Assembly: GCF_000455345.1 (NCBI RefSeq)
Contig: NZ_HG315690.1
Location: 943,742-1,007,741 of the forward strand
Direction of reading: 5' to 3'
DNA length: 64,000 nt
Source: Halopiger goleimassiliensis
GTDB taxonomy: Archaea; Halobacteriota; Halobacteria; Halobacteriales; Natrialbaceae
In this document: positions 1 to 64,000 of the stretch, piece by piece
How positions within the stretch are numbered: the first letter of the stretch is position 1
Layout of the letters: each line of letters starts with the position of its first letter
Notes under the pieces: generated by a model
Told to the model about the DNA's origin: nothing
Databases searched by the model: none
The model's input: only the letters and a program-made list of their open reading frames with translations
Made by a program: the position numbers and the translations under genes

Positions 1-1820
1 AGGCCGGCCATGGTCTCGATGAACTGCGTCTGGAGGATCGCGATCACAGCGAGCACCGTCAGGAACGTCATGATGATGATCACGACCTGCATCCGGGTCC
101 GGGACTTGCGCTCGCGCTCGATGTCGTCGTGGTTCTCGCTGGCCTGTGCGGCGGTCCGCAAGACGTCGGAGATCTGATTCGACGCCTCCTGGGCCTCGCT
201 GATCAGCCGCGTCGTCCGGGCCATCCGCGGGATGTGATACTTGTTGTTGAACTCGATGAGCGCCTGCTTCAGGCTGGTCCCGTAGTTGACCTTCGTGTGC
301 ATAATCTCGAACTCGCGGGCCAGCGTCCCGCTCGTGGTCTCGGCGACGGCCTGGAACGACTCGAGCAGCGTCATCCCGGTCTCGTTCGCGCTCGAGAGCT
401 TCCGGAGGTCCTCCGAGAGCTGGCTGACGACGGCGTTTCTGTGGCGGACGTTCCACTCCCGGAAGATCGCGAGCGGTACCGCGACGATGTACAGCGGGGC
501 GTAGACGTATATGAACGTCCCCCAGATGGGGTTGTCTATCATCGCCGACCAGGACGTCGGCGCGGAGCCACGGACCATCGCCGTCGCGACGATGACCAGC
601 GAGATCGGGACCGTCAGTGCGAGGGTATAGAGCGGGTTATCCCGGAAGAAGATGTGGGGCTGGCGCAGCACTTCGATCGTCTCGTGGGTTCCCTCGCGGT
701 TCTTGATGCGATCGAAGATGCTGTGCTCGCCGGTGAACTGTTCGACGAGCCCGAGGTCCAACACGCCACTCTCTTTCCCATGCTGGATCCCGTCGTTTCC
801 CCGTTCGAGTTGCAGGTAGCCGTCCCCCGGTTCGTCGTGTTTGACCGTCGAGACCAGGATCAGAAACCCGATCCCCAGGAGCGGGATGAGCGCGTAGACC
901 GTCATGTAGAGCATCTGGTCGGTGACGGTCGCGTCGGGGATCATCTGCATGACGACCATGATGATAATCAACAGGAGCGGGAACAGCGAGAGCGTCATGT
1001 ACATCTCGCCGAACAGCTCGAGGGTGTCCAGGGTGAGCTCCTGTTCCTGTTTGGCGGTCCGCATGTGCAGTTCCTTCTTGTCCTCGAGGAAGCTCTCCAT
1101 GTCACCGCCGCTGTTGATGATCGAGAGCATGTCCGTCAGGAACTGCGAGAGCTCGTCGCTCGGCGTCTCGAGCGCCTGTTTGCGGATCGCCGTCCGGTAG
1201 TCGACGTCGAAGTACTCGGTCTCCTTGACGATGCTCTGGAACTCTTTGGAGACCTCGCCGTAGGTGTCGTCGGCCTGGGCCATCGCGTCGATGATCTCGA
1301 GCTGGTTGAGCCCACCGACCGACAGCGCGTACATGAACGAAACGGAGTCGGAGAGCAGCATGTTGATCTCGCGTTTCCGAGCCGACGCACGCGAGTAGGG
1401 GATCGCTACCAGCGAGCCGAAGCCGATGGCGAAACCGATCCCGCCGAAAACGACGCCGATGACGAGTACCAGCGCCGGGACCCGGATCATCTCGAGAATC
1501 TGGAGGACCGTCTCGTTGCTAACCGGGACCCCGATGAGGTGATCGATCTGGATGAATCCGGTCCCGAACAGGGCATAGCCAAGCAGGATCCCGAGCAGCC
1601 ACAACACGAGTCCGCTGATGAATCCGACGCCGAGCGCCCGAGAGAGGTAGAGTTCGACCGTATCGGTCATCCGGGCTTGCGCGAGCTTGGTTTCGACGTC
1701 GTTGACGAACTCGCTGTCCTCGCTGAACAGCCGATCGTACAGCGGGTAAAACAGCTGGCTAACGGAGTCCGAGCCGGTCGCGATGCCACTCGCTGGCGTA
1801 TCGTCGGTCTTGAGACTCAT
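1..1820 (-). CDS. Type IV pilus/type II secretion membrane platform protein (PilC/TadC-like), C-terminus beyond window
   Basis: About 606 residues are visible; the N-terminus is intact and the rest lies beyond base 1. Hydrophobic segments occur near residues 65-90, 112-140 and 300-345, with another pair near 425-500. Between them lie acidic cytoplasmic stretches typical of T2SF domains, one around residues 150-290 and a second starting near 530, so this looks like the usual two-domain archaeal platform protein that anchors a secretion ATPase and drives pilin assembly in the membrane. The ATG overlaps the stop codon of the upstream ATPase (ATGA), which implies translational coupling. Haloferax PilC3 is a plausible orthologue because of the ATPase-then-platform order, but that is inference. 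Confidence 0.88.
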   Translation of the reverse strand, partial: MSLKTDDTPASGIATGSDSVSQLFYPLYDRLFSEDSEFVNDVETKLAQARMTDTVELYLSRALGVGFISGLVLWLLGILLGYALFGTGFIQIDHLIGVPVSNETVLQILEMIRVPALVLVIGVVFGGIGFAIGFGSLVAIPYSRASARKREINMLLSDSVSFMYALSVGGLNQLEIIDAMAQADDTYGEVSKEFQSIVKETEYFDVDYRTAIRKQALETPSDELSQFLTDMLSIINSGGDMESFLEDKKELHMRTAKQEQELTLDTLELFGEMYMTLSLFPLLLIIIMVVMQMIPDATVTDQMLYMTVYALIPLLGIGFLILVSTVKHDEPGDGYLQLERGNDGIQHGKESGVLDLGLVEQFTGEHSIFDRIKNREGTHETIEVLRQPHIFFRDNPLYTLALTVPISLVIVATAMVRGSAPTSWSAMIDNPIWGTFIYVYAPLYIVAVPLAIFREWNVRHRNAVVSQLSEDLRKLSSANETGMTLLESFQAVAETTSGTLAREFEIMHTKVNYGTSLKQALIEFNNKYHIPRMARTTRLISEAQEASNQISDVLRTAAQASENHDDIERERKSRTRMQVVIIIMTFLTVLAVIAILQTQFIETMAG

Positions 1821-4800
1821 GTCTCTCGGTCCTCGGAGTCGTCGTCCGCGTTGCTATCCTCACCGCCGCCGAATATCGAGTCGTCGTCCGGCGACTGATC
1901 CGCTCCCTCGAACAGCGAGCCGTCCTCGTCCGCTGAGCCGGCGTCCTCGTCGGAAAACGGCGACCCGGAGCCGGAGCCGAAGATCGATTCGGCTTCGTCG
2001 CTCAGATCCAGCGTGTCGTCGTCGACGAACGCGTCGGAATCCGAGTCCTGACCGGAGGCCACGTTGTCGACGCCCTCGAAGCCTCCCGTCGACGACCCCC
2101 CGAACTCCACGGCCGACGTTTCGTCCGCTTGGTCGGCCGACGGCTCCCCTGAATCGCCCGCCGATTCGGGTTCCGTGATCGACTGCCGGCCCTCGCTCGC
2201 GGAATCGCCGTCCGATTCGGGATCGAACACCGACTCGAGTTCACCGTCGGGGAACATCGGGTCGTCGGTCGACTCCTCTTCGGGTTCCGGTTCGTCGATG
2301 GCTTCGGGCGGGTCACCGACGTCGTCGAAGAGGCTCTCGAGGTCGCCCGTGTCAGCCGTCACGTCGTCGCTTCCGGTCGCTTCGTCGGTCGAGGTCGACG
2401 TCGTGGCCGGCACGTCGCTCGACGTCCCACCCGTTGCCGGTGCCTGGGCCGTCTCATCCGTGGGTGCCGGCGCGTCGGTCCTCTCATCGGACGTGGCGTC
2501 GGGCACCGACGACTGGCCCGCATCCGCATCCGCCCGAACCGGCTTGTCGGTAGTCCCGGTCGACTCGTCGGGCTGATCGAACGGGTCGTCCTCGGACAGC
2601 CACGCCGGTTGCTCCGCGGCCGCGTCCGCCGAGGTATCGCCGTCGTCGTCGAACTCCCAGGCGTCCACGCCGAACTCGTCGTCGAAGTCGAACTCGTCAC
2701 CGTCGTCCTCGACCTCGATCGGCTCTTCATCCTCGAGGTCACTCAGCGCGCTCGCGAGACCGCTCGGCACCGTTCCGCGGTACTCCTCGAACAGCGACTC
2801 CTCGGCCCGCTCGAGGATGTCCATCGAGGTGTTGTACGTCTCGGTCGTCGCCTCGGGACGCGGGACGAGTTCCTCCTTCGCCGGATCCACGTCGATCAAG
2901 ACGCTCTCCATCTCCCGGAGGTCCTCGAGGCTCTCCTCGAGTTGGCCGTTCGCGATGAGCGTGAGGATCGTCTCCGGATCGTTGATGAAGGCTTGGACCG
3001 TCGCGGCGACTTCGGCGTAGGTGTTGAGGTCGTTCTTGATCAGGTATGCGAGGATGACCTGCCGCTTGAACAGTTCCTCCTCGAGTTTCTCCTTGCTCCA
3101 GCCGCGGTCGAACCGGATCTCCTCTAAGGTGTTCGAGTCCCCCATCTTGAGGAACTCGTCGGTCTCGGCCTGCCACTGGTAGACGTCCTGGACGTTGATC
3201 TCGTCGTGTTCGGCCTCGTAGTGGTTGATCTCGGTAAGCGACTTGTTCCGGCGTACCTTCCGTCCCTGGACCCGCGTCTGGGTCTGGATCGAGACCAGAT
3301 CCAGCGCGGTGAACATCGTCTTCGAGACGTTGATCGGGTCCGTCGTGAACCGCTTGAGCACCTCGTCGACGGAGTCGGCGTGGAAGGTGGTGTAGGTGGT
3401 GTGGCCCGTCGACATGACCTGGAACAGCGTCCGTCCCTCTTCGCCACGGATCTCACCCATCACGATGTAGTCGGGTCGCTGGCGCAGCGCGGCCTCGAGC
3501 AGGTCGAACTCGTCGACGTCGCCCTGTTCGTCGTCCGCGAAGGACGGCCGCGTGACGCTGGCGATCCAGTTTCGCTGAGGGAGTTCGACCTCACGGGTGT
3601 CCTCGATGGAGACGATCTTCGCGTTCGAAGGGATAAACAGCGAGACGGCGTTCAGCGAGGTCGTCTTCCCCGAGGCGGTACCGCCGGCGAAGATCAGGCT
3701 CTTGTGGTTCTCGATACAGAGCCAGAGAAACGCCATCTCGTCCAGCGAGAAAGTGTTCCAGTTGATGAGGTCGATCGGCGTGAACGGGACGTCCTTGAAC
3801 TGACGGATCGTGTAGTTGGTCCCGTGGTCGGAGACCTCCTTCCCCAGCGTCAGTTGGGCGCGCGAACCGTCGGGCAGCGTGGCGTCGACCTGGGGCAGTC
3901 GTTTACTGATCCTTTTCCCCGAGCGCTGGGCGAGTTTGACGACGAAATCGTCGAGTTCGTCCTCGCCGTGGTAGACGTTCGTGATGATCTGCTCGTAGTC
4001 GGAGTGGTAGACGAACACCGGCGAGTTGTAGCCGTCGCAGGAGATGTCCTCGACGTTGATGTCGTGTTTGATCCCGTCGATCCGCTCGTAGCCGATGAAG
4101 TTGCGCTTGAGTAGATAGAGCAACTTCTCGACCTGGTACTCCGACAGCGTATCGGAATCGTCGGCCAAAATGGCCGGCTCCGGACGCGCCGCGATCCCCT
4201 CGAGTTCGGTCCCGCCCGCGTCCGTCTCGGGGAGCTCGTCGTCCTCGTCGTCGTTCAGCATCGTCTTGATCGACTCGAGGACCCCCTCGCTCGTCGAACT
4301 GGCCGTCTTCTCGAAGAGGTCGTACCGCTTCAGTAGCCGTTTGGTCTCGTCCTCGATGACGGATCGACGGCCCTCGTCACTGGTGCGTTCTTTGATCCCC
4401 TCGTCGGAGTACTTGATCCCGGTTCGAAGCTTTCCGGAGAGGAACTCCTGGAGTTCCGTCTCGATCTCGTTCAGGTAGGGTTCGACGACGTAGTACTTCT
4501 TCTCGTTTTCCTTCTCCGAGTGGAAGATGACGACGAACGCGTACGGTTTGTTCACCCAGTAGCGTTCGACCTCCCGGAAGTGGCCCTTCTTCTCCATCGG
4601 GACGGCTTTCTCGAGGTCGTAGCGGTTCGTGACCGTCGTCGTCCCGTCGGCGTTCGAGAAAAACTCGTCCTCCTCGAGGTCCTCCTGGACGTCGACCGTT
4701 CGTTCGTCGACGAGATCGTCGAGCGCCACTGCAGCGTCCTGACCGGCCGACAGTAGCCCCTCGATCTCGTCGGGGTCGAAGCCGAGTGCTTCCTCCTCGT

Positions 4801-5317
4801 CGTGCGGGACTACCTCGCCCGAGGAGTCGGTCGGTCGACGTCCGTCGTCCTCGTAGTAGTACTCCCACTTGTAGTGTTCCCACGTCCAGACGTCCTTGAC
4901 GACGGGGGTCGTCTCCGGATCGACGTACTCCAGAAATTCGGTCTCGAGGACGTCCTTGTTGTCTCCGGCTCTGGGCAATAACTGGTCCTCCAGGTCGTCA
5001 GGATGAAAACCGAGATACGACGACGGGTCGAAAGAGACGGCATCCCAGTCCTCGCCGCTGGGTGGGTTGCGACCTTCACCGTCCTCGGTATCGAGTCCGA
5101 GCTGTTCGGACGGCTCGGGGTCGTCCGGGTACAGCGCCGAGATTTCGTCGCCGTGCCCGTGTTCGTCCATAAACTCGGCCCACGTGTACGCGCCGACGCG
5201 GACTCGTGACCTCGAATCCGAGTCGGCTGCGTCGTCTTCCCGTTCCTCCGACGCTCCGGACGCCTCGCCCGTGGAAAAGTCCCCGGCGTCCGACTGGTCG
5301 GCCTCGTCAATAGCCAT
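1817..5317 (-). CDS. Type IV pilus/secretion system ATPase (PilB/GspE/VirB11-like) with long acidic tails
   Basis: 1166 residues, about twice the length of a minimal FlaI or PilB ATPase. A P-loop (GGTASGKTT) sits near residue 545, an Asp-box-like GEIRGEE near 617 and a HTTYTTFHAD histidine box near 640, so the hexameric ATPase core is complete. It should power assembly of a pilus through the platform protein encoded immediately downstream (4-base ATGA overlap). The N-terminal 300 residues and the last 300 are strongly acidic; the C-terminal part is low-complexity Asp/Ser/Thr/Glu sequence. I chose ATG 5317 rather than an in-frame start at 5338 because a GGTGA ribosome-binding motif lies just before it. 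PilB3-like by gene order, not proven. Confidence 0.92.
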   Translation of the reverse strand: MAIDEADQSDAGDFSTGEASGASEEREDDAADSDSRSRVRVGAYTWAEFMDEHGHGDEISALYPDDPEPSEQLGLDTEDGEGRNPPSGEDWDAVSFDPSSYLGFHPDDLEDQLLPRAGDNKDVLETEFLEYVDPETTPVVKDVWTWEHYKWEYYYEDDGRRPTDSSGEVVPHDEEEALGFDPDEIEGLLSAGQDAAVALDDLVDERTVDVQEDLEEDEFFSNADGTTTVTNRYDLEKAVPMEKKGHFREVERYWVNKPYAFVVIFHSEKENEKKYYVVEPYLNEIETELQEFLSGKLRTGIKYSDEGIKERTSDEGRRSVIEDETKRLLKRYDLFEKTASSTSEGVLESIKTMLNDDEDDELPETDAGGTELEGIAARPEPAILADDSDTLSEYQVEKLLYLLKRNFIGYERIDGIKHDINVEDISCDGYNSPVFVYHSDYEQIITNVYHGEDELDDFVVKLAQRSGKRISKRLPQVDATLPDGSRAQLTLGKEVSDHGTNYTIRQFKDVPFTPIDLINWNTFSLDEMAFLWLCIENHKSLIFAGGTASGKTTSLNAVSLFIPSNAKIVSIEDTREVELPQRNWIASVTRPSFADDEQGDVDEFDLLEAALRQRPDYIVMGEIRGEEGRTLFQVMSTGHTTYTTFHADSVDEVLKRFTTDPINVSKTMFTALDLVSIQTQTRVQGRKVRRNKSLTEINHYEAEHDEINVQDVYQWQAETDEFLKMGDSNTLEEIRFDRGWSKEKLEEELFKRQVILAYLIKNDLNTYAEVAATVQAFINDPETILTLIANGQLEESLEDLREMESVLIDVDPAKEELVPRPEATTETYNTSMDILERAEESLFEEYRGTVPSGLASALSDLEDEEPIEVEDDGDEFDFDDEFGVDAWEFDDDGDTSADAAAEQPAWLSEDDPFDQPDESTGTTDKPVRADADAGQSSVPDATSDERTDAPAPTDETAQAPATGGTSSDVPATTSTSTDEATGSDDVTADTGDLESLFDDVGDPPEAIDEPEPEEESTDDPMFPDGELESVFDPESDGDSASEGRQSITEPESAGDSGEPSADQADETSAVEFGGSSTGGFEGVDNVASGQDSDSDAFVDDDTLDLSDEAESIFGSGSGSPFSDEDAGSADEDGSLFEGADQSPDDDSIFGGGEDSNADDDSEDRET

Positions 5318-5357
5318 TGGCTTCACCCAAACCCTCACCCTTCAAAAAATTCATGTG

Positions 5358-5381
5358 CTGATTACTACTTCTGATAATCAG
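5358..5381. promoter_or_regulatory. Inverted repeat upstream of pilus operon
   Basis: Perfect 7-base arms CTGATTA and TAATCAG are separated by 10 bases. The site lies just upstream of an A/T-rich element (about 5343-5353) that is 27-35 bases before the ATPase start codon and could be its TATA box. The position fits an activator or repressor site for the pilus operon; no regulator can be assigned. Confidence 0.35.
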
Positions 5382-5600
5382 GACCGCCCGTTTGCTGGCG
5401 GACAGACTGGGCGTAATTTGCCGTGTTCGATACTTCACTGTCGGATATATTCCGCAGTTATTTCGAGAACGAGGCATAACTACTACCATTTAACAAGAGA
5501 ATTTAAGATTGGAACTGTGTAATTGGAAGTGTATCGGTCCGGGTTCCAAACGGCGGTGGCGCGAACACCTTGATGTACCCGGCCCCGCCACTGGAAAACG

Positions 5601-6368
5601 ATGTCGGACCCGTTCGACCTCGCGGAGCGTGTGGCGATCGTCACCGGCGGCGGGCGAGGGATCGGCCGTGCGATCTCGCTGGCGCTCGCCGACGCCGGGG
5701 CGACAGTCGTCCCGACGGCACGCTCGAGCGACGAACTCGCGGCCGTCGTCGACGAGATCGAGGCCCGCGGTGGCCGCGCAGAGGCGGTCCCGGCCGACGT
5801 CACCGATCGTGACGCGGTCGAGGCCGTCGTCGAGAAGACCGTCGACGCCTTCGGCGGCATCGACGTCGTCGTGAACAACGCCGGTTTCAACCCGGACGAC
5901 GCGCTCGGCCCACCGGAAGCCGTCGACGCCGACAGCCTCGAGCGAGTCCTCGAGGTCAACCTGACCGGCGCTTACGAGCTGGCCGCCGCGGCGAGCGAAT
6001 ACCTCCTCGAGAGCGACCACGCGGCAGTGGTCAACGTCGCCAGCGTCGGCGGCCTCGTCGGGCTTCCACGCCAGCACCCCTACGTCGCGTCGAAACACGG
6101 CCTCGTGGGGATCACCAGGAGTATGGCCCTCGACTGGGCACCCGACGTGCGGGTCAACGCCGTCGCCCCGGGCTACGTCTCGACGGAATTGACCCGCGAC
6201 CTCGAGGCCGACGACGAGCTACGGCGCTCGATCCTCGATCGGACGCCGCTCGAGCGGTTCGCCGATCCGGCGGAGATCGGCAGCCCAGTCGTGTTCCTCG
6301 CGAGCGACGCCGCCTCGTTCGTCACCGGGACCTGTCTCTCGGTCGACGGCGGCTGGACGGCCCGGTGA
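5601..6368 (+). CDS. SDR-family NAD(P)-dependent oxidoreductase (FabG-like)
   Basis: 255 residues, the normal length of a classical short-chain dehydrogenase. The cofactor motif TGGGRGIG is at residues 15-22, NNAG at 92-95, and the catalytic Ser148, Tyr161 and Lys165 are all present (YVASK). The C-terminal SVDGGWTAR matches the family ending. It probably reduces or oxidises a keto/hydroxy group in the cytoplasm; the substrate cannot be read from sequence. Annotation pipelines would call it 3-oxoacyl-ACP reductase or glucose 1-dehydrogenase. An acyl-CoA dehydrogenase follows 182 bases downstream on the same strand, which hints at acyl-chain metabolism. A TATA-like element lies about 30 bases before the ATG. 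Confidence 0.9.
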   Translation: MSDPFDLAERVAIVTGGGRGIGRAISLALADAGATVVPTARSSDELAAVVDEIEARGGRAEAVPADVTDRDAVEAVVEKTVDAFGGIDVVVNNAGFNPDDALGPPEAVDADSLERVLEVNLTGAYELAAAASEYLLESDHAAVVNVASVGGLVGLPRQHPYVASKHGLVGITRSMALDWAPDVRVNAVAPGYVSTELTRDLEADDELRRSILDRTPLERFADPAEIGSPVVFLASDAASFVTGTCLSVDGGWTAR

Positions 6369-6550
6369 CAGGATGGACTGGATCCCTCCCGCCGCTGGCG
6401 AGCTACTTACACCCGTGTCGAGACGGATGACGGAGCAACCATCGTAAACTGAAATGGAAGTATTGGAAAACAATCTTAAATATATTTCCCTCGTTCCGGC
6501 TCGCTGAGAAGACCCGACCCTCTTAACCCCAGCGGGTCGTCACTGCGTGT

Positions 6551-7795
6551 ATGCAATACGCTGACTCGGAGCAGGCACAGGAACTCGCTACCCGGGCACG
6601 CGAGTTGATGGAGGAGGTCGTCCTCCCGATAGAACGGGAGCGAACCGGCGGAATGGCCGTCTCGAGCGGCACCGTCGCGGAGTTGCGGGCGGCCGCCAAG
6701 GAGTACGGCGTCTACGCGCCCCAGATCTCCGAGGAGTACGGCGGAATGGGATACGACTTCCGCGACGCCCTCCCGGTCTTCGAGGAGGCGGGTCGCAGTC
6801 TGCTCGGACCCGTGGCGATGCGCGTCGACGCGCCCGACGAGGGCAACATGCACCTCCTGGAACTCGCCGGCGACGACCTCCAGAAGGAGACCTACCTCGA
6901 ACCGCTGGTCGAGGGCGAGATCGCCTCGGGCTTCTCGATGACCGAACCGATGGACGGCGGCGGTTCGGACCCGAAGATGATCGAGACGACCGCGGAGAAG
7001 GACGGCGACGAGTGGGTCATAAACGGCCACAAGTGGTGGACGTCGAACGGCCTCGAGGCCGACGTCCTGATCGTCCTCGCGCGAACCGACCCGGACGCGC
7101 ACCCCTACGAGGGCTGTTCGCTCTTTCTCGTCCCTGCCGACGCCGACGGCGTCGACGTCGTGCGGGACGTCCCCCACATGGGCGGCGGCTACCGGGAGGC
7201 CTCCCACGCCGAGATTCTCTACGAGAACGTCCGCGTCCCCGAGGAACACCTGCTCGGCGAGTTACACAACGGCTTCACTCACGCCCAGGAACGGCTCGGT
7301 CCCGCCCGCCTGACCCACTGTATGCGGTTCTCGGGGATGGCCACGCGCGCCCTCGAGATCGCCAAGGCCTACCTCACGGAGCGCGAGGCGTTCGGCTCGA
7401 GCCTCTCGGAGAAACAGTCGCTGCGCCACCGCATCGCCGAGGCCGAGACGAACCTCCACGTCGCGCGGACGGCGATCCGCGACGCCGCCGACCGGATCGC
7501 CGCCGGCGACGAGGCCCGGGTGCAGGTGTCGATGTGCAAGGTGTTCGCCGCACGGGTCACCCAGGAGGCGATCGATCTGGCGGTCCAGTGTTGCGGTGCC
7601 AACGGCATCGGCAAGGACCTGCCGATCGCGGACTTCTACGAGGCGATCCGCAAGTTCCGGATCGTCGACGGCGCGGACGAGGTCCACAAACGGGTCATCT
7701 CCCGGTACGCCTTCGAGGACGTCGACGAGACGGAACTCGAGCCGATCACGCGCTTCGGCGACCCGGCCAGCCGACGCGGGACTGACGACACGTAA
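6551..7795 (+). CDS. Acyl-CoA dehydrogenase family protein (ACAD10/11-like active site)
   Basis: 414 residues with full acyl-CoA dehydrogenase architecture: an alpha-helical N-terminus, the FAD-binding beta domain with GFSMTEP near residue 120 and KWWTSNG near 160, and the C-terminal four-helix domain. The C-terminal signature reads RIVDGADEVHKR instead of the usual IYEGTxEIQ, so the customary glutamate base is replaced by Asp-containing sequence as in ACAD10/ACAD11-type enzymes. The substrate may therefore be unusual (branched or hydroxylated acyl-CoA; inference). Start ATG 6551 has a TATA-like CTCTTAAC about 30 bases upstream. It stands alone between a dehydrogenase and an exported protein. 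Confidence 0.88.
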   Translation: MQYADSEQAQELATRARELMEEVVLPIERERTGGMAVSSGTVAELRAAAKEYGVYAPQISEEYGGMGYDFRDALPVFEEAGRSLLGPVAMRVDAPDEGNMHLLELAGDDLQKETYLEPLVEGEIASGFSMTEPMDGGGSDPKMIETTAEKDGDEWVINGHKWWTSNGLEADVLIVLARTDPDAHPYEGCSLFLVPADADGVDVVRDVPHMGGGYREASHAEILYENVRVPEEHLLGELHNGFTHAQERLGPARLTHCMRFSGMATRALEIAKAYLTEREAFGSSLSEKQSLRHRIAEAETNLHVARTAIRDAADRIAAGDEARVQVSMCKVFAARVTQEAIDLAVQCCGANGIGKDLPIADFYEAIRKFRIVDGADEVHKRVISRYAFEDVDETELEPITRFGDPASRRGTDDT

Positions 7796-8158
7796 CTGAG
7801 ACGAAACGACGCACCGGCACGGTCACGGAACCGGCCGCGAGCGTACCGGAAACGCGGCGCGACGACAATCCTGCGTTGTGGCTCGGCAACGGAGCGGAAT
7901 CGGTAATAAACGGTTGTTTTCGTCCTATCGTGAGCGTCGCTGCGACGGCCGGCCCACTGAGCATCGGGGTCGGTGGACCAGCGATCCTGGCGACGGTTTA
8001 TCCGACGCGGCGACGTCATCCCATGGCGCTCCGAGAGCCCGTCACGTGGTTTCGGTCGTTCGAACGCGCCCACCGAACGTTAACTCGCGTAACGGTGTCC
8101 ACGACTCATACCCAGTATCGTTCACCGATGACTGGGGTGACGCCCGCCCCGATCCGGC
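7796..8158. other. Intergenic region without a supported gene
   Basis: Short ORFs in both directions are Arg/Ser/Thr-rich and lack haloarchaeal codon bias, so I accept none. The only features are an A/T-richer patch near 7903-7922 and a TATA-like GTTAACTC near 8089, which could serve the exported protein starting at 8159. Confidence 0.5.
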
Positions 8159-8614
8159 ATGACGGACGAACGAGAGACACACGACCGGCGATCGATCCTT
8201 CGCGTCGCGGGGGTGGCGAGTCTCGGCGGCGTCGGTCTCACCGGCGTCGCGAGTGCAGGGTCGGACGGCGACGGAACGAGCGACAAAACCGACGACGCAA
8301 GACCGGAAGCTACGGAAACGCGAGACAAGCAGTCGAAGAAGTACGGCCGTACAGGTGAGACCGACGACGAGGACGAATCCGACGACGAGGCGATACCCGT
8401 CGCGGAGGACGAACGGAAGGAACGGAAATCGAAGTGCGAGGACGATCACGATCCGGACGCCGATCCACAGACGGACGCCGAAGAAGAAGAACCGGAGCCA
8501 CGACGCACCGTCGAGACGAGTAACATTACCATCGAACACTACGAGAACGGGACGCGAATCAGCACGAGCAACGTCGAAATCGATACGCGATCGGACGACG
8601 GATCCGACGAGTGA
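8159..8614 (+). CDS. Tat-exported, highly acidic hypothetical protein
   Basis: 151 residues. The N-terminus has a twin-arginine motif (DRRSILRVAG, Arg10-Arg11), then a short hydrophobic stretch ending VASAG near residue 33, so Tat-dependent export with signal-peptidase cleavage is predicted. The mature part is dominated by Asp, Glu and Lys with no recognisable fold, then a Thr/Ser/Asn-rich C-terminal segment that may form beta strands. I do not recognise a family. Low sequence complexity means homologues may be detectable only through the C-terminal 40 residues. Confidence 0.7.
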   Translation: MTDERETHDRRSILRVAGVASLGGVGLTGVASAGSDGDGTSDKTDDARPEATETRDKQSKKYGRTGETDDEDESDDEAIPVAEDERKERKSKCEDDHDPDADPQTDAEEEEPEPRRTVETSNITIEHYENGTRISTSNVEIDTRSDDGSDE

Positions 8615-8702
8615 CGACGGACTCGAGGATCGTGCTGGCGAATCCGTCTACGCCCCTTCTTTCACACTCGGAGTGGAAGCCGAACCACGACGTTCGGTAC
8701 GA

Positions 8703-9107
8703 TCAGCCGTCGACAGCCGTACGGACCTCGTCCGCGCCCTCGTACTTGTCCTCGAACTCGTGGATGAGTTGTCCCAGCTTCGCGTACCAGTCGTTCAGCG
8801 TCCGTTGCATCTCGGTTGCGATCTGAGTGGGGTCCATCGGATAGTAGACGTGGTAGTACCCACCCTGGTCGTAGTTGATCTGCTCCTTCTGGATGAAGCC
8901 ACTCTCGAGTAGGCGCTGGATCGATCGATAGGCCGTCGACCGCTCCCGATCGACCGCCTCGGCGACCTCGTCGATCGTCAGGGGTTCGTCGCTTTCGACC
9001 AGAACGCGGAAACACTCCTTGTCGAGTTGCTTGAGCCCGTGAATGCACTCGAGTAACCCCTCACACTCCATGTCCTGTTGCAGGAGTTCCGCCATCGATT
9101 GTGCCAT
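8703..9107 (-). CDS. Winged-helix transcriptional regulator (TrmB/MarR-like), cysteine-containing
   Basis: 134 residues. A winged helix-turn-helix occupies roughly residues 28-75 (LTIDEVAEAVDRERSTAYRS as the recognition helix region), followed by a wing containing YYHVYYP and a helical C-terminus that probably dimerises. Three cysteines occur early (Cys14, Cys20, Cys32), which could sense thiol or sulfur stress; that is inference. The gene lies 266 bases downstream of, and on the same strand as, a rhodanese/metallo-beta-lactamase protein, a pairing that suggests sulfur or persulfide control. A TATA-like element lies about 30 bases upstream beside an inverted repeat. Confidence 0.85.
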   Translation of the reverse strand: MAQSMAELLQQDMECEGLLECIHGLKQLDKECFRVLVESDEPLTIDEVAEAVDRERSTAYRSIQRLLESGFIQKEQINYDQGGYYHVYYPMDPTQIATEMQRTLNDWYAKLGQLIHEFEDKYEGADEVRTAVDG

Positions 9108-9140
9108 TCGTGGAATCGAGTAGACTCCTCGGTGGCATAA

Positions 9141-9165
9141 GAGTTGTGTGGAGACTGTGCAACTC
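9141..9165. promoter_or_regulatory. Inverted repeat next to the regulator's promoter
   Basis: Arms GAGTTG and CAACTC are separated by 13 bases, 34-58 bases upstream of the ATG at 9107. The near arm abuts the TATA-like TCTTATGCC on the minus strand. An autoregulatory operator is plausible; only 6 bases match per arm, so chance is possible. Confidence 0.3.
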
Positions 9166-9373
9166 CGCTTCGAACGCCGGTCCGAGGCGTGAAACCGGTC
9201 GTCTTCGTCGTGGAGTCGTCGATCTCGAGCGAACGTCCGTGATACCGATCCTGATGAACTGCTATCGGAGTCAGAACTGCGTTACTGGATGAATCGAGAA
9301 GCGACGACGATCCGGTGCATGGCCGAACGGCTACTCGTGCGAATGGAACCGGGGTGCGGACGGCCGAGCGTCG

Positions 9374-10570
9374 TCACGCCGCGCAGTTGTTCGGCCCGAG
9401 TTCGAGTTCCGTCGCCTCGGTCTCGTCGACGGACGCCCGGCCCGTATTGATCTCGATGACCCGCTCGTAGTTCGGCGGTTTCTCGGGCAGCTCCGCCGTC
9501 AGGCGCTCCCCGAACGCTTCCTCATCCAACCCGAGTAGCTCGAGAGTCTCGCGTAACGTTCCGAGTCGTTCCGCGATCGGTTCGCCGGGGGAGCCGACCT
9601 CGTACCGGTTGTCCGCCGTCACCGAGACGTGACCGGGACAGACCTGCGTCTCGTCCGGAAGTTCGAGGATCGTCCCGTGGAGGGTCTCGTAGAGCAACTC
9701 GGCACCCCTGGCGGCGTCGCCCTCGCCCGTCGGGTCATCGTCCTCGTTCGTTCCAGTATCCGTCTCGTCGGCCCCGAACTGGAGTTCCGTTCGTCCGACG
9801 GAGTCGACGAACAGCGTGTCGCCGCTCAACAGCGCCTCCCCGTCGACGAGGTAGTTCACCATGTCGGACGTGTGCCCCGGTGCCGCCAGCGTCTCGATCT
9901 CGACGTCGCCCATGGCGATCGTCTCCCCGTCCGCAAGCGGCTCGAACTCGTAGGCGACGTCCCGCTCGGCCGCCCGTTCGCCGAGATGGTAGGGAACCTC
10001 GAGTTCGTCCGCCAACTGTCGGCCGCCGGAGACGTGATCGGCGTGTACGTGGGTATCGAGAACCCGCTCGATGGTGAGGCCGGCCTCCTCGGCGGCGACC
10101 TTGAACCGGTCCGTCTGGCGGGTCGGATCGACCGCGACCGCCCGCCGGGACGCCGTCGAGCCGACGACGTAGCCGAGACAGCCCTTCGCCCGCCGCTGTA
10201 ACTGGACGATCTCGAGGTCGTCGCTTCCCGTCTCGATCGGGACCACCTCGTACACCTTGCTCCAGTCCTCCATGCCGCCTTTCACGACGGAGACGTCGTC
10301 GTATCCCCGCTGCTCGAGTTCGAACGCGAACGCCGTCGACGTCAACCCCTTGCCACAGATCGTCACGATCGACTCGTCCTCGGCGTCGTCGATGGCCGAC
10401 AGCTCCTCGCTCGAGAGGTCGTTCCCTGGACCGAACGGGACGTTCGTCGCCCCGTGGATGTGCCACCCCTCGTAACTGTCCGCAGGGCGGGTGTCGACCA
10501 GCCGGAACGAATCCTCCGAATCGAGTTTCGCCGCGAGGTCGGTCGGAGAGAGTTGTTCGATCAGTGGCAT
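9374..10570 (-). CDS. Rhodanese–metallo-beta-lactamase fusion (persulfide dioxygenase-like)
   Basis: 398 residues with two domains. Residues 1-110 form a rhodanese domain with active-site loop ICGKGL (Cys72). Residues 115-398 form a metallo-beta-lactamase fold with THVHADH (His174, His176, Asp178, His179), a GHTSDM motif near 233 and a CPGH motif near 313. The arrangement fits glyoxalase-II/ETHE1-like hydrolases and persulfide dioxygenases, which oxidise glutathione- or other thiol-bound persulfides while rhodanese moves sulfur to or from them. Here the rhodanese domain is N-terminal. A cysteine-bearing winged-helix regulator lies downstream on the same strand. Sulfide or persulfide detoxification is the likely role, in the cytoplasm. 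Confidence 0.9.
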   Translation of the reverse strand: MPLIEQLSPTDLAAKLDSEDSFRLVDTRPADSYEGWHIHGATNVPFGPGNDLSSEELSAIDDAEDESIVTICGKGLTSTAFAFELEQRGYDDVSVVKGGMEDWSKVYEVVPIETGSDDLEIVQLQRRAKGCLGYVVGSTASRRAVAVDPTRQTDRFKVAAEEAGLTIERVLDTHVHADHVSGGRQLADELEVPYHLGERAAERDVAYEFEPLADGETIAMGDVEIETLAAPGHTSDMVNYLVDGEALLSGDTLFVDSVGRTELQFGADETDTGTNEDDDPTGEGDAARGAELLYETLHGTILELPDETQVCPGHVSVTADNRYEVGSPGEPIAERLGTLRETLELLGLDEEAFGERLTAELPEKPPNYERVIEINTGRASVDETEATELELGPNNCAA

Positions 10571-10700
10571 CGCTCGCCACTATCGTCGACGGGAGCGCCC
10601 AAAGAACTACCCCTGCGAGGACCACAGCTACAGACCGCGAGACGGATCCTCCCTCCTCGAAACGACTTTAGTCCGGGCAGGACTGTTCACAGCCGTGACG

Positions 10701-11378
10701 ATGCCCGAAATCGAGGCGGTGACCCTCGATCTCGACGGCACGCTCGTCCGATACAGGCGCACTCCCGGAGAAGTCCTTCGGACGTCCTACGAGCGCCTCG
10801 GGATCGAGCCGCTGTTCTCCGTCGAGGAGTACTACGCCCGGTACGACGAGTTCGCGGCCAAACACGAGTCGATGGCCGCCATGCGATCGGACTGTTTCGC
10901 GACGCTGGCCGCCGAGAACGGGTTCGACCGCGACCTCGGCCGAGAGGTCGCAGCGGCGTTCGACGAAGTCCGCGACCAGTCGAACGTCGAACGCCGTCCC
11001 GGCGTCGAGCGAGTGCTGGACGCGCTTGCCGAGACGTACCGGCTCGGAATCGTGACGAACGGCACGGCAGACGCACAGCGACGGAAAATCGACGCCGCCG
11101 GTCTCGAGCGCTGGACTGACGCGGTCGTCGTCGCCGGAGCACAGGGAGCGCCCAAGCCCGCACCCGATCCCTTCGAACGCGCGCTTACAGCCCTCGAGGC
11201 GACGCCCGAGATGGCCGTCCACGTCGGCGATTCGCTCGAGACCGACGTCGTCGGTGCCAACCGGGCAGGACTCGACTCCGCCTGGCTCTCGGACGGTACC
11301 GATCCCGGAGCACACGAGCCGACGTATCGGCTGGACGAACTCGGTGACCTGGTCCCCGAACCCTGGCTCGAGGAGTGA
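10701..11378 (+). CDS. HAD-family hydrolase
   Basis: 225 residues. Motif I DLDGT at residues 10-14 contains the nucleophile Asp10 and general acid Asp12. Motif II is VTNGT, motif III is the lysine in GAPKPAPDPF, and motif IV is HVGDSLETDVVGA. A helical cap follows motif I. It is a typical small-molecule phosphatase such as a phosphoglycolate phosphatase or haloacid dehalogenase; substrate unknown. I moved the start to ATG 10701 because the upstream in-frame extension is Arg/Ser-rich and a TATA-like GACTTTAG lies about 30 bases before this codon. Confidence 0.9.
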   Translation: MPEIEAVTLDLDGTLVRYRRTPGEVLRTSYERLGIEPLFSVEEYYARYDEFAAKHESMAAMRSDCFATLAAENGFDRDLGREVAAAFDEVRDQSNVERRPGVERVLDALAETYRLGIVTNGTADAQRRKIDAAGLERWTDAVVVAGAQGAPKPAPDPFERALTALEATPEMAVHVGDSLETDVVGANRAGLDSAWLSDGTDPGAHEPTYRLDELGDLVPEPWLEE

Positions 11379-11402
11379 ACTCCCGACCTGCCACCGGGAC
11401 CC

Positions 11403-12575
11403 CTACTGCTCGGCTGCGGGCAGGGTCACCGACACCGTCGTCCCCTCGCCGGGCTCGGAGTCGACCCAGATGTCGCCGCCGTGGCGCTCGACGATCCGTT
11501 TGCAAAGCGCCAGCCCGATGCCGGTTCCCGCGTGTTCCGCCTGGGTGTGGAGCCGCTGGAACACCTCGAAGATCCGGTCCTGATCGGCCGGATCGATCCC
11601 GATGCCGTCGTCACTGACCGAGACGATCCACTCGCGGTCGTCGTTCGTCGAGGGATCACTGCGTGAGGCCGTTCCGCGTCGCTCGGCCTCGATTTCGATC
11701 CGTGGACGTCCGTCCTCGCTGTATTCGATCGCGTTCGACAGGAGGTTCTGGAACAGCTGTCGCAGCTGTCTCGGATCTCCCGTCACGCGGGGGAGGTCGC
11801 CGTACTCGAGCTCCGCGCCGGTCTCCTCGATACGCATCTCGAGGTCGGTGCGAACGTCTTCGAGTATCGCCTCGAGGGAGACGGGTTCGAACGGCTGTCC
11901 CTGGGTGTCGACGCGGGAGTACTCGAGCAACGCGTCGATCATCGTCGACATCCGCTCGGCACCGTCCAGCGCGAACTCGAGGAACTCCTCGCCCTCCTCG
12001 TCGAGGGCGTCGCCGTGGCGGTCGTCGAGCAACTGAAGGTAACTCGAGACCATCCGCAGCGGCTCCTGCAGGTCGTGTGAAGCCGCATAGGCGAACTGCT
12101 CCAGCCGTTCGTTCGACTCCTCGAGTCGTTCCTGCATCGACTCGAGTTGCCGGTTGCGCCGCTCGAGTTCGAGTTCCCGGGTTTTCGCGCGTGCGTCCAG
12201 CCTGCCGGCGACGAAGCCAGCGACGCCCGCGAGTCCCGTGAGGATCGGCACCGACCGGTACGGTTCGTCGACGCCCATGCCGGGCTGGACGTGATAGAGT
12301 CCGAGAATCACGAGCATCACGCCGATCCCGGCCACCGTTCGGACGAATACGGCCGTGTAGAACCGCGGATCGACGTCCGTTCGCGGGAGCCGAACGCCGC
12401 CCGCGAGCAGGACGAGTCCGGGACCGGCGATGAAGCCGAACGTCACGAGGATCGCGGAGATCGACTCGTGGTGTGACGTCGGCACGACCGCCGTCACGAA
12501 AGCCACGAAGAGATAGAGTACGCCGAGGGCGCTGACGAGGTGTCTCCCGTCGACCGACACGGGAATCCGGAACAT
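11403..12575 (-). CDS. Membrane sensor histidine kinase
   Basis: 390 residues. Residues 10-125 hold about four membrane helices (for example 16-31, 41-62 and 76-95), followed by a coiled coil at 130-160. The phosphoacceptor His167 lies in SHDLQEPLRM. The ATPase domain has an N box (NLLSNAIEY), G1 (DDGIGID), an F box (IFEVFQRLHT) and G2 (GTGIGLALCK), so it should be active. The signal is unknown; the membrane part resembles the small integral sensor modules common in haloarchaea. No response regulator is adjacent. The TATA-like CGTTATTG lies about 30 bases before the ATG. Confidence 0.92.
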   Translation of the reverse strand: MFRIPVSVDGRHLVSALGVLYLFVAFVTAVVPTSHHESISAILVTFGFIAGPGLVLLAGGVRLPRTDVDPRFYTAVFVRTVAGIGVMLVILGLYHVQPGMGVDEPYRSVPILTGLAGVAGFVAGRLDARAKTRELELERRNRQLESMQERLEESNERLEQFAYAASHDLQEPLRMVSSYLQLLDDRHGDALDEEGEEFLEFALDGAERMSTMIDALLEYSRVDTQGQPFEPVSLEAILEDVRTDLEMRIEETGAELEYGDLPRVTGDPRQLRQLFQNLLSNAIEYSEDGRPRIEIEAERRGTASRSDPSTNDDREWIVSVSDDGIGIDPADQDRIFEVFQRLHTQAEHAGTGIGLALCKRIVERHGGDIWVDSEPGEGTTVSVTLPAAEQ

Positions 12576-12723
12576 TATCGGTTGCTTTTGGGCCAGAAGT
12601 ACAATAACGGTTGTGTCGGACCCTCTCGCTCGAGTCGGGGTTGCGGCCGGATACGTAGCGGTCGGATCGGGTCACCTCCCGAGCGACGACTCGACCGGAC
12701 CGTGGTAGGGGCTACGTCCGGTT

Positions 12724-13278
12724 CTATCGACGTGCGAGCACCGCCAGCGTCTCTGGGCGGTCGTGGGCACGCTCGACCGCGAACCCGGCCCCCTCGAGGT
12801 GACTCACCACCTCGTCCACGCCGAACCGTTCGTCGATGGGCGGGCCGTCCTCGCCGGCCCCGTCGGCGGACCAGTCGACGGTCACGAGTCGCCCGTCCGG
12901 TCGAATCACGCGGGCGAGTTCGGCCATCGTCTCGTCGGCCGCGTATTCGTGGTGGCTCATCGTGGAGAACGCCGCGTCCAGTTCGTCGTCCTCGAACGGC
13001 AGCGCGTCGATGCCCGCCGTGACGGGTTCGACGTTCGCCGGGATCCCCGCTTCGCGGTGGCGCTCGTGCATCGCTGCCTGGACGTCGACCGCGTACAACG
13101 TGCCGACGCACGGTGCGACGTCCCGGGAGTAAAACCCCGTTCCCGAACCCAGGTCGGCGACGACGGCGTCCGACGTGGGCGCGAGCAACTCGAGTAGTTC
13201 CTCGCGAGAGCAGTAGCGGTACCGCGACGGGTCCTCGAGCGCGTCGGCCCGGTCGATCGGGTACGTGTGAAATCCCAT
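12724..13278 (-). CDS. Class I SAM-dependent methyltransferase
   Basis: 184 residues, a compact Rossmann methyltransferase. Motif I is DLGSGTGF at residues 42-49, the acidic end of strand 2 is YAVDV, the post-I region includes IDALPFEDDELD, and motif post-II is VIRPDGRLVTVDW. It is closest in style to the Methyltransf_11/UbiE-like group that uses S-adenosylmethionine; the substrate cannot be told. It lies alone, divergent from the thioredoxin gene at 13434. Confidence 0.88.
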   Translation of the reverse strand: MGFHTYPIDRADALEDPSRYRYCSREELLELLAPTSDAVVADLGSGTGFYSRDVAPCVGTLYAVDVQAAMHERHREAGIPANVEPVTAGIDALPFEDDELDAAFSTMSHHEYAADETMAELARVIRPDGRLVTVDWSADGAGEDGPPIDERFGVDEVVSHLEGAGFAVERAHDRPETLAVLARR

Positions 13279-13433
13279 ACCGCGAGTTCGGGACAGTATT
13301 GGAAGAACCTGCCTATCGTCCGCCGGCGACCCGTAGTCACCGGCAGGTTGGTCACCGAGGCGGGACGTTCGGTGACGCGGTATTGTACTACCCGTGGGAA
13401 ACCGTTATGCCGACCGAACGGCTACGCTCCCGC

Positions 13434-13859
13434 ATGAACGAGTCACCGGACGACGCGCGAGAACGCATCCGCGAGCGCAAAAAGCGGGAGCTCAAGCGCC
13501 GCCTCGAGAACGGCGGCGAACTGGGCGGGGTGGCCACGCCGTCCGAGCCGATCGCGATCGAGGGAGGGGACCACCTCCAGGAGGTCGTCGAGAAGTACGA
13601 CGTCGTTCTCGTCGACTGTTACGCCGATTGGTGTGGCCCCTGCCAGCTGCTCGAGCCGACTATCCAGGCGCTGGCTGCGGAGACCGACGCCGCGGTCGCC
13701 ACGGTCGACGTCGACCGACACCAGCGACTGGCCCAGCAACTCGACGCCCGGGGCGTTCCGACGCTCGTGCTCTACGCGGACGGTCAACCGGTCGAACGCC
13801 TCGTCGGCGCACAGGATCGCGGAACGCTCGAAGGGCTGATCGAACGGCACACCGATTGA
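13434..13859 (+). CDS. Thioredoxin
   Basis: 141 residues. The active site DWCGPC gives Cys67 and Cys70, and the cis-proline motif is RGVPTLVLY. A charged Arg/Lys-rich extension of about 40 residues precedes the thioredoxin fold, longer than in bacterial TrxA. It should reduce disulfides of cytoplasmic proteins, possibly the peroxiredoxin at 15883. Two ATGs are possible (13407 and 13434). I favour 13434 because a TATA-like CCGTTATG ends about 25 bases before it, giving a leaderless message. Confidence 0.9.
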   Translation: MNESPDDARERIRERKKRELKRRLENGGELGGVATPSEPIAIEGGDHLQEVVEKYDVVLVDCYADWCGPCQLLEPTIQALAAETDAAVATVDVDRHQRLAQQLDARGVPTLVLYADGQPVERLVGAQDRGTLEGLIERHTD

Positions 13860-13977
13860 CCGTCGCCGTCGGTCACCCGTCCGTAGAAGCGGGTACGCTA
13901 CCGACCTCGGGACCGTCGCGTGAGGAGGACCGAAACTCACTCCTCGCTCGTCGGTGACGTGTACCACGACTGAGCGA

Positions 13978-14094
13978 ATGTCGTCATCGAACGGGGAGGA
14001 CTCGACCGACGAGGAGGAAACAGACGACGGGGACGACGGCGGCCGGTTCGACAAGGTCCTCGACGTTGTCCTCGAACTTCTCGATTTCCTGTAA
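13978..14094 (+). CDS. Small acidic protein of 38 residues, unknown function
   Basis: The ORF begins at ATG 13978 and encodes an Asp/Glu/Ser-rich first half followed by an amphipathic hydrophobic end (FDKVLDVVLELLDFL). Third codon positions are strongly G/C and GAC/GAG are preferred, as in the neighbouring real genes, which supports coding. A hairpin followed by four T residues comes 13 bases after the stop. No family recognised. It may be a protein-binding micropeptide, but the lack of a clear TATA box leaves some doubt. Confidence 0.5.
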   Translation: MSSSNGEDSTDEEETDDGDDGGRFDKVLDVVLELLDFL

Positions 14095-14106
14095 GTCGCC
14101 GTCCAG

Positions 14107-14130
14107 ACGGCCGGTTCCCCAGGCCGTTTT
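14107..14130 (+). terminator. Hairpin plus T-run terminator
   Basis: Arms ACGGCC and GGCCGT enclose a 9-base loop and are followed by TTTT. It lies between the 38-residue ORF and the ZIP transporter and would end transcription from the thioredoxin/small-ORF side. Confidence 0.5.
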
Positions 14131-14172
14131 CCGACGACGACTTGTACGACCGTTCCGAACGGCGACGTATCG

Positions 14173-14970
14173 ATGGCGCTTCTCGAGAACGTCGGCTTCG
14201 TCTTCGTCGCCGGGCTAATCACCGCGCTGGCGACCGGCCTCGGGGCGATTCCGTTTTTCTTCTTCGACGACATCAGCGACCGGCGAAACGTCGTCCTCTG
14301 GGGTCTCTCCTCGGGCATCATGCTCTCGGCGTCGGTGTTCGGGCTCGTCGAGGAGGGACTCGCGGAGGGGACGCCCGCCCAGATCCTCGTTGGAATGGGC
14401 GTCGGCGTTCTGCTGGTCGTCGTCGCCCACGACGTGCTCATGGACGCCGACATCGACCCTCGCCAGTACGAGGAGGCCGACTTCAAGAAACTCGTGCTCA
14501 TCCTCGGCATCCTCACCGTCCACAGCTTTCCCGAGGGAATCGCCGTCGGCGTCTCCTTCGCGGATCTCGGACTCGAGGGTGGCATGGAGATCCTCGGCTT
14601 CACCGTCCCGCTGCTGGCGGTGTTCATGACCGTCGCCATCTCGATTCACAACGTCCCCGAGGGGACCGCCATCTCGATCCCGCTGCGCTCGATGGGCGTC
14701 GCGCGCTGGAAGATGGTCTGGTGGGCGGTCTTCTCGAGTCTCCCCCAGCCGATCGGGGCCGTGATCGCCTTCTACTTCGTCCGGATCGCCCGGGAGTTTC
14801 TCCCGTACGGCTTCGGCTTCGCCGCCGGCGCGATGATCTACCTCGTGCTCACCGAGTTCGTCCCGGAGGCGCTCGAGATCGGCGAACGGTTGCCCCGCGG
14901 CGGCAAACCCGAACTCGCCGGCGGGATCGTCCTCGGCGTGCTGGTGATGGTGCCCCTCGCGTTCATCTGA
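14173..14970 (+). CDS. ZIP-family metal cation transporter
   Basis: 265 residues with about eight membrane helices. The two metal-binding helices are clear: HSFPEGIAVG (His117, Glu121) and HNVPEGTAIS (His159, Glu163). The protein should import zinc or another divalent cation across the cytoplasmic membrane. The cytoplasmic loop between helices 3 and 4 lacks the His-rich stretch found in many eukaryotic ZIPs. It is monocistronic as far as can be seen; no metal-responsive box was recognised upstream. Confidence 0.93.
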   Translation: MALLENVGFVFVAGLITALATGLGAIPFFFFDDISDRRNVVLWGLSSGIMLSASVFGLVEEGLAEGTPAQILVGMGVGVLLVVVAHDVLMDADIDPRQYEEADFKKLVLILGILTVHSFPEGIAVGVSFADLGLEGGMEILGFTVPLLAVFMTVAISIHNVPEGTAISIPLRSMGVARWKMVWWAVFSSLPQPIGAVIAFYFVRIAREFLPYGFGFAAGAMIYLVLTEFVPEALEIGERLPRGGKPELAGGIVLGVLVMVPLAFI

Positions 14971-15066
14971 ACGGTACTTCGCGATCGAGATCGATCCTCG
15001 CACAACGGGACGACGGAAGTCCACTCCCGCTCGAGACCGTGCTCGCGTCGCTCACGAGAAAACGGA

Positions 15067-15248
15067 CGTGGGAGGATTCGACCCCGTGGCGAGTCCACGG
15101 TTCGCTCGACGGTTCGCTCCGCTCGCCGGCTCGTTTCGCGGGCGTGACGGGATTCGAACCACGCGAACGGCTCGCTGCGCTCGCCGTTCTCTCATTCGAA
15201 TCCCGCACGATCCGTTATCGGCCTCGCTATCGCTCGGCACGATAACGG
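15067..15248. repeat. Cluster of tRNA 3'-end-like copies alternating with hairpins
   Basis: Bases 15067-15086 and 15140-15163 each resemble the 3' end of the adjacent tRNA-Arg (T-arm core GGATTCGA; 16 of 20 matches for the first copy). A third, inverted T-arm copy lies at 15195-15205. Between them are hairpins: 15084-15100 (CCGTGG/CCACGG), 15165-15189 (GAACGGC/GCCGTTC) and 15212-15248 (CCGTTATCG/CGATAACGG), the last reaching into the real tRNA. Eleven-base arms 15148-15158 and 15195-15205 enclose the middle hairpin. There is no ORF here with acceptable codon use. Confidence 0.7.
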
Positions 15249-15318
15249 GCGTGGCGGGATTCGAACCCACGATCAGAAGGTTAGGAACCTCCTGCCCTCT
15301 CCGCTAGGCCACACGCCC
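15246..15318 (-). tRNA. tRNA-Arg (anticodon CCU)
   Basis: Read on the minus strand, a 7-bp acceptor stem (GGGCGTG with CACGCCC), a D arm, a 5-bp anticodon stem (GGAGG with CCTTC, one G-U pair), a 7-base loop TTCCTAA and a T arm GTGGG-TTCGAAT-CCCGC can all be drawn. The loop places CCU at positions 34-36, so it reads the arginine codon AGG. The discriminator base is G and CCA is not encoded. No intron is present. Confidence 0.93.
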
Positions 15319-15328
15319 TCGAGAAAAA

Positions 15329-15619
15329 TTAGTTCGTCTCCGTCTCTTCGTCTTCGGTCGTGACCGGTTCCGTGTCGACGAACTCGGAGTCGTCCTCCGC
15401 GTCGAAGTCGTCGTCTTCGAAGTTCCCTTCGCGCATTTCCTCGAGTTCCGTTTCGACCTTTTCACGCCCCTTCTGGAATTCGCCCATGGCCTCGCCGGTC
15501 GACCGTGCCAGTTTCGGGATCTTGTTGGCCCCGAACAGCAGGATGGCGATGAAGAGGATGATCAGGAGTTCCGGACCCCCGGGAATGGGGGCGAACAGCG
15601 GTGCGATTTCGGCTACCAT
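15329..15619 (-). CDS. tatA: Sec-independent protein translocase TatA
   Basis: 96 residues. A short N-terminal membrane helix (residues about 14-30, ELLIILFIAILLFG) is followed by a hinge and an amphipathic helix beginning ANKIPKLARSTGEAMGEF, the hallmark of TatA/TatE, and then a very acidic tail. It would form the pore of the twin-arginine pathway, the dominant export route in haloarchaea and the one used by several Tat substrates in this window. ATG 15619 is preferred over an in-frame upstream start at 15646 because a TATA box lies 27-34 bases before it. The stop is 10 bases from the 5' end of the tRNA-Arg gene downstream. Confidence 0.92.
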   Translation of the reverse strand: MVAEIAPLFAPIPGGPELLIILFIAILLFGANKIPKLARSTGEAMGEFQKGREKVETELEEMREGNFEDDDFDAEDDSEFVDTEPVTTEDEETETN

Positions 15620-15644
15620 CTCTATGCGTGGCTTACCCGCTGGC

Positions 15645-15653
15645 AATTATAAC
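15645..15653 (-). promoter_or_regulatory. TATA box of tatA
   Basis: On the minus strand this reads GTTATAATT, centred about 30 bases from the tatA ATG at 15619. Archaeal transcription starts about 25-27 bases past the TATA box, so the message would be nearly leaderless; this site decides the start codon. Confidence 0.6.
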
Positions 15654-15882
15654 CTTTTTGGACCACACAGACGAACAAGAGTTACCGAAAGTCGCGGATT
15701 CGGTCGACAGAAGCTCGCAGAAATGGCGTTGTATCCTATATAAGTTCGGAGCCGTGTGCTCAAGGTGCTCTGAGTCGGGAGGGGTACGTCCGCCAGAACT
15801 GTCGATCACACCACCGTGGCTGGTGGACCGGTATCGTCCGCGAGCGAAACTGTCTTTCCTGCCAACCAACAACGACCAGTCG

Positions 15883-16362
15883 ATGCCCGAAACTGGAGAA
15901 ACCGCGCCTGATTTCACTGCACCGCTCGCAAACGGCGACGTCGAGTCGTTCTCGCTCTCCGACCGCCTCGCGGACGAGGCACCTATCGTCCTCGCCTTCT
16001 TCCCCGGCTCGTTCACCAGCGTCTGTACGAGCGAGATGTGTACGTTCCAGGACCGACTCGCCGCGTTCGAGGACCTCGACGCCACGGTCTACGGGATCAG
16101 CCGCGACTCGCCGTTCACGCTCAACGAGTTCCGCGCCCAGAACGACCTCGAGTTCGGCCTTATCAGTGACCTCAATAAGGAGGTCATCGAAGCCTACGAC
16201 GTCGCGATGGACTTCGACGACCTGGGCGTCTACGGCGTCGCGAAGCGATCGGTCTTCGTCGTCGACGGTGACGGCGAGATCACCTACGCGTGGGTCAGCG
16301 ACGACCCGGGCGTCGAACCGGACTACGACGAGGTCGAGGAGGCCGTCGAATCGGCCGCGTAA
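15883..16362 (+). CDS. Peroxiredoxin (AhpC/Bcp-type)
   Basis: 159 residues in a thioredoxin fold. The peroxidatic cysteine is Cys48 in PGSFTSVCTSEMC, with a second cysteine five residues on (Cys53) that could act as resolving residue, as in some atypical 2-Cys Prx and Bcp enzymes. It reduces hydrogen or organic peroxides in the cytoplasm and would be recycled by thioredoxin. The upstream extension of the reading frame is not protein-like, so ATG 15883 is chosen. It stands alone between tatA (divergent) and an HD-domain gene. Confidence 0.92.
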   Translation: MPETGETAPDFTAPLANGDVESFSLSDRLADEAPIVLAFFPGSFTSVCTSEMCTFQDRLAAFEDLDATVYGISRDSPFTLNEFRAQNDLEFGLISDLNKEVIEAYDVAMDFDDLGVYGVAKRSVFVVDGDGEITYAWVSDDPGVEPDYDEVEEAVESAA

Positions 16363-16437
16363 CGACGAACGGAGCCGCGCCGTCGGCGAGTTTCCGACGC
16401 CGCAGGGCTTTTCTCGCGGGCGGGTGACTGTCGGTGT

Positions 16438-17253
16438 ATGAGCGATTCCGCCGCCGAACGGGAGTCACGCCGGGTGTACGATCCCGACGCGAGTCACGAG
16501 TTCCCCGACGAGAAACTCAACACCGTCCTCGAGTTCCTCGAGAACGACGAGGAGATCCAGACCTACCTCGAGGCCCAGAACGTCAACGCGGTCGACCGGA
16601 TGCGCTACAACGACCACGGCGCGAAACACATCGAGATCGTCCGCAACCGCGCGCTCTGTCTGTACGACCTGCTCAAGGCCAGCGACGTCGACTTCAACGG
16701 TGCGCGCCAGCAGGGGCTCGAGGAGGAAGACGAGTCGGTCATCATCGCGCTCGCGGCCACGCTCCACGACATCGGCCACGTCGTCCACCGCGACGAACAC
16801 GCCTACTACTCGATCCCGCTCGCTTCCGACGTTCTCGATCGAATCCTGCCGGAGTTTTACGACGTCGCCGAGACCGTCCGGATGAAAGGCGAGGTGCTCC
16901 ACGCGATCCTCTGTCACCACCGCGCGGAGACGCCGCTGACCACCGAAGCGGGCGTCATCCGCGTCGCCGACGCCCTGGATATGGAGAGTGGCCGCTCGCG
17001 GATCCCCTACGAACACGGCGGGCGCGGCATCAACACCCTCTCGAGCCAGGCGATCAAGCGCGTCTCGCTGTACGAGGGCGAGACGAGCCCCGTCATGGTC
17101 GAAATCGCGATGACCAACGCCGCCGGCGTCTACCAGGTCGACAACCTGCTGAAGGCGAAACTCGAGGGGTCGGGCCTCGAGGAGGAGATCCGGATCGTCG
17201 CAGTCAACACGAACGAGAACCACGACCAGCTGGTCGAGCGGATCGAACTCTGA
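16438..17253 (+). CDS. HD-domain metal-dependent phosphohydrolase
   Basis: 271 residues. HD signature residues are His60 (NDHGAKH), His110-Asp111 (TLHDIGH) and a downstream Asp in RVADALDME, giving the metal site of HD phosphohydrolases. The substrate is unknown; nucleotides or cyclic nucleotides are typical for the superfamily. The C-terminal 80 residues after GGRGINTLSSQAIKR form a separate alpha/beta region. This is a commonly conserved archaeal HD protein. It lies 75 bases after the peroxiredoxin. Confidence 0.88.
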   Translation: MSDSAAERESRRVYDPDASHEFPDEKLNTVLEFLENDEEIQTYLEAQNVNAVDRMRYNDHGAKHIEIVRNRALCLYDLLKASDVDFNGARQQGLEEEDESVIIALAATLHDIGHVVHRDEHAYYSIPLASDVLDRILPEFYDVAETVRMKGEVLHAILCHHRAETPLTTEAGVIRVADALDMESGRSRIPYEHGGRGINTLSSQAIKRVSLYEGETSPVMVEIAMTNAAGVYQVDNLLKAKLEGSGLEEEIRIVAVNTNENHDQLVERIEL

Positions 17254-17365
17254 GACGGATCGCTGTGACGATGTCCCGGCACGCTCGCGACCCGGGCGGC
17301 AGGTCACCGGAACTAACGCCCGTTTGAAGGCGGTCGGCCGGGTCCGCTGATACGGACCGCCAGGC

Positions 17366-17617
17366 CTACTGGTCCTCCTCCCGTCTCCGCCCTCGAACGA
17401 GCGAGACTTTCGTCCGTCGCACCGTTATCGGCGCGTAGCAGAGCGCAATCGCCGCGACGAGCACGAGAACGACTCCAACGCCCCGTCCGTCCGGGACGGT
17501 CACCGCAGTGACGGCCGACAGTATCGTCAGCACGAACGCTACCAACACGCTACAGAACGCTCGAAGATACGCTTCGACGACCGGATACTCGGCGAGCGGA
17601 TATCGTCGCTCCGTCAT
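17366..17617 (-). CDS. Small two-helix membrane protein, unknown function
   Basis: 83 residues with two hydrophobic segments (about 24-42 and 47-66) and an Arg-rich end (VRGRRREEDQ) that should lie in the cytoplasm. ATG 17617 (MTERRYPLAEYP) was chosen over the longer frame from 17647, whose extra residues look unrelated. No family recognised. A winged-helix gene lies upstream on the same strand. Confidence 0.6.
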   Translation of the reverse strand: MTERRYPLAEYPVVEAYLRAFCSVLVAFVLTILSAVTAVTVPDGRGVGVVLVLVAAIALCYAPITVRRTKVSLVRGRRREEDQ

Positions 17618-17699
17618 TACCTTCGCGGATTGACAGCCAGCCGGCAAAAGTGTTTACGAGACGACCACCGCTCGGACTCCAGGTAAACGGCGTCCGCGA

Positions 17700-17924
17700 T
17701 CAGGCCAGAACGAACTTCCCGTCTTCCCGCTCGAGGTGGCCGCGGTCGCGCAGCGACCTGCTGATCGAGAGGACGGTTCCTTTCTTCATCCCGAGGTCGC
17801 CACAGAGTCGGTCGACGCGAGCCGTGCCGTATGCGGCCAGGTAGAGATACACGAGTTTCGCACGCGGTGACTCGAGGTCCTCCGGCAGCGTTACGTTCGG
17901 CTCCGTCTCCGCATCTATCTGCAT
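17700..17924 (-). CDS. Small winged-helix DNA-binding protein
   Basis: 74 residues making essentially one winged helix: helix 2-turn-helix 3 at ARVDRLCGDLGMKKGTVLSISRSL, then a wing ending REDGKFVLA. It would bind DNA as a dimer and act as a regulator. ATG 17924 is favoured over a TTG at 17948 because the TATA-like TTTATTATTG is centred about 28 bases before it. The box is flanked by direct repeats, so autoregulation is likely. Confidence 0.78.
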   Translation of the reverse strand: MQIDAETEPNVTLPEDLESPRAKLVYLYLAAYGTARVDRLCGDLGMKKGTVLSISRSLRDRGHLEREDGKFVLA

Positions 17925-17941
17925 ACGGGACAGTCCCGGCT

Positions 17942-17972
17942 TCGACAATAATAAACCTGAGTGTCGACAATA
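17942..17972. promoter_or_regulatory. Direct repeats TCGACAATA around the promoter of the winged-helix gene
   Basis: Two identical 9-base copies start at 17942 and 17964, spaced 22 bases, about two helical turns. They bracket the TATA-like element of the divergent winged-helix gene, so a dimer bound to both would block or recruit the transcription machinery. The XapX gene starts about 110 bases on the other side. Confidence 0.45.
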
Positions 17973-18078
17973 GTCGAAATAGCGGAGACGAGGAGGGAAT
18001 CGAACGCGACGTCCCGTCGAACGAGGCGAGCGAGGCGAAAGTCAGAGCCTTTTCGGTCGTCCCGTCCCGTGTACCGGT

Positions 18079-18273
18079 ATGAATTACGAACTCGTCGTCC
18101 TCGGACTGCTCACCGGTGGGATTACGGGCGCGTTCTTCGCGCTGTTCGACGTCCCGATCCCTGCACCGCCGGAGTTGCCGGGGCTCATGGGGATCGTCGG
18201 CATCTATCTGGGCTACAAACTCGTCACGGCGCTCGACCTGACCGTCGACGTCGGCGGCTGGTTCGGGTTCTAA
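18079..18273 (+). CDS. XapX-domain small membrane protein
   Basis: 64 residues with two membrane helices separated by the signature VPIPAPPELPGLMGI, which is diagnostic of the XapX domain. The function of the family is unknown; in bacteria it occurs near xanthosine genes. The product should span the cytoplasmic membrane twice. A TATA-like CCTTTTC lies about 29 bases before the ATG, so the message is leaderless. The gene ends just before a hairpin terminator shared with the convergent amidohydrolase. Confidence 0.88.
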   Translation: MNYELVVLGLLTGGITGAFFALFDVPIPAPPELPGLMGIVGIYLGYKLVTALDLTVDVGGWFGF

Positions 18274-18293
18274 CCTGCGACCGTATTTCGTCG

Positions 18294-18317
18294 ACTGACG
18301 AATCCTCCTTCGTCAGT
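18294..18317. terminator. Bidirectional hairpin terminator
   Basis: Perfect 9-base arms ACTGACGAA and TTCGTCAGT with a 6-base loop lie between the convergent XapX and amidohydrolase genes and include the amidohydrolase stop codon. Confidence 0.6.
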
Positions 18318-19620
18318 GTGCGGCGTCGTAATCGGCCGCGTATTCGCGGGCACGCCGTCTGACCGCGGCGGCGTCGGCGACGAGAACCTCGCCGTCGTCC
18401 ATCAGCACCTCGCCGTCGACCATCGTGAACCGAACGTCGTCGCCGTGGGCGGCGAACACGAGGTGCGAGAGGACGTCGTGGACCGGCGTCGCTCGCGTCA
18501 GGCCTTCGGTCTCGAGGCCGATGACGTCGGCCTTCCACCCCTCCCTGAGTGCGCCGACGCGCTCGAAGCCCGCGGCGCGCGCCCCGTTGATCGTCGCCAT
18601 CTCGAAGACCGTCCGTGCGGGCAACGCCTGGGGCTCGAGTCGGTCGACTTTCTGGAGGAGCGTCGCCTGACGCATCTCCGTGAACGGATCGAGCGTGTTG
18701 TTACACGGCGGCCCGTCGTTCCCCAGCGCGACGTTGATTCCCCGATCCAGGTAGTCGTGGATCGGCGCGACGCCGCTGGCGAGTTTCATGTTCGAGGACG
18801 GGCAGTAGGTGACGTTTGTCCCGGTTTCGGCGAGCAGTTCCCGCTCGCTCTCGTCGGTCCAGACGCAGTGGGCGAGGGTGACGTCCTCGCCGGTGAGCCC
18901 CACCTCGTGGAGCCAGTGCACGTTCCGGCGACCGGTCTCTTCTTCGACCGTAGCGACCTCGTCGCGATTCTCGCTCGCGTGCGTGTGGATCGTGACGCCG
19001 TCGTACTCGTCGGCGAGTTCCCGGGTGCCGCGCAGGCACTCCTCGGTACAGCTAACGGCGAATCGCGGCGTCAACGCGTACCGAATACGGCCGTCTTCGG
19101 TCCCGTGATACCGGCGAATGAGTCGTTCGCTCTCGGCGAGCGCCGCGTCGGTGTCCTCGAGCAGCCCCGGTGGGGCCTCCTTGTCCATCATCACCTTGCC
19201 GAACCGGCCGCGAACGCCGAACTCACGGGCCGCCTCGAACGCCTCCTCGGCGTGGTGAACCGAGAGGTGGTCGATACAGGTCGTCGTCCCGCTCTCGATC
19301 AACTCGAGGTAGCCCAACTCGGCGGCAGCCCGCATCTCCGCGGCCGACAGCGAGGCCTCCATCGGGAGCACGTACTCGAACAGCCACTCGAGCAACGCGG
19401 TGTCGTCGGCGATGCCGCGCCCGAGGCTCTGGACGGAGTGAACGTGCGCGCCCACGGTACCGGGCGCGAGCAGGTCGTACGCGCGCCGTTCGTGGTCCGG
19501 ATACCGATCGAGACACGCCGCTCGCTCCCCGACGTCGACGATGCGATCGTCCGCGACGACGACCGCGCCGTCGTCGATCACGGTTTCGGCGTCGACGATG
19601 ACCGTCCCCGACAACAACAT
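18313..19620 (-). CDS. Amidohydrolase/deaminase of the ATZ/TRZ (5'-deoxyadenosine deaminase-like) group
   Basis: 435 residues. Metal ligands are visible in GAHVHSVQSLG (HxH near residue 58), a HTHASEN histidine near 203, a THWLHEVGLTGEDVTLAHC-type segment near 240, and the Asp in GNDGPPCNN near 303. This matches the cytosine-deaminase-like TIM barrels that deaminate S-adenosylhomocysteine, methylthioadenosine or 5'-deoxyadenosine. Exact substrate uncertain. ATG 19620 was chosen because the reading frame upstream is Arg-rich and non-homologous in character. Convergent with XapX. Confidence 0.88.
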   Translation of the reverse strand: MLLSGTVIVDAETVIDDGAVVVADDRIVDVGERAACLDRYPDHERRAYDLLAPGTVGAHVHSVQSLGRGIADDTALLEWLFEYVLPMEASLSAAEMRAAAELGYLELIESGTTTCIDHLSVHHAEEAFEAAREFGVRGRFGKVMMDKEAPPGLLEDTDAALAESERLIRRYHGTEDGRIRYALTPRFAVSCTEECLRGTRELADEYDGVTIHTHASENRDEVATVEEETGRRNVHWLHEVGLTGEDVTLAHCVWTDESERELLAETGTNVTYCPSSNMKLASGVAPIHDYLDRGINVALGNDGPPCNNTLDPFTEMRQATLLQKVDRLEPQALPARTVFEMATINGARAAGFERVGALREGWKADVIGLETEGLTRATPVHDVLSHLVFAAHGDDVRFTMVDGEVLMDDGEVLVADAAAVRRRAREYAADYDAAH

Positions 19621-19762
19621 ACCGACACACGATTCCCGATCCGTCGCCTTATCTCTGTGGATTCGCCGTTCCACGAGCGAGCGTCGCCTCGAGTGTACGG
19701 ACGCGCCGATTCGGCGTGACCGTTCGAACACGCCGGGTCAGGGTAGCCGCCCGAGACCGGCG

Positions 19763-19951
19763 TCAGGACGATTCGGTCGCTAGCGACAGCTTCGACAGCC
19801 CCCACGTGAGCACGATGATCGCGGCGAACGTGACGTAGGCGACGCCGACGTACCACAGTAACAGCGGAATGGATTCGTAGTAGAAGTACGCGAGGGCCAG
19901 CAGTATCGGGACGAGAACGACGTTCACCTTGGCGAATCGCTCGAGACCCAT
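19763..19951 (-). CDS. Small two-helix membrane protein, unknown function
   Basis: 62 residues with two hydrophobic helices (about 10-25 and 29-52), starting MGLERFAKVN and ending LATESS. Composition is clearly membrane-like rather than shadow-like. The same frame is open further upstream into sdhA but with Arg-rich sequence, so ATG 19951 is preferred. It lies 104 bases downstream of sdhA and may be read through from that operon. Confidence 0.65.
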   Translation of the reverse strand: MGLERFAKVNVVLVPILLALAYFYYESIPLLLWYVGVAYVTFAAIIVLTWGLSKLSLATESS

Positions 19952-20055
19952 CGAGTAGAACCCATCCCGAGCGGACGTAAAGCCCTGCTGGTTTTCGGAC
20001 GATAGAAGCCGACTGAACGTGAGAAAGGACGGTCGAGAAGCACCGAGCGCGGTGA

Positions 20056-21897
20056 TCAGTAGCTGCGCTCTTTGGGTTCGTAGGTCTTGTCCTCGCCCTC
20101 GAGGATGACCGGCCGGTAGAAGATGTCGGGGTCGCCGTCGTTCCAGGAGATGAGCGTGTGCTTGAGCCAGTTCTCGTCGTCGCGCTGCTGGTTCTCCTGA
20201 CGCCAGTGGGCACCGCGGAACTCGTTGCGAACCAGCGCCCCGAGCGCGATGGTCTCGGCGACGTCGATCAGGTTGCGCGTCTCGATGGTCTGCTGGAGGT
20301 CGGTGTTGAACGTGCGCGAGGGGTCGTCGACGTAGACGTTCTGGTACTGTTCGCGACACTCCCGGATGATCCGCAACGCCTTCTTGACGCCGTCCTCGGT
20401 CCGGAAGACGTTGACGTAGTCGGTCATCGCGTTCTGGAGTTTCGAGCGAATCTCCGCGTGCTGGACGCCAGTGTCGCGGTCCATCAGGCGGTCGACGCGT
20501 GCACGCTCGCGTTCGACGGCTCGCTCGAGCAGGCCGTCGACGTCGGCGGCGACGCCGCCGTCTGCGGCTACGTCCGTCTCGGCGGTGTCGAGCCCGGCCG
20601 ATCCGGGCTGGACCGGCAGATCGGCGTCGGTCTCGTCCTCGACGTCGTCGCCGTAGCCCGTCCGGATCTCCGCTTCACCGAGGTCCTCGCCGGCAGCGTG
20701 ACGGCCGGCGCGTTTGCCGAAGACGATCAGTTCCGGTAGGGCGTTGCCGCCGAGTCGGTTGCCGCCGTGGACGGAGACGCAGGCGCACTCGCCGGCCGCG
20801 TAGAGGCCGTCGATGCAGGTTGCGCCGTTCTCGTCGGTCTCGATGCCGCCCATCGCGTAGTGCTGGCCGGGCTTGACCGGCATCGGCTCGACGAGGCCGT
20901 CGACGCCCTCGAAGTCCTCCGCGAGGTGGAGGATGTTCTCGAGGCGGTCCATGATGCGCTCCTCGCCGAGGTGGCGCATGTCGAGGTGGACGTACTCGTC
21001 GTCGACGCCCCGTCCCTCCGCGACCTCGGTGAGTTCGGCGCGGGCGACGACGTCCCGGGAAGCGAGTTCGCCGGAGTTGTTCGCGTAGCCGTACTCGAAC
21101 ATGAACCGCTCGCCCTCGCTGTTGTAGAGGATGCCGCCCTCGCCGCGGACGCCCTCGCTGATGAGGACGCCCGTGGAGGGGAGCGAGGTCGGGTGGAACT
21201 GGATGAACTCCATGTCTTCCAGCGGCGCACCCGCACGATAGGCCATCGCGTGGCCGTCGCCGGTACAGGAGACGGCGTTGGTGGTGTGATCGAAGGCCTG
21301 GCCGGGACCGCCGGTCGCGAGGACGACTCCCTGGTTGGCCTTGAAGCCCTCGATCTGACCGGACTGGACGTCGTAGGCGACGACGCCGTGACACTGGCGG
21401 TCGTTGGGGTCGTCTTCGTCGGTCGTCGCGAGGTTCATCACGTACCACTCGTCGTAGACCTGGATGCCACGCTTGACGACCTGCTCGTACATCGTGTGCA
21501 GCAAGTGGTGGCCGGTCTCCGCACCGGCGTAGGTCGTCCGTGGGTAGGAGAGGCCGCCGAACGGCCGCTGGGAGACGCGGCCGTCGTCCTCGCGGGAGAA
21601 CGGCATGCCCCAGTGTTCCAGCCGCATGGTGTCCTCGGGGGCGTCCTGTGCGAGGGTCTCGACTGCCGGGGCGTCACCCAGGTAGTCCGAGCCCTTCATC
21701 GTATCGTAGGCGTGGAGTTCCCAGTCGTCGCCCTCCTGGAGGGCGGCGTTGATCCCGCCCTCCGCAGCGCCGGTGTGGCTGCGGACCGGGTGGAGCTTCG
21801 AGACGATTGCCGTGTCGGCTCCCGCCTCGTGCGCTGCGATCGCGGCTCGGAGGCCGGCACCGCCCGCGCCGACCACGATGACGTCGTGTTCGTACAT
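20056..21897 (-). CDS. sdhA: Succinate dehydrogenase flavoprotein subunit
   Basis: 613 residues. The FAD dinucleotide-binding GAGGAG is at residues 10-15 and the covalent-FAD histidine is His42 in RSHTGAAEGG. The catalytic region ISEGVRGEGGIL and the HYAMGGIETDENG motif are present. It oxidises succinate to fumarate in the TCA cycle and passes electrons to SdhB at the inner face of the membrane. It is last in the sdhCDBA order, 3 bases after sdhB. An insertion rich in Asp/Ala near residues 425-460 is typical of halophilic versions. Confidence 0.97.
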   Translation of the reverse strand: MYEHDVIVVGAGGAGLRAAIAAHEAGADTAIVSKLHPVRSHTGAAEGGINAALQEGDDWELHAYDTMKGSDYLGDAPAVETLAQDAPEDTMRLEHWGMPFSREDDGRVSQRPFGGLSYPRTTYAGAETGHHLLHTMYEQVVKRGIQVYDEWYVMNLATTDEDDPNDRQCHGVVAYDVQSGQIEGFKANQGVVLATGGPGQAFDHTTNAVSCTGDGHAMAYRAGAPLEDMEFIQFHPTSLPSTGVLISEGVRGEGGILYNSEGERFMFEYGYANNSGELASRDVVARAELTEVAEGRGVDDEYVHLDMRHLGEERIMDRLENILHLAEDFEGVDGLVEPMPVKPGQHYAMGGIETDENGATCIDGLYAAGECACVSVHGGNRLGGNALPELIVFGKRAGRHAAGEDLGEAEIRTGYGDDVEDETDADLPVQPGSAGLDTAETDVAADGGVAADVDGLLERAVERERARVDRLMDRDTGVQHAEIRSKLQNAMTDYVNVFRTEDGVKKALRIIRECREQYQNVYVDDPSRTFNTDLQQTIETRNLIDVAETIALGALVRNEFRGAHWRQENQQRDDENWLKHTLISWNDGDPDIFYRPVILEGEDKTYEPKERSY

Positions 21898-21900
21898 AGA

Positions 21901-22773
21901 TTACCAGAACTTCAGGTTCTTCTTGACTGCTTCCCGCTTGAGCTCCTGAATGTGCTCGGTCAGCGGGATGTCCTTCGGGCACACCTCGGTACAGGAGAAC
22001 TGGGTCTGGCACCGCCAGACGCCGTGTTCCTGCTCCAAGATGCGCAGGCGATGCTCCTTGACGTCTTCGGGTTCGCGGTCGTCCATCGCGAACCGGTAGG
22101 CCTTGTTGATCGCCGCCGGGCCCAGATACTGGTTGTCGCCGGCCGCGATGTTACACGAGGACATGCAAGCGCCACACCAGATACACCGCGTGGACATCTT
22201 GATTTTCTCGCGGTTCTCGCGGCTCTGGCGCTGCTCCTCGAGATCCGTCGGATCGGGCGTGTCCTCGTTCTGGAAGTACGGCTCGACGGCGTGCATCTGG
22301 TCGTAGAAGTGATCCATGTCGACGACCAGATCCTTGACGACCTCCTGGTGGGGCAGCGGTTCGATCCGAACCGGCTGCTCCAGGTCGGCGATCTGGGTCT
22401 TGCATCCCAGGCGCTGCTTGCCGTTGACGAAGAAGGCGTCGGAGCCACAGACGGCCTGCCGACAGGAGTGACGGAAGGTGAGCGAGGAGTCGAAGTTGTC
22501 GCGGGCGTACATCACCGCGTCGAGGACCGTCATCCCCTTCTCGAAGGGGACGTGGAAGTCGTCGAACCGGGGTTCCTGTTTCCCTTCGACCTCGGGGTCG
22601 TACCGGAACACCTTGATGTGGACGGTCTCGCCCTCGAGGTCGGCGTCGTCGACGCTGGTCTGGTCGACCATGCCGCCCTCTTTCTCCCGCTCGTCGACGG
22701 GCGACTCCGCGCCTTTCATCTCGGGATCTTGCGGTGCTTCCTGCGTCTCGGGTTCTTGCTGTTGCGTACTCAT
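21901..22773 (-). CDS. sdhB: Succinate dehydrogenase iron-sulfur subunit
   Basis: 290 residues. The [2Fe-2S] ligands lie in FRHSCRQAVCGSDAF and GCKTQI, the [4Fe-4S] motif is CIWCGACMSSC, and the [3Fe-4S]/ubiquinone-side cysteines are in CQTQFSCTEVCPKDIP. It carries electrons from SdhA to the membrane quinone site. The N-terminal 45 residues are an acidic Gln/Glu-rich extension. ATG 22773 (MSTQQQ) was picked because the frame upstream overlaps sdhD without conserved sequence. One base separates it from sdhD. Confidence 0.97.
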   Translation of the reverse strand: MSTQQQEPETQEAPQDPEMKGAESPVDEREKEGGMVDQTSVDDADLEGETVHIKVFRYDPEVEGKQEPRFDDFHVPFEKGMTVLDAVMYARDNFDSSLTFRHSCRQAVCGSDAFFVNGKQRLGCKTQIADLEQPVRIEPLPHQEVVKDLVVDMDHFYDQMHAVEPYFQNEDTPDPTDLEEQRQSRENREKIKMSTRCIWCGACMSSCNIAAGDNQYLGPAAINKAYRFAMDDREPEDVKEHRLRILEQEHGVWRCQTQFSCTEVCPKDIPLTEHIQELKREAVKKNLKFW

Positions 22774-22774
22774 A

Positions 22775-23140
22775 TTAGGTCCACCCCGCCATAGCGGCTG
22801 CCACCCAGATACCCTGTGCGACGAGGCCCACACCTGCAATGGTCAGGACTGCGAGCACTACCTTCTTTGGGGTCCCTTCGAGTCCCTGGTTGACCAGCGC
22901 GTTGTAGACGCCGTTGATGCCGTGGAACGCGCCGGCGATCAGGAACAACACCATCGTCAGGAAGTAGCCCAGATTGTCCATGCGGATCTGCGTATTCTGG
23001 AACGTCACTTCCGCCGCGTGCTGGACGAAGTGCAACTGGAAGAAGTGGAAGGCGAGAGTCACGACGAGAAACGCCGCGGTGATCCGCTGGAGCAGCCAGC
23101 CGGTACCGCCGGGCGTAAAGGAGGAGTATCGTTCCGCCAT
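22775..23140 (-). CDS. sdhD: Succinate dehydrogenase membrane anchor subunit
   Basis: 121 residues with three membrane helices (about 17-38, 57-80 and 92-115) and the anchor motif GAFHGINGVYN, whose His is a candidate haem or quinone ligand. It pairs with SdhC to hold the hydrophilic subunits at the membrane and pass electrons to quinone (menaquinone in haloarchaea). One base separates it from each neighbour, a tightly packed operon. Confidence 0.93.
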   Translation of the reverse strand: MAERYSSFTPGGTGWLLQRITAAFLVVTLAFHFFQLHFVQHAAEVTFQNTQIRMDNLGYFLTMVLFLIAGAFHGINGVYNALVNQGLEGTPKKVVLAVLTIAGVGLVAQGIWVAAAMAGWT

Positions 23141-23141
23141 C

Positions 23142-23570
23142 TCAGAACACCCCGTAGAGGAACGTCGGAATGCTCGCGACGGTGATGACGCCCGTCAGGA
23201 CCAGCGAGGCGTAGAAGCTCTTGTCCTGGGCCTCGAGGCCGATGCCGAGGTCGACCATCAGCAGTCGGAGACCGTTGAGGATGTGGAAGACGGCGACGGC
23301 GAGCAACCCGACCTCGAGCACGCGGATCATCGGCAGACTCTCGAGCCCCTGGATCGTAGCCGTGTACACGTTGACCATCTCACCCTCGAACTCCGTCTGT
23401 TGTCCCTGTGCACCGCCGATCGCTGTACTCAACACGGCGATGTGGGTGAACAGATAGCCGATCAACATCCACCCCGTGAACTTGTGGAAGATCCACGCCC
23501 ACATGCCGGCCGAGAACTCCTTCCAGCGACCGAAGTCCTCGATGAGGCCGCGATTGTAAGACTGACTCAT
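23142..23570 (-). CDS. sdhC: Succinate dehydrogenase cytochrome b subunit
   Basis: 142 residues. Start [16 protein letters not shown]; three helices follow, with the motif [16 protein letters not shown] (residues about 26-41) typical of SdhC and a second histidine in [10 protein letters not shown], a likely haem b ligand. It is the first gene of sdhCDBA. ATG 23570 is preceded by TATA-like elements at about 23600-23620, so the promoter is probably there; the longer frame to 23669 is not supported. Confidence 0.94.
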
Positions 23571-23707
23571 ACGCTCACGTGGAACGTTTGACCGTGGGGG
23601 TATAGAACTTACTTTTATCGTCGCCCGCGTACGTCTCGGCTCGAATACACCCGTCGTTCGACGGGCCATCCGATCGGGCGTCCGACCGATCCCAACGACG
23701 GATCGCC

Positions 23708-24787
23708 TCAGCGAAGGTCGGCCTTCGACCGGTCGGTCGTCCGCTCGCGCTCGAGTGCGATTTTGGTGTCCGGCGAGAGCCCCACGAGGTGACAGAGCGG
23801 ATTGCCCGGGTAGACCACGGGGTTCTCGAGGACGCCGACGATCAGCCCGGTGAACGGGGCCTCGACGGTGACGACTTCGTCGTCCTCCTTGAACGGGTTC
23901 GTGATCGTACAGATCACCTCGCCTTCCTCGACGAGCGCGCCGCGACCGCGCTTCATGTCGACGATGCCGCCGGCGTCGGCCCGCAGCCAGGTCTTCTCGT
24001 CGTCGTCGTCGATGACGGTCCGCCAGCCCGGCCAGTGGACCGACGACTCCCGGTGGAGGCCGAACTCCGCGAGGACGCTCGCGACGCCGGTCAGGGCGCG
24101 GTCGATCAGCCGGCGCTGGAAGCGGTGGGCCTCGCCCATCTCGACCGTGATCGTCGGCACACCGGCGTCTGTCGCCTCCCGGCGGAGCGTCCCTGAAGGT
24201 CCCTGCCCGGCGATGACGACGTTCGAACTGAACGCCTTCGCGAGGCGATCGACCGTCTCGTCCTCCATGTTGGCCCGGACGTGGAGCATGTTCGTCCGAC
24301 CCCGCGTCGAGGTGTGAAAGTCGATCCCCAGGTCGCAGGGTTCGACGAAGTTCGTGAAGATGCGATACGCCATCCGTCTCGCGCTCGTCGACCCCTCGCG
24401 GCCGGGGAACGACCGGTTCAGGTCCCGATCGTAGATGGGGAGATATCGCTCCTGGGCGAGGAAGCCGGGGACGTTCATCACCGGCAGGCAGACGAGCGTC
24501 CCGTGGAGTTCCGAGTGGTCCCAGTCGTGGGCCACCTCGCGGACGACCTCGATGCCGTTCAGTTCGTCGCCGTGGGCGGCCGCCGAGAGAAAGACGGTCG
24601 GCCCGGCGTACGCGCCGTTGACGATGGTCACGGGGATCCGAACCGGATCGCCGAGATACGTCTCGCTGATGCCGTACCGGACGTTGGCCGATTCGCCGGG
24701 GTCGACCCGCCCGCCGTTGTACGTGAACGGTTCGGGGTCGGACGGAACCGCGTCGGGTGGCTCGCTCGAGGAGACGTCGTCGCTCAC
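23708..24787 (-). CDS. Succinylglutamate desuccinylase/aspartoacylase family protein
   Basis: About 359 residues. Zinc ligands appear in AAHGDELNG (His and Glu) and DFHTST (His), and the EMGEAHRF region near residue 215 fits the catalytic Glu. This is the zinc-carboxypeptidase-like family that hydrolyses N-acyl amino acids. The last 100 residues form a separate beta-rich lobe with [20 protein letters not shown], resembling a lipoyl/biotinyl-like barrel found in archaeal members. No ATG exists; GTG codons occur at 24787, 24796 and 24838, and I chose 24787 (reads as MSDD). Substrate unknown. Confidence 0.85.
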
Positions 24788-24887
24788 ATCCCTCACTGCG
24801 ACGGCAAGGACGTGAATCTTGCCCTCTCCGGCGTCCACCGCTCCGTTAGGTTGACTGTTCAGACGGCCTACTGTACCGCAGTGCCGT

Positions 24888-24914
24888 CACAACCGCAACC
24901 TGGCGGCGGTTGTG
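24888..24914. repeat. Intergenic inverted repeat
   Basis: Perfect 9-base arms CACAACCGC and GCGGTTGTG enclose a 9-base spacer. It lies in the divergent gap between the aspartoacylase-like gene and the acetyltransferase, about 100 bases from each start, so an operator or a structural hairpin is possible. No T-run follows, which argues against a terminator. Confidence 0.4.
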
Positions 24915-25022
24915 CCGGGAGACCGGTACAACAGGCCGTCCCAGCCGGTGTGGCGGACCGGTCGCCTTCACGTCGCGTGATCGTGGCCATACGTTTTGTA
25001 GGAAGGAATGGTACGGTGGCCC

Positions 25023-25772
25023 ATGGAGATTCGCGAAGCAACCACCGACGACGTCGACGCGATCCGCTCGATCGCCAGGGAGTCGCTCAACTCCACGTAC
25101 ACGGACTTTCTCGGCGAAGACACCATCGAGGACGCCATCGAGAAGTGGTATGGCGAGGACTTCGCCGACGAGATCGACGAGGACCACCTCGTCGTCCTCG
25201 GCGTCGAACACGACGGCGAACTCATCGGCTTCTCACAGAGCGATTTCATCGGCCAGCAGCACAAGACGGGGCGGATCCTGTGGCTGCACATCGATCCGGA
25301 CCACCGCGGCGGCGGGACTGGCGTGCGGTTGCTCGTTCGAACGCGTGAGAAACTCATCGAGGACGGCGCAGAGAACGTCCAGGCGTTCGTCCTCGAGAAC
25401 AACGAGGGCGGCAACGAGTTCTACGCCAACCACGGCTTCGATCGGGCGAGCAAACGCGAGGTCGAGATCGGTTCGGAGACGTTCACCGAGAACGTCTACG
25501 TCGAAGGCGAGACCGGCGACGAGGAGTGGGCCGCGATCGACGAACTCGAGGTCGACGACGAGACCGTCTACGTCAGCTACGGCGAGGCGGCACGCGGGGC
25601 GAAAGCGCCGTTTTACGGCACGTACAAGACCGAAGACGCCGAGGAGCTGTACGCCTGGTTCTGCGGGAACTGCGACTCGCTGGAAAACACCATGGACACG
25701 ATGGGACGCATCGAGTGCAACGTCTGTGGAAACCGCCGGAAGGCCAGCCGCTGGGACGCCTCCTATCTCTGA
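25023..25772 (+). CDS. GNAT acetyltransferase with C-terminal zinc-ribbon domain (DUF5816-like)
   Basis: 249 residues. Residues 1-150 are a GNAT N-acetyltransferase, with the acetyl-CoA loop RGGGTG at 95-100 and FYANHGFDR as the final strand-helix. Residues 160-249 are a second module with paired cysteines (CGNC near 214 and CNVCGNRR near 231) that should bind zinc. The zinc-ribbon addition is a haloarchaeal type I would assign to DUF5816 from memory only. It probably acetylates a protein or small amine; target unknown. ATG 25023 starts MEIREATTDD, a standard GNAT opening. Confidence 0.88.
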   Translation: MEIREATTDDVDAIRSIARESLNSTYTDFLGEDTIEDAIEKWYGEDFADEIDEDHLVVLGVEHDGELIGFSQSDFIGQQHKTGRILWLHIDPDHRGGGTGVRLLVRTREKLIEDGAENVQAFVLENNEGGNEFYANHGFDRASKREVEIGSETFTENVYVEGETGDEEWAAIDELEVDDETVYVSYGEAARGAKAPFYGTYKTEDAEELYAWFCGNCDSLENTMDTMGRIECNVCGNRRKASRWDASYL

Positions 25773-26013
25773 GGAGGGACCCGGCGGACGGCGTCCGTCC
25801 GATCCACCGTCGGCGAATCTCCGATCGAACGCTTCCGTCAGGACCGACGATTCCGACTCGTTGTCGTCGGGACAGTCTTCGTAACTGACCGTTTCACGGA
25901 GGGTAGCGGGCGGCTACAGCTGTTGTCACCGCATTACAATTGGGCGACTGCGCAACCGACGGAGTGACCGGAGCCGATCGAACCGGCGGTCGGCGGTCGG
26001 AACTCGACGACCT

Positions 26014-27492
26014 ATGAGTACACGGGAGCACATCGTCCGCGGGTTCAAAGCGACGCTCGTCTCGCGGGCCATCTACATGGTCTCGAGCGCGGTGTTGATG
26101 TTCGTCCTCGCGCGCTGGCTGAACCCGGACGGCTACGGCGCGCTCTACTGGGCGATCGGGATCCTGATGGTCGTCCAGCTGTTCGCCGACCTCGGGCTGG
26201 GCAAATCCACGGCCCGGTACGTCTCCGAGTACCGCGAGCGAGAGGAGGGTCAGATCCCGCATCTGTTGCGCTCTGCGATCACGTACAAGGTGATCGTCCT
26301 CGTGGTCGTCGCCTACGCGCTGTTGCTCTTTCACGAGGAACTCGCGATCGTTCTGGGCGATCCCGAGGCAGCGCCGTTCCTCGCGGCTGGCGTGTTGTTC
26401 GTCGTCGCCAACTCGTTTTCCGGGTTCGCGATGATGGCCTTCCAGGGGTTCAACCGCCTGGGATACAGCGCCGCGGTCCAGGCGACCAGCGGGGCGGTCC
26501 GCCTCGTCGTCGCCGTCGCCCTCGTCCTACTCGGATTCGGCGCGCTCGGTGCGCTGTTCGGCTACATCGTCGGCTACGCAGTGGCCGGAACGTTCGGGCT
26601 GGCCGTCCTCTACTGGAAGTTCTACCGTCGCTACGAGCCAGCCCCGGAGTACGAGGAAGGCCTCTCCCGCCGGCTGGCCGAGTACAGCGTTCCGCTGACC
26701 GCGACGCGAAGCGCGAACGTCATCGACAAGCGCCTGGACATCGTCCTCATCGGCGTCTTCCTCCCCTCGGCCGCCGTCGGCTTCTACCAGCTTGGGAAAC
26801 AGATCGTCGACTTCGTGCTCGCGCCCGCGGAGTCGCTGGGGTTTGCCATCTCGCCCAACTTCGGCGAGCAGAAGGCCTCGGGGCGGCTCGAGCAGGCCCG
26901 CCGGATCTACGAGGAGTCGTTGACCCACACGATGCTCGTCTACGTGCCCGCGGCGACCGGCATCGTCCTCGTCGCGGACCCGTTTGTCACGATGGTGTTC
27001 CCGCAGTACGAGGGGGCCGTCCCGGTGTTGCAGGTCCTCGCGGGGTTCGTCGTGTTACAGGCGATCACGAACCTCACGAGCGACAGCCTGGATTACCTCG
27101 GCCGTGCCCGCCACCGGGCCATCGCGAAAGGGGTGACCTCCGTCGCGAACTTCGGGTTGAACCTACTGCTCATCCCGACGGTCGGCGTCGTCGGTGCGGC
27201 GCTGGCCACGGTCGCGACCCACTCCGTGTACGTCGCGGTCAACCTCTACATCGTCCACCGGGAGCTGTCGCTGCGTCTCGGCCGCCTGGCCCGCTCGATG
27301 GGGACGATCTGTGCGATCACGGCCGTGATGGCCGTCGCGGTGTGGCTGGTCACGCCGCTCGTCTCGAGCCTCCCGATGCTCGTCGGTGCCATCGCTCTCG
27401 GGGCGACGACCTGGGCAGTCCTCGCGGTCGCGAGTGGGATGGTCGATCCGCGCGAGGTCAGGGCGGTCGTCCGCTCGGGAGAGGGCCATTGA
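26014..27492 (+). CDS. Oligosaccharide/polysaccharide flippase (Wzx/MOP family)
   Basis: 492 residues with about twelve to fourteen membrane helices. The N-terminus LVSRAIYMVSSAVLMFVLARWLNP and the RLDIVLIGVFLPSAAVGFYQ segment near residue 240 are typical of the polysaccharide biosynthesis (Wzx-like) flippases. It would move lipid-linked glycans across the membrane for S-layer or lipoprotein glycosylation. No glycosyltransferases are adjacent, so its glycan partner is unclear. The following ATP-grasp gene starts 73 bases on, same strand, and could share a transcript. Confidence 0.9.
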   Translation: MSTREHIVRGFKATLVSRAIYMVSSAVLMFVLARWLNPDGYGALYWAIGILMVVQLFADLGLGKSTARYVSEYREREEGQIPHLLRSAITYKVIVLVVVAYALLLFHEELAIVLGDPEAAPFLAAGVLFVVANSFSGFAMMAFQGFNRLGYSAAVQATSGAVRLVVAVALVLLGFGALGALFGYIVGYAVAGTFGLAVLYWKFYRRYEPAPEYEEGLSRRLAEYSVPLTATRSANVIDKRLDIVLIGVFLPSAAVGFYQLGKQIVDFVLAPAESLGFAISPNFGEQKASGRLEQARRIYEESLTHTMLVYVPAATGIVLVADPFVTMVFPQYEGAVPVLQVLAGFVVLQAITNLTSDSLDYLGRARHRAIAKGVTSVANFGLNLLLIPTVGVVGAALATVATHSVYVAVNLYIVHRELSLRLGRLARSMGTICAITAVMAVAVWLVTPLVSSLPMLVGAIALGATTWAVLAVASGMVDPREVRAVVRSGEGH

Positions 27493-27565
27493 GCTCCGAA
27501 TCACGCAATCCCGTCGCTTGCGAACAACTGCTAGCACTTATCCGACGGTCCGGTGTCTATCGGAT

Positions 27566-28909
27566 ATGGCAGTCGCCGATCCCGTCACCGTCGGGGTACT
27601 GAGTCTCCACACGAGCAAGGAAACGAAAGCGATCTGTAACGCCATCGACGCGCTCGGCCACGACTGCGAGTGGCTTCGAACCGAAAACACCACGATCAGC
27701 GTCACGGACGGCAGCGTCGTTCTCGAGCCCGAGGTGGACGTCATCGCGAACCGGATGCTGCTCTCGAACACCGAACACCCGGCCGAGGAACTCGGGCTGG
27801 CGAACACGTTCGCACAGCTCGTCCCGATGCTCAACGAGCCGATGACGGTCCTGACGGCGATCCACAAGCTCTCGACGGCGGCGGCCCTCGCGGTCAACGA
27901 CGTACGAACGCCGAACGTTACGCTGGCGCTCAATAGCGACCAACTCAACGCCGTGCGAGACCGCTACGGCGAGGAGGCAGTCTACAAGACGGCGATCGGT
28001 ACCCACGGTGGCGGAACCTGGAAGGTCGGGCGCGACGACCCGATCAACGCGATGGTCGGCAACCGGTACGCGTTCCTGCAGGAACTGATCGATCGGGGGG
28101 AGACGCGCCACCGGGACGTTCGGGTCTACGTCGTCGACGGGACGGTCGTCGCCGCGATGTACCGCTACGCGCCGGACAACGACTGGCGGACGAACGTCGC
28201 TCTCGGCGGCAGCGTCGAGGACGCGACCGCCGACCTCCCCGAGGAAGCCCGGGAGATGGCTCGCCGCGCGTCCGACGCCATCGGCCTCGATTACGCGGGC
28301 GTCGACCTCGTCGAGGGCGACGAAGGCTGGTTCGTCCTCGAGGTGAATCCGACGGCCGGCTTCAAGGGGCTCTACGAGGCGACGGGAGTCAGCCCGGCCC
28401 CCCACATCGCAAAACTCGCGATCGAACGCGCCGGTGGGTCGGTCGACGACGACCGGGTCGAGGAACTCTCGACGGTGCTCGACGACAGTCGGCCGGCGGC
28501 GATGCCCGCTCGAGCGACGCAGGCCGAGGTAGAGCCCGCGGACATCGGCTACATCGAGGAGGTCATCGTCTCGGGGACCAGCGGCTCGCGGACGGTGCTG
28601 GCGAAGTCCGACACGGGGGCGACACGTACCAGCATCGACACGTCGCTCGCGGCCGAGATCGGTGCGGGGCCGATCAAGTCGATCACGCGGGTCAAATCGG
28701 GCAGTTCCAAGACCACCAGAAGCCGCCCGGTCGTCGACGTCGTCGTCGGCGTTGGCGGCAATCGCCACACCGTCACCGCCAGCGTCGAGGACCGCGAACA
28801 CATGGATTACCAGGTCTTGCTAGGGCGTGACATCCTCGAGAACTACCGCGTCGACGTCAGCCGTCGTGTCGACCAGGACGCGACCGATACGCCGGAGGAA
28901 GAGGAGTAA
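27566..28909 (+). CDS. RimK-type ATP-grasp ligase fused to a retropepsin-like (PF05618-type) domain
   Basis: 447 residues. Residues 1-295 form a RimK/LysX-like ATP-grasp enzyme, with a VYKTAIGTHGGGTWKV glycine loop near residue 135 and the metal-binding VLEVNPTAGFKGL near 262. Residues 325-430 hold a second domain with AKSDTGATRTSI (Asp349) and LLGRDILENYRV, the pattern of retropepsin-like 'ATP-dependent zinc protease' proteins. Each family is normally a separate protein that occurs near the other. The fusion suggests that the ligase attaches an amino acid or peptide and the second domain removes or processes it; inference only. Confidence 0.88.
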   Translation: MAVADPVTVGVLSLHTSKETKAICNAIDALGHDCEWLRTENTTISVTDGSVVLEPEVDVIANRMLLSNTEHPAEELGLANTFAQLVPMLNEPMTVLTAIHKLSTAAALAVNDVRTPNVTLALNSDQLNAVRDRYGEEAVYKTAIGTHGGGTWKVGRDDPINAMVGNRYAFLQELIDRGETRHRDVRVYVVDGTVVAAMYRYAPDNDWRTNVALGGSVEDATADLPEEAREMARRASDAIGLDYAGVDLVEGDEGWFVLEVNPTAGFKGLYEATGVSPAPHIAKLAIERAGGSVDDDRVEELSTVLDDSRPAAMPARATQAEVEPADIGYIEEVIVSGTSGSRTVLAKSDTGATRTSIDTSLAAEIGAGPIKSITRVKSGSSKTTRSRPVVDVVVGVGGNRHTVTASVEDREHMDYQVLLGRDILENYRVDVSRRVDQDATDTPEEEE

Positions 28910-28998
28910 TCGGACCCACCGACTGACGATCGAATCGCCGCGCGACGCGCGTCAGACGCGGAGATAGTTTTATTTTCTCGACTGTTGACGGCCGCAGT

Positions 28999-29241
28999 AT
29001 GTCCACTGTCCTCGCCCAAACGCTCTCCGGCAAGCCCGTGATGAAATCCGACGGCACGGAACTCGGTACGGTCGACACCGTGACGATGGACGTCGAAACC
29101 GGCGAGTTGCACCACGTGCTCGTCCGGCCATCGTCCGAGGAGGGCTATCGACCCGAACGCTTCGAGCGGACCGACGACGGCGCGTACGTCGTCCCGACCG
29201 GCCGACTCGAGGGCGTCGACGATTACCTGGTGGTCGACTGA
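28999..29241 (+). CDS. PRC-barrel domain protein
   Basis: 80 residues, essentially a single PRC barrel: SGKPVMKSDGTELGTVDTVTMDVETGELHHVLV is the classic first half. Archaeal PRC-barrel proteins are small RNA- or division-associated factors (CdpB family) or unknown. Which it is cannot be decided. A TATA-like TAGTTTTATTT lies about 30 bases before ATG 28999, so it is transcribed on its own and leaderless. Its stop codon touches an inverted-repeat element. Confidence 0.85.
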   Translation: MSTVLAQTLSGKPVMKSDGTELGTVDTVTMDVETGELHHVLVRPSSEEGYRPERFERTDDGAYVVPTGRLEGVDDYLVVD

Positions 29242-29347
29242 TACTACCGGACAGAAGTCAGTACACATCTGACCGCGTCTCGACGCCTGTCGCGGAACGC
29301 GACGGCATCTCGAGTGAGATCGGTGTGCATCGTTTTGTCCGGCAGTA
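29242..29347. repeat. MITE-like element bounded by inverted repeats
   Basis: Ends 29242-29256 and 29333-29347 are imperfect inverted repeats (13 of 15 positions; TACTACCGGACAGAA against the complement of TTTTGTCCGGCAGTA). Weaker matching continues inward. The 106-bp interior has no ORF. Size and layout fit a miniature inverted-repeat transposable element; a target duplication is not clear (TGA occurs on both flanks but may be chance). Confidence 0.5.
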
Positions 29348-31912
<2,565 letters not shown>

Positions 31913-31943
31913 GCCCGACGGCAGCGACGTCGGCACTCGCCTC

Positions 31944-31965
31944 GAGGAGATAGGTTCCTCCTTTT
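31944..31965 (+). terminator. Terminator after katG
   Basis: Five-base arms GAGGA and TCCTC with a 7-base loop are followed by CTTTT, 32 bases after the katG stop. Confidence 0.45.
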
Positions 31966-31992
31966 GCCGCGTCGGCCCGATCGAGGGCCGCG

Positions 31993-33351
31993 TCACCCGC
32001 TCCGGAGGACGATCTCGTCCTCGTCGACGGCCTTGATCTGGGCCGGCTCCACCGGATACTCGTCCTCGGCGTCGCTCTCCCAGCCGAGTCGCGCCCTGAG
32101 GCGATCGGTCAACCCAGGCTCGGGATCGACGTAGACCGTCCCCTCCTCGATTCGGCCGGCGATTCCGATCTCCTCGCCCGACTCGTCTACGACGACTTTG
32201 CCCTGGTCGTCCCGGGAGACCGTGGTGGTCGCGTCCGAATCGGCGGCCGACGCCCCCGTTGCGTCGGCGTCCGCCTCTGCCACGGCGTCGGTGTCACCGC
32301 CCGCTGCACCGGCCTCGGAACGGGCGTCCGGTTCGGCACCGGTCGTCCCTGCAGTCCCGCCAACTGACTCGCCGGGCTCACCGGTCCCTTCCGGAACCGA
32401 CGCCCGCTCGTCCGCCGTGAGCGTCTCGTACTCCTCGACGTCGACGATCTCCCCCTCGAGCAGGTCGCTGCCGATCACCGAGGACTCGAGCAGTTCGGTC
32501 TCCTCGAGCGTGAACCGCTTGCGGGTCCGTTCCTGGATCTCCTCCTCGACCGTGCGCCGTTCGATGAGTTCGCTCCGGACGGTGTCGCCCTCGCCGCGGG
32601 TACTCTCGATGACCTCCTGTTCGATCACTTCGTCGGGCTCGACGTCGGTCCGGACGACGTCGCTCTCGAGGATCGACCGCTGGATCCCCTCGAGGTCGAC
32701 GTCGGTCCGGATCTCGTCGCGTTCGAGTTCGTCGTCGTGCTCGAGGTCGACGTCCACGATTCGGCTCTCGACCGTATAGCGTTCGATCTCCTCGACGGTG
32801 TCCAGTCGCGTCTCCTCGGTCGTGACGTCGATCTCGTCGGCGCTGACGAACTCCGTGTCGACCAACTCACGAGTCAGCAGTTCCGAGTCGACGACGTGTC
32901 GGTCGGCGAGTTCGGATTCGACGACCTCGCTCTCGATCGTATCTCGTTCGACGATCTCGCGTTCGATCACTTGCGTCTCGACGATTTCGGTCGTGACCGT
33001 CTCGCCCTGGCGGAGTCGGTCCTCGAGTTCGCTCCGTCCGAGATCCACGCGCTCGAACGCCTCGTCGCGTTCGACCAGGTCGAAGTGGCCCACCCCCTCC
33101 TCGGGGTCGGTCTCCTGGTAGACGAACACCAGGTTCTCTTCCGTGACGGTCCGTTCGAACTCGTCCCAGGTGAACTCCTCGTGGTCAGGACCGAGGTCGT
33201 CCGTCCGGGCGAACGTGGTGCCGTGGCCCTCCCCGCCGTGGGTCCTGACGGGGACGACGTCGCGTTCCTCGGCCCACTCGCGGATCCGCTCCGGATCGGT
33301 AGTCATGCGTCGTTGCGCTGGTGTGTCGTCCGTCGGAGTATCGTCGGCCAT
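31993..33351 (-). CDS. Acidic repeat protein with C-terminal PRC-barrel-like domain
   Basis: 452 residues. Residues 115-310 consist of short repeats alternating charged and branched hydrophobic residues (for example ETQVIEREIVERD, IESEVVESEL), the pattern of stacked beta strands as in the DUF2382/YsnF C-terminal region. A Gly/Ala/Asp-rich linker follows, then a last 75-residue segment (GKVVVDESGEEIGIAGRIEEGTVYV) that looks like a PRC barrel. Bacterial PRC-DUF2382 proteins are linked to general stress. The gene faces away from katG's terminator. Starts at 33351 (MADDTPT) and 33306 (MTTDPER) are both reasonable. Confidence 0.75.
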   Translation of the reverse strand: MADDTPTDDTPAQRRMTTDPERIREWAEERDVVPVRTHGGEGHGTTFARTDDLGPDHEEFTWDEFERTVTEENLVFVYQETDPEEGVGHFDLVERDEAFERVDLGRSELEDRLRQGETVTTEIVETQVIEREIVERDTIESEVVESELADRHVVDSELLTRELVDTEFVSADEIDVTTEETRLDTVEEIERYTVESRIVDVDLEHDDELERDEIRTDVDLEGIQRSILESDVVRTDVEPDEVIEQEVIESTRGEGDTVRSELIERRTVEEEIQERTRKRFTLEETELLESSVIGSDLLEGEIVDVEEYETLTADERASVPEGTGEPGESVGGTAGTTGAEPDARSEAGAAGGDTDAVAEADADATGASAADSDATTTVSRDDQGKVVVDESGEEIGIAGRIEEGTVYVDPEPGLTDRLRARLGWESDAEDEYPVEPAQIKAVDEDEIVLRSG

Positions 33352-33631
33352 CTCACTAGGGACCGACGGCGGTCGCCACTTGAGTCGGCGGGGCCGTCTC
33401 GTCGCCTCAGTGGGTCGTTTCTCGACCCCCCGAATCGTGCCTGCTCGTGCGGGGTCGTAATCCGCGATTGACCGTCTCGTCGGCGAGGTCACCGGTCGAC
33501 GTGTCGAGCCAGTGCCGGATTACCGCCCGCGACGGTGACACCCTATTTGAGCGCGAGGGTCGCGGGCGCGTCGGCGGTCCCCTCGAGCAACGCGCTTTTG
33601 GTCGCTCGAACCTACGAACCGTCGTACGCGA

Positions 33632-34246
33632 ATGACGGTCGATGCTCCCGCCGGAACCGACGCCGATCCCGAAACGGTCCTCCGAGCCGATCCCGTGATG
33701 GCCGAGGTGATCGAACGGCGAACGCCACACCCACTCGACCCGGACGTCGACGAGTTCGAACGGCTCTGCGTCGCGATCATCAATCAGCAGTTGTCGACGG
33801 CCAGCGCGACGGCCGTCCGCGAACGCGTCTTCGACCTCCTGGACGGGACGGTCACCCCCGAAACCGTCCTCGCGGCCAACGGTGACGCGCTGCTCGAGGC
33901 CGGCCTCTCGCGGACGAAGGTCGACTACGTTCGAAACGCCGCTCGAGCCTTCCAGGAACGGGACCTGACCCAGGAGGGGTTGGCCGACCACTCTGACGAG
34001 GAGGTGATCGACGAACTCACACGGATCAAGGGCGTCGGTGCCTGGACCGCCCGAATGTACCTCATCTTCGTCCTCCAGCGCCCGGACGTGCTCCCGCTCG
34101 GCGATCTGGCGGTCCGTCGCGGCATCGAACAGTTGTACAACGACGGCGAGGAACTCACCCGCGCGGAGATGCGGGAGATCGCGGAGCCGTGGCGGCCCTA
34201 CCGGAGCACGGCGACGCGGTACATCTGGGCCGAGTACGAGGCCTGA
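33632..34246 (+). CDS. DNA-3-methyladenine glycosylase (AlkA-type, HhH-GPD)
   Basis: 204 residues, the catalytic helix-hairpin-helix core of the AlkA family. The hairpin is LTRIKGVGAWTARMYL (about residues 129-144) and the catalytic Asp is Asp158 in LPLGDLAVRRG. There is no C-terminal iron-sulfur cluster, so it is of the AlkA type and not the EndoIII type. It removes alkylated purines in base-excision repair. It lacks the N-terminal TATA-box-like domain of E. coli AlkA, as archaeal short versions do. Convergent neighbour: a membrane protein 8 bases away. Confidence 0.9.
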   Translation: MTVDAPAGTDADPETVLRADPVMAEVIERRTPHPLDPDVDEFERLCVAIINQQLSTASATAVRERVFDLLDGTVTPETVLAANGDALLEAGLSRTKVDYVRNAARAFQERDLTQEGLADHSDEEVIDELTRIKGVGAWTARMYLIFVLQRPDVLPLGDLAVRRGIEQLYNDGEELTRAEMREIAEPWRPYRSTATRYIWAEYEA

Positions 34247-34254
34247 GAAGTTCG

Positions 34255-34734
34255 TCAGTACTGCCGACGAGCAGCGCCACTAGACGCGTCTCGATGGGAG
34301 TCCCCGTTCCGGACGACGTACGTGCCCAGCCCCGCCAGTCCGGACACTGCGACGATCAGGCCCGTCGACACGGCGACCTCGAGGTAGGCGAGCACGAATC
34401 CGGCCGACGAGACGGAAGAAAACCCCAGCAACGCCTGAAGGGCAAATAGTGTCGCGACGCTGCCAGTTGCACCCGCGAGAAAGAGCACGATCCCGAGCGT
34501 CGTGATCGACCGTCGTGGCGCGATCCAGCGGCCGCAGTAGTAGCCGACCGCGAAGATACCGATCGGGACGATCAGCACGGAAGCTAGGCGCGAAACGAGC
34601 GCCAGGACCGTGAGCGACTCCGCGTCGAACCCGAAGAACCGTAGGCCAATCAGCGTCGACTGCCGAACGAGTACCTCCGTGACGCCGGCGATCAGTGCGA
34701 CCAGGGCGGCGATCCCGAACGATTTCCCGGACAT
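34255..34734 (-). CDS. Four-helix membrane protein, unknown function
   Basis: 159 residues with four hydrophobic segments (about 7-25, 42-64, 74-98 and 110-135) and a short hydrophilic tail. No recognised family; DUF-type haloarchaeal membrane protein. Start ATG 34734 is supported by a TATA-like GACATTTACG about 25-30 bases upstream, giving a leaderless transcript. A TTG at 34776 would extend it by 14 residues. Confidence 0.68.
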   Translation of the reverse strand: MSGKSFGIAALVALIAGVTEVLVRQSTLIGLRFFGFDAESLTVLALVSRLASVLIVPIGIFAVGYYCGRWIAPRRSITTLGIVLFLAGATGSVATLFALQALLGFSSVSSAGFVLAYLEVAVSTGLIVAVSGLAGLGTYVVRNGDSHRDASSGAARRQY

Positions 34735-34885
34735 ACCGGAGCCGCGAAGCGTCGGCGTAAATGTCTTTTCATCCAACAGATCCTGGCCGACGTTTCCGCC
34801 CCGAGGGAGGACCCGCTCGAGAGGCGTTCGCGGCCGACCGGGGTCGTCGCCACGTCTTTCCCGGACACCGGCGTAGCGGACGGTG

Positions 34886-35413
34886 ATGCAACCGGTCGTC
34901 CACCTCGCCGTCGGTTACCTCTGTTGGGCGGGCTACACCCGCGCGACTCGAGGGGGTGCGCCGACCGAAGAAGCCACGCTCGCGGCCCTCGCGGGCGCGG
35001 CGCTGCCGGACCTGCTCGACAAGCCGCCGTGGCTCGCCGGCGTGGTCGACGTCGGCCGCACGCTCGGACACTCGCTGCTGTTCGCGATCCCGGTCGTCCT
35101 CGGCGTCTGGTGGCTCGCCCGCGCTCGAGGCCGGACCGCGCTCGGCATCGCGTTCGCCGTCGGCTCCCTCTCGCACCTCGCGACCGACGTGCCGTGGCAC
35201 GTCGTCTCCGGCGACCTCGAGGAACTCGGCTTCCTCCTGTGGCCGGTGACGCCCATGCCCGCCTACAGCGGCACCAAACCCCTCGGCACCGTCGCCGGCC
35301 TCGAGATCACGACGCTGTGGCTCGAGGCCGTGATTCTGGTCGCTGGCGTCGCGCTCTGGTGGGCCGACGGCCGGCCGGGAATCGAACCAATCCGACGGGC
35401 TATCCGGCGATGA
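34886..35413 (+). CDS. Membrane-bound metal-dependent hydrolase (YdjM/YbcI-like)
   Basis: 175 residues with four to five membrane helices. Conserved metal-type residues are the His in QPVVHLAVGYL, the Asp in LPDLLDKP, the His in TLGHSLLF and the HLATDVPWH motif near residue 92, which match the family usually annotated as membrane-bound metal-dependent hydrolase. The biochemical role is not settled. A GTG immediately upstream (34883) is an alternative start. A second member of this class lies at 55868. Confidence 0.8.
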   Translation: MQPVVHLAVGYLCWAGYTRATRGGAPTEEATLAALAGAALPDLLDKPPWLAGVVDVGRTLGHSLLFAIPVVLGVWWLARARGRTALGIAFAVGSLSHLATDVPWHVVSGDLEELGFLLWPVTPMPAYSGTKPLGTVAGLEITTLWLEAVILVAGVALWWADGRPGIEPIRRAIRR

Positions 35414-35423
35414 CCGCAGTCCG

Positions 35424-35534
35424 CTACTCGTAGCGCTCTTCGATCACGGCGGCCTGCGGCAACTCGAGTATCGCCGTCGAACGGACACCGATCCGGCCGA
35501 GGATTCCATGTACCGCCCGTTCCGGTCCAAGCAT
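35424..35534 (-). CDS. Possible micro-gene of 36 residues
   Basis: Minus-strand ORF beginning ATG 35534 and ending GILGRIGVRSTAILELPQAAVIEERYE-stop; codon choice in the second half is haloarchaeal-like. It is in the same frame as the lipoprotein gene upstream, beyond that gene's TGA, and no promoter is visible. It may be a real small protein, the remnant of a longer gene, or chance. Confidence 0.3.
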   Translation of the reverse strand: MLGPERAVHGILGRIGVRSTAILELPQAAVIEERYE

Positions 35535-35594
35535 CGCCGAGGGTCCGAGTTCGGCGTGGTGGGCCGGTAGTCGTCTCAGTTCAGAACGCGGCGT

Positions 35595-36118
35595 TCAGGC
35601 ACCCTCCCGCTCTACGGTTTGCTCCACCATCACGCCGGTCTGGCAGGTATACTGCTCGTCGTCCAGTTCGACCGTCATCGACACCGATTCCGGTGTGGCG
35701 GCGACCAGGTCCGAGAACTCGACCTCGGGAGTACTCACTACGTCGTCGTCCCCAGTCACCGTCGTCACCGCCCACACCTCCAGTTGGAACTGCCCCGACG
35801 AGAACAGGAGTTTCGGAGACACTGCCTCGAGCGGCGCGTCGAGTTCCGACTCGAGGTGGTCGGCGACGGCATCCCGTGCCTCGTGATGACAGATCGCATC
35901 CCGCTCGTCTGCCTGCTCGAGGAACCCGCCGTGTTCGCGCCGTGCCGCCTCGAGGGTCGTCTCCACGCTTCGTTCGATCCGTTCGTCCCCGCCGCGTTCG
36001 CGTTTCGGTTCCGGAATCCGTTCCGAGTTCTCGGTACCGGCACCGGATCCGAGACACCCCGATAGCGGCGCGCTTGCGACCAGCAACCCCCGGTCTTGAC
36101 CACAGCTCTCCGTCTCAT
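35595..36118 (-). CDS. Tat lipoprotein of unknown function, frameshifted in the signal peptide
   Basis: Two reading frames join into one good lipoprotein. The first frame starts at ATG 36118 with the Tat signal MRRRAVVKTGG. The second, from about 36086 on, continues LLVASAPLSGCLGSG with a perfect lipobox (LSGC) and a 150-residue mature part, about 36% of which is charged. They are one base out of phase at a run of five G residues (36087-36091, plus-strand C). Six G residues would restore one ORF of about 175 residues. Either a sequencing slip, a slipped-strand variant or a broken gene. The mature domain has several His/Cys residues (ICHHEARDAV) but no recognised fold. Confidence 0.7.
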
Positions 36119-36349
36119 TCTCGTTGTAATCTCCCCTCGGAAGCAGAAATTAAATGTTTTGTGAGAGACGGTGTCGGTCTTCGATCGGCGTCTCGGACGG
36201 AAGTGCGGGAACAGAACGGATTCCGTCACCCGGAAGGCCGTCGGCGACTGGACCGGGGCCGGTCTCCGCGAAGGCGAAGCCGAACTTCCCGATGGCCCTC
36301 GCGGGTCGCGAGCCAAACCGGTTTCCCGCTTGCGGTCGTAGACGGCCCA

Positions 36350-36919
36350 ATGGTCCCCTCGTCGTCGACGCGACGATCGACGGTGGCCGTGCTGACGATA
36401 GCCGTGACTCCTGTCGGGGACCGAATCCGCCGATTCTGGGCGTTCTACCGCCGGTATACCGACACGACCGCCCACACGGCCGCCACGGTCGCGCTCACCA
36501 TGTTCGGGCTCCTCGTCTTCGTCGATCCGTGGTTCGCGGCGATCGCCATCGCCTGTTACGTCGTCCCGCCGCTCGCGCTGTACGTCCTCGAGGACGAACC
36601 CGGGTTCGACGAACAGGCCGACGACGAGCGACCGGACGAGCAGTGGGCGGCAACTCCCGACGAACGACCGAACTCGGATCGGACGAGGGACTCGAGTGAG
36701 CGGCCGACCTCGCCTGCCCTCGACTCGTCCGGCCGTGTCCGCGACGATGGTGACACGGACTCCGACTCGGACGGCGGAAACGGCGACACCGATTCCGACG
36801 GCGACGACGGTGACACCGACACCGATAGCGACGACGGTGACACCGACACCGATAGCGATAGCGACGACGGCGACACCGACTCGGACGGCGACGACGGCGA
36901 TACGGATTCCGATGGGTGA
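36350..36919 (+). CDS. Membrane protein with acidic D/S/T repeat tail
   Basis: 189 residues. Two membrane helices near residues 40-58 and 60-78 (MFGLLVFVDPWFAAIAIACYVVPPLALYVLEDE) are followed by a hydrophilic acidic region and, from residue 132 to the end, a repeat tail of DGDTDSDSDG-type units. The tail is probably disordered and outside the membrane. Similar double-helix DUF proteins are common in haloarchaea. ATG 36350 is one choice; GTG 36404 would shorten it by 18 residues. No promoter is clear. Confidence 0.6.
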   Translation: MVPSSSTRRSTVAVLTIAVTPVGDRIRRFWAFYRRYTDTTAHTAATVALTMFGLLVFVDPWFAAIAIACYVVPPLALYVLEDEPGFDEQADDERPDEQWAATPDERPNSDRTRDSSERPTSPALDSSGRVRDDGDTDSDSDGGNGDTDSDGDDGDTDTDSDDGDTDTDSDSDDGDTDSDGDDGDTDSDG

Positions 36920-37063
36920 CGACACGTAACGGTGCCGTCGAGCAACGGGCAGTCGATCGAACCGGCATCTCGGCGTTCTCGAGGGAGCGAGCGGCCGAGG
37001 TCGTCGTTCGGCAGTACCACGCAGGCTCCAGTACTTTGGACGGCAGTCACGGACGCTCCCACG

Positions 37064-37387
37064 ATGACCCACATCGACGACGATACCGACGAACTGCGGT
37101 CCGTGGCGGTGGGCTCGGTAAGCGGGTTGTTCGAGAACGCCACCTTCCCGGCGACAACCGACGAGGTGCTCCAGGAGTTCGGCGAGACCGAGATCCGATA
37201 CCCGCGTGGTTCCGATTCGCTGCGGGTGATCCTCGAGACCTCGGGCCACGAAACCTACGAGTCCCGCGACGAACTCGAGTTGGCCATCCTGAACGGCGTG
37301 CGGCGTGACGCCGTCGGCCGACCGCGATACAGCGACCGCAGCGACGAAGTCCCGCAGGAACTCGACCGGACCCAGCAGTCGTTCTGA
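37064..37387 (+). CDS. DUF5789/DUF2795-like small protein
   Basis: 107 residues. The core GLFENATFPATTDEVLQEFGETEIRYPRGSDSLRVIL and the end AILNGVRRDAVGRPRYSDRSDEV are the pattern I associate with haloarchaeal DUF5789 proteins; the assignment is from memory. Function unknown. The TATA-like TACTTTGGAC lies about 30 bases before ATG 37064. It begins a same-strand run of conserved haloarchaeal genes up to 39601. Confidence 0.72.
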   Translation: MTHIDDDTDELRSVAVGSVSGLFENATFPATTDEVLQEFGETEIRYPRGSDSLRVILETSGHETYESRDELELAILNGVRRDAVGRPRYSDRSDEVPQELDRTQQSF

Positions 37388-37436
37388 CGGGTCAGCAACC
37401 GCGAACCGGAGACGACAACACCTGGAGAGCACTACT

Positions 37437-38522
37437 ATGGCGACCGCACAACGGGACGCGTTCACGGCCGAGTTGGAACGACTCTACAGCGTCGAGCGAA
37501 CCCTCGAGACGCAACTCGAGGTCGTAGCCGGCGACGTCTCGATCGACACCCTCGACGGCGTACAGATCGGCGACTGCCGGGAACGACTGTACGAGCGCAT
37601 CGAGACCCATCGCGAGGAGACGACGACACACCGCGAGCGTCTCGAGGCGGTCTTCGAAACCACGGAGATCGAGCCGTCCGCGGGCGACGTTCCGGCGCTC
37701 GAGGGCTGGATCGCCGACAAGGAGCAGTTCAACAACGTGGTCCTCAACGACGCCCTCCGACCGCCGTACTACCTCGCCGCGGCGGCGAAACTCGAGGAAC
37801 TCGAGCGCTCGGCCTACGGGGGCGCGATCACCCTCGTCGAGGGGCTCGTCGCCGACGGCGACCTCCCCACGGCCGAGGGGGCGGACGCGGACGACGTCCT
37901 CGAGACGCTCGAGGCCAGTTACGAAGACGAAGTCGCGATGCTGGAAGATCTGGCCGACCTCGCCGGCGGCGACCCCATCGCGTCGTTACTCGAGGAAAGC
38001 GACGTCGGGCCGAGCGGGCGTCCCGCGCTCGATCGGTCGGGAGGGCACACGCAGTCGATCAACGTCGAGACCGTAGACGATCTGTTCGTCTACCAGCTTT
38101 CGAACGCGTTCTACGTCGAGGACGAACTCGTGGAGTTCTACGACGAGCTGGCCGCGAACGTCGGCGACGACCACGCGGAGATCCTGGCCGACCGACGGGA
38201 TCACGCCCGAACGCGTCGGGACCGCCTCGAGACCGTCTTCGACGCGCTCGGATCGCGGCCGGCGACGAGCCGCAACCATACGATCGACGGCGTGATCGAG
38301 GACGGCCGGTCTCGCGTCGAGAGCGCCCCGGACGACCGATCCGATCGCCTCGCCCTCGAGACGGCGCTCACGATCGAACGGCTCCAGCAGCGGTGTTACG
38401 ACGAGTTGCACCTGCTCGGGAGCCACATCGACTACGCTGGGAGTGTCCTCGAGGACCTCGAGGCGACCGCCGACGAACAGCGGGAAATCGTCGACCGACT
38501 CGAGGACCGCGTTCGGAACTGA
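37437..38522 (+). CDS. Tandem DUF892 (YciE/YciF ferritin-like) protein
   Basis: 361 residues made of two related helical halves: residues 1-150 (LERLYSVERTLETQLEVVAGDV, a long helix pair) and 205-361 (VDDLFVYQLSNAFYVEDELVEFYDELAANVG). Each resembles the DUF892 ferritin-like bundle, with repeated Glu-x2-His-type positions (for example EIETHREETTTHRERLE and DDHAEILADRRDHARTRRDRLE). Single-domain relatives are stress-induced in bacteria; some may bind di-iron. An RBS-like GGAG sits 8 bases before ATG 37437. It lies 49 bases after the DUF5789-like gene. Confidence 0.8.
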   Translation: MATAQRDAFTAELERLYSVERTLETQLEVVAGDVSIDTLDGVQIGDCRERLYERIETHREETTTHRERLEAVFETTEIEPSAGDVPALEGWIADKEQFNNVVLNDALRPPYYLAAAAKLEELERSAYGGAITLVEGLVADGDLPTAEGADADDVLETLEASYEDEVAMLEDLADLAGGDPIASLLEESDVGPSGRPALDRSGGHTQSINVETVDDLFVYQLSNAFYVEDELVEFYDELAANVGDDHAEILADRRDHARTRRDRLETVFDALGSRPATSRNHTIDGVIEDGRSRVESAPDDRSDRLALETALTIERLQQRCYDELHLLGSHIDYAGSVLEDLEATADEQREIVDRLEDRVRN

Positions 38523-38601
38523 CTCCCAACGGCCGGTTAGGCGACAGCGGGTCGCGTTCACGCACCGCATTCTTATTAGGGGTGGTGTGGACGGGCGGCG
38601 T

Positions 38602-39165
38602 ATGTCCGACGGATCGACATCGGAACGCATCGCACAGCGGCGACGGAACGCGGTCGATCCGGAGACGTTCCTGCTCGAGGCCGGGTGTATCGAACCGACC
38701 GACGACGAGGAGGGGCTCCGGTTCACGCCGTCGTTCGCTGAGCGGGTCGACACGCGGCTCGAGGGGGTTCGATCGGCAGGCGTCGGAGCGGCGGACGTGG
38801 CGGCGATCTTCGGCGTTCCCGAAGGTGACGTCGCGGACGCCGATCGGTCCTACCCGGCGTTTCGGATCGAACACACCGTCAGAAGTTGGCCCGCCGAGGG
38901 CGCGGTCGAACTCGACGTCGCCGTCGATCGGGCGCTCCGGGAGACGACCGACGACTGGGAGACCGTCCCGCCGCGCCAGCGCTACCGGATCCTCCAGTCG
39001 CTGCGGTCGTTCCAGGACCGATGTCTGTTCTGTGACGGCGAGATCTCGCTGCGGGACGAGACCGTCGACTCCTGCTGTAGCGACGTCGAGGTCGTGACGA
39101 TCGAGTGCCGGGACTGCGGGCGACGGTTCCTGGAGTTCAGTCCCGGTTCGGTTCCGGGGACCTGA
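38602..39165 (+). CDS. Haloarchaeal protein with C-terminal zinc-ribbon cysteines
   Basis: 187 residues. The N-terminal part (residues 1-130) is helical with no recognised fold. The C-terminal 50 residues carry cysteines in CLFCDG, SCCSDVEVVTIECRDCGRRF, an arrangement that binds one zinc as a ribbon. This may be a nucleic-acid or protein adaptor; function unknown. The TATA-like TTCTTATTAGG lies about 28 bases before ATG 38602, so it is leaderless. A membrane protein gene starts 10 bases after its stop and is probably co-transcribed. Confidence 0.7.
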   Translation: MSDGSTSERIAQRRRNAVDPETFLLEAGCIEPTDDEEGLRFTPSFAERVDTRLEGVRSAGVGAADVAAIFGVPEGDVADADRSYPAFRIEHTVRSWPAEGAVELDVAVDRALRETTDDWETVPPRQRYRILQSLRSFQDRCLFCDGEISLRDETVDSCCSDVEVVTIECRDCGRRFLEFSPGSVPGT

Positions 39166-39175
39166 CAGCCGACAG

Positions 39176-39601
39176 ATGTCGAGTTCGACCCTCCTCGAGC
39201 GGGTTCGTGGGTCCGCGTTCGGTCCCGAGCGATTTCGTGGGTTCGTATCCGTCCTCGAACGGTACCGTCGACCCGCCTACACCGGCGAGAACCGCTGTCT
39301 GCCGTGTACCGTCGCCAACGTCGCGATCGGCGCGCTGGTGGCCGTCGCTATCACCGTTCTGGGACGCCGATTCGTCGACACCACCGCAGCGGTCGCGCTC
39401 GGCGCGCTCACGCTGGTCGGCTCCCTGTTCGCGATCGCGCTTCGAGGGTATCTCGTCCCGGGCACGCCCCGTCTCACGGAGCGGTATCTTCCCGACGGGA
39501 TCCGACGGCGGTTCCACGACCGCCCGCAGGGCATCGACGACGAGAGCCTCGCGCTGGCGATGGAGGGCGTCGGTGCCAGCCGCGGTCGCTCCCGGAACTA
39601 A
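39176..39601 (+). CDS. Two-helix membrane protein with CLPC motif
   Basis: 141 residues. After a soluble 40-residue N-terminus comes the dicysteine CLPCTV (about residues 42-47) and then two helices (about 48-65 and 75-92), followed by an Arg-rich amphipathic C-terminus. No family recognised. It starts 10 bases after the zinc-ribbon gene, which suggests an operon, and its stop overlaps the convergent ABC ATPase stop by 4 bases. Confidence 0.68.
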   Translation: MSSSTLLERVRGSAFGPERFRGFVSVLERYRRPAYTGENRCLPCTVANVAIGALVAVAITVLGRRFVDTTAAVALGALTLVGSLFAIALRGYLVPGTPRLTERYLPDGIRRRFHDRPQGIDDESLALAMEGVGASRGRSRN

Positions 39602-40980
39602 TCGGATTCGCCCCTGGCGACGGGACCGTCGAACTCGTCTCTCGCGTCGGTCTCGAGTAAGTCGCCGGGATCGTACCGCAGGCAGGCGATCTCGTGGGTC
39701 GGCGACTGCTCGTAGTCGGGCGGCACCGTCGTCTCGCACGGCGACGTGAACGCCGCCTCGAGCGCGCGTTCGCACGCCTCGAGCTCCCCCTCGTGTACTC
39801 GGTCGATCGCCTCGTCGACGGCCGATTCGGCCTCGAGATCCCCGAGGTCGGCGGGAATGCCGAACTCGTCGCGGACGTGGGTCGCCAGTTCGGAGCGCGA
39901 GAGCGACTCGACGGCGACGCCCTCCTCCTCGTGGGCGCTCGAGAGCGTCACGAGGTCGTCGACCGCGTCGGCGTCCTGTACCCTGAGTTTGAAATCCAGC
40001 ACCGAGCGCCAGGTGGACTGCTCGAGGTCGATCGACTCGGGCTGAATGACCCGCGGACACCGGGTGTGGAACCGACAGCCCGAGGGCGGATCGATCGGCG
40101 AGGGCACCTGCCCCTCGAGGAAGATCCGGTCGCCTTCCCAGAGCGGATCGGGCTCCGGAATCGCCGACAGCAACGCCTCCGTGTAGGGGTGGTGGGGTTC
40201 GTCGAACACCTCGTCGGTGGTGCCGACCTCGGCGAACTCGCCCAGGTACATGACGGCGATCCGGTCGGAGATGTGCTCGACGACGCTCAGGTCGTGGGCG
40301 ATGAAGACGTACGAGAGGTCGAACTCCTCCTGGAGGTCCTCGAGCAGGTTGAGGATCTGGGCCTGGACGCTGACGTCCAGCGCGCTCACCGGTTCGTCGC
40401 AGACGATCACCTCGGGATCGACCGCCAGCGCGCGTGCGATGCCGATCCGCTGTCGCTGGCCGCCGGAGAACTCGTGTGGATGCCGGTGGGCGTGACTCGG
40501 GCTGAGGCCGACGGTGTCGAGCAGTTCGTAGACCCGGTCGGTGCGGGCCTCTCCCTCGGCGATCCCGTGGATGTCGAGCGGTTCGCCGATGATGTCGCCG
40601 ACCGTCAATCGGGGATTCAGGCTCGAGAACGGGTCCTGGAAGATGTACTGTAGATCCGTTCGCAGGTCCCGGAGCCGACTGTCGGAGAGTCCGGTGAGTT
40701 CGATCGGCTCCCGGCTGTCGTCGCCGCTCTGCGGCCGGTAGTAGACTTTCCCGGCCGTGGGTTCGACGAGTCGCAACATCGCCCGGCCGAGCGTCGTCTT
40801 GCCGCAGCCGCTCTCGCCGACGACGCCGAGCGTTTCGCCGGGGTAGAGCTCGAGGTCGATCCCGTCGACGGCCTGGACGATCTGCGTCCGACCGAGCACG
40901 GTGTCGATCAGGCCGCTCTGTGAGGTGTAGTGTTTCGTCAATCCCTCGGTCCGGAGGATCGGTTCCCCGCGGCTACTCAT
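39598..40980 (-). CDS. Dipeptide/oligopeptide ABC transporter ATPase (OppF/DppF-like) with inserted C-terminal region
   Basis: 460 residues. Walker A is GESGCGKTT near residue 50, the signature FSGGQRQRIGIARAL near 165 and Walker B VIVCDEPVSALD near 188, with an H-loop at VFIAHDLSV. The C-terminal oligopeptide-type cysteine segment begins GCRFHTRCPRV but the remaining cysteines (SPCETTVPPDYEQ, EIACLRY) come more than 100 acidic residues later, so the loop is expanded. It is the last gene of the five-gene operon and overlaps the preceding ATPase by 8 bases. Confidence 0.93.
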   Translation of the reverse strand: MSSRGEPILRTEGLTKHYTSQSGLIDTVLGRTQIVQAVDGIDLELYPGETLGVVGESGCGKTTLGRAMLRLVEPTAGKVYYRPQSGDDSREPIELTGLSDSRLRDLRTDLQYIFQDPFSSLNPRLTVGDIIGEPLDIHGIAEGEARTDRVYELLDTVGLSPSHAHRHPHEFSGGQRQRIGIARALAVDPEVIVCDEPVSALDVSVQAQILNLLEDLQEEFDLSYVFIAHDLSVVEHISDRIAVMYLGEFAEVGTTDEVFDEPHHPYTEALLSAIPEPDPLWEGDRIFLEGQVPSPIDPPSGCRFHTRCPRVIQPESIDLEQSTWRSVLDFKLRVQDADAVDDLVTLSSAHEEEGVAVESLSRSELATHVRDEFGIPADLGDLEAESAVDEAIDRVHEGELEACERALEAAFTSPCETTVPPDYEQSPTHEIACLRYDPGDLLETDARDEFDGPVARGESD

Positions 40981-42028
40981 GGCTACCACCCGGAACCGGG
41001 TCGTCCGTCTCGCCCTCGACCGAGACCTGGAAGTCGAGGCCGTACGTGAGGTCGCCGGTGTACTCGAGACACCGCGCCGACCGCTCGGAGGCGTCGGCGT
41101 CCTCGTCGGGCGGGGCCAGCGGCGGGTGCTTCCGCTTGCAGACGTCCTCCGCGTACGGACACCGCGGATGGAACCGACAGCCCGAGGGTACCTCGGCCTC
41201 GTCGGGCATCGACCCCGGAATCGTCCGCAGCCGTTCGCGGTCGTCGCCGACCCGGGGAATCGAACTCATCAGGCCGACGGTGTAGGGGTGTTTGGGATCG
41301 TAGTAGAGCTGTTCGACCGACGCTTTCTCGACCGCCTCGCCGGCGTACATCACCATCACCCGGTCGCAGAGTTCGGCGACGACGCCGAGATCGTGGGTGA
41401 TCAACTGGACGGCGGTGTCGAACTCGTCGGTGAGGTCCTCGAGCAGGTCGAGGATCTTCGCCTCCGTCGTGACGTCGAGCGCGGTCGTCGGCTCGTCGGC
41501 GATCAACACGTCCGGATCGCACGACAGCGCCATCGCGATCACCGCGCGCTGTTGCATCCCGCCGGAGAACTCGTGAGGGTAATCCGAGTAGCGGCTTTCG
41601 GCGTCCGGAATGCCCACCTGGTCGAGCAGTTCGATCGCCCGCGTTCTGGCGGCCGCGTCGTCGTAGTCGAGGTGGTGTCTGATCGCCTCGGCGATCTGTT
41701 CGCCGATCGTGTAGACCGGGTTCAGCGCCGTCTGGGCGTCCTGGAAGATCATCGCAATCCGGTTGCCCCGGATCCGCCGAACTTCGGTCTCGCTCATCTC
41801 GAGTATGTCCTCGCCATCCAGCAGGATCTCGCCGCTCTCGATGCGTCCGGGGCTCTCGATGAGGCGCAACAGCGACAGCGCCGTTACGCTCTTGCCGGCC
41901 CCGCTCTCGCCGACGACGCCGAACTTCTCGCCGCGCTCGATCGTGTACGAGAGGTCGTCGACCGCCGTGACGACGCCCTCCGGCGTGTAGAACGAGACCG
42001 TCAGATCGGAGACTTCGAGCAGGGCCAT
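40973..42028 (-). CDS. Dipeptide/oligopeptide ABC transporter ATPase (OppD/DppD-like)
   Basis: 351 residues. Walker A is GESGAGKSV near residue 38, the ABC signature SGGMQQRAVIAMAL near 153 and Walker B VLIADEPTTALD near 175. The C-terminus has the complete oligopeptide cysteine cluster GCRFHPRCPYAEDVC...RCLEY, an iron-sulfur-type motif found in OppD/DppD. It drives import with the DppF-like subunit encoded downstream. Its ATG overlaps the preceding permease stop by one base. Confidence 0.94.
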   Translation of the reverse strand: MALLEVSDLTVSFYTPEGVVTAVDDLSYTIERGEKFGVVGESGAGKSVTALSLLRLIESPGRIESGEILLDGEDILEMSETEVRRIRGNRIAMIFQDAQTALNPVYTIGEQIAEAIRHHLDYDDAAARTRAIELLDQVGIPDAESRYSDYPHEFSGGMQQRAVIAMALSCDPDVLIADEPTTALDVTTEAKILDLLEDLTDEFDTAVQLITHDLGVVAELCDRVMVMYAGEAVEKASVEQLYYDPKHPYTVGLMSSIPRVGDDRERLRTIPGSMPDEAEVPSGCRFHPRCPYAEDVCKRKHPPLAPPDEDADASERSARCLEYTGDLTYGLDFQVSVEGETDDPVPGGSHE

Positions 42029-43047
42029 CAGCCGCCACCTCCGGGCGTGACGTCGTCGACCTGGGCGTCGAGCGCGTCGTTGACGGCGTCACCGATCATG
42101 TTCATCGACATGACGAATATGAAGATCATCAGCCCCGGGAAGACGGTCGCCCACCAGTACCAGTCGCCGCCCTCGCCCGTCGCGAGCGTGTCGGCCTCGG
42201 CGTCGAGGATCGTCCCCCACTCGGGGGTGCCGGGATCGAACCCGAGCCCCAGGAAGCCCAGTGCCGCGACGCCGATGACGACGGTACCGATGCTGAGCGT
42301 CGCCTGGACGATGACCGGCGCGATGGCGTTCGGGACGACGTGGCGGAACAGCACCGTCCGATCCCGCGCGCCGAGGGCCTTCGCCGCCAGCACGTACTCG
42401 TTTTGCTTGACCTTCAGGATCTCCCCCCGGATGATGCGCGCGTATGTCGCCCAGCCCACGAGCGCGAACGCGCCCACGAGCGGCCAGAAGCCGCCCCCGA
42501 ACAGGGCGACGAGGATCAACGCGAGCACGAGCGAGGGGAACGCGAAGACGACGTCGAGCAGGCGCATCATGACGGCGTCGGTGCGTCCGCCGAAGTAGCC
42601 GGAGATGCCGCCGTAGACGACGCCCCACGTCGCCGCGATGGCCGTGACGATCAGCCCGATCGAGATGCTGTACCGTCCGCCGGTGATCACGCGGGAGAAC
42701 ATGTCGCGGCCGAGGCGATCCGTCCCCATCGGGTGACTCAACGACGGCGACCCGTACCGGGGGCCGACGCCCGTCGCGACCGGATCGTACGGCACGATCG
42801 AGAACGGCTGGACGGTCACGCCGGCGATGGAGATCGGCCGCGAAAACAGTGCCGCGACCGTGAGGACGACGACCACCGTCGCCCCCAGCAACGCCAGGCG
42901 GTTGCGGACGAGGCTCGCGCCGATCTTTCGCCAGAGGCGCGTGACCTCCTCGCCCTCCCGTTCGCTCCAGACCACCGCCGACTCCTGGTCCTCGATGCGA
43001 TCGGTTTCGAACCCCGAAATCCGAATGCGGCCTCGTTCTGTGGACAT
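42028..43047 (-). CDS. Dipeptide/oligopeptide ABC transporter permease (DppC/OppC-like)
   Basis: 339 residues. A 35-residue cytoplasmic N-terminus is followed by six membrane helices and the EAA-type loop ILKVKQNEYVLAAKALGARDRTVLFRHVVPNAIAPV, which docks the ATPase. The HPMGTDRLGRDMFSRV segment is the DppC signature. It forms the inner half of the peptide channel with the DppB-like permease encoded 6 bases upstream. Confidence 0.94.
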   Translation of the reverse strand: MSTERGRIRISGFETDRIEDQESAVVWSEREGEEVTRLWRKIGASLVRNRLALLGATVVVVLTVAALFSRPISIAGVTVQPFSIVPYDPVATGVGPRYGSPSLSHPMGTDRLGRDMFSRVITGGRYSISIGLIVTAIAATWGVVYGGISGYFGGRTDAVMMRLLDVVFAFPSLVLALILVALFGGGFWPLVGAFALVGWATYARIIRGEILKVKQNEYVLAAKALGARDRTVLFRHVVPNAIAPVIVQATLSIGTVVIGVAALGFLGLGFDPGTPEWGTILDAEADTLATGEGGDWYWWATVFPGLMIFIFVMSMNMIGDAVNDALDAQVDDVTPGGGG

Positions 43048-43053
43048 GTCTGA

Positions 43054-44010
43054 TCAGTATTCGTCCCGAATTCGTGGATCGAGTATCGCGTAGACGATGT
43101 CGGCGAGCAGGTTCGCGACGACGATGAAAAAGCCCGTCAGCAGTGTGATCCCCAGGATGAGGTTGATCTCCCGGAGGTGGATCGCCTGGACCAACTCGAG
43201 TCCGAGTCCCGGCCAGCCGAACACCGTCTCGACGACGACCGAGCCGGAGATGAGACTCGCGACCAGGAACGCGGCGACCGTCGTGACCGAGATCAGCGAG
43301 TTCCGGAGGACGTGTTTCAGCAGGACCGTCCGCTCGGGCAGCCCCTTCGCGCGGGCCGCGGTGACGTACTCCTTGTTCAACTCCTCGGCCATCGACGTGC
43401 GCATGATCCGCATCATGTTCGCCGACGCCGCCGTCCCGATCGTCACCCCCGGCAGGATCAACCACCACAGCATCTCCGGGGAGAGCAACCCGGTCTGGGG
43501 ATCGAGCGTCGGGAACCAGTCCAGCGAGACGGCAAAGACCGCCATCAGCATCAGCCCGAGCCAGAAGTTGGGGATCGAGATGCCTGAGAGGGCGACGAAC
43601 CGGCTCACGTCGTCGCCCAGGTCGTCCTTGTTCGCCGCGGCGTAGATGCCACCCGGGATGGCGATCACGATCGCGAACAGCCAGCCGAACACGGCGAGGG
43701 CAAGCGTCTCCGGGAGTCGGGCCGCGATGACCGCGCCGGCGTCGCGGCCGGTCGAGTACACCTCGCCGAAGTCGCCGGCCAACGCGTCCCGCATCCAGTC
43801 GAGGTACTGCACCCAGATCGGTTGATCCAGCCCGAACTCGCGGCGCAACCGTGCCCCTTCCTGGGGCGGGACGTTCGGATTCGCCCCGATCAACTGATCG
43901 ACCACGTCGCCGGGCGCGACGTGCATGAGCGAGAACGTGATCACGGAGACGCCAAACAGGACTGGAACCGCGGCGAGCAGCCGTTTGAGGACGAATCGTT
44001 GGAGACTCAT
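43054..44010 (-). CDS. Dipeptide/oligopeptide ABC transporter permease (DppB/OppB-like)
   Basis: 318 residues, six membrane helices, starting MSLQRFVLKRLLAAVPVLFGVS, a standard DppB beginning. The coupling loop NKEYVTAARAKGLPERTVLLKHVLRNSLISV near residue 205 contacts the ATPases. Together with the next permease it makes the membrane channel. It follows the binding-protein gene after 25 bases. Confidence 0.94.
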   Translation of the reverse strand: MSLQRFVLKRLLAAVPVLFGVSVITFSLMHVAPGDVVDQLIGANPNVPPQEGARLRREFGLDQPIWVQYLDWMRDALAGDFGEVYSTGRDAGAVIAARLPETLALAVFGWLFAIVIAIPGGIYAAANKDDLGDDVSRFVALSGISIPNFWLGLMLMAVFAVSLDWFPTLDPQTGLLSPEMLWWLILPGVTIGTAASANMMRIMRTSMAEELNKEYVTAARAKGLPERTVLLKHVLRNSLISVTTVAAFLVASLISGSVVVETVFGWPGLGLELVQAIHLREINLILGITLLTGFFIVVANLLADIVYAILDPRIRDEY

Positions 44011-44035
44011 ACGTGTGCGAGTTCGTCGCGTCGGC

Positions 44036-46060
44036 TCACCGGTCCAGATAGATGATCTGCTCGTCGGTCGGACTGTACAGCGCGTAACTCAGGATCGCCT
44101 GTGTCTGGGGGTGGACGTTGAACCCGACCACGTCGTCGTTGGCCGTCCCCGTATTCAGCGAGTAGTCGACGATCGTGTTCGCGGACAGGTCGGTGAGTTC
44201 CGGCCACAGTTCGTCGTAGCGCTGTCGGCGGGTGTCCTCGTCCTCGGCGACGTCCGTGGCGAACCGGCAACTCCGCAGTAGATCGATGAACTCCTCCGGG
44301 AACGTGCCCTCGGGGAAGAAGAAATTACAGCAGCCGTTCCAGTTGTCCGGATCGTGGATCGTCTCCGGATACCCGTGGGGCTCCGGCGTCCCCGCGAGAC
44401 CGATAACTGCGGCAGCGTTGTCCTCGGCGTAATCGTGGCGCGCCCCGTCGGTGTACAGTTCCGGCGTCCAGTCGCCGAGCGCGGCCGGCGTCTCGAGTTC
44501 CGCCTCGAACAGCCCGCTGGCGTTCAGTTCCTCGACGACCAGTTGCATCTTGTCGATCCGCTCGTCGTCGTCGGAGTTCGTCCTGATGATGACGTCGATC
44601 GGTGCCTCGAGACTCGACTCCTCGACGAGCTGTTCGGCCCGTTCGACGTCGGGCTCGACGGGGTAGGCCCACTCCTCGTCGAAGAGGTCTTCGTAGTCGC
44701 CGGCAGTCCCGAGATCGGCCGCCGGTTCCGGGAACGGAACGCGGGCCGGATCAGCCCACCCCTGTTCGACGAAATCCACGATCTGCTGGCGCGGGACGAG
44801 CGCGTTGACGGCCTGTCGGATCTCGCGTTCGGCGAACGCGCCGCCGGTTTCGGTCTCGGCGACCGGGAACTGCATGAACAGGAAGCCGAAGGCCTCCGTC
44901 GCGGAGACGACGTAGTTGTCCGAGTCGTAGAAGCTGTTGCGTGCGTCCGAGGGGAGTTCGTACGCGATGTCGACGTCGCCGTCCTCGAGCGCGGCGCTTC
45001 GCTGGACGGACTCGTCGACGAACCGGATGTTGATCTCGTCGATCACCGGCCCCTCCGGGAACTCGTCGGGTCCGTCCCACCACGGGATGTTGTCGAGGCC
45101 GACCTCCTCGACCCAGTAGGTGTCGGTCCGCTCGAGCAGCAGTCGCGACCCCTCCTCGAAGTCCGCGACCTCGTAGGGACCGGTCCCGATCGGAACCATC
45201 TCCTCGTCGTCCCGGGGATCGAGGTCGCCGGCCGGCACGTCGAAGTGATCCGAGGGGTACAGTAGGAACGGCGGAATCTCGACGAACGCCGCGGCGTCGG
45301 GCAACTGGGAGTACAGTTCGTAGGTGTAGCCATCCGGTCCGTCGGGGGCCTCCGCGTGCAGGAAACTGTCGAACAGTTGCCCCTCGTTGTCGGAACCGAC
45401 GTATCGGTCGTAGGAGCCGAGGACGTTCTCGGCGGTGAGTTCCTCGCCGTTGTGGAACTCGATGCCCTCGTGAAGGCGACCTTCGACCATGGTCCCGAAG
45501 ACGCCGTCGTCGACGGCGTCGCCGGCCTCCTCCCGCGTCAACACCCGGACCGTATCGCCCGCCTCCGCGGGCATGTCCTCCGGGTGGCGCATCATGACGA
45601 GGTTGTTCTCGTCTTCCAGTTCGAAGAACGGGTAACCGTCCTCCGCGTCGACCGCCTCCATCTCGACCATGTACTCCTCGTAGTCGAGCACGTCCACGTC
45701 GTTGGCCTCCGTGGCTTCGTGTTCCACGGCCATCCACGGCAGGTACTCGCCGTCGCTGCTGACGGTTATCAGCCCGTCGTAGACGGCTTCGAACACCACC
45801 GAGTCCTCGGCGGCGGTACTCTGGGCCTGGTCGTAGTCGGAGATGCTGTTTCGCGGAATCGCGAACTCGAGCCGACCACCCTCCTGAATGTTACCGTACT
45901 CGACGTCGTTTCGTTCCAGTGCAGCACTGACGTCGACTGCTTCGTCGTCGCTTTCGTCACCCATACAGCCGGCGGCACCGATCACCCCGGCCGCCGCGAT
46001 ACCCTGAAGGAGCCGTCGTCGATCGAGAGTCGGTTCACGTGTCGTCGTCGGTTCGGACAT
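44036..46060 (-). CDS. ABC transporter substrate-binding lipoprotein (DppA/OppA family)
   Basis: 674 residues, large for the family. It begins MSEPTTTREPTLDRRRLLQ with a twin-arginine motif, a short hydrophobic stretch and a lipobox AAGC near residue 32, so it is a Tat-exported lipoprotein anchored outside the cell. The mature part is SBP_bac_5 type (for example EIRQAVNALVPRQQIVDFVEQG near residue 425). It would bind peptides or another oligomer such as nickel-peptide chelate; ligand not predictable. It leads the five-gene operon. Its ATG is about 150 bases from a TATA-like TATTTTTATG near 46216. Confidence 0.93.
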   Translation of the reverse strand: MSEPTTTREPTLDRRRLLQGIAAAGVIGAAGCMGDESDDEAVDVSAALERNDVEYGNIQEGGRLEFAIPRNSISDYDQAQSTAAEDSVVFEAVYDGLITVSSDGEYLPWMAVEHEATEANDVDVLDYEEYMVEMEAVDAEDGYPFFELEDENNLVMMRHPEDMPAEAGDTVRVLTREEAGDAVDDGVFGTMVEGRLHEGIEFHNGEELTAENVLGSYDRYVGSDNEGQLFDSFLHAEAPDGPDGYTYELYSQLPDAAAFVEIPPFLLYPSDHFDVPAGDLDPRDDEEMVPIGTGPYEVADFEEGSRLLLERTDTYWVEEVGLDNIPWWDGPDEFPEGPVIDEINIRFVDESVQRSAALEDGDVDIAYELPSDARNSFYDSDNYVVSATEAFGFLFMQFPVAETETGGAFAEREIRQAVNALVPRQQIVDFVEQGWADPARVPFPEPAADLGTAGDYEDLFDEEWAYPVEPDVERAEQLVEESSLEAPIDVIIRTNSDDDERIDKMQLVVEELNASGLFEAELETPAALGDWTPELYTDGARHDYAEDNAAAVIGLAGTPEPHGYPETIHDPDNWNGCCNFFFPEGTFPEEFIDLLRSCRFATDVAEDEDTRRQRYDELWPELTDLSANTIVDYSLNTGTANDDVVGFNVHPQTQAILSYALYSPTDEQIIYLDR

Positions 46061-46580
46061 TGTAATCGGTGTTCGCGTTCGGAGTGCCGGTCGCTCGCGG
46101 CGGCGAGACGGGCTCGCGGCGGAACGATCGGCAGTCACGGATAGTGTTCGTGTGTTCCATACCACCACAGCACATTTCCCAACGGTGCGGGAACACCACA
46201 AGGAGCCACAAAGGTATTTTTATGATACGTCCGAAAATACATGAAAGGACGAATAATTGTTGAGTTCATTCGGGAATCTCGTTCCACAAATGCATGCATC
46301 CGTCCGAATTTCTGCCCGCTATCGGGCGGAAATCGGCATTCCATAGCGCCGGTTCGAACCTCGAGGCCGGACGTCACGGCGTCCTGGTACGTCCTCCGTA
46401 CCGGACGGTCGGCGCTGCCTACCAGTCGAACCGGTGGTCGTACGGCGGATGGAACCGATCGGTAGCCGATCCCTGGCCAGCCACCCGTCCGCTCGTCGGT
46501 GAGTGTCGTCCGGCGGGACTCCGATCGCCATCGCCGAACCGTCCCCCACCTTTTAGCTCCCCGGTGTGGTGTAGTGTCGC
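46061..46580. other. Divergent intergenic region with A/T-rich promoters
   Basis: No convincing gene. Bases 46205-46275 are unusually A/T-rich and hold TATA-like elements in both directions, the probable start of the ABC operon (leader about 130-150 bases) on the minus strand. A second element, ACCTTTTAGC at about 46548-46557, sits 25-30 bases before the plus-strand gene at 46581. The palindrome GGTTCGAACC at 46352-46361 is not part of a tRNA. Confidence 0.5.
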
Positions 46581-47117
46581 ATGCGCCGGATCTACGAGTC
46601 GGACGCGCTCGAGCGGGACGACGGCCCGTTCACGCCGAGCGAGAACGATCCGCGGTCGCGAGTGCAGACGGCCCGCTCGGTCGACTCGACGGCGCTCAGC
46701 CGGTGGCTCGTCCCGCAACGAGTGCGGTACCGGGCCATCTCCGTCGAGATTTCGACCCCCCAGACGTCGTACGCCGGAGGCGATCCGATCCCGTTCACCA
46801 TCACGATGTCGAACGCGTTGCCGGTGCCGGTCGTGCTCCGAACCGATTCGCCCGTGCGGTGGACCTGGGCGGTCGACGGGAAGACCGAGGCGTCGGAACG
46901 GTTGCGCTACGATCCGCCCGCGGAACCCGGCCAGTTCCGCTTCGATCGGGGGGAACGAAAACGGTTCAGACGACGGTGGGACGGGCTGTTTCGGGTATCG
47001 GACAGCGAGTGGGTGCCGGCCGAACCCGGCGACCACACGATCGGGGTTCGACTCAACGTCCCCGACGCCGCGGCGAAGGGACTCGCGGCCGAAACGACGG
47101 TCCGAATCCAGGAGTGA
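46581..47117 (+). CDS. Hypothetical protein with BsuPI-like beta domain
   Basis: 178 residues. The segment from about residue 55 on (ISVEISTPQTSYAGGDPIPFTITMSNALPVPV) followed by RTDSPVRWTWAVDG, RFDRGERKRFRRRWDG and PAEPGDHTIGVRLNV resembles the immunoglobulin-like BsuPI inhibitor fold (intracellular proteinase inhibitor), judged by strand pattern only. No signal peptide, so it is cytoplasmic. An upstream TATA-like element supports ATG 46581 with a leaderless transcript. Function unproven. Confidence 0.7.
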   Translation: MRRIYESDALERDDGPFTPSENDPRSRVQTARSVDSTALSRWLVPQRVRYRAISVEISTPQTSYAGGDPIPFTITMSNALPVPVVLRTDSPVRWTWAVDGKTEASERLRYDPPAEPGQFRFDRGERKRFRRRWDGLFRVSDSEWVPAEPGDHTIGVRLNVPDAAAKGLAAETTVRIQE

Positions 47118-47221
47118 CGACCTGATGGGAGACAACGGTGCTCCGATCGAAACCGCCGACGAAAAAGGGTCGGCGGCACGTCTGCAACCAGGAGAGGTGG
47201 GACCGACGAGTGCGTCGGGAG

Positions 47222-48373
47222 TTAGAACCCTTTCCCGAGCAGCTCGCGTGCGATGACGTTCTTCTGGATCTCGGTGGTGCCCTCGTAGATCTGGGTGATC
47301 TTGGCGTCGCGGTAGAACCGCTCGACGGGGAAGTCGTTGACGTAGCCGGAGCCGCCGTGGATCTGGACGGCCTCGTTGGCCGCGTCGACGGCGACGCGGG
47401 AGGCGTACTCCTTGGCCATCGAGGCCAGCTTGGTGATGTCCTCGCCCTGGTCGACGTGCCAGGCGGCCTTGTAGGTCAGGTTGCGCGCGGCCTCGGTCCG
47501 GGTGGCGATGTCGGCGAGTTTGTGCTGGATGGCCTGGAACTCGCTGATCGGCTGGCCGAACTGCTCGCGGTCCTGGGCGTACTCGAGCGCCTCGCGGGTG
47601 GCACCCTTCGCGATGCCGACGCCCTGGGCGGCGACGCCGACGCGGGTGGCGTCGAAGAACTGCATCTGCTGCATGAAGGCGGCGTCGCGGGTGCCGATGA
47701 GGTTCTCCTCGGGGACCCGAACGTCGTCGAAGATGAGTTCGGCGGTGTCGGACGCTCGAATGCCCATCTTGCCGGTAATCTTGTCGGCGCTGAAGCCGTC
47801 GCGGTCGGACTCGACGACGATCTGGCTGAAGCCGTTGTAGCGGCCCTCGGCGTCGGGGTTGGTCTTACAGAGGACGACGAAGAAGTCACCGACGCTGCCG
47901 TTGGTGATCCACATCTTGTTGCCGTTTACCACCCACTCGTCGCCGTCCTTCTCGGCCTTCGTCGAGACCGAGGAGACGTCGGAGCCGGTGTCGGGTTCGG
48001 AGATCGCCGCGCCGGAGATCTTCTCGCCGGTCGCGACCGGCTCGAGGAACCGTTCCTTCTGGTCTTCGGTCCCGAACTCCCGGATGGCTTCGGTCCCGAA
48101 CGAACAGGCCATGATCGACAGCGCGATGCCGGGGTCGTAGGAGAACAGTTCCTCGGCGATCAGCGCCGTCTCGAGCGTCGAGTAGCCCGCGCCGCCGTAC
48201 TCGACGGGGATCGACGCGCCGACAAGCCCCATGTCGGCGGCCTTGTCGACGATCTCGTGGGGGAACGTCTCCTCCTCGTCGTACTCCTCGGCTTCGGGAA
48301 CGATTTCGTTCTCGGCGAACCGCTGTACCTCTTCGCGGATCTGTTGCTGTTCTTCGGAGAGACCGAATTCCAT
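47222..48373 (-). CDS. Acyl-CoA dehydrogenase
   Basis: 383 residues. The N-terminal helical domain is followed by the FAD/acyl-CoA beta domain ([15 protein letters not shown] near residue 125 and [13 protein letters not shown] near 158) and the C-terminal domain with the catalytic glutamate in [17 protein letters not shown] near 362. This is a straight-chain or short-branched type and would carry out the first beta-oxidation step, passing electrons to ETF. It is divergent from the FadB-like fusion at 48489, only 115 bases apart, so both may be co-regulated. Confidence 0.95.
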
Positions 48374-48488
48374 GTGAGGTCATTTCAACCCCAGCGATAA
48401 AGTCCTTTGTAACCCGATGTAAACTGAAACCGAGTTTCCTCCCGCAGGGAGGGAAACGTTCAAACCGGTTCCCGACGCATGTTCGTCC

Positions 48489-50459
48489 ATGGGAGTCGAC
48501 AATATCAACACCATCGCAGTTCTCGGTGCAGGGAATATGGGCCACGGCATCGCGGAGGTCGCCGCGATCGCCGGCTACGACGTGAACATGCGGGACATCA
48601 AAGAGGAGTTCGTCGAAAACGGGTACGAGCAGATCGAGTGGTCGCTCGACAAACTCGCCGAGAAGGATCGGCTGAGCGAGGAGGAAGCCGAGGCCGCCTT
48701 GGAGCGCGTCACGCCGCTGGTCGACATGGAGGAAGCCTGTGGCGACGCCGACGTCGTCATCGAGGCCGTCCCCGAGCAGATGGAGATCAAGAAGGATGTC
48801 TACGGGGAACTCGAGGACGTCGCCGCCGACGACGCCATCTTCGCGACCAACACCTCGAGCCTCTCGATCACCGAACTCGCCGACGTGACGGAGCGCCCCG
48901 AGCGGTTCTGCGGGATGCACTTTTTCAACCCGCCGGTCCGGATGGACCTCGTCGAAGTGATCTCCGGCGCTGAAAGCGACGAGGAGACCCTCGAGACGAT
49001 CGAGGCCCTCGCCGAGGACTTCGGCAAGACGCCCGTCCGCGTCCACAAGGACTCGCCCGGCTTCATCGTCAACCGCATCCTCGTCCCGCTGATGAACGAG
49101 GCCTGCTGGCTCGTCAGCGAGGACGAGGCGACCATCGAGGAGGTCGACTCCACCACCAAGTACGGGATGGGCCTGCCGATGGGTTCGTTCGAACTCGCCG
49201 ATCTGACCGGGATCGACGTCGGCTTCCACGTCCTCGAGTACATGAACGAGGTGCTGGGCGATGCCTACGAGCCGAGTCCGCTGTTCGAGTCGAAAGTCGA
49301 GAACGAGGAACTCGGCAAGAAGACCGGCAAGGGCTTCTACGACTACGAGGACGGCGAGGGCGTCGACATCCCGACCGACCAGCAGTCCGACCTCGTCGAG
49401 CGACGCCTGCTGGCGACGATGGCCAACGAGGCCGCGAAGCTGATCGGGAACGACGTCGCGCCGCCGGAGTCGATCGACGAGGCAACGCAGTTAGGCGCGG
49501 GCTTCCCCGAAGGCCCCGTCACGCTGGTCGACGACTACGGCCTCGAGACGCTGCTGGAGACGCTCGAGAAAGCCTACGAGGAGACCGGCCACGAGCGCTA
49601 CGCTCCCGCCGACTACCTCGAGGAACGCGCCGCCGAAGGCGGCTTCTACGAACAGGAGACCGAAGAGGGCGTCTCCTTCGAGGTCATCCGCATCGAGTAC
49701 CCCGAGGAGTACGTCGCCCACGTCGTCATCGACCGCCCGCACCGGATGAACACGATCAGCGACCAGGTGCTCGAGGAGCTCTCGGAGGTGATCGACCTGC
49801 TCGAGGAGGACGACGAGGTGCGCGCGATCCTCGTCACCGGCGAGGGCGACCGCGCGTTCTCCGCGGGTGCCGACGTCCAGAGCATGGCCGGCAGCGGTGC
49901 CGACCCCCTCGAGGGCCAGGAACTCTCGCGGCTCGGCCAGCAGACGTTCGGCAAACTCGAGGCCTGTGATATGCCCGTCGTGGCCGGCATCGACGGCTAC
50001 TGTCTCGGCGGCGGGATGGAGCTGGCGACCTGTGCCGACCTCCGCGTCGCGACCGACCGCTCCGAGTTCGGCCAGCCCGAACTCGATCTGGGCCTCATTC
50101 CGGGCTGGGGCGGCACCCAGCGACTCAAACACGTCGTCGGCGAGGGCCGCGCGAAGGAGATCATCCTCACCGCCGAGCGCTTCGACGCCGAGACGATGGC
50201 CGACTACGGTTTCGTCAACGAGGTCGTCGACACGGACGAGTTCGAAGAACGTGCCCTCGAACTGACGGCCGACCTCGCCGGCGGCCCGCCGATCGCCCAG
50301 AAGTTCACCAAGCGCGCCTTCCTCGCCGGCCGCGACGACACGGAGTCCGGTCTCGAGTACGAGGCCTCCGCGTTCGGCCACCTGATGGCGACCGACGACC
50401 TCATGGAGGGTATCACGGCCTTCATGGGGGACGGTGAGCCGAACTTCGAAGGGAAGTGA
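48489..50459 (+). CDS. 3-hydroxyacyl-CoA dehydrogenase/enoyl-CoA hydratase fusion (archaeal FadB-like)
   Basis: 656 residues. Residues 1-290 form the NAD-binding hydroxyacyl-CoA dehydrogenase (AVLGAGNMGHGIAEV near 10; HFFNPPVRM near 142); 295-390 its C-terminal domain; 400-656 an enoyl-CoA hydratase. Hydratase residues are conserved: the oxyanion loop CLGGGMELATC with Glu and GQPELDLGLIPGWGG with Glu. This HCDH-then-hydratase order is the archaeal form, opposite to bacterial FadB. It performs steps 2 and 3 of beta-oxidation. The 3' end is partly duplicated downstream (see the repeat at 50434). Confidence 0.95.
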   Translation: MGVDNINTIAVLGAGNMGHGIAEVAAIAGYDVNMRDIKEEFVENGYEQIEWSLDKLAEKDRLSEEEAEAALERVTPLVDMEEACGDADVVIEAVPEQMEIKKDVYGELEDVAADDAIFATNTSSLSITELADVTERPERFCGMHFFNPPVRMDLVEVISGAESDEETLETIEALAEDFGKTPVRVHKDSPGFIVNRILVPLMNEACWLVSEDEATIEEVDSTTKYGMGLPMGSFELADLTGIDVGFHVLEYMNEVLGDAYEPSPLFESKVENEELGKKTGKGFYDYEDGEGVDIPTDQQSDLVERRLLATMANEAAKLIGNDVAPPESIDEATQLGAGFPEGPVTLVDDYGLETLLETLEKAYEETGHERYAPADYLEERAAEGGFYEQETEEGVSFEVIRIEYPEEYVAHVVIDRPHRMNTISDQVLEELSEVIDLLEEDDEVRAILVTGEGDRAFSAGADVQSMAGSGADPLEGQELSRLGQQTFGKLEACDMPVVAGIDGYCLGGGMELATCADLRVATDRSEFGQPELDLGLIPGWGGTQRLKHVVGEGRAKEIILTAERFDAETMADYGFVNEVVDTDEFEERALELTADLAGGPPIAQKFTKRAFLAGRDDTESGLEYEASAFGHLMATDDLMEGITAFMGDGEPNFEGK

Positions 50460-50524
50460 GGCGAACGTCGAACGGCTCGCGATGCGAGCCGTTCGGAAGT
50501 GAGCCGGAGTTCGAAGGGAAGTAA
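50434..50524. repeat. Duplicated gene end flanking a perfect 12-bp hairpin
   Basis: The last 26 bases of the FadB-like gene (50434-50459) recur at 50499-50524 with 23 of 26 matches, each ending in a stop codon (reading EPNFEGK-stop and EPEFEGK-stop). Between them lies a perfect inverted repeat, 50469-50480 (CGAACGGCTCGC) and 50484-50495 (GCGAGCCGTTCG), with a 3-base loop. It could act as a terminator and looks like an inserted element. Confidence 0.75.
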
Positions 50525-50703
50525 CGCTCGAGGGCGACCGTCGCCACGACGCAGCGATTTCAGTTCGGCGTCGGGGACGACACTGTGAGCGTTCACCCAT
50601 GACGACCACGAACCGACGGCGACGACGTTCGTAACCTGTTATTTTTCGAAAGTCCCGATTTCGCGTTCGTATCGGACGACCAGAACCGAAGTCGTTATGG
50701 TCG

Positions 50704-50719
50704 TTTAGGCGAGCCTAAA
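50704..50719. promoter_or_regulatory. Iron-repressor-type palindrome (DtxR/SirR/Idr family)
   Basis: TTTAGGCGAGCCTAAA: 7-base arms TTTAGGC and GCCTAAA around GA. This matches the TTAGGC-type operator of DtxR-family iron repressors. It sits between a TATA-like GTTATGG (50693-50699) and ATG 50724, covering the expected transcription start, the right place to repress. Confidence 0.75.
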
Positions 50720-50723
50720 ATAC

Positions 50724-50870
50724 ATGGCAACGATTCAACCGAAACGGCGACGGCCGACGCGGCGAGCGTCCGCCTCGAGACGAGCGGCGACTGGCGGATC
50801 GCTCGCGTTCGGTACCGGCCTGACGGCAGAAGTGGCCGCGGAACCGGCCGACGGAACGGAGGCGAACTGA
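50724..50870 (+). CDS. Short ORF in the iron-regulated transcript, possibly degenerate
   Basis: 48 residues beginning MATIQPKRRRPTRRASA and ending AEPADGTEAN. The Arg-rich first half is unlike haloarchaeal proteins, whereas another frame over about 50730-50810 reads NDSTETATADAASVRLETSG-DWRIARVRYRPD with much better codon use. The two could be one small protein broken by compensating shifts. The start is supported by a TATA-like element 27 bases upstream and the iron-type palindrome. Three bases separate it from the flavoprotein ATG. Confidence 0.35.
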   Translation: MATIQPKRRRPTRRASASRRAATGGSLAFGTGLTAEVAAEPADGTEAN

Positions 50871-50873
50871 GCG

Positions 50874-51800
50874 ATGTCGAGCGTCGATTCGGATGCGATC
50901 GATTACGACGTCGTCGTCGTCGGCGGCGGTCCAGCCGGCGCGGCGGCCGCGGTGTTCACGGCCCGGTACGGCCTCGAGACGGTCGTCTTCGACCGCGGCA
51001 ACGCCGCCCTCGCACGTTGTGCGTTCCTCGAGAACTACCTGGGGTTCCCGGCCGGCATCGACATCGACACCTACTACGCGCTGGCCCACGCCCACGTCGA
51101 GGAAAACGGGGGCGAACTCGTTCCGGAGACGGTTACCACCGTCGACCGCCGCGACGCGGAGACGTTCGTCGTCGAAACCCAGGACGGCACCACCGTCACG
51201 ACCGACTACGTGATCGCGGCCGCGTGGTACGACGGCGAGTTCCTGCGGCCGCTCGACGGCGACGCGATGTTCACCGAACACGAACACGGCGAGGACACCT
51301 ACGAAGGGTTCGATCCGGAGTACGCCGACGAGACCGGTCGAACGCCGGTCGACGGCCTGTACGTCGCCTCGCCGGCCGGTCGCCGCAGCGCTCAGGCCAT
51401 CGTCGCGGCCGGCCACGGTGCCCACGTCGCCAGAAGCCTCCTCGAGGACCATCGACTCGAGCGCGACTATCCCGAGGGTGTCGCTACCCGTTACGACTGG
51501 CTCCGACGGGACGCGGAGTTCGCGGGCGAGTGGGCCGACCGCGACCGCTGGCGCGAGTGGTTCGAGGAACAGGCTCCGTCCGACCACGACGTCCCGGAGG
51601 ATCGGTTCCGCGACCGACAGGAACGGTACGTCGAGGACGTGTTCGACCGTCGGCTGACGGAGGACGAAGCCGAGACCCGCGCCCGAGAGGGGATCGGTCG
51701 GCTGGTCGACGTCATCGGTACCGATCGAGTCCTCGATGCGATCGACGACGAAACCCTCCAGGAGTACCTGCAGGCCAGTGCCTCGGACGACGGCCGGTAA
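50874..51800 (+). CDS. FAD-dependent NAD(P)/thioredoxin-reductase-like oxidoreductase, putatively iron-regulated
   Basis: 308 residues. A Rossmann FAD motif GGGPAG occurs at residues 17-22 with a VFDRG second-strand end. The first 200 residues resemble the thioredoxin-reductase-like family; a single cysteine (Cys49, ALARCAFLENYLGFP) replaces the CxxC redox pair. The segment EDTYEGFDPEYADETGRTPVDGLYVA near 140-165 and an Arg/Asp-rich helical tail from about 185 are distinctive. It follows the iron-type palindrome and may function in iron or siderophore-related redox chemistry. Function unknown. Confidence 0.82.
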   Translation: MSSVDSDAIDYDVVVVGGGPAGAAAAVFTARYGLETVVFDRGNAALARCAFLENYLGFPAGIDIDTYYALAHAHVEENGGELVPETVTTVDRRDAETFVVETQDGTTVTTDYVIAAAWYDGEFLRPLDGDAMFTEHEHGEDTYEGFDPEYADETGRTPVDGLYVASPAGRRSAQAIVAAGHGAHVARSLLEDHRLERDYPEGVATRYDWLRRDAEFAGEWADRDRWREWFEEQAPSDHDVPEDRFRDRQERYVEDVFDRRLTEDEAETRAREGIGRLVDVIGTDRVLDAIDDETLQEYLQASASDDGR

Positions 51801-51969
51801 CGCAACGGTCTCACGGGCAGGTCGGCCACCGAACACGGCCGTCGGTCGCGTCGACCCCGCGACAGAGCGGCCGAACAGGGCAGTTATCGAACTAAAACCA
51901 ATCGAACAGTGATAAGATACGATACATTTGGTCGCGAGCTTTAAGAGCCAGAGGGACGATGACTGACGC

Positions 51970-52011
51970 GTGGCTGAAATGACGGAGCGAACGGAGGGGG
52001 ATCTTCGATGA
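51970..52011 (+). CDS. Possible 13-residue leader ORF overlapping the response-regulator start
   Basis: GTG 51970 (or ATG 51979) opens a frame ending MTERTEGDLR-stop, whose TGA at 52009-52011 overlaps the ATG of the response regulator. A TATA-like CTTTAAGA at 51939-51946 would start transcription about at 51970, so this ORF would be leaderless. The run GGAGGGGG just before the response-regulator ATG is a strong ribosome-binding site. It could be a translational-coupling leader or chance. Confidence 0.3.
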   Translation: MAEMTERTEGDLR

Positions 52012-52580
52012 GCGGTGAGTTGGAGGTGCTCGTCGTCGACGACGAGGCCCGTCTCGCCGACCTGTTCGCAGCCTGGCTCGAAACCGAGTGGGCCGTCGAG
52101 ACGGCCTACGACGGCGAGGAAGCCCTCGAGAAGGCAACCGAGAGCGTCGACGTCGTGCTGCTGGACCGCCGGATGCCCGGTCTGTCGGGCGACGAGGTGC
52201 TCGAGGAACTCCGAGCGGAGGGCTACGACTGCCGGGTCGTCATGGTGACGGCAGTCGATCCGGACTTCGACATCATCGAGATGGGGTTCGACGACTACCT
52301 CGTCAAACCCGTCTCGAAGGACGAGTTGCTGGAGATGGTCGAGGAGGTCTCCGAGCGCTCGGCGTACGAATCCGAGATTCAGGAGTACTACGCGCTCGTC
52401 TCCAAGAAGGCCCTGCTCGAGTCCGAGAAGGCCGAACGCGAACTCGCGACCAACGAGGAGTATCAACAGTTGTGTGACCGGGTCGTCGACCTCGAAGAAC
52501 GCGTCGACGACGCCGTCTCGGGTATGGAGTCACACGAGGACTTCGTCGGCGCGTTCCAGGACCTGCAGTCGGAGAACTAA
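52008..52580 (+). CDS. Response regulator with HalX domain
   Basis: 190 residues. An N-terminal receiver domain has Asp10-Asp12 (VVDDE), phospho-acceptor Asp53 (LLDRRMPG), a Thr in VTAVD and Lys in LVKPVS. Residues 125-190 are a helical HalX-type module (ESEIQEYYALVSKKALLESEKAERELA), a haloarchaeal output or dimerisation domain of unknown action. It overlaps by 4 bases at its end with the convergent sensor kinase at 52577, so the pair probably works together. The promoter region is A/T-rich between 51897 and 51945. Confidence 0.92.
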   Translation: MSGELEVLVVDDEARLADLFAAWLETEWAVETAYDGEEALEKATESVDVVLLDRRMPGLSGDEVLEELRAEGYDCRVVMVTAVDPDFDIIEMGFDDYLVKPVSKDELLEMVEEVSERSAYESEIQEYYALVSKKALLESEKAERELATNEEYQQLCDRVVDLEERVDDAVSGMESHEDFVGAFQDLQSEN

Positions 52581-54523
52581 TCGTCGAAGGCGAACTCGAA
52601 CCGGGCCCCTCCGTTCTCACTTTCGGTCGCGGTGATCGTCCATCCGTGTCCCGTAGCGACTTCGCTGACGATCCAGAGCCCGATGCCGAGGCCGTCCGAA
52701 CCGGTCGAGACGGACGGATCGAACAGGTCGTCGCGAACGTCCGGCGGGAGGCCGTCGCCGTCGTCGGCGACGTAGAAGCCGCGTCGGCCGTCCTCGAACG
52801 GGCCGACACGGATGACGTCCGCGTCGCCGTGTTCCATCGCGTTCCTGAAGAGGTTCTCGAACAGCCGTAACAGACTCGAGCGGTCGCCCTCGAAGCCGAC
52901 GGAGCCGTCGACCGAGAGCGACGCCTCCTCGGTCGCGACGTGGTCCCAGGCCTCGTCCGCGATCGACTCGAGGTCGAGGGGCTCCACGTCGGTGGTCCAG
53001 TCGCCGTCGCGGGCGATGGTGAGGACGTTGTCGACGATCGACTCCATCCGGTCGAGGCCGCCACGCACCTCCGGGACGTGTTCGATCGAGCCGGTCTGCT
53101 CGATCAAATCGAGATAGCCCTGGGCCACGCTAAGCGGGTTCCGGAGGTCGTGACTGACGATGCTGGCGAACGCGTCGAGTCGCTCGTTGCGCTCGCGCAG
53201 CTGGCGCTCGTTGCGCTTTCGCTCGGTGATGTCCCGGATGACGCCGACCGAGCCGTGGAAGAGCCCCCGGTGGACGAGGATGGCGATCTGGGCCTCGGTC
53301 GGCACCCGCTGGCCGGATTTGGTCTCGAGCGTCATCTCGACGGTGTCGGTCGCCGCGTCGCGATCGAGCAACGACCGGATCGTCGACCGGGCGGCGTCGA
53401 TGTCGTCTTCGTCGAACAGGATGGAGGCGTGTTCGCCGAGCAGCGCCTCGCGCTCGTAGCCGGTCATCTCGACGAGGGCGTCGTTGACCGTCGTGAAGTG
53501 GCCCTGGTCGTCGAGGACGTACATGCCGTCGCCGGCCGTCTGCACGAGTCGTTCGTATCGCTGGCGTGCCCGCTCTTGCTGGTCGAGACGGCCGTGGACG
53601 GCGATCGTCTCGAGGACGGCCGAAACGGCGTCGGCGAGCGAGCGGATCGCCCGCTCGTCGGCGTCCGACAGCGCCTCGTCCGCGTAGATCATCAACACGC
53701 CGTAGACCCGCTCGGAGGACGCAAGCGGTACGACGGTCGTCGACGCGACGCCACGCTCCCGTGCCGTCGCACCGAGGGGCGCGTCTCCGAGCGCCTCGGT
53801 GGCCGTCCGGGGCTCGGTGGTCTCGATCGCCTCGTCCAACAGCGGATACGTCCCGTCGCCGACGGAGAAGGTGCGCCCGAGCGGCCACGACGTCGCGTCG
53901 GGGTCCGTGAGCCACGGAACGATCTCGCGCTCGCCGCGGTCGTACTCGCCGATCCAGGCGAAGGCGATCCCCTCGAGTGCGGTCCACTCCTCGCGAACGA
54001 TCCGTTCGACGATCCCCGGCGAGCGAACGTCCAGCAGCCGGCATCTGACCGCACCCAGTGCCGCCGCCAGTTCCTCGGGGAGATCGGGGTCCTGGACCGT
54101 GGGGCCGTCCCGGGACGAAGGCGACGCGTCGTCCGAAGCCGTCGACGAGGCCTCGAGCGGGGGATCAGCGTCCGCCTCGAGACGCGTCCGAAGCAGCGTC
54201 GCCAGCCGATCGGTCGCGTCGTCGCGGCCCGTATCCGACCCGGTCACGACCTCGCTGACGACGGCGTCGTCGCCGCTGCCCCAGTGAACGAACGTCGGAC
54301 TCCCGGGGGCGTGCGTTTCCACTGCCCCGACGACGGACGGGACGTCCGAGACGGTCGCTGCGTCGACGACGACCGCGTCGATCGACTCCTCCTGCAGACG
54401 GGACACGGCGTGAGGTGCTCGTTGAGCGATGACGACGTTGACCGGGGCACCCGTCAACGAGAGCGTGACGGCGGCCCGCGTCGTCCGATCACCACTCACA
54501 CAGAGCACGCGTGAACGAGTCAT
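52577..54523 (-). CDS. Cytoplasmic sensor histidine kinase with pseudo-receiver, GAF and PAS domains
   Basis: 648 residues. Order: a receiver-like domain at 1-100 (MTRSRVLCVSGDRTTRAAVTL, DAVVVDAATV), a linker, GAF at about 155-310, PAS at about 325-430 (VQTAGDGMYVLDDQGHFTTVN), the HisKA helix with His near 458 (IVSHDLRNPLSVAQG) and a HATPase domain (LFRNAMEHGDADVI, DDGDGLP, GLGIGLWI). No membrane helix, so it senses an internal signal such as a small molecule or redox. ATG 54523 is chosen; the frame runs to 54583. Convergent with the HalX response regulator. Confidence 0.92.
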   Translation of the reverse strand: MTRSRVLCVSGDRTTRAAVTLSLTGAPVNVVIAQRAPHAVSRLQEESIDAVVVDAATVSDVPSVVGAVETHAPGSPTFVHWGSGDDAVVSEVVTGSDTGRDDATDRLATLLRTRLEADADPPLEASSTASDDASPSSRDGPTVQDPDLPEELAAALGAVRCRLLDVRSPGIVERIVREEWTALEGIAFAWIGEYDRGEREIVPWLTDPDATSWPLGRTFSVGDGTYPLLDEAIETTEPRTATEALGDAPLGATARERGVASTTVVPLASSERVYGVLMIYADEALSDADERAIRSLADAVSAVLETIAVHGRLDQQERARQRYERLVQTAGDGMYVLDDQGHFTTVNDALVEMTGYEREALLGEHASILFDEDDIDAARSTIRSLLDRDAATDTVEMTLETKSGQRVPTEAQIAILVHRGLFHGSVGVIRDITERKRNERQLRERNERLDAFASIVSHDLRNPLSVAQGYLDLIEQTGSIEHVPEVRGGLDRMESIVDNVLTIARDGDWTTDVEPLDLESIADEAWDHVATEEASLSVDGSVGFEGDRSSLLRLFENLFRNAMEHGDADVIRVGPFEDGRRGFYVADDGDGLPPDVRDDLFDPSVSTGSDGLGIGLWIVSEVATGHGWTITATESENGGARFEFAFDD

Positions 54524-54658
54524 CTGAGATAGCTGGTTGCTACGGTGGGCGGTAACGCCTCTTCTGTTTGGCAGGGGGAACAATCGTTCTTTCGGCAGGA
54601 AACCGGGAAAACGGAATTTGCGTTCACTTCCGTGGTTTCGCGTCAGTCGGCGCGAACC

Positions 54659-55816
54659 TTAGCTCGAGGGAGCCTGCCCGTAGATCAGGTTTCGCTGGAT
54701 CTCGTTGGCACCCTCGTAGATGACCGGAATCCGTGCGTCCCGGTAGAGGCGGGCGATCCGGCGTTCGTCCAGGATCGAGCGGCCGCCGTGAAACTGCATT
54801 CCCTGTTCGGTGACGTCGACGGCCGTCTCCGTCGCGCTCGTCTTCGCCAGCGCGGCCCAGTAGCCGGGGTTCTCCCCGTTCTGTACCTTCTCGCAGGCGC
54901 GCCAGGAGAGGGCACGCGCGCGTTCGAAGTCGATGAGCGCGTCCGCGAGTCCGTGCTGGACCGCCTGGAACTCGTTGATCGTCCGACCGAACTCCTCACG
55001 GTCGTGAACGAACTCCCAGGTCTCCTCGATGGCCGCCGCGGCGATGCCGAGGCCGTGGCCCGAGACGACGATCCTCCCCTGGTTGAAAAACTCCGCGAGC
55101 ATCCAGAAGCCCGCGCCCTCGGTGCCGATCAGGTTCGCCTCGGGGATCCGGCAGTCCTCGAGTTCGACGTGAGCCTGCTTCGAGGCGCGCATCGCCATCT
55201 TCTCGGGGATGTGTTCGGCCTCGTAGCCGTCGGCGTCGGTTGGGACGATGAACATCGAGTGGTTGCCGTAGCGGTTGGTCTCGTCGTCGCCCGTCCGCGC
55301 GTAGAGGGTCACCCAGTCGGCCTCGACGCCGTTGCCGATCCAGTACTTCTCGCCGTTTAACACGTACTCGTCGCCGTCCTTCTCGGCGCGAGTCTGCATC
55401 CCCGCGAGGTCGCTGCCGGTCTCCGGTTCGGAGACGGCGAGTCCGGAAATCTGGTCGCCCTCCGCGACCGGGCGGATGTACTCCTCGCACTGCTCGTCGG
55501 AGCCGTACTCGTAGGTGATCTCGCAGCCGAAACTCGCCAGCTGGAGCGTGAGCGCGATGCCGGCGTCGGCCCGGTAGAATTCCTCGGTGAGCGCCAGCAG
55601 TTGCGGGAGGTCGAGACCCCGACCCCCCCACTCCTCGGGGATGTCCTGGCCGACCAAATTCGCCTCCTGGCCGGCCGCCAGTACGTCGTGGGGGTACTCG
55701 CCGGACTGGAACCGTTCCTGCGCGTTGGGTTCGATGTGTTCGCGGGCGAACGCCCGGGCCTCTGCCTTGACGTCGCGAGCGTGATCGGGGACGATGTCGT
55801 CCTCGAGCAGATCCAT
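54659..55816 (-). CDS. Acyl-CoA dehydrogenase
   Basis: 385 residues, complete fold. FAD/acyl-CoA beta domain motifs SGLAVSEPETGSD (near residue 125) and KYWIGNGVEADW (near 155) and the catalytic region YRDARIPVIYEGANEIQRNLIYG at the end are present. Its neighbours are a sensor kinase and a membrane hydrolase, so it is not in a beta-oxidation cluster. It should oxidise an acyl-CoA with transfer to ETF. ATG 55816 (MDLLEDD) was picked over the frame from 55843. Confidence 0.93.
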   Translation of the reverse strand: MDLLEDDIVPDHARDVKAEARAFAREHIEPNAQERFQSGEYPHDVLAAGQEANLVGQDIPEEWGGRGLDLPQLLALTEEFYRADAGIALTLQLASFGCEITYEYGSDEQCEEYIRPVAEGDQISGLAVSEPETGSDLAGMQTRAEKDGDEYVLNGEKYWIGNGVEADWVTLYARTGDDETNRYGNHSMFIVPTDADGYEAEHIPEKMAMRASKQAHVELEDCRIPEANLIGTEGAGFWMLAEFFNQGRIVVSGHGLGIAAAAIEETWEFVHDREEFGRTINEFQAVQHGLADALIDFERARALSWRACEKVQNGENPGYWAALAKTSATETAVDVTEQGMQFHGGRSILDERRIARLYRDARIPVIYEGANEIQRNLIYGQAPSS

Positions 55817-55867
55817 GCACCGGGCCACGGGGGCGAGGCCCAATTAGCCGGTGCCTGCGCTTTGCAG

Positions 55868-56308
55868 TTAGCGAAGCGCCCGCAGGAGTTCCGCTTCGTT
55901 CGCCGCGGTCTCGGCCTGGTGGTCGAGTCGGTGAATGTCCCAGACGACGTCCGTTACGACGTGGACGTAGAGGACGATTCCCGTCAGGATCGACAGCGGG
56001 ACGCTGACGGCGGCGAGCAGGGGAACCACGAGGCCCGCGAGCAGGAGGTGGCTCAACAGCCGCGAGAGGACGCCGACGTCACCGGGCCGGAAGATGCGAT
56101 CCTGTGCCGCGACGGCGGCGGTCGGGTTCCGGAGGCAGAAGCGGACGGCGTCCCAGGTGCCCGTCTTGAGTCGGGCGATGAGGAAGTGATCGAAATCGAT
56201 CGCGACGCCGAGGACGGTCCCGTAGCCGACGAGGACGGCGACCGGGATCGAATACCCCGCGATCGACACCGGCGGCAACGCGAGCACCAACGGGACGGTT
56301 ATCACCAA
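55868..56308 (-). CDS. Membrane-bound metal-dependent hydrolase-like protein, start uncertain
   Basis: 146 residues from the TTG at 56308. Four membrane helices; the conserved DFDHFLIARLKTG and VHVVTDVVWDIHRLDHQ supply the usual Asp/His residues of the YdjM-like hydrolase family. In-frame sequence before the TTG reads IYSTHHALVS, a plausible family N-terminus with two histidines, but no ATG, GTG or TTG precedes it: the codon in the expected position is ATC. Either a shorter protein starts at 56308 or 56305, or an unusual start is used. Compare the related protein at 34886. Confidence 0.7.
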   Translation of the reverse strand: MVITVPLVLALPPVSIAGYSIPVAVLVGYGTVLGVAIDFDHFLIARLKTGTWDAVRFCLRNPTAAVAAQDRIFRPGDVGVLSRLLSHLLLAGLVVPLLAAVSVPLSILTGIVLYVHVVTDVVWDIHRLDHQAETAANEAELLRALR

Positions 56309-56441
56309 CGAGACGAGCGCGTGATGTGTCGAGTAGATCGCGACTCACCCGCTCTCGAGCACCACATCGATCACCAAAACCCTCACGGCGTCGCTTCGTC
56401 GCACCGACGGCAGAGTTCGTCCGATCGAGGGGCGTGGGTCG

Positions 56442-56819
56442 TCACCCCGCGAACCCCGACAACAACCACTCGCCGTCGTCGCCGTCCTCGTCCTGAATGC
56501 TCGGCGCGCTGACGAGGACGAACGCGCTCTCGGCGTCGCCGTTTTTGATCTGGCGCGTCGATTCGGGCGGGATCCACAGCGCGTCGCCGGCCTCCATCGT
56601 CACCGGTTCGTCGTCGACGACGACCGTCGCTTCCCCCTCGATCAGCACGTAGACCTCCTCGTGGTCGTTCTCCGTGTGATCGTGCGGTTTGCTGTTCCAG
56701 CCGGGATCACAGCGAGCGACGGTCACCCCCACCTGCTCGGTCTCGAGCGGGTCCGAGAGGAAGTGCATCGCGCTCGAGACCTGCTCGACGTCCTCGTAGT
56801 TGACCTTCCGGTAGGACAT
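56442..56819 (-). CDS. Cupin-domain protein
   Basis: 125 residues, one conserved beta-barrel cupin. Metal-type motif 1 is KPHDHTENDHEEVYVLIEG at residues 45-63 with three histidines and a glutamate. Motif 2 (GDALWIPPESTRQIKNG) has lost the usual histidine, so metal binding may use three ligands. Such small cupins act as isomerases, decarboxylases or sensors; function not predictable. A TATA-like CGTTTTACCG lies about 28 bases before ATG 56819. The next gene, 56908, is divergent. Confidence 0.85.
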   Translation of the reverse strand: MSYRKVNYEDVEQVSSAMHFLSDPLETEQVGVTVARCDPGWNSKPHDHTENDHEEVYVLIEGEATVVVDDEPVTMEAGDALWIPPESTRQIKNGDAESAFVLVSAPSIQDEDGDDGEWLLSGFAG

Positions 56820-56907
56820 GGTGGCTCGTAGGGCGGAGACCGGTAAAACGATACTGATCGGTCAACACCGCGTGTCCGTTCACAATAACAGAGCGGAAAG
56901 AAACGGA

Positions 56908-57111
56908 ATGTCAGCCGAACGGGAGTCAGACCCGAAGACCGTCGTCACCGTCGTTCTCGTCGCCTTCACAGCGGTCGGAATCGTCGGTGCCGGTCAGACG
57001 GCGGACGCGGGAACCGCCGTCACGTGGCTCTGGATGGGGATCGGCCTGTCCGTGACGTACCTACTGTACGAGATCCGCCTCGCGCTGGAACGGATCGCCG
57101 CGGGTCACTGA
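56908..57111 (+). CDS. Small two-helix membrane protein
   Basis: 67 residues: an acidic N-terminus, then helices at about 12-32 and 40-57 separated by GQTADAGTAV, and a positively charged end. Not recognised. ATG 56908 has a TATA-like ACAATAAC about 25 bases upstream, giving a leaderless message; the frame before it has no conserved sequence. Its stop lies 25 bases before the convergent nikR stop. Confidence 0.62.
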   Translation: MSAERESDPKTVVTVVLVAFTAVGIVGAGQTADAGTAVTWLWMGIGLSVTYLLYEIRLALERIAAGH

Positions 57112-57136
57112 GAAACGACGATCGCGTCAGATTCCC

Positions 57137-57565
57137 TCATCGGCCCTGCGAGATCGGATCGAAGTCGTCGACCGGAATCACCGAGTAGTCGACCGTCAGC
57201 GCGTCCTGAGTCGCGCGGATCTTGCCGACGAACGTCGAGATGTCCTCGAGTTCGCCCTCGAGCACGAACAGTTCCATGCAGTAGTGGTCGCCGACGTGGC
57301 TGTGGAAGTTCGAGGCGACGAGGTCCTCGTGCTCGTGGCGCAGGTGCATCATCCGTTCCTCGACGCTGGTCGTCTCGTAGTCGAAGAGGACGGTGACGAT
57401 CCCCATCAGTTCGCGGTCCTCGAGGCGGGTGTCCTCGAACTCGCCGAGCAGGTTCCGGGACGCCTCGCGGACGACCTCGCTGCGCCCGGTGTAGCCGTGT
57501 TCCTCCGCGAACTGGTCGAGTCGCTCGAGTAACTCGTCCGGCATCGAGACGCTGACGACTGCCAT
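57137..57565 (-). CDS. nikR: Nickel-responsive ribbon-helix-helix regulator NikR
   Basis: 142 residues. Residues 1-45 form a ribbon-helix-helix DNA-binding domain ([33 protein letters not shown]). The C-terminal ACT-like domain carries all four residues that bind nickel in E. coli NikR at matching spacing: His77, His88, His90 and Cys96 ([20 protein letters not shown]). It should repress nickel uptake genes when nickel is plentiful. None lies adjacent; the peptide-type ABC operon at 39598-46060 might be a target, but no NikR operator was found. A TATA-like CTTAATAG sits about 28 bases before the ATG. Confidence 0.9.
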
Positions 57566-57663
57566 ATAATAACTCGACGCGACTCAACTATTAAGGCTTA
57601 TCATCACATCCCAGTCCGGCTGAGCCACACGAGGTTTGGGGCTGGGGAACGGATGAGGAGGGT

Positions 57664-58476
57664 ATGTACCTGCCACACCGGACCTGGGAGGAGGTCGCCG
57701 ACTACGTCGAGGACGAGTCGCTGGCGGTCGTTCCCGTCGGCTCGACGGAACAACACGGCCCGCACCTGCCGGAAGGGACCGATCACCTGATCGCCGAGGC
57801 GCTGGCCCGCGAGGCCGCCGACCGGAGCGGCTACCTCTGTACGCCGCCCATCCGGATCGGCGTCAGTTCCCACCACCGTCAGTTCCACGGGACGACGTGG
57901 GTCGACGCCCCGGTGTTCCGGGACTACGTCGAGAGCTTCTCGCGGAACCTCACCTCCCACGGTATCGACCGCATCGTCTACGTCAACGCCCACGGCGGCA
58001 ACGTCGCCCACCTCCGGGAGGTCGGACGACGCCTCCACGAGGACGGCACCGCCTACGCCATCGAGTGGATGTGGGACGAATCGATCCCGGAGGTGATCGA
58101 CGAGGTGTTCGAGACGCCCGGTCCCCACGGCGGCCCGAAGGAGACCGCGATGATCATGCACATCGCGAACGAGCTCGTTCGCGAGGACCGCCTCGAGGAC
58201 GCCCGCGACGGCGGCGCGGTCTTCGACTACGACGCCGAGCGCGTCAACGGCGCGACGACGTTCTACGATTGCATCGAGAACAGCCCCAACGGCGTCTTCG
58301 GCGACCAGACCGAGGCGACCCCCGAGATCGGCGAGCGCCTCTTCGAGGCCGCGACCGACCAGTTGGTCGCGTTACTCGAGTGGCTCGACGACCGCTCCCG
58401 GGCGGAACTGCTGCCGGAGCCACACCTCGAGCCACGGTCCGAGAACAGTCCGGAAAAGGGCGACGAGCGACGGTAG
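57664..58476 (+). CDS. Creatininase-family amidohydrolase (ArfB-like possible)
   Basis: 270 residues. Metal-binding motifs GSTEQHGPHLPEGTDH (near residue 26), YVNAHGGN (near 106) and a later GPHGGPKETAM are typical of the creatininase family. In archaea the family includes the FAPy deformylase ArfB of riboflavin/F420 synthesis, a reasonable alternative to creatininase itself. Active as a zinc/manganese enzyme in the cytoplasm. The gene is monocistronic; ATG 57664 begins MYLPHRTWEEV, a normal family opening. Confidence 0.9.
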   Translation: MYLPHRTWEEVADYVEDESLAVVPVGSTEQHGPHLPEGTDHLIAEALAREAADRSGYLCTPPIRIGVSSHHRQFHGTTWVDAPVFRDYVESFSRNLTSHGIDRIVYVNAHGGNVAHLREVGRRLHEDGTAYAIEWMWDESIPEVIDEVFETPGPHGGPKETAMIMHIANELVREDRLEDARDGGAVFDYDAERVNGATTFYDCIENSPNGVFGDQTEATPEIGERLFEAATDQLVALLEWLDDRSRAELLPEPHLEPRSENSPEKGDERR

Positions 58477-58553
58477 CCTCGTCTCGAGACGCCGGCGAGA
58501 CCGGGCCGACCCAACAGCTATATAATCGACCGGCTATACGTGCCGGCAAGGCG

Positions 58554-59012
58554 GTGCACGACGTGATTCCGACACCACTCCGTTCGGATCGATACCTGCT
58601 CGCCGTATCGTTCGCCTGTTTTGCGGTCGCAGGCCTGACGAACGCGACCGTCGATGCGCTGGCGCCGACGCTCGGAGCGACCGCGCTGGCGGTGGCCGGC
58701 GTCTACTTCGTCGCCACGTACGCGCGCCGGGTCTCCCGACGGACGCTCGTGTCGCTGTCGCTGGCGCTGTGGATCGGCTTCCTGGCCGTCGCCGGCCTGC
58801 ACGCGGTCGGCCTCGAGACCGTCGCCGGAGCGGTCCCGGGACACGCCGAGACGCTGGTCCACTCGCTGACCGCAGTCACCTGGGGAACGCTGCTGATCGC
58901 GGCCTCCACGACGGTGTTCCTTGGCTTTCGCGAGTACGGGTCGACGGTCGGTGCCGACGCGCCGGAAGAACAGGTGCTCGAGGGCGAGTCCTCGGAGTAT
59001 TCGACCCGGTAG
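58554..59012 (+). CDS. Four-helix membrane protein, unknown function
   Basis: 152 residues from GTG 58554 (VHDVIPTPLRSDRYLLAV). Four helices: about 12-33, 36-54, 62-80 and 104-124. The last 25 residues are acidic. A strong TATA-like TATATAATC at 58519-58527 is about 30 bases upstream, so GTG 58554 or GTG 58563 is the start of a leaderless message. No family recognised. Confidence 0.72.
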   Translation: MHDVIPTPLRSDRYLLAVSFACFAVAGLTNATVDALAPTLGATALAVAGVYFVATYARRVSRRTLVSLSLALWIGFLAVAGLHAVGLETVAGAVPGHAETLVHSLTAVTWGTLLIAASTTVFLGFREYGSTVGADAPEEQVLEGESSEYSTR

Positions 59013-59129
59013 TCGGATCACTTTCAGACAGTCGTCCGTTCTCCCACGACCCAACCAATCGATCCCTGTGGAGTCACGACGCCGATCACCCGGGCGGTTT
59101 CGACTCCATACCGCGGACGAAGTGCGTCC

Positions 59130-59798
59130 TTACGCGATCCGGTAGCTGACGGCGATTCCCTCACCCAGCGGGAGGACGACCGTCTCGAAGGCCGGATCCT
59201 CGCCCACTCGGTCGAGGTAGTCGGCGATCCCCCGCGTGTGTTCGTTGGGGTCGTCGGGCGTCGCTCCCTCGGCCCACGCGAGGAGTTTCTCGAACTCGAT
59301 GGGACCCGCGGTGATCGCGTTGTCGGCCACGACGACGCCCCCGACGGGAACCTCGTCGCGGACGGACTCGAAGGCCTCGACGTACCGGTGTTTCTGGTGG
59401 TCGATCAGGACCACGTCGAACGGCCCGTCGTAGTCGTCGATCGTCTCGAGGGCGTCGCCGAGTTCGTACCGGGCGCGGTCGTCGTAGCCGCCTCGAGCCA
59501 TGTAGTCGCGGGCCTGCTCGAGTTCGTCTTCGTCGACCTCCGTGAGAACGATTTCGCCGTCCTCGGGGAGCGCTTCGGCGAACCAGTAGGCGGAGTAGCC
59601 GAAGCCGGAACCGAACTCGAAGATCCGTTCGGCGTCGGCGAGGCGGGCGACCAGCCGAAGCGTCGCGCCGACCTCGGGACCGACGTGGGGGAACCCCTCG
59701 CGTTCGGCGTAGGCGTCCATCTCGGCCAGTACGTCGTCGGGGTCGGGACCGGCCGCCCGGACGAACCGTTCGATCTCGTCCGACAGAACGTCGACCAT
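59130..59798 (-). CDS. O-methyltransferase (caffeoyl-CoA OMT-like)
   Basis: 222 residues, Rossmann SAM methyltransferase. Motif I FEFGSGFGYSAYW is at residues 60-72, motif II includes IVLTEVDEDELEQARDY and DVVLIDHQKHRYVEAFESV has the catalytic Asp that also binds the metal. The type methylates catechol-like or small hydroxyl substrates; in archaea real substrates are unknown. ATG 59798 was chosen over the longer frame. It stands alone. Confidence 0.88.
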   Translation of the reverse strand: MVDVLSDEIERFVRAAGPDPDDVLAEMDAYAEREGFPHVGPEVGATLRLVARLADAERIFEFGSGFGYSAYWFAEALPEDGEIVLTEVDEDELEQARDYMARGGYDDRARYELGDALETIDDYDGPFDVVLIDHQKHRYVEAFESVRDEVPVGGVVVADNAITAGPIEFEKLLAWAEGATPDDPNEHTRGIADYLDRVGEDPAFETVVLPLGEGIAVSYRIA

Positions 59799-60033
59799 AC
59801 CCGATCGGTCACCCGGCAGCCACAAATACCGCTCGCTCGTCACGGGCGGTCCGAGAATCGACGCAGATTCCCCGCCCCCATTAGGCCGGCTTTGACCGCC
59901 GATTCACGGCGGAGAGCGCCGAGAGAACGTGGACGGCGTCCATCGTCCTGACGGCGATATGGTCCCGTTACGGCCGACGGACGGCCCCTGCAGGCGTCTA
60001 TAACTAAGCCGCGGTCATTTTTACGTACTACGC

Positions 60034-61344
60034 ATGGACCGGCCTGGCCAGGGGCCCGACGGAACCGTCGTCGTCCCGGCGATCGACGCCGCCAGCAGCG
60101 TCGCCTGTATGCGATCGCTGGGCCGTCGGGGCATCGACACCATCGGGATCTCCGAGCAACGGCGCGCACCGGGGTTCAGTTCCAGATACGTGGGTGAAAC
60201 GATCAGAGTCGCCGACCCGAGCGCGGATCTCTCGGCCTACGAGGACGCGATCCTCGAACTCGCGCACCGCAGTGACGTCCGGACCGTCATCCCGGTCCGG
60301 GAAGCCGACGTCTACGTGCTCGCCAGGAACTACGACCGCCTGGACGACCTCGTCGCAACGGCGTGGCCGACGCTCGAGCGACTCCGACGTGTGCAGGACC
60401 GTTCTCGACTGTTCGACGCCGCACGATCGGCGGACGTAGCGACCCCGGAGACGAAACCGCTCGACGCCTGGACCGAGTGGGACGACGACGTCATCGTCAA
60501 ACCCCGCTACACCGTCCACGCACCCGAGTACAGTACCGACTTCGACGAGCGACGCGTGAACGAGCGGTCGACCCGGTACGTCCCGGCCGATGCGACGCCC
60601 GACCAGGCCGCGATCGTCGAGGAGATGGGCCACGTGCCACTGGTCCAGGAGTACGTCCCGACGACCGACGAGTACGCCTTCTTCGCGCTGTACGATCGCG
60701 GCGAACCGGTCGCGACCTTCCAGCACCGACAGGAACGGGCCTGGAAGTACGCCGGCGGCCCCAGCGCCTACCGCGAGTCGATCGACGTCCCGGAACTCGA
60801 CGCGGCCGGGCGACGGCTCCTCGGGGAACTCGACTGGCACGGGCTCGCGATGGTGGAGTTCCTGCGTCACCCCGAGACCGGGGAGTTCCTCCTGATGGAA
60901 GTCAACCCACGGTTCTGGACGTCCCTTCCGTTCACCGTCCAGGCCGGCGTCGACTTCCCGTATCTCTACTGGCGTCAGTCGACGGACCGGCCGATCACGA
61001 CCGAACCGAGCTACGAGGTCGGCATCGGCGGCCACCTCCTGCGCGGCGAACTGCTCTACCTCCACAGCATCCTCTCCGAGGAGTATCCGGTCGTCGAACG
61101 CCCGTCGTTTTCGAGGGCCGTCCGCAACGTGCTGACGTCGCTGGCCCGGGAGCCGCGGTTCGACTACGCCGACCTCGACGATCCGCTCCCGTTCCTCCGG
61201 GACAGCCACAACACCGTCCGTCAGTTGTTCGGCGAACGCGACCCCTCTCGAGACGAGAAGCGGCGTCAGGAAAGCGATCCACCGGCGACCCTTGCGCTTC
61301 GGTCGATCGGCGAGACCATTCGAGGGACGATCGACCGCTTCTAA
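60034..61344 (+). CDS. ATP-grasp carboxylate–amine ligase
   Basis: 436 residues. An N-terminal Rossmann-like PVREADVYVLARNYDRL region is followed by an ATP-grasp fold: VIVKPRYTVHAPEYST (lysine of the first ATP site, about residue 150), PLVQEYVPTTDEYAFFAL (near 205), and the metal-binding MEVNPRFWTSLPFTV (near 290). It ligates a carboxylate to an amine, with unknown substrates; homologues exist in many haloarchaea. A TATA-like TCTATAACT lies 30 bases before ATG 60034, so it is leaderless. Confidence 0.9.
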   Translation: MDRPGQGPDGTVVVPAIDAASSVACMRSLGRRGIDTIGISEQRRAPGFSSRYVGETIRVADPSADLSAYEDAILELAHRSDVRTVIPVREADVYVLARNYDRLDDLVATAWPTLERLRRVQDRSRLFDAARSADVATPETKPLDAWTEWDDDVIVKPRYTVHAPEYSTDFDERRVNERSTRYVPADATPDQAAIVEEMGHVPLVQEYVPTTDEYAFFALYDRGEPVATFQHRQERAWKYAGGPSAYRESIDVPELDAAGRRLLGELDWHGLAMVEFLRHPETGEFLLMEVNPRFWTSLPFTVQAGVDFPYLYWRQSTDRPITTEPSYEVGIGGHLLRGELLYLHSILSEEYPVVERPSFSRAVRNVLTSLAREPRFDYADLDDPLPFLRDSHNTVRQLFGERDPSRDEKRRQESDPPATLALRSIGETIRGTIDRF

Positions 61345-61398
61345 CGCCACGACGAGAGGGGACGTTTTTTGACCGTCGGAACCGTCAGTACGACCGAT

Positions 61399-61854
61399 AT
61401 GTCCGGCGAACACGCGCTCGCCGACGCGGTCGACAACCTCGTCTACGAACCCGTACAGGTCCACGACCACGGGATCGATCTGACGGTCAGTGCGATCTAC
61501 GAGGTCGCCTCGCCCGGCCGACTCGACTTCGGCGGCGACGAACTCGAGGACGCCGACCTCGACCCCGTCCCGACGGAGTTGCGGAATCCGGACGACGAGT
61601 ACGGCTGGTGGAACCTCGAGGGCGGCCAGTACGTCCTCCAGCACAACGAGTTCCTCACCGACCTCGAGGAGCCGGTCTCCCTGCAGCCCCGGAACGAACT
61701 CCTGGCCAGGGGTGGTTCCCATCCCTCGATGCTGGTCGCCTCCCACCTGCCGTTGATCCCGCTGTCCGTCGCCGAGGGTGGGCTGCGGATCAAAGAGAAC
61801 GCCCGCGTCTCGACGCTGGTGCCGACGACCCCCTCGCGAGAGCGACTCGAGTGA
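61399..61854 (+). CDS. dCTP deaminase/dUTPase-superfamily-like protein
   Basis: 151 residues. The pattern HDHGIDLTVSAIYEV, YVLQHNEFLTDLEEPVSLQP and LLARGGSHPSMLVASHLPLIPL resembles trimeric dUTPase/dCTP deaminase (beta-barrel with G-x-D-L and a Ser/His loop), as seen in haloarchaeal paralogues. Catalytic residues are not all the standard ones, so enzyme activity is uncertain. The TATA-like CGTTTTTTGA is about 28 bases upstream. It follows the ATP-grasp gene after 54 bases. Confidence 0.65.
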   Translation: MSGEHALADAVDNLVYEPVQVHDHGIDLTVSAIYEVASPGRLDFGGDELEDADLDPVPTELRNPDDEYGWWNLEGGQYVLQHNEFLTDLEEPVSLQPRNELLARGGSHPSMLVASHLPLIPLSVAEGGLRIKENARVSTLVPTTPSRERLE

Positions 61855-61931
61855 CGACTCGGCATCCGATTCGGTCCGTTCGGAGAGCGCAGTGCGAGTA
61901 GCAGGCCGGCGAGAACGAGTCCCCTACTCGG

Positions 61932-62729
61932 CTATCGGCCCTGGAACTCGGGCTCGCGGTCCTCGAGGAAGGCCTCGACGCCTTCGGCGTGATCGTCGGT
62001 GTCGAAGACGATCCCCTGGGCCGTGGCCTCGTCAGTCAGGGCCTGCTCGAGGGACTTGTTCAACCCTTCGCCGACGAGCCGGTTCGCGTGGCGCAGGGCG
62101 ATCGGCGGGCCGGAGACGACCGTCTCGACGAACTCGTCGACGCGCTCGTCGAACTCGTCTTCGGGGTAGACGTGGTTGACCAGGCCGATCTCGTTCGCCC
62201 GGTCGGCCCCGAAGATTTCGCCGGTCAGGACGAGTTCCTTCGCCACGTTCTCGCCGACGATCCGGGGGAGCAGGTAGGAGGTCCCGGCGTCGACGCTCAG
62301 GCCGACCCCCCGGAACACGAAGCCGAACGTCGAGCGGTCGCTCGCCAGCTGGACGTCACAGCCGATCGCGAGGTTCGCGCCCGCGCCGACCGCGGGGCCG
62401 TCGATCGCCGCGACCGTCGGGACGGGGAACTCGACGAGCGTCGTCATCATCTCCTTGGTCCGCTCCTCGAGGCGGCGCGCCCGCTCGTCGGCCGGCTGGT
62501 CTCCCTCGAGGGCCTCGACCATCCGCTGGACGTCGCCGCCGGCCGAGAACGCCCCGCCGGCCCCCTCGACGACGACGCAGCGAGCGTCCGTTCCCCGGAT
62601 CTCCTCGAGGGCCGCGACGAACCCCTCGTGGATCTCCGCGGAGAACGCGTTGCGTCGATCCGGCTGGTTGAGGACGATGCGAGCCACGTGGTCCTCCCGC
62701 TCGAGGAGGACGGCGTCTCCGAGCGCCAT
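61932..62729 (-). CDS. Enoyl-CoA hydratase/isomerase family protein
   Basis: 265 residues, crotonase fold. The oxyanion-hole motifs AFSAGGDVQRM and GPAVGAGANLAIGCDVQLA are present. The glutamate that follows the second motif in hydratases is replaced by Asn (GANLA), and the later catalytic region reads GLSVDAGTSYLLPR with an Asp. This arrangement is seen in PaaG-type isomerases, so isomerisation of a double bond may be more likely than hydration. The start ATG overlaps the preceding acyl-CoA synthetase stop by one base (TAATG), so they form an operon. Confidence 0.9.
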   Translation of the reverse strand: MALGDAVLLEREDHVARIVLNQPDRRNAFSAEIHEGFVAALEEIRGTDARCVVVEGAGGAFSAGGDVQRMVEALEGDQPADERARRLEERTKEMMTTLVEFPVPTVAAIDGPAVGAGANLAIGCDVQLASDRSTFGFVFRGVGLSVDAGTSYLLPRIVGENVAKELVLTGEIFGADRANEIGLVNHVYPEDEFDERVDEFVETVVSGPPIALRHANRLVGEGLNKSLEQALTDEATAQGIVFDTDDHAEGVEAFLEDREPEFQGR

Positions 62730-64000
62730 TATTCGGCTTCCGCCTCCTGCTCGCGGAGCTTGAACTTCTGGACCTTGCCGGTGGTCGTCCGTGGCAGTTC
62801 GTCGACGAACTCGACCTCGCGGGGGTGTTTGTACTCCGCGAGGTTGGTCAGACAGTACTCCTTGATCTCTTCTTCGGTGACGTCGGCGTCGGGCGTCGGC
62901 ACGATGAAGGCCTTGACGGTCTCACCGCGCCGTTCGTCGGGGATGCCCGCGACGGCGGCGTCGGCGACGGCCTCGTGTTCGAACAGGAGTTCCTCGACCT
63001 CGCGCGGATAGACGTTGTAGCCGCCGGTGACGATCATGTGCTTCTCGCGGTCGACGACGTAGAAGAAGCCGTCCTCGTCGTGATAGCCGAGATCGCCGGT
63101 GTGGAACCAGCGTTTGCCGCCGTCTTCGGTGAAGGCCTCCTCGTTGGCCTCGGGCAGCCCGTAGTAGCCTTTCATCACGTTCGGGCCGCTGACGACGATT
63201 TCGCCGGTAATCTCGTCCAGGTCGGCGTCGTCCTCGTCGACCGGCCCTTCCGAGACGGGATCGACCGCCTCGAAGTCGTCGGTGACGACCTTCGACTCGA
63301 CGCCGGGGACGGTCTTTCCGATGCTCCCCACCCGGCGACCCTCGATCGGGCTGTTGAAGTGGGTGATCGGACTGGTCTCGGTGAGGCCGTACCCCTCGTA
63401 GATCTTCGGCTCGTAGAGTTCCTCGAACCGCCGGAGCACCTCGACCGGGATGCCGGAGCCGCCGACGCCACAGAGCCGTAGCGAGGAGAGGTCGAACTCC
63501 TCGGCGTTGGGCTGGTTGATGACGTCGTTGTACATCGCCGGTACGCCGTGCATGATCGTCAGCTCCTCGTCTTCGATCAGCGAAACGGCGTCCTGGGCGT
63601 CCCACTCCGGCATGGGGTAGTAGGCCGCCCCGTTGAACAGCGCCGCATTCATCGTGACGGTCATCCCGTAGATGTGAAACAGCGGGAGGACGCCGAGTCC
63701 CTTGTCGTCAGGGCGGATCCCGTCGGGAATGAGCTGCGACGCCGCCTTCGCGTTCGACGCGAGGTTCTCGTGGGTGAGCTGGACGCCCTTGGGCTGTCCG
63801 GTCGTCCCCGAGGTGTAGGGCTGGACCGCCACGTCGTCGTCGGCCCGGTCGACCACGTCCGGATCGCCCGGCTCGAGGAACTCCTCGAACGGCGTCGCCC
63901 CCTCCGCGTCGCCGCCAACCGAAACGACGTGTTCGACGCTGGTCTCGTCTTCGACCTCCCGGACGAACGGAACGAGATCGGCGAGCGCGACGACCACCCT
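62729..64000 (-). CDS. Long-chain acyl-CoA synthetase (AMP-binding), N-terminus beyond window
   Basis: 423 residues are visible; the true N-terminus lies beyond base 64000. Adenylation motifs are complete in this portion: the P-loop YTSGTTGQPKG near the start, GYGLTETSPITHFNSPIEG, then WFHTGDLGYHDEDGFFYVVDR, the hinge KHMIVTGGYNVYPREVEE and the last Lys in TTGKVQKFKLRE. It activates fatty acids as acyl-CoA using ATP and is translationally coupled to the enoyl-CoA hydratase that follows. A start seen at 63997 is artificial, caused by the window edge. Confidence 0.95.
   Translation of the reverse strand, partial: RVVVALADLVPFVREVEDETSVEHVVSVGGDAEGATPFEEFLEPGDPDVVDRADDDVAVQPYTSGTTGQPKGVQLTHENLASNAKAASQLIPDGIRPDDKGLGVLPLFHIYGMTVTMNAALFNGAAYYPMPEWDAQDAVSLIEDEELTIMHGVPAMYNDVINQPNAEEFDLSSLRLCGVGGSGIPVEVLRRFEELYEPKIYEGYGLTETSPITHFNSPIEGRRVGSIGKTVPGVESKVVTDDFEAVDPVSEGPVDEDDADLDEITGEIVVSGPNVMKGYYGLPEANEEAFTEDGGKRWFHTGDLGYHDEDGFFYVVDREKHMIVTGGYNVYPREVEELLFEHEAVADAAVAGIPDERRGETVKAFIVPTPDADVTEEEIKEYCLTNLAEYKHPREVEFVDELPRTTTGKVQKFKLREQEAEAE

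Follow-up and report, generated by a model that had tools for sequence, protein, structure and literature searches.

The window, that is, the whole 64-kb stretch of DNA that was analysed, contains a fadB-type gene whose 3' end is repeated downstream of its stop codon. The features of this locus are listed below.

48489..50459, + strand: host gene for a bifunctional 3-hydroxyacyl-CoA dehydrogenase/enoyl-CoA hydratase of 656 aa (open reading frame; Pfam 3HCDH_N, 3HCDH, and ECH_1), with the stop codon TGA at 50457-50459
50434..50459, + strand: copy A, the final 26 nt of the gene including the stop TGA
50460..50468, + strand: linker GGCGAACGT 3' of the stop, found in other genera as GGCGA(A/C/G)CGT after the stop
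50469..50495, + strand: hairpin CGAACGGCTCGC-GAT-GCGAGCCGTTCG, with perfect 12-bp arms and the 3-nt loop GAT; its homologue in relatives is CGAAAGACGAGCGNAGCGAGTCTTTCG, in which base pairs have changed on both sides
50499..50524, + strand: copy C, a second fadB gene end, with the stop TAA

Copies A and C were identical at 23 of 26 positions, and a third, weaker copy of the gene end was present at offset 22 (17/26). Both the repeated gene end and the perfect inverted repeat were therefore as the preliminary description had reported them. It had also placed the hairpin exactly between the copies; the hairpin does lie between them, but 9 nt after copy A and 3 nt before copy C. The linker together with the gene end can be folded as a hairpin with tandem G.A steps. 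Across the whole 64 kb, the fadB hairpin was the sole perfect inverted repeat with arms of at least 10 and a loop of 3-8. Furthermore, local direct repeats (at least 20/22 matches, 40-260 nt apart) formed 6 clusters in the window compared to 0-1 in third-order Markov shuffles, the control being computed without the CRISPR array and N runs.

An ordinary terminator hairpin with a chance similarity beside it would be the simplest reading, and hairpins upstream of 3' ends are known from Haloferax volcanii, where one gave 59% termination (PMC7237163). This reading is very improbable here, as the duplication exceeds that in shuffled sequence, other genera have it at the same position, and the window sequence contains no T-run after the fadB hairpin. 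A C-terminal extension by frameshift was also rejected, because copy C is out of frame with the gene (offset 65; 62-65 in relatives) and most fadB orthologs that lack the unit have the same terminal residues.

A second gene in the window carries a related arrangement, with an additional inverted copy of the gene end.

15246..15318, - strand: tRNA-Arg(CCT), the other gene in the window that hosts a unit
15212..15245, - strand: hairpin HP1, starting from the tRNA 3' end
15195..15206, - strand: A', the tRNA 3' end copied in inverted orientation, GCGGGATTCGAA, exact over 12 nt
15165..15189, - strand: hairpin HP2, GAACGG-CGAGCGCAGCGAG-CCGTTC, with a GA/GNA motif on the sense strand
15139..15158, - strand: repeat of the final 20 nt of tRNA-Arg in direct orientation, 19/20

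The likeness between the fadB hairpin and the hairpin beside tRNA-Arg, noticed in the preliminary description, is real, since a search of the own genome at up to 3 mismatches matched only the fadB site and 15164-15190. Beside tRNA-Arg, too, the hairpin has a copy of the 3' end of its gene on either side (21/24). The claim that the duplication belongs with the hairpin was borne out, and the combination recurs at tRNA-Arg and at many other genes. Across genera, the tRNA-Arg unit kept its layout, and HP1 and HP2 were swapped for other types from a small vocabulary. The tRNA-Arg units that were folded gave RNA-fold z-scores of -2.4 to -7.1.

The anatomy of the unit is A - HP1 - A' - HP2 - A, where A stands for the terminal ~20-40 nt of the host gene and A' for the inverted copy of A. 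In the stretches and loci of the own genome that were sampled, most tRNA genes have such a unit behind them, and hairpins with gene-end copies stand behind a few protein genes. Specifically, for 24 of 41 tRNA genes, the gene's own terminal 20 nt occurred again 79-237 nt downstream with 16-20/20 matches, a count that leaves out one tandem tRNA pair. The scores were bimodal, and nearly all other tRNAs stayed at or below 12 (mostly 10-12). The upstream control for such copies gave nothing beyond the one tandem pair. When one tRNA at 15/20 was added to the 24, an exact inverted copy of the T-arm of at least 8 nt lay between the direct copies in 22 of these 25 units, compared to 1, 0, and 0 in the controls. 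The tRNA-Arg of the window belongs to this set. The mean exact match of the inverted copy was 9.7 nt versus 5.1-5.2 nt in the controls (against downstream sequence, p=7e-9). The sequences of A and A' were gene-specific at the tRNA units, and A' had diverged further than the downstream A.

The copies begin near tRNA nt 53/54, and this is one point for reading them as remnants of integrase attachment sites, left by elements that integrate at the 3' ends of tRNAs and other genes. Archaeal integrases favour tRNA 3' ends (PMC8371274) and leave tRNA fragments behind (PMC9897764), which also speaks for this origin. Even so, it appears quite unlikely. The spacers are just ~80-240 nt and contain nothing but hairpins and an inverted copy, the majority of the tRNAs of a single genome are affected, hairpins are swapped, and protein genes also serve as hosts. 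The sampling of related genomes described below counts against it as well.

Several neighbouring arrangements were also observed. Upstream of a tRNA-Gly gene (L276 16100-16330; G000:C1:1316316), copies of the tRNA 5' end (GCGCCGGTGGT) occur with GA/GNA hairpins, so gene 5' ends may be copied too. A dense intergenic hairpin cluster without an obvious gene-end copy is located at L279 15050-15800 (G000:C1 about 2315050-2315800). A CRISPR array with the repeat GCTTCAACCCAACAAGGGTTCGTCTGAAAC and a period of ~64-69 nt is located at L273 19067-20000 (G000:C1 about 119067-120000). In another genome, three tandem tRNA-Gly copies of ~143 bp were found (L207/L220; G017:C1 about 1401086-1401450), and in two of the three a hairpin replaces the tRNA 5' end.

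The tRNA units share a recurrent hairpin vocabulary and were confined to the class Halobacteria among the sampled Halobacteriota. The A'-spacer-A signature, defined as GGATTTGAA-N20-50-GTTCAAATCC, was present in 27 of 33 sampled haloarchaeal (Halobacteria) genomes and in 0 of 164 other Halobacteriota; the reversed-pattern control gave 0. This distribution is hard to align with attachment-site remnants, as integrases are widespread. A stricter form of the signature was found in 56 of 145 class members, and 15 of 20 named haloarchaeal genomes were signature-positive, e.g., Haloferax sulfurifontis, Haloarcula amylolytica, and Halorhabdus amylolytica.

The apical hairpin motif common to the units is C-GA-RC-GNA-GY-GA-G, which can be read as a GNA triloop capping tandem G.A pairs. 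The DNA d(GCGNAGC) is an unusually stable mini-hairpin. Within 300 nt downstream of tRNAs, all 23 occurrences of the motif were on the sense strand and 0 on the antisense strand. Its density was 1.8/kb downstream of tRNAs versus 0.03/kb in the sampled genome, and an AG-AG control gave 0. As a plain inverted repeat looks alike on both strands, this bias indicates a single-stranded, sense-strand function. Above the gathering score, Rfam 15 matched only tRNA in the loci searched (L240, L249, L243, L033, and L034).

At the fadB site, the unit was patchy among relatives. The linker and hairpin, usually with a second gene-end copy, stood right after the fadB stop in ~18 of 90 sampled Natrialbaceae from 10 genera, and the unit was absent from this site in the remaining ones. 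Where present, it includes GGCGA-CGTCGAA, and offset 65 was found in several genera. A second fadB copy of at least 18/24 was found in 8 genomes, compared to 0 in a control stretch further downstream. More distant genera had second copies as well: Halorussus aquaticus (20/24), Halostella pelagica (19/24), and Halomicrococcus gelatinilyticus (21/24), the last with an inverted part in between. The hairpin showed covariation, with pair 4/22 as C-G or A-T and pair 6/20 as G-C, A-T, or G-T, and pairs 8/18 and 9/17 alternated between Watson-Crick pairs and tandem G.A. In three genomes (L056, L040, and L168; G120, G094, and G018), the hairpin apex contained a longer insert with nested hairpins.

Three pairs of near-sister genomes were filled and empty at fadB, respectively (G092/G088, G131/G126, and G023/G066). 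In all three, the flank after copy C in the filled genome corresponded to the flank directly after the gene in the empty genome; G023 was filled but without the hairpin. A rough count on the fadB tree gave 15 gains or losses, at least 7 of them on well-supported branches; this tree rests on 130 residues and is poorly resolved, and the filled and empty labels are rough, the automatic ones including the probable false positives L192 and L201 and missing L186. Kept in several and in distant genera and yet divided among near-sister genomes, the fadB unit is old or recurrent at that gene, and labile.

These pairs bear on the idea in the preliminary description of an element that duplicated its target on inserting at the end of the gene, taken here as a small, mobile hairpin of the transposon or MITE kind. 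The direct copies that flank the hairpin and the contiguous flanks of the filled and empty alleles agree with such an insertion, and hairpin-free alleles do exist in G088, G126, and G066. However, an empty allele does not prove insertion, as had been proposed, because recombination between the direct copies yields the same allele. The exact hairpin is not dispersed; it occurs at only two sites in 3.9 Mb (up to 3 mismatches), which gives no support to a hairpin transposon family as such. The duplications, at 20-42 nt, are long and variable, and the same offset in several genera points to an old shared state. Furthermore, the gene-specific inverted copy between the direct copies at tRNAs counts against target-site duplication, which yields none. 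A mobile hairpin is therefore an unlikely source of the units.

At least two protein genes, of the fadB type and the purH type, are hosts of such gene-end copies and hairpins. In the own genome, the last 42 nt and the stop of the purH-type gene (AICARFT/IMPCHase) are present three times with a ~131-bp period and GNA hairpins (L337; G000:C1 about 1385320-1385640). Arrangements related to this array were also seen in G020 (L217) and G141 (L218). In other genomes, the fadB hairpin of the relatives was found beside tRNA-Phe, tRNA-Gly, a tRNA-like 3' end, and a purH-type gene; at the first three sites, a repeat of the 3' part of the gene came immediately after the hairpin.

The units are recognised as a class because of the tRNA statistics. 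The fadB feature of the window has a second copy of its own 3' end downstream with a hairpin between, and it is placed in the class by this anatomy, by the hairpin type in relatives, and by the same hairpins at tRNAs of other genomes. Against its membership, A' at this site is a short and doubtful candidate, the clearest A' at fadB being that of Halomicrococcus (L076), and the hairpin of the window is plain Watson-Crick without the GA step.

Inverted triplication by template switching, or ODIRA, gives the order A-A'-A with inverted repeats at the junctions. We favour, at roughly even odds (about 50%), the reading that haloarchaea have a class of 3'-end repeat-hairpin units with a fold-back origin, turnover by recombination, and selection on the sense strand. 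The units were probably formed by local fold-back or template-switch copying. A nascent strand would fold back at the gene end and copy A into A', and a second fold-back would copy A again, giving an inverted triplication on a very small scale, with a hairpin at each turn. Recombination between the direct A copies could then raise or lower the number of copies or eliminate them, and would produce the empty alleles, the tandem growth at purH, and the near identity of the downstream A to the gene. Hairpin modules may be exchanged between loci via T-arm microhomology. The greater divergence of A' than of the downstream A would not be predicted by a single triplication without gene conversion.

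A selected function most likely lies in the 3' region of the transcript, as judged from strand bias. The GA/GNA hairpins would be selected as a single-stranded structure of the sense strand, most likely in the RNA of the 3' trailer or UTR, and would affect 3'-end formation or stability there. The fold z-scores are strong for the unit of the window (-4.1) and for most tRNA units, but their weakness for most fadB orthologs counts against the favoured reading.

In a related reading, the RNA would act as a switch, in which A, A', and the second A pair alternatively (1:2 versus 2:3), A' joining either the tRNA 3' end or the decoy copy, and couple tRNA folding or processing to 3'-end formation. The three-segment layout is kept across genera with exchanged hairpins, and the strong folding and sense-strand bias would also fit. 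However, T-rich trailers may stop transcription before A', many genomes have no unit at a given tRNA, and A' at fadB is weak; we consider this switch rather unlikely. The broader proposal that the units are undescribed, class-wide haloarchaeal A/A'/A arrays at most tRNA genes and some housekeeping genes, with interchangeable GA/GNA hairpins, whose switch senses the correct folding of the gene product during 3'-end maturation and which are renewed by fold-back copying, is offered only tentatively as a less probable reading than the unit class itself. If it were true, A' would pair with either the true gene end or the decoy copy.

A regular, gene-specific structure behind ~24 of 41 tRNA genes, class-wide in haloarchaea and not present in the sampled members of related classes, has apparently been overlooked so far, and no earlier description of the 3'-end repeat-hairpin pattern was found in the open-access literature. 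It raises testable questions on the function of tRNA trailers, on transcript 3' ends, and on template-switch copying of gene ends. Fragments of haloarchaeal tRNA 3' ends are not necessarily integration scars.

Several known systems resemble the units in part. REP elements and REPINs with RAYT transposases (PMC3733652, PMC2817692) are likewise short extragenic palindromes with single-stranded folding at gene ends. However, REPs are many copies of one sequence, whereas in the units the flanking sequence repeats the adjacent gene and few copies of the exact hairpin exist; the copy number of REPs was not found, and of the REP feet GTAG and CGTC, CGTC precedes the hairpin at fadB but not at most other loci. 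The PATEs and small mobile repeats (SMRs) of Haloquadratum (PMC3119063) are also haloarchaeal, transposase-free, and palindromic, with SMRs of ~80-110 bp. They show no target duplication and no gene-specific ends, and SMRs mostly target other mobile elements. PATEs and IS200-IS605 derivatives are expected to have near-terminal palindromes around a core and to lack target duplication, whereas flanking duplications are the main feature of the units. Archaeal attachment sites at tRNAs (PMC8371274, PMC9897764) share the tRNA 3'-end repeat downstream of the tRNA, but these repeats bound integrated elements, and their descriptions mention neither an inverted copy nor a pair of hairpins in between. 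Triplications of the ODIRA type (PMC11790251, PMC10766186) are large, sporadic, and described from eukaryotes, whereas the units are ~20-40 nt, recurrent, and clade-specific. The hairpin terminators of Haloferax (PMC7237163) are sense-strand hairpins downstream of genes, as here, but gene-end duplication is undescribed for them. Thus, REP elements, PATEs, SMRs, MITEs, attachment sites, and hairpin terminators each share one aspect with the units, and each either fails in its own defining feature here or is without the gene-end copies that characterize the units.
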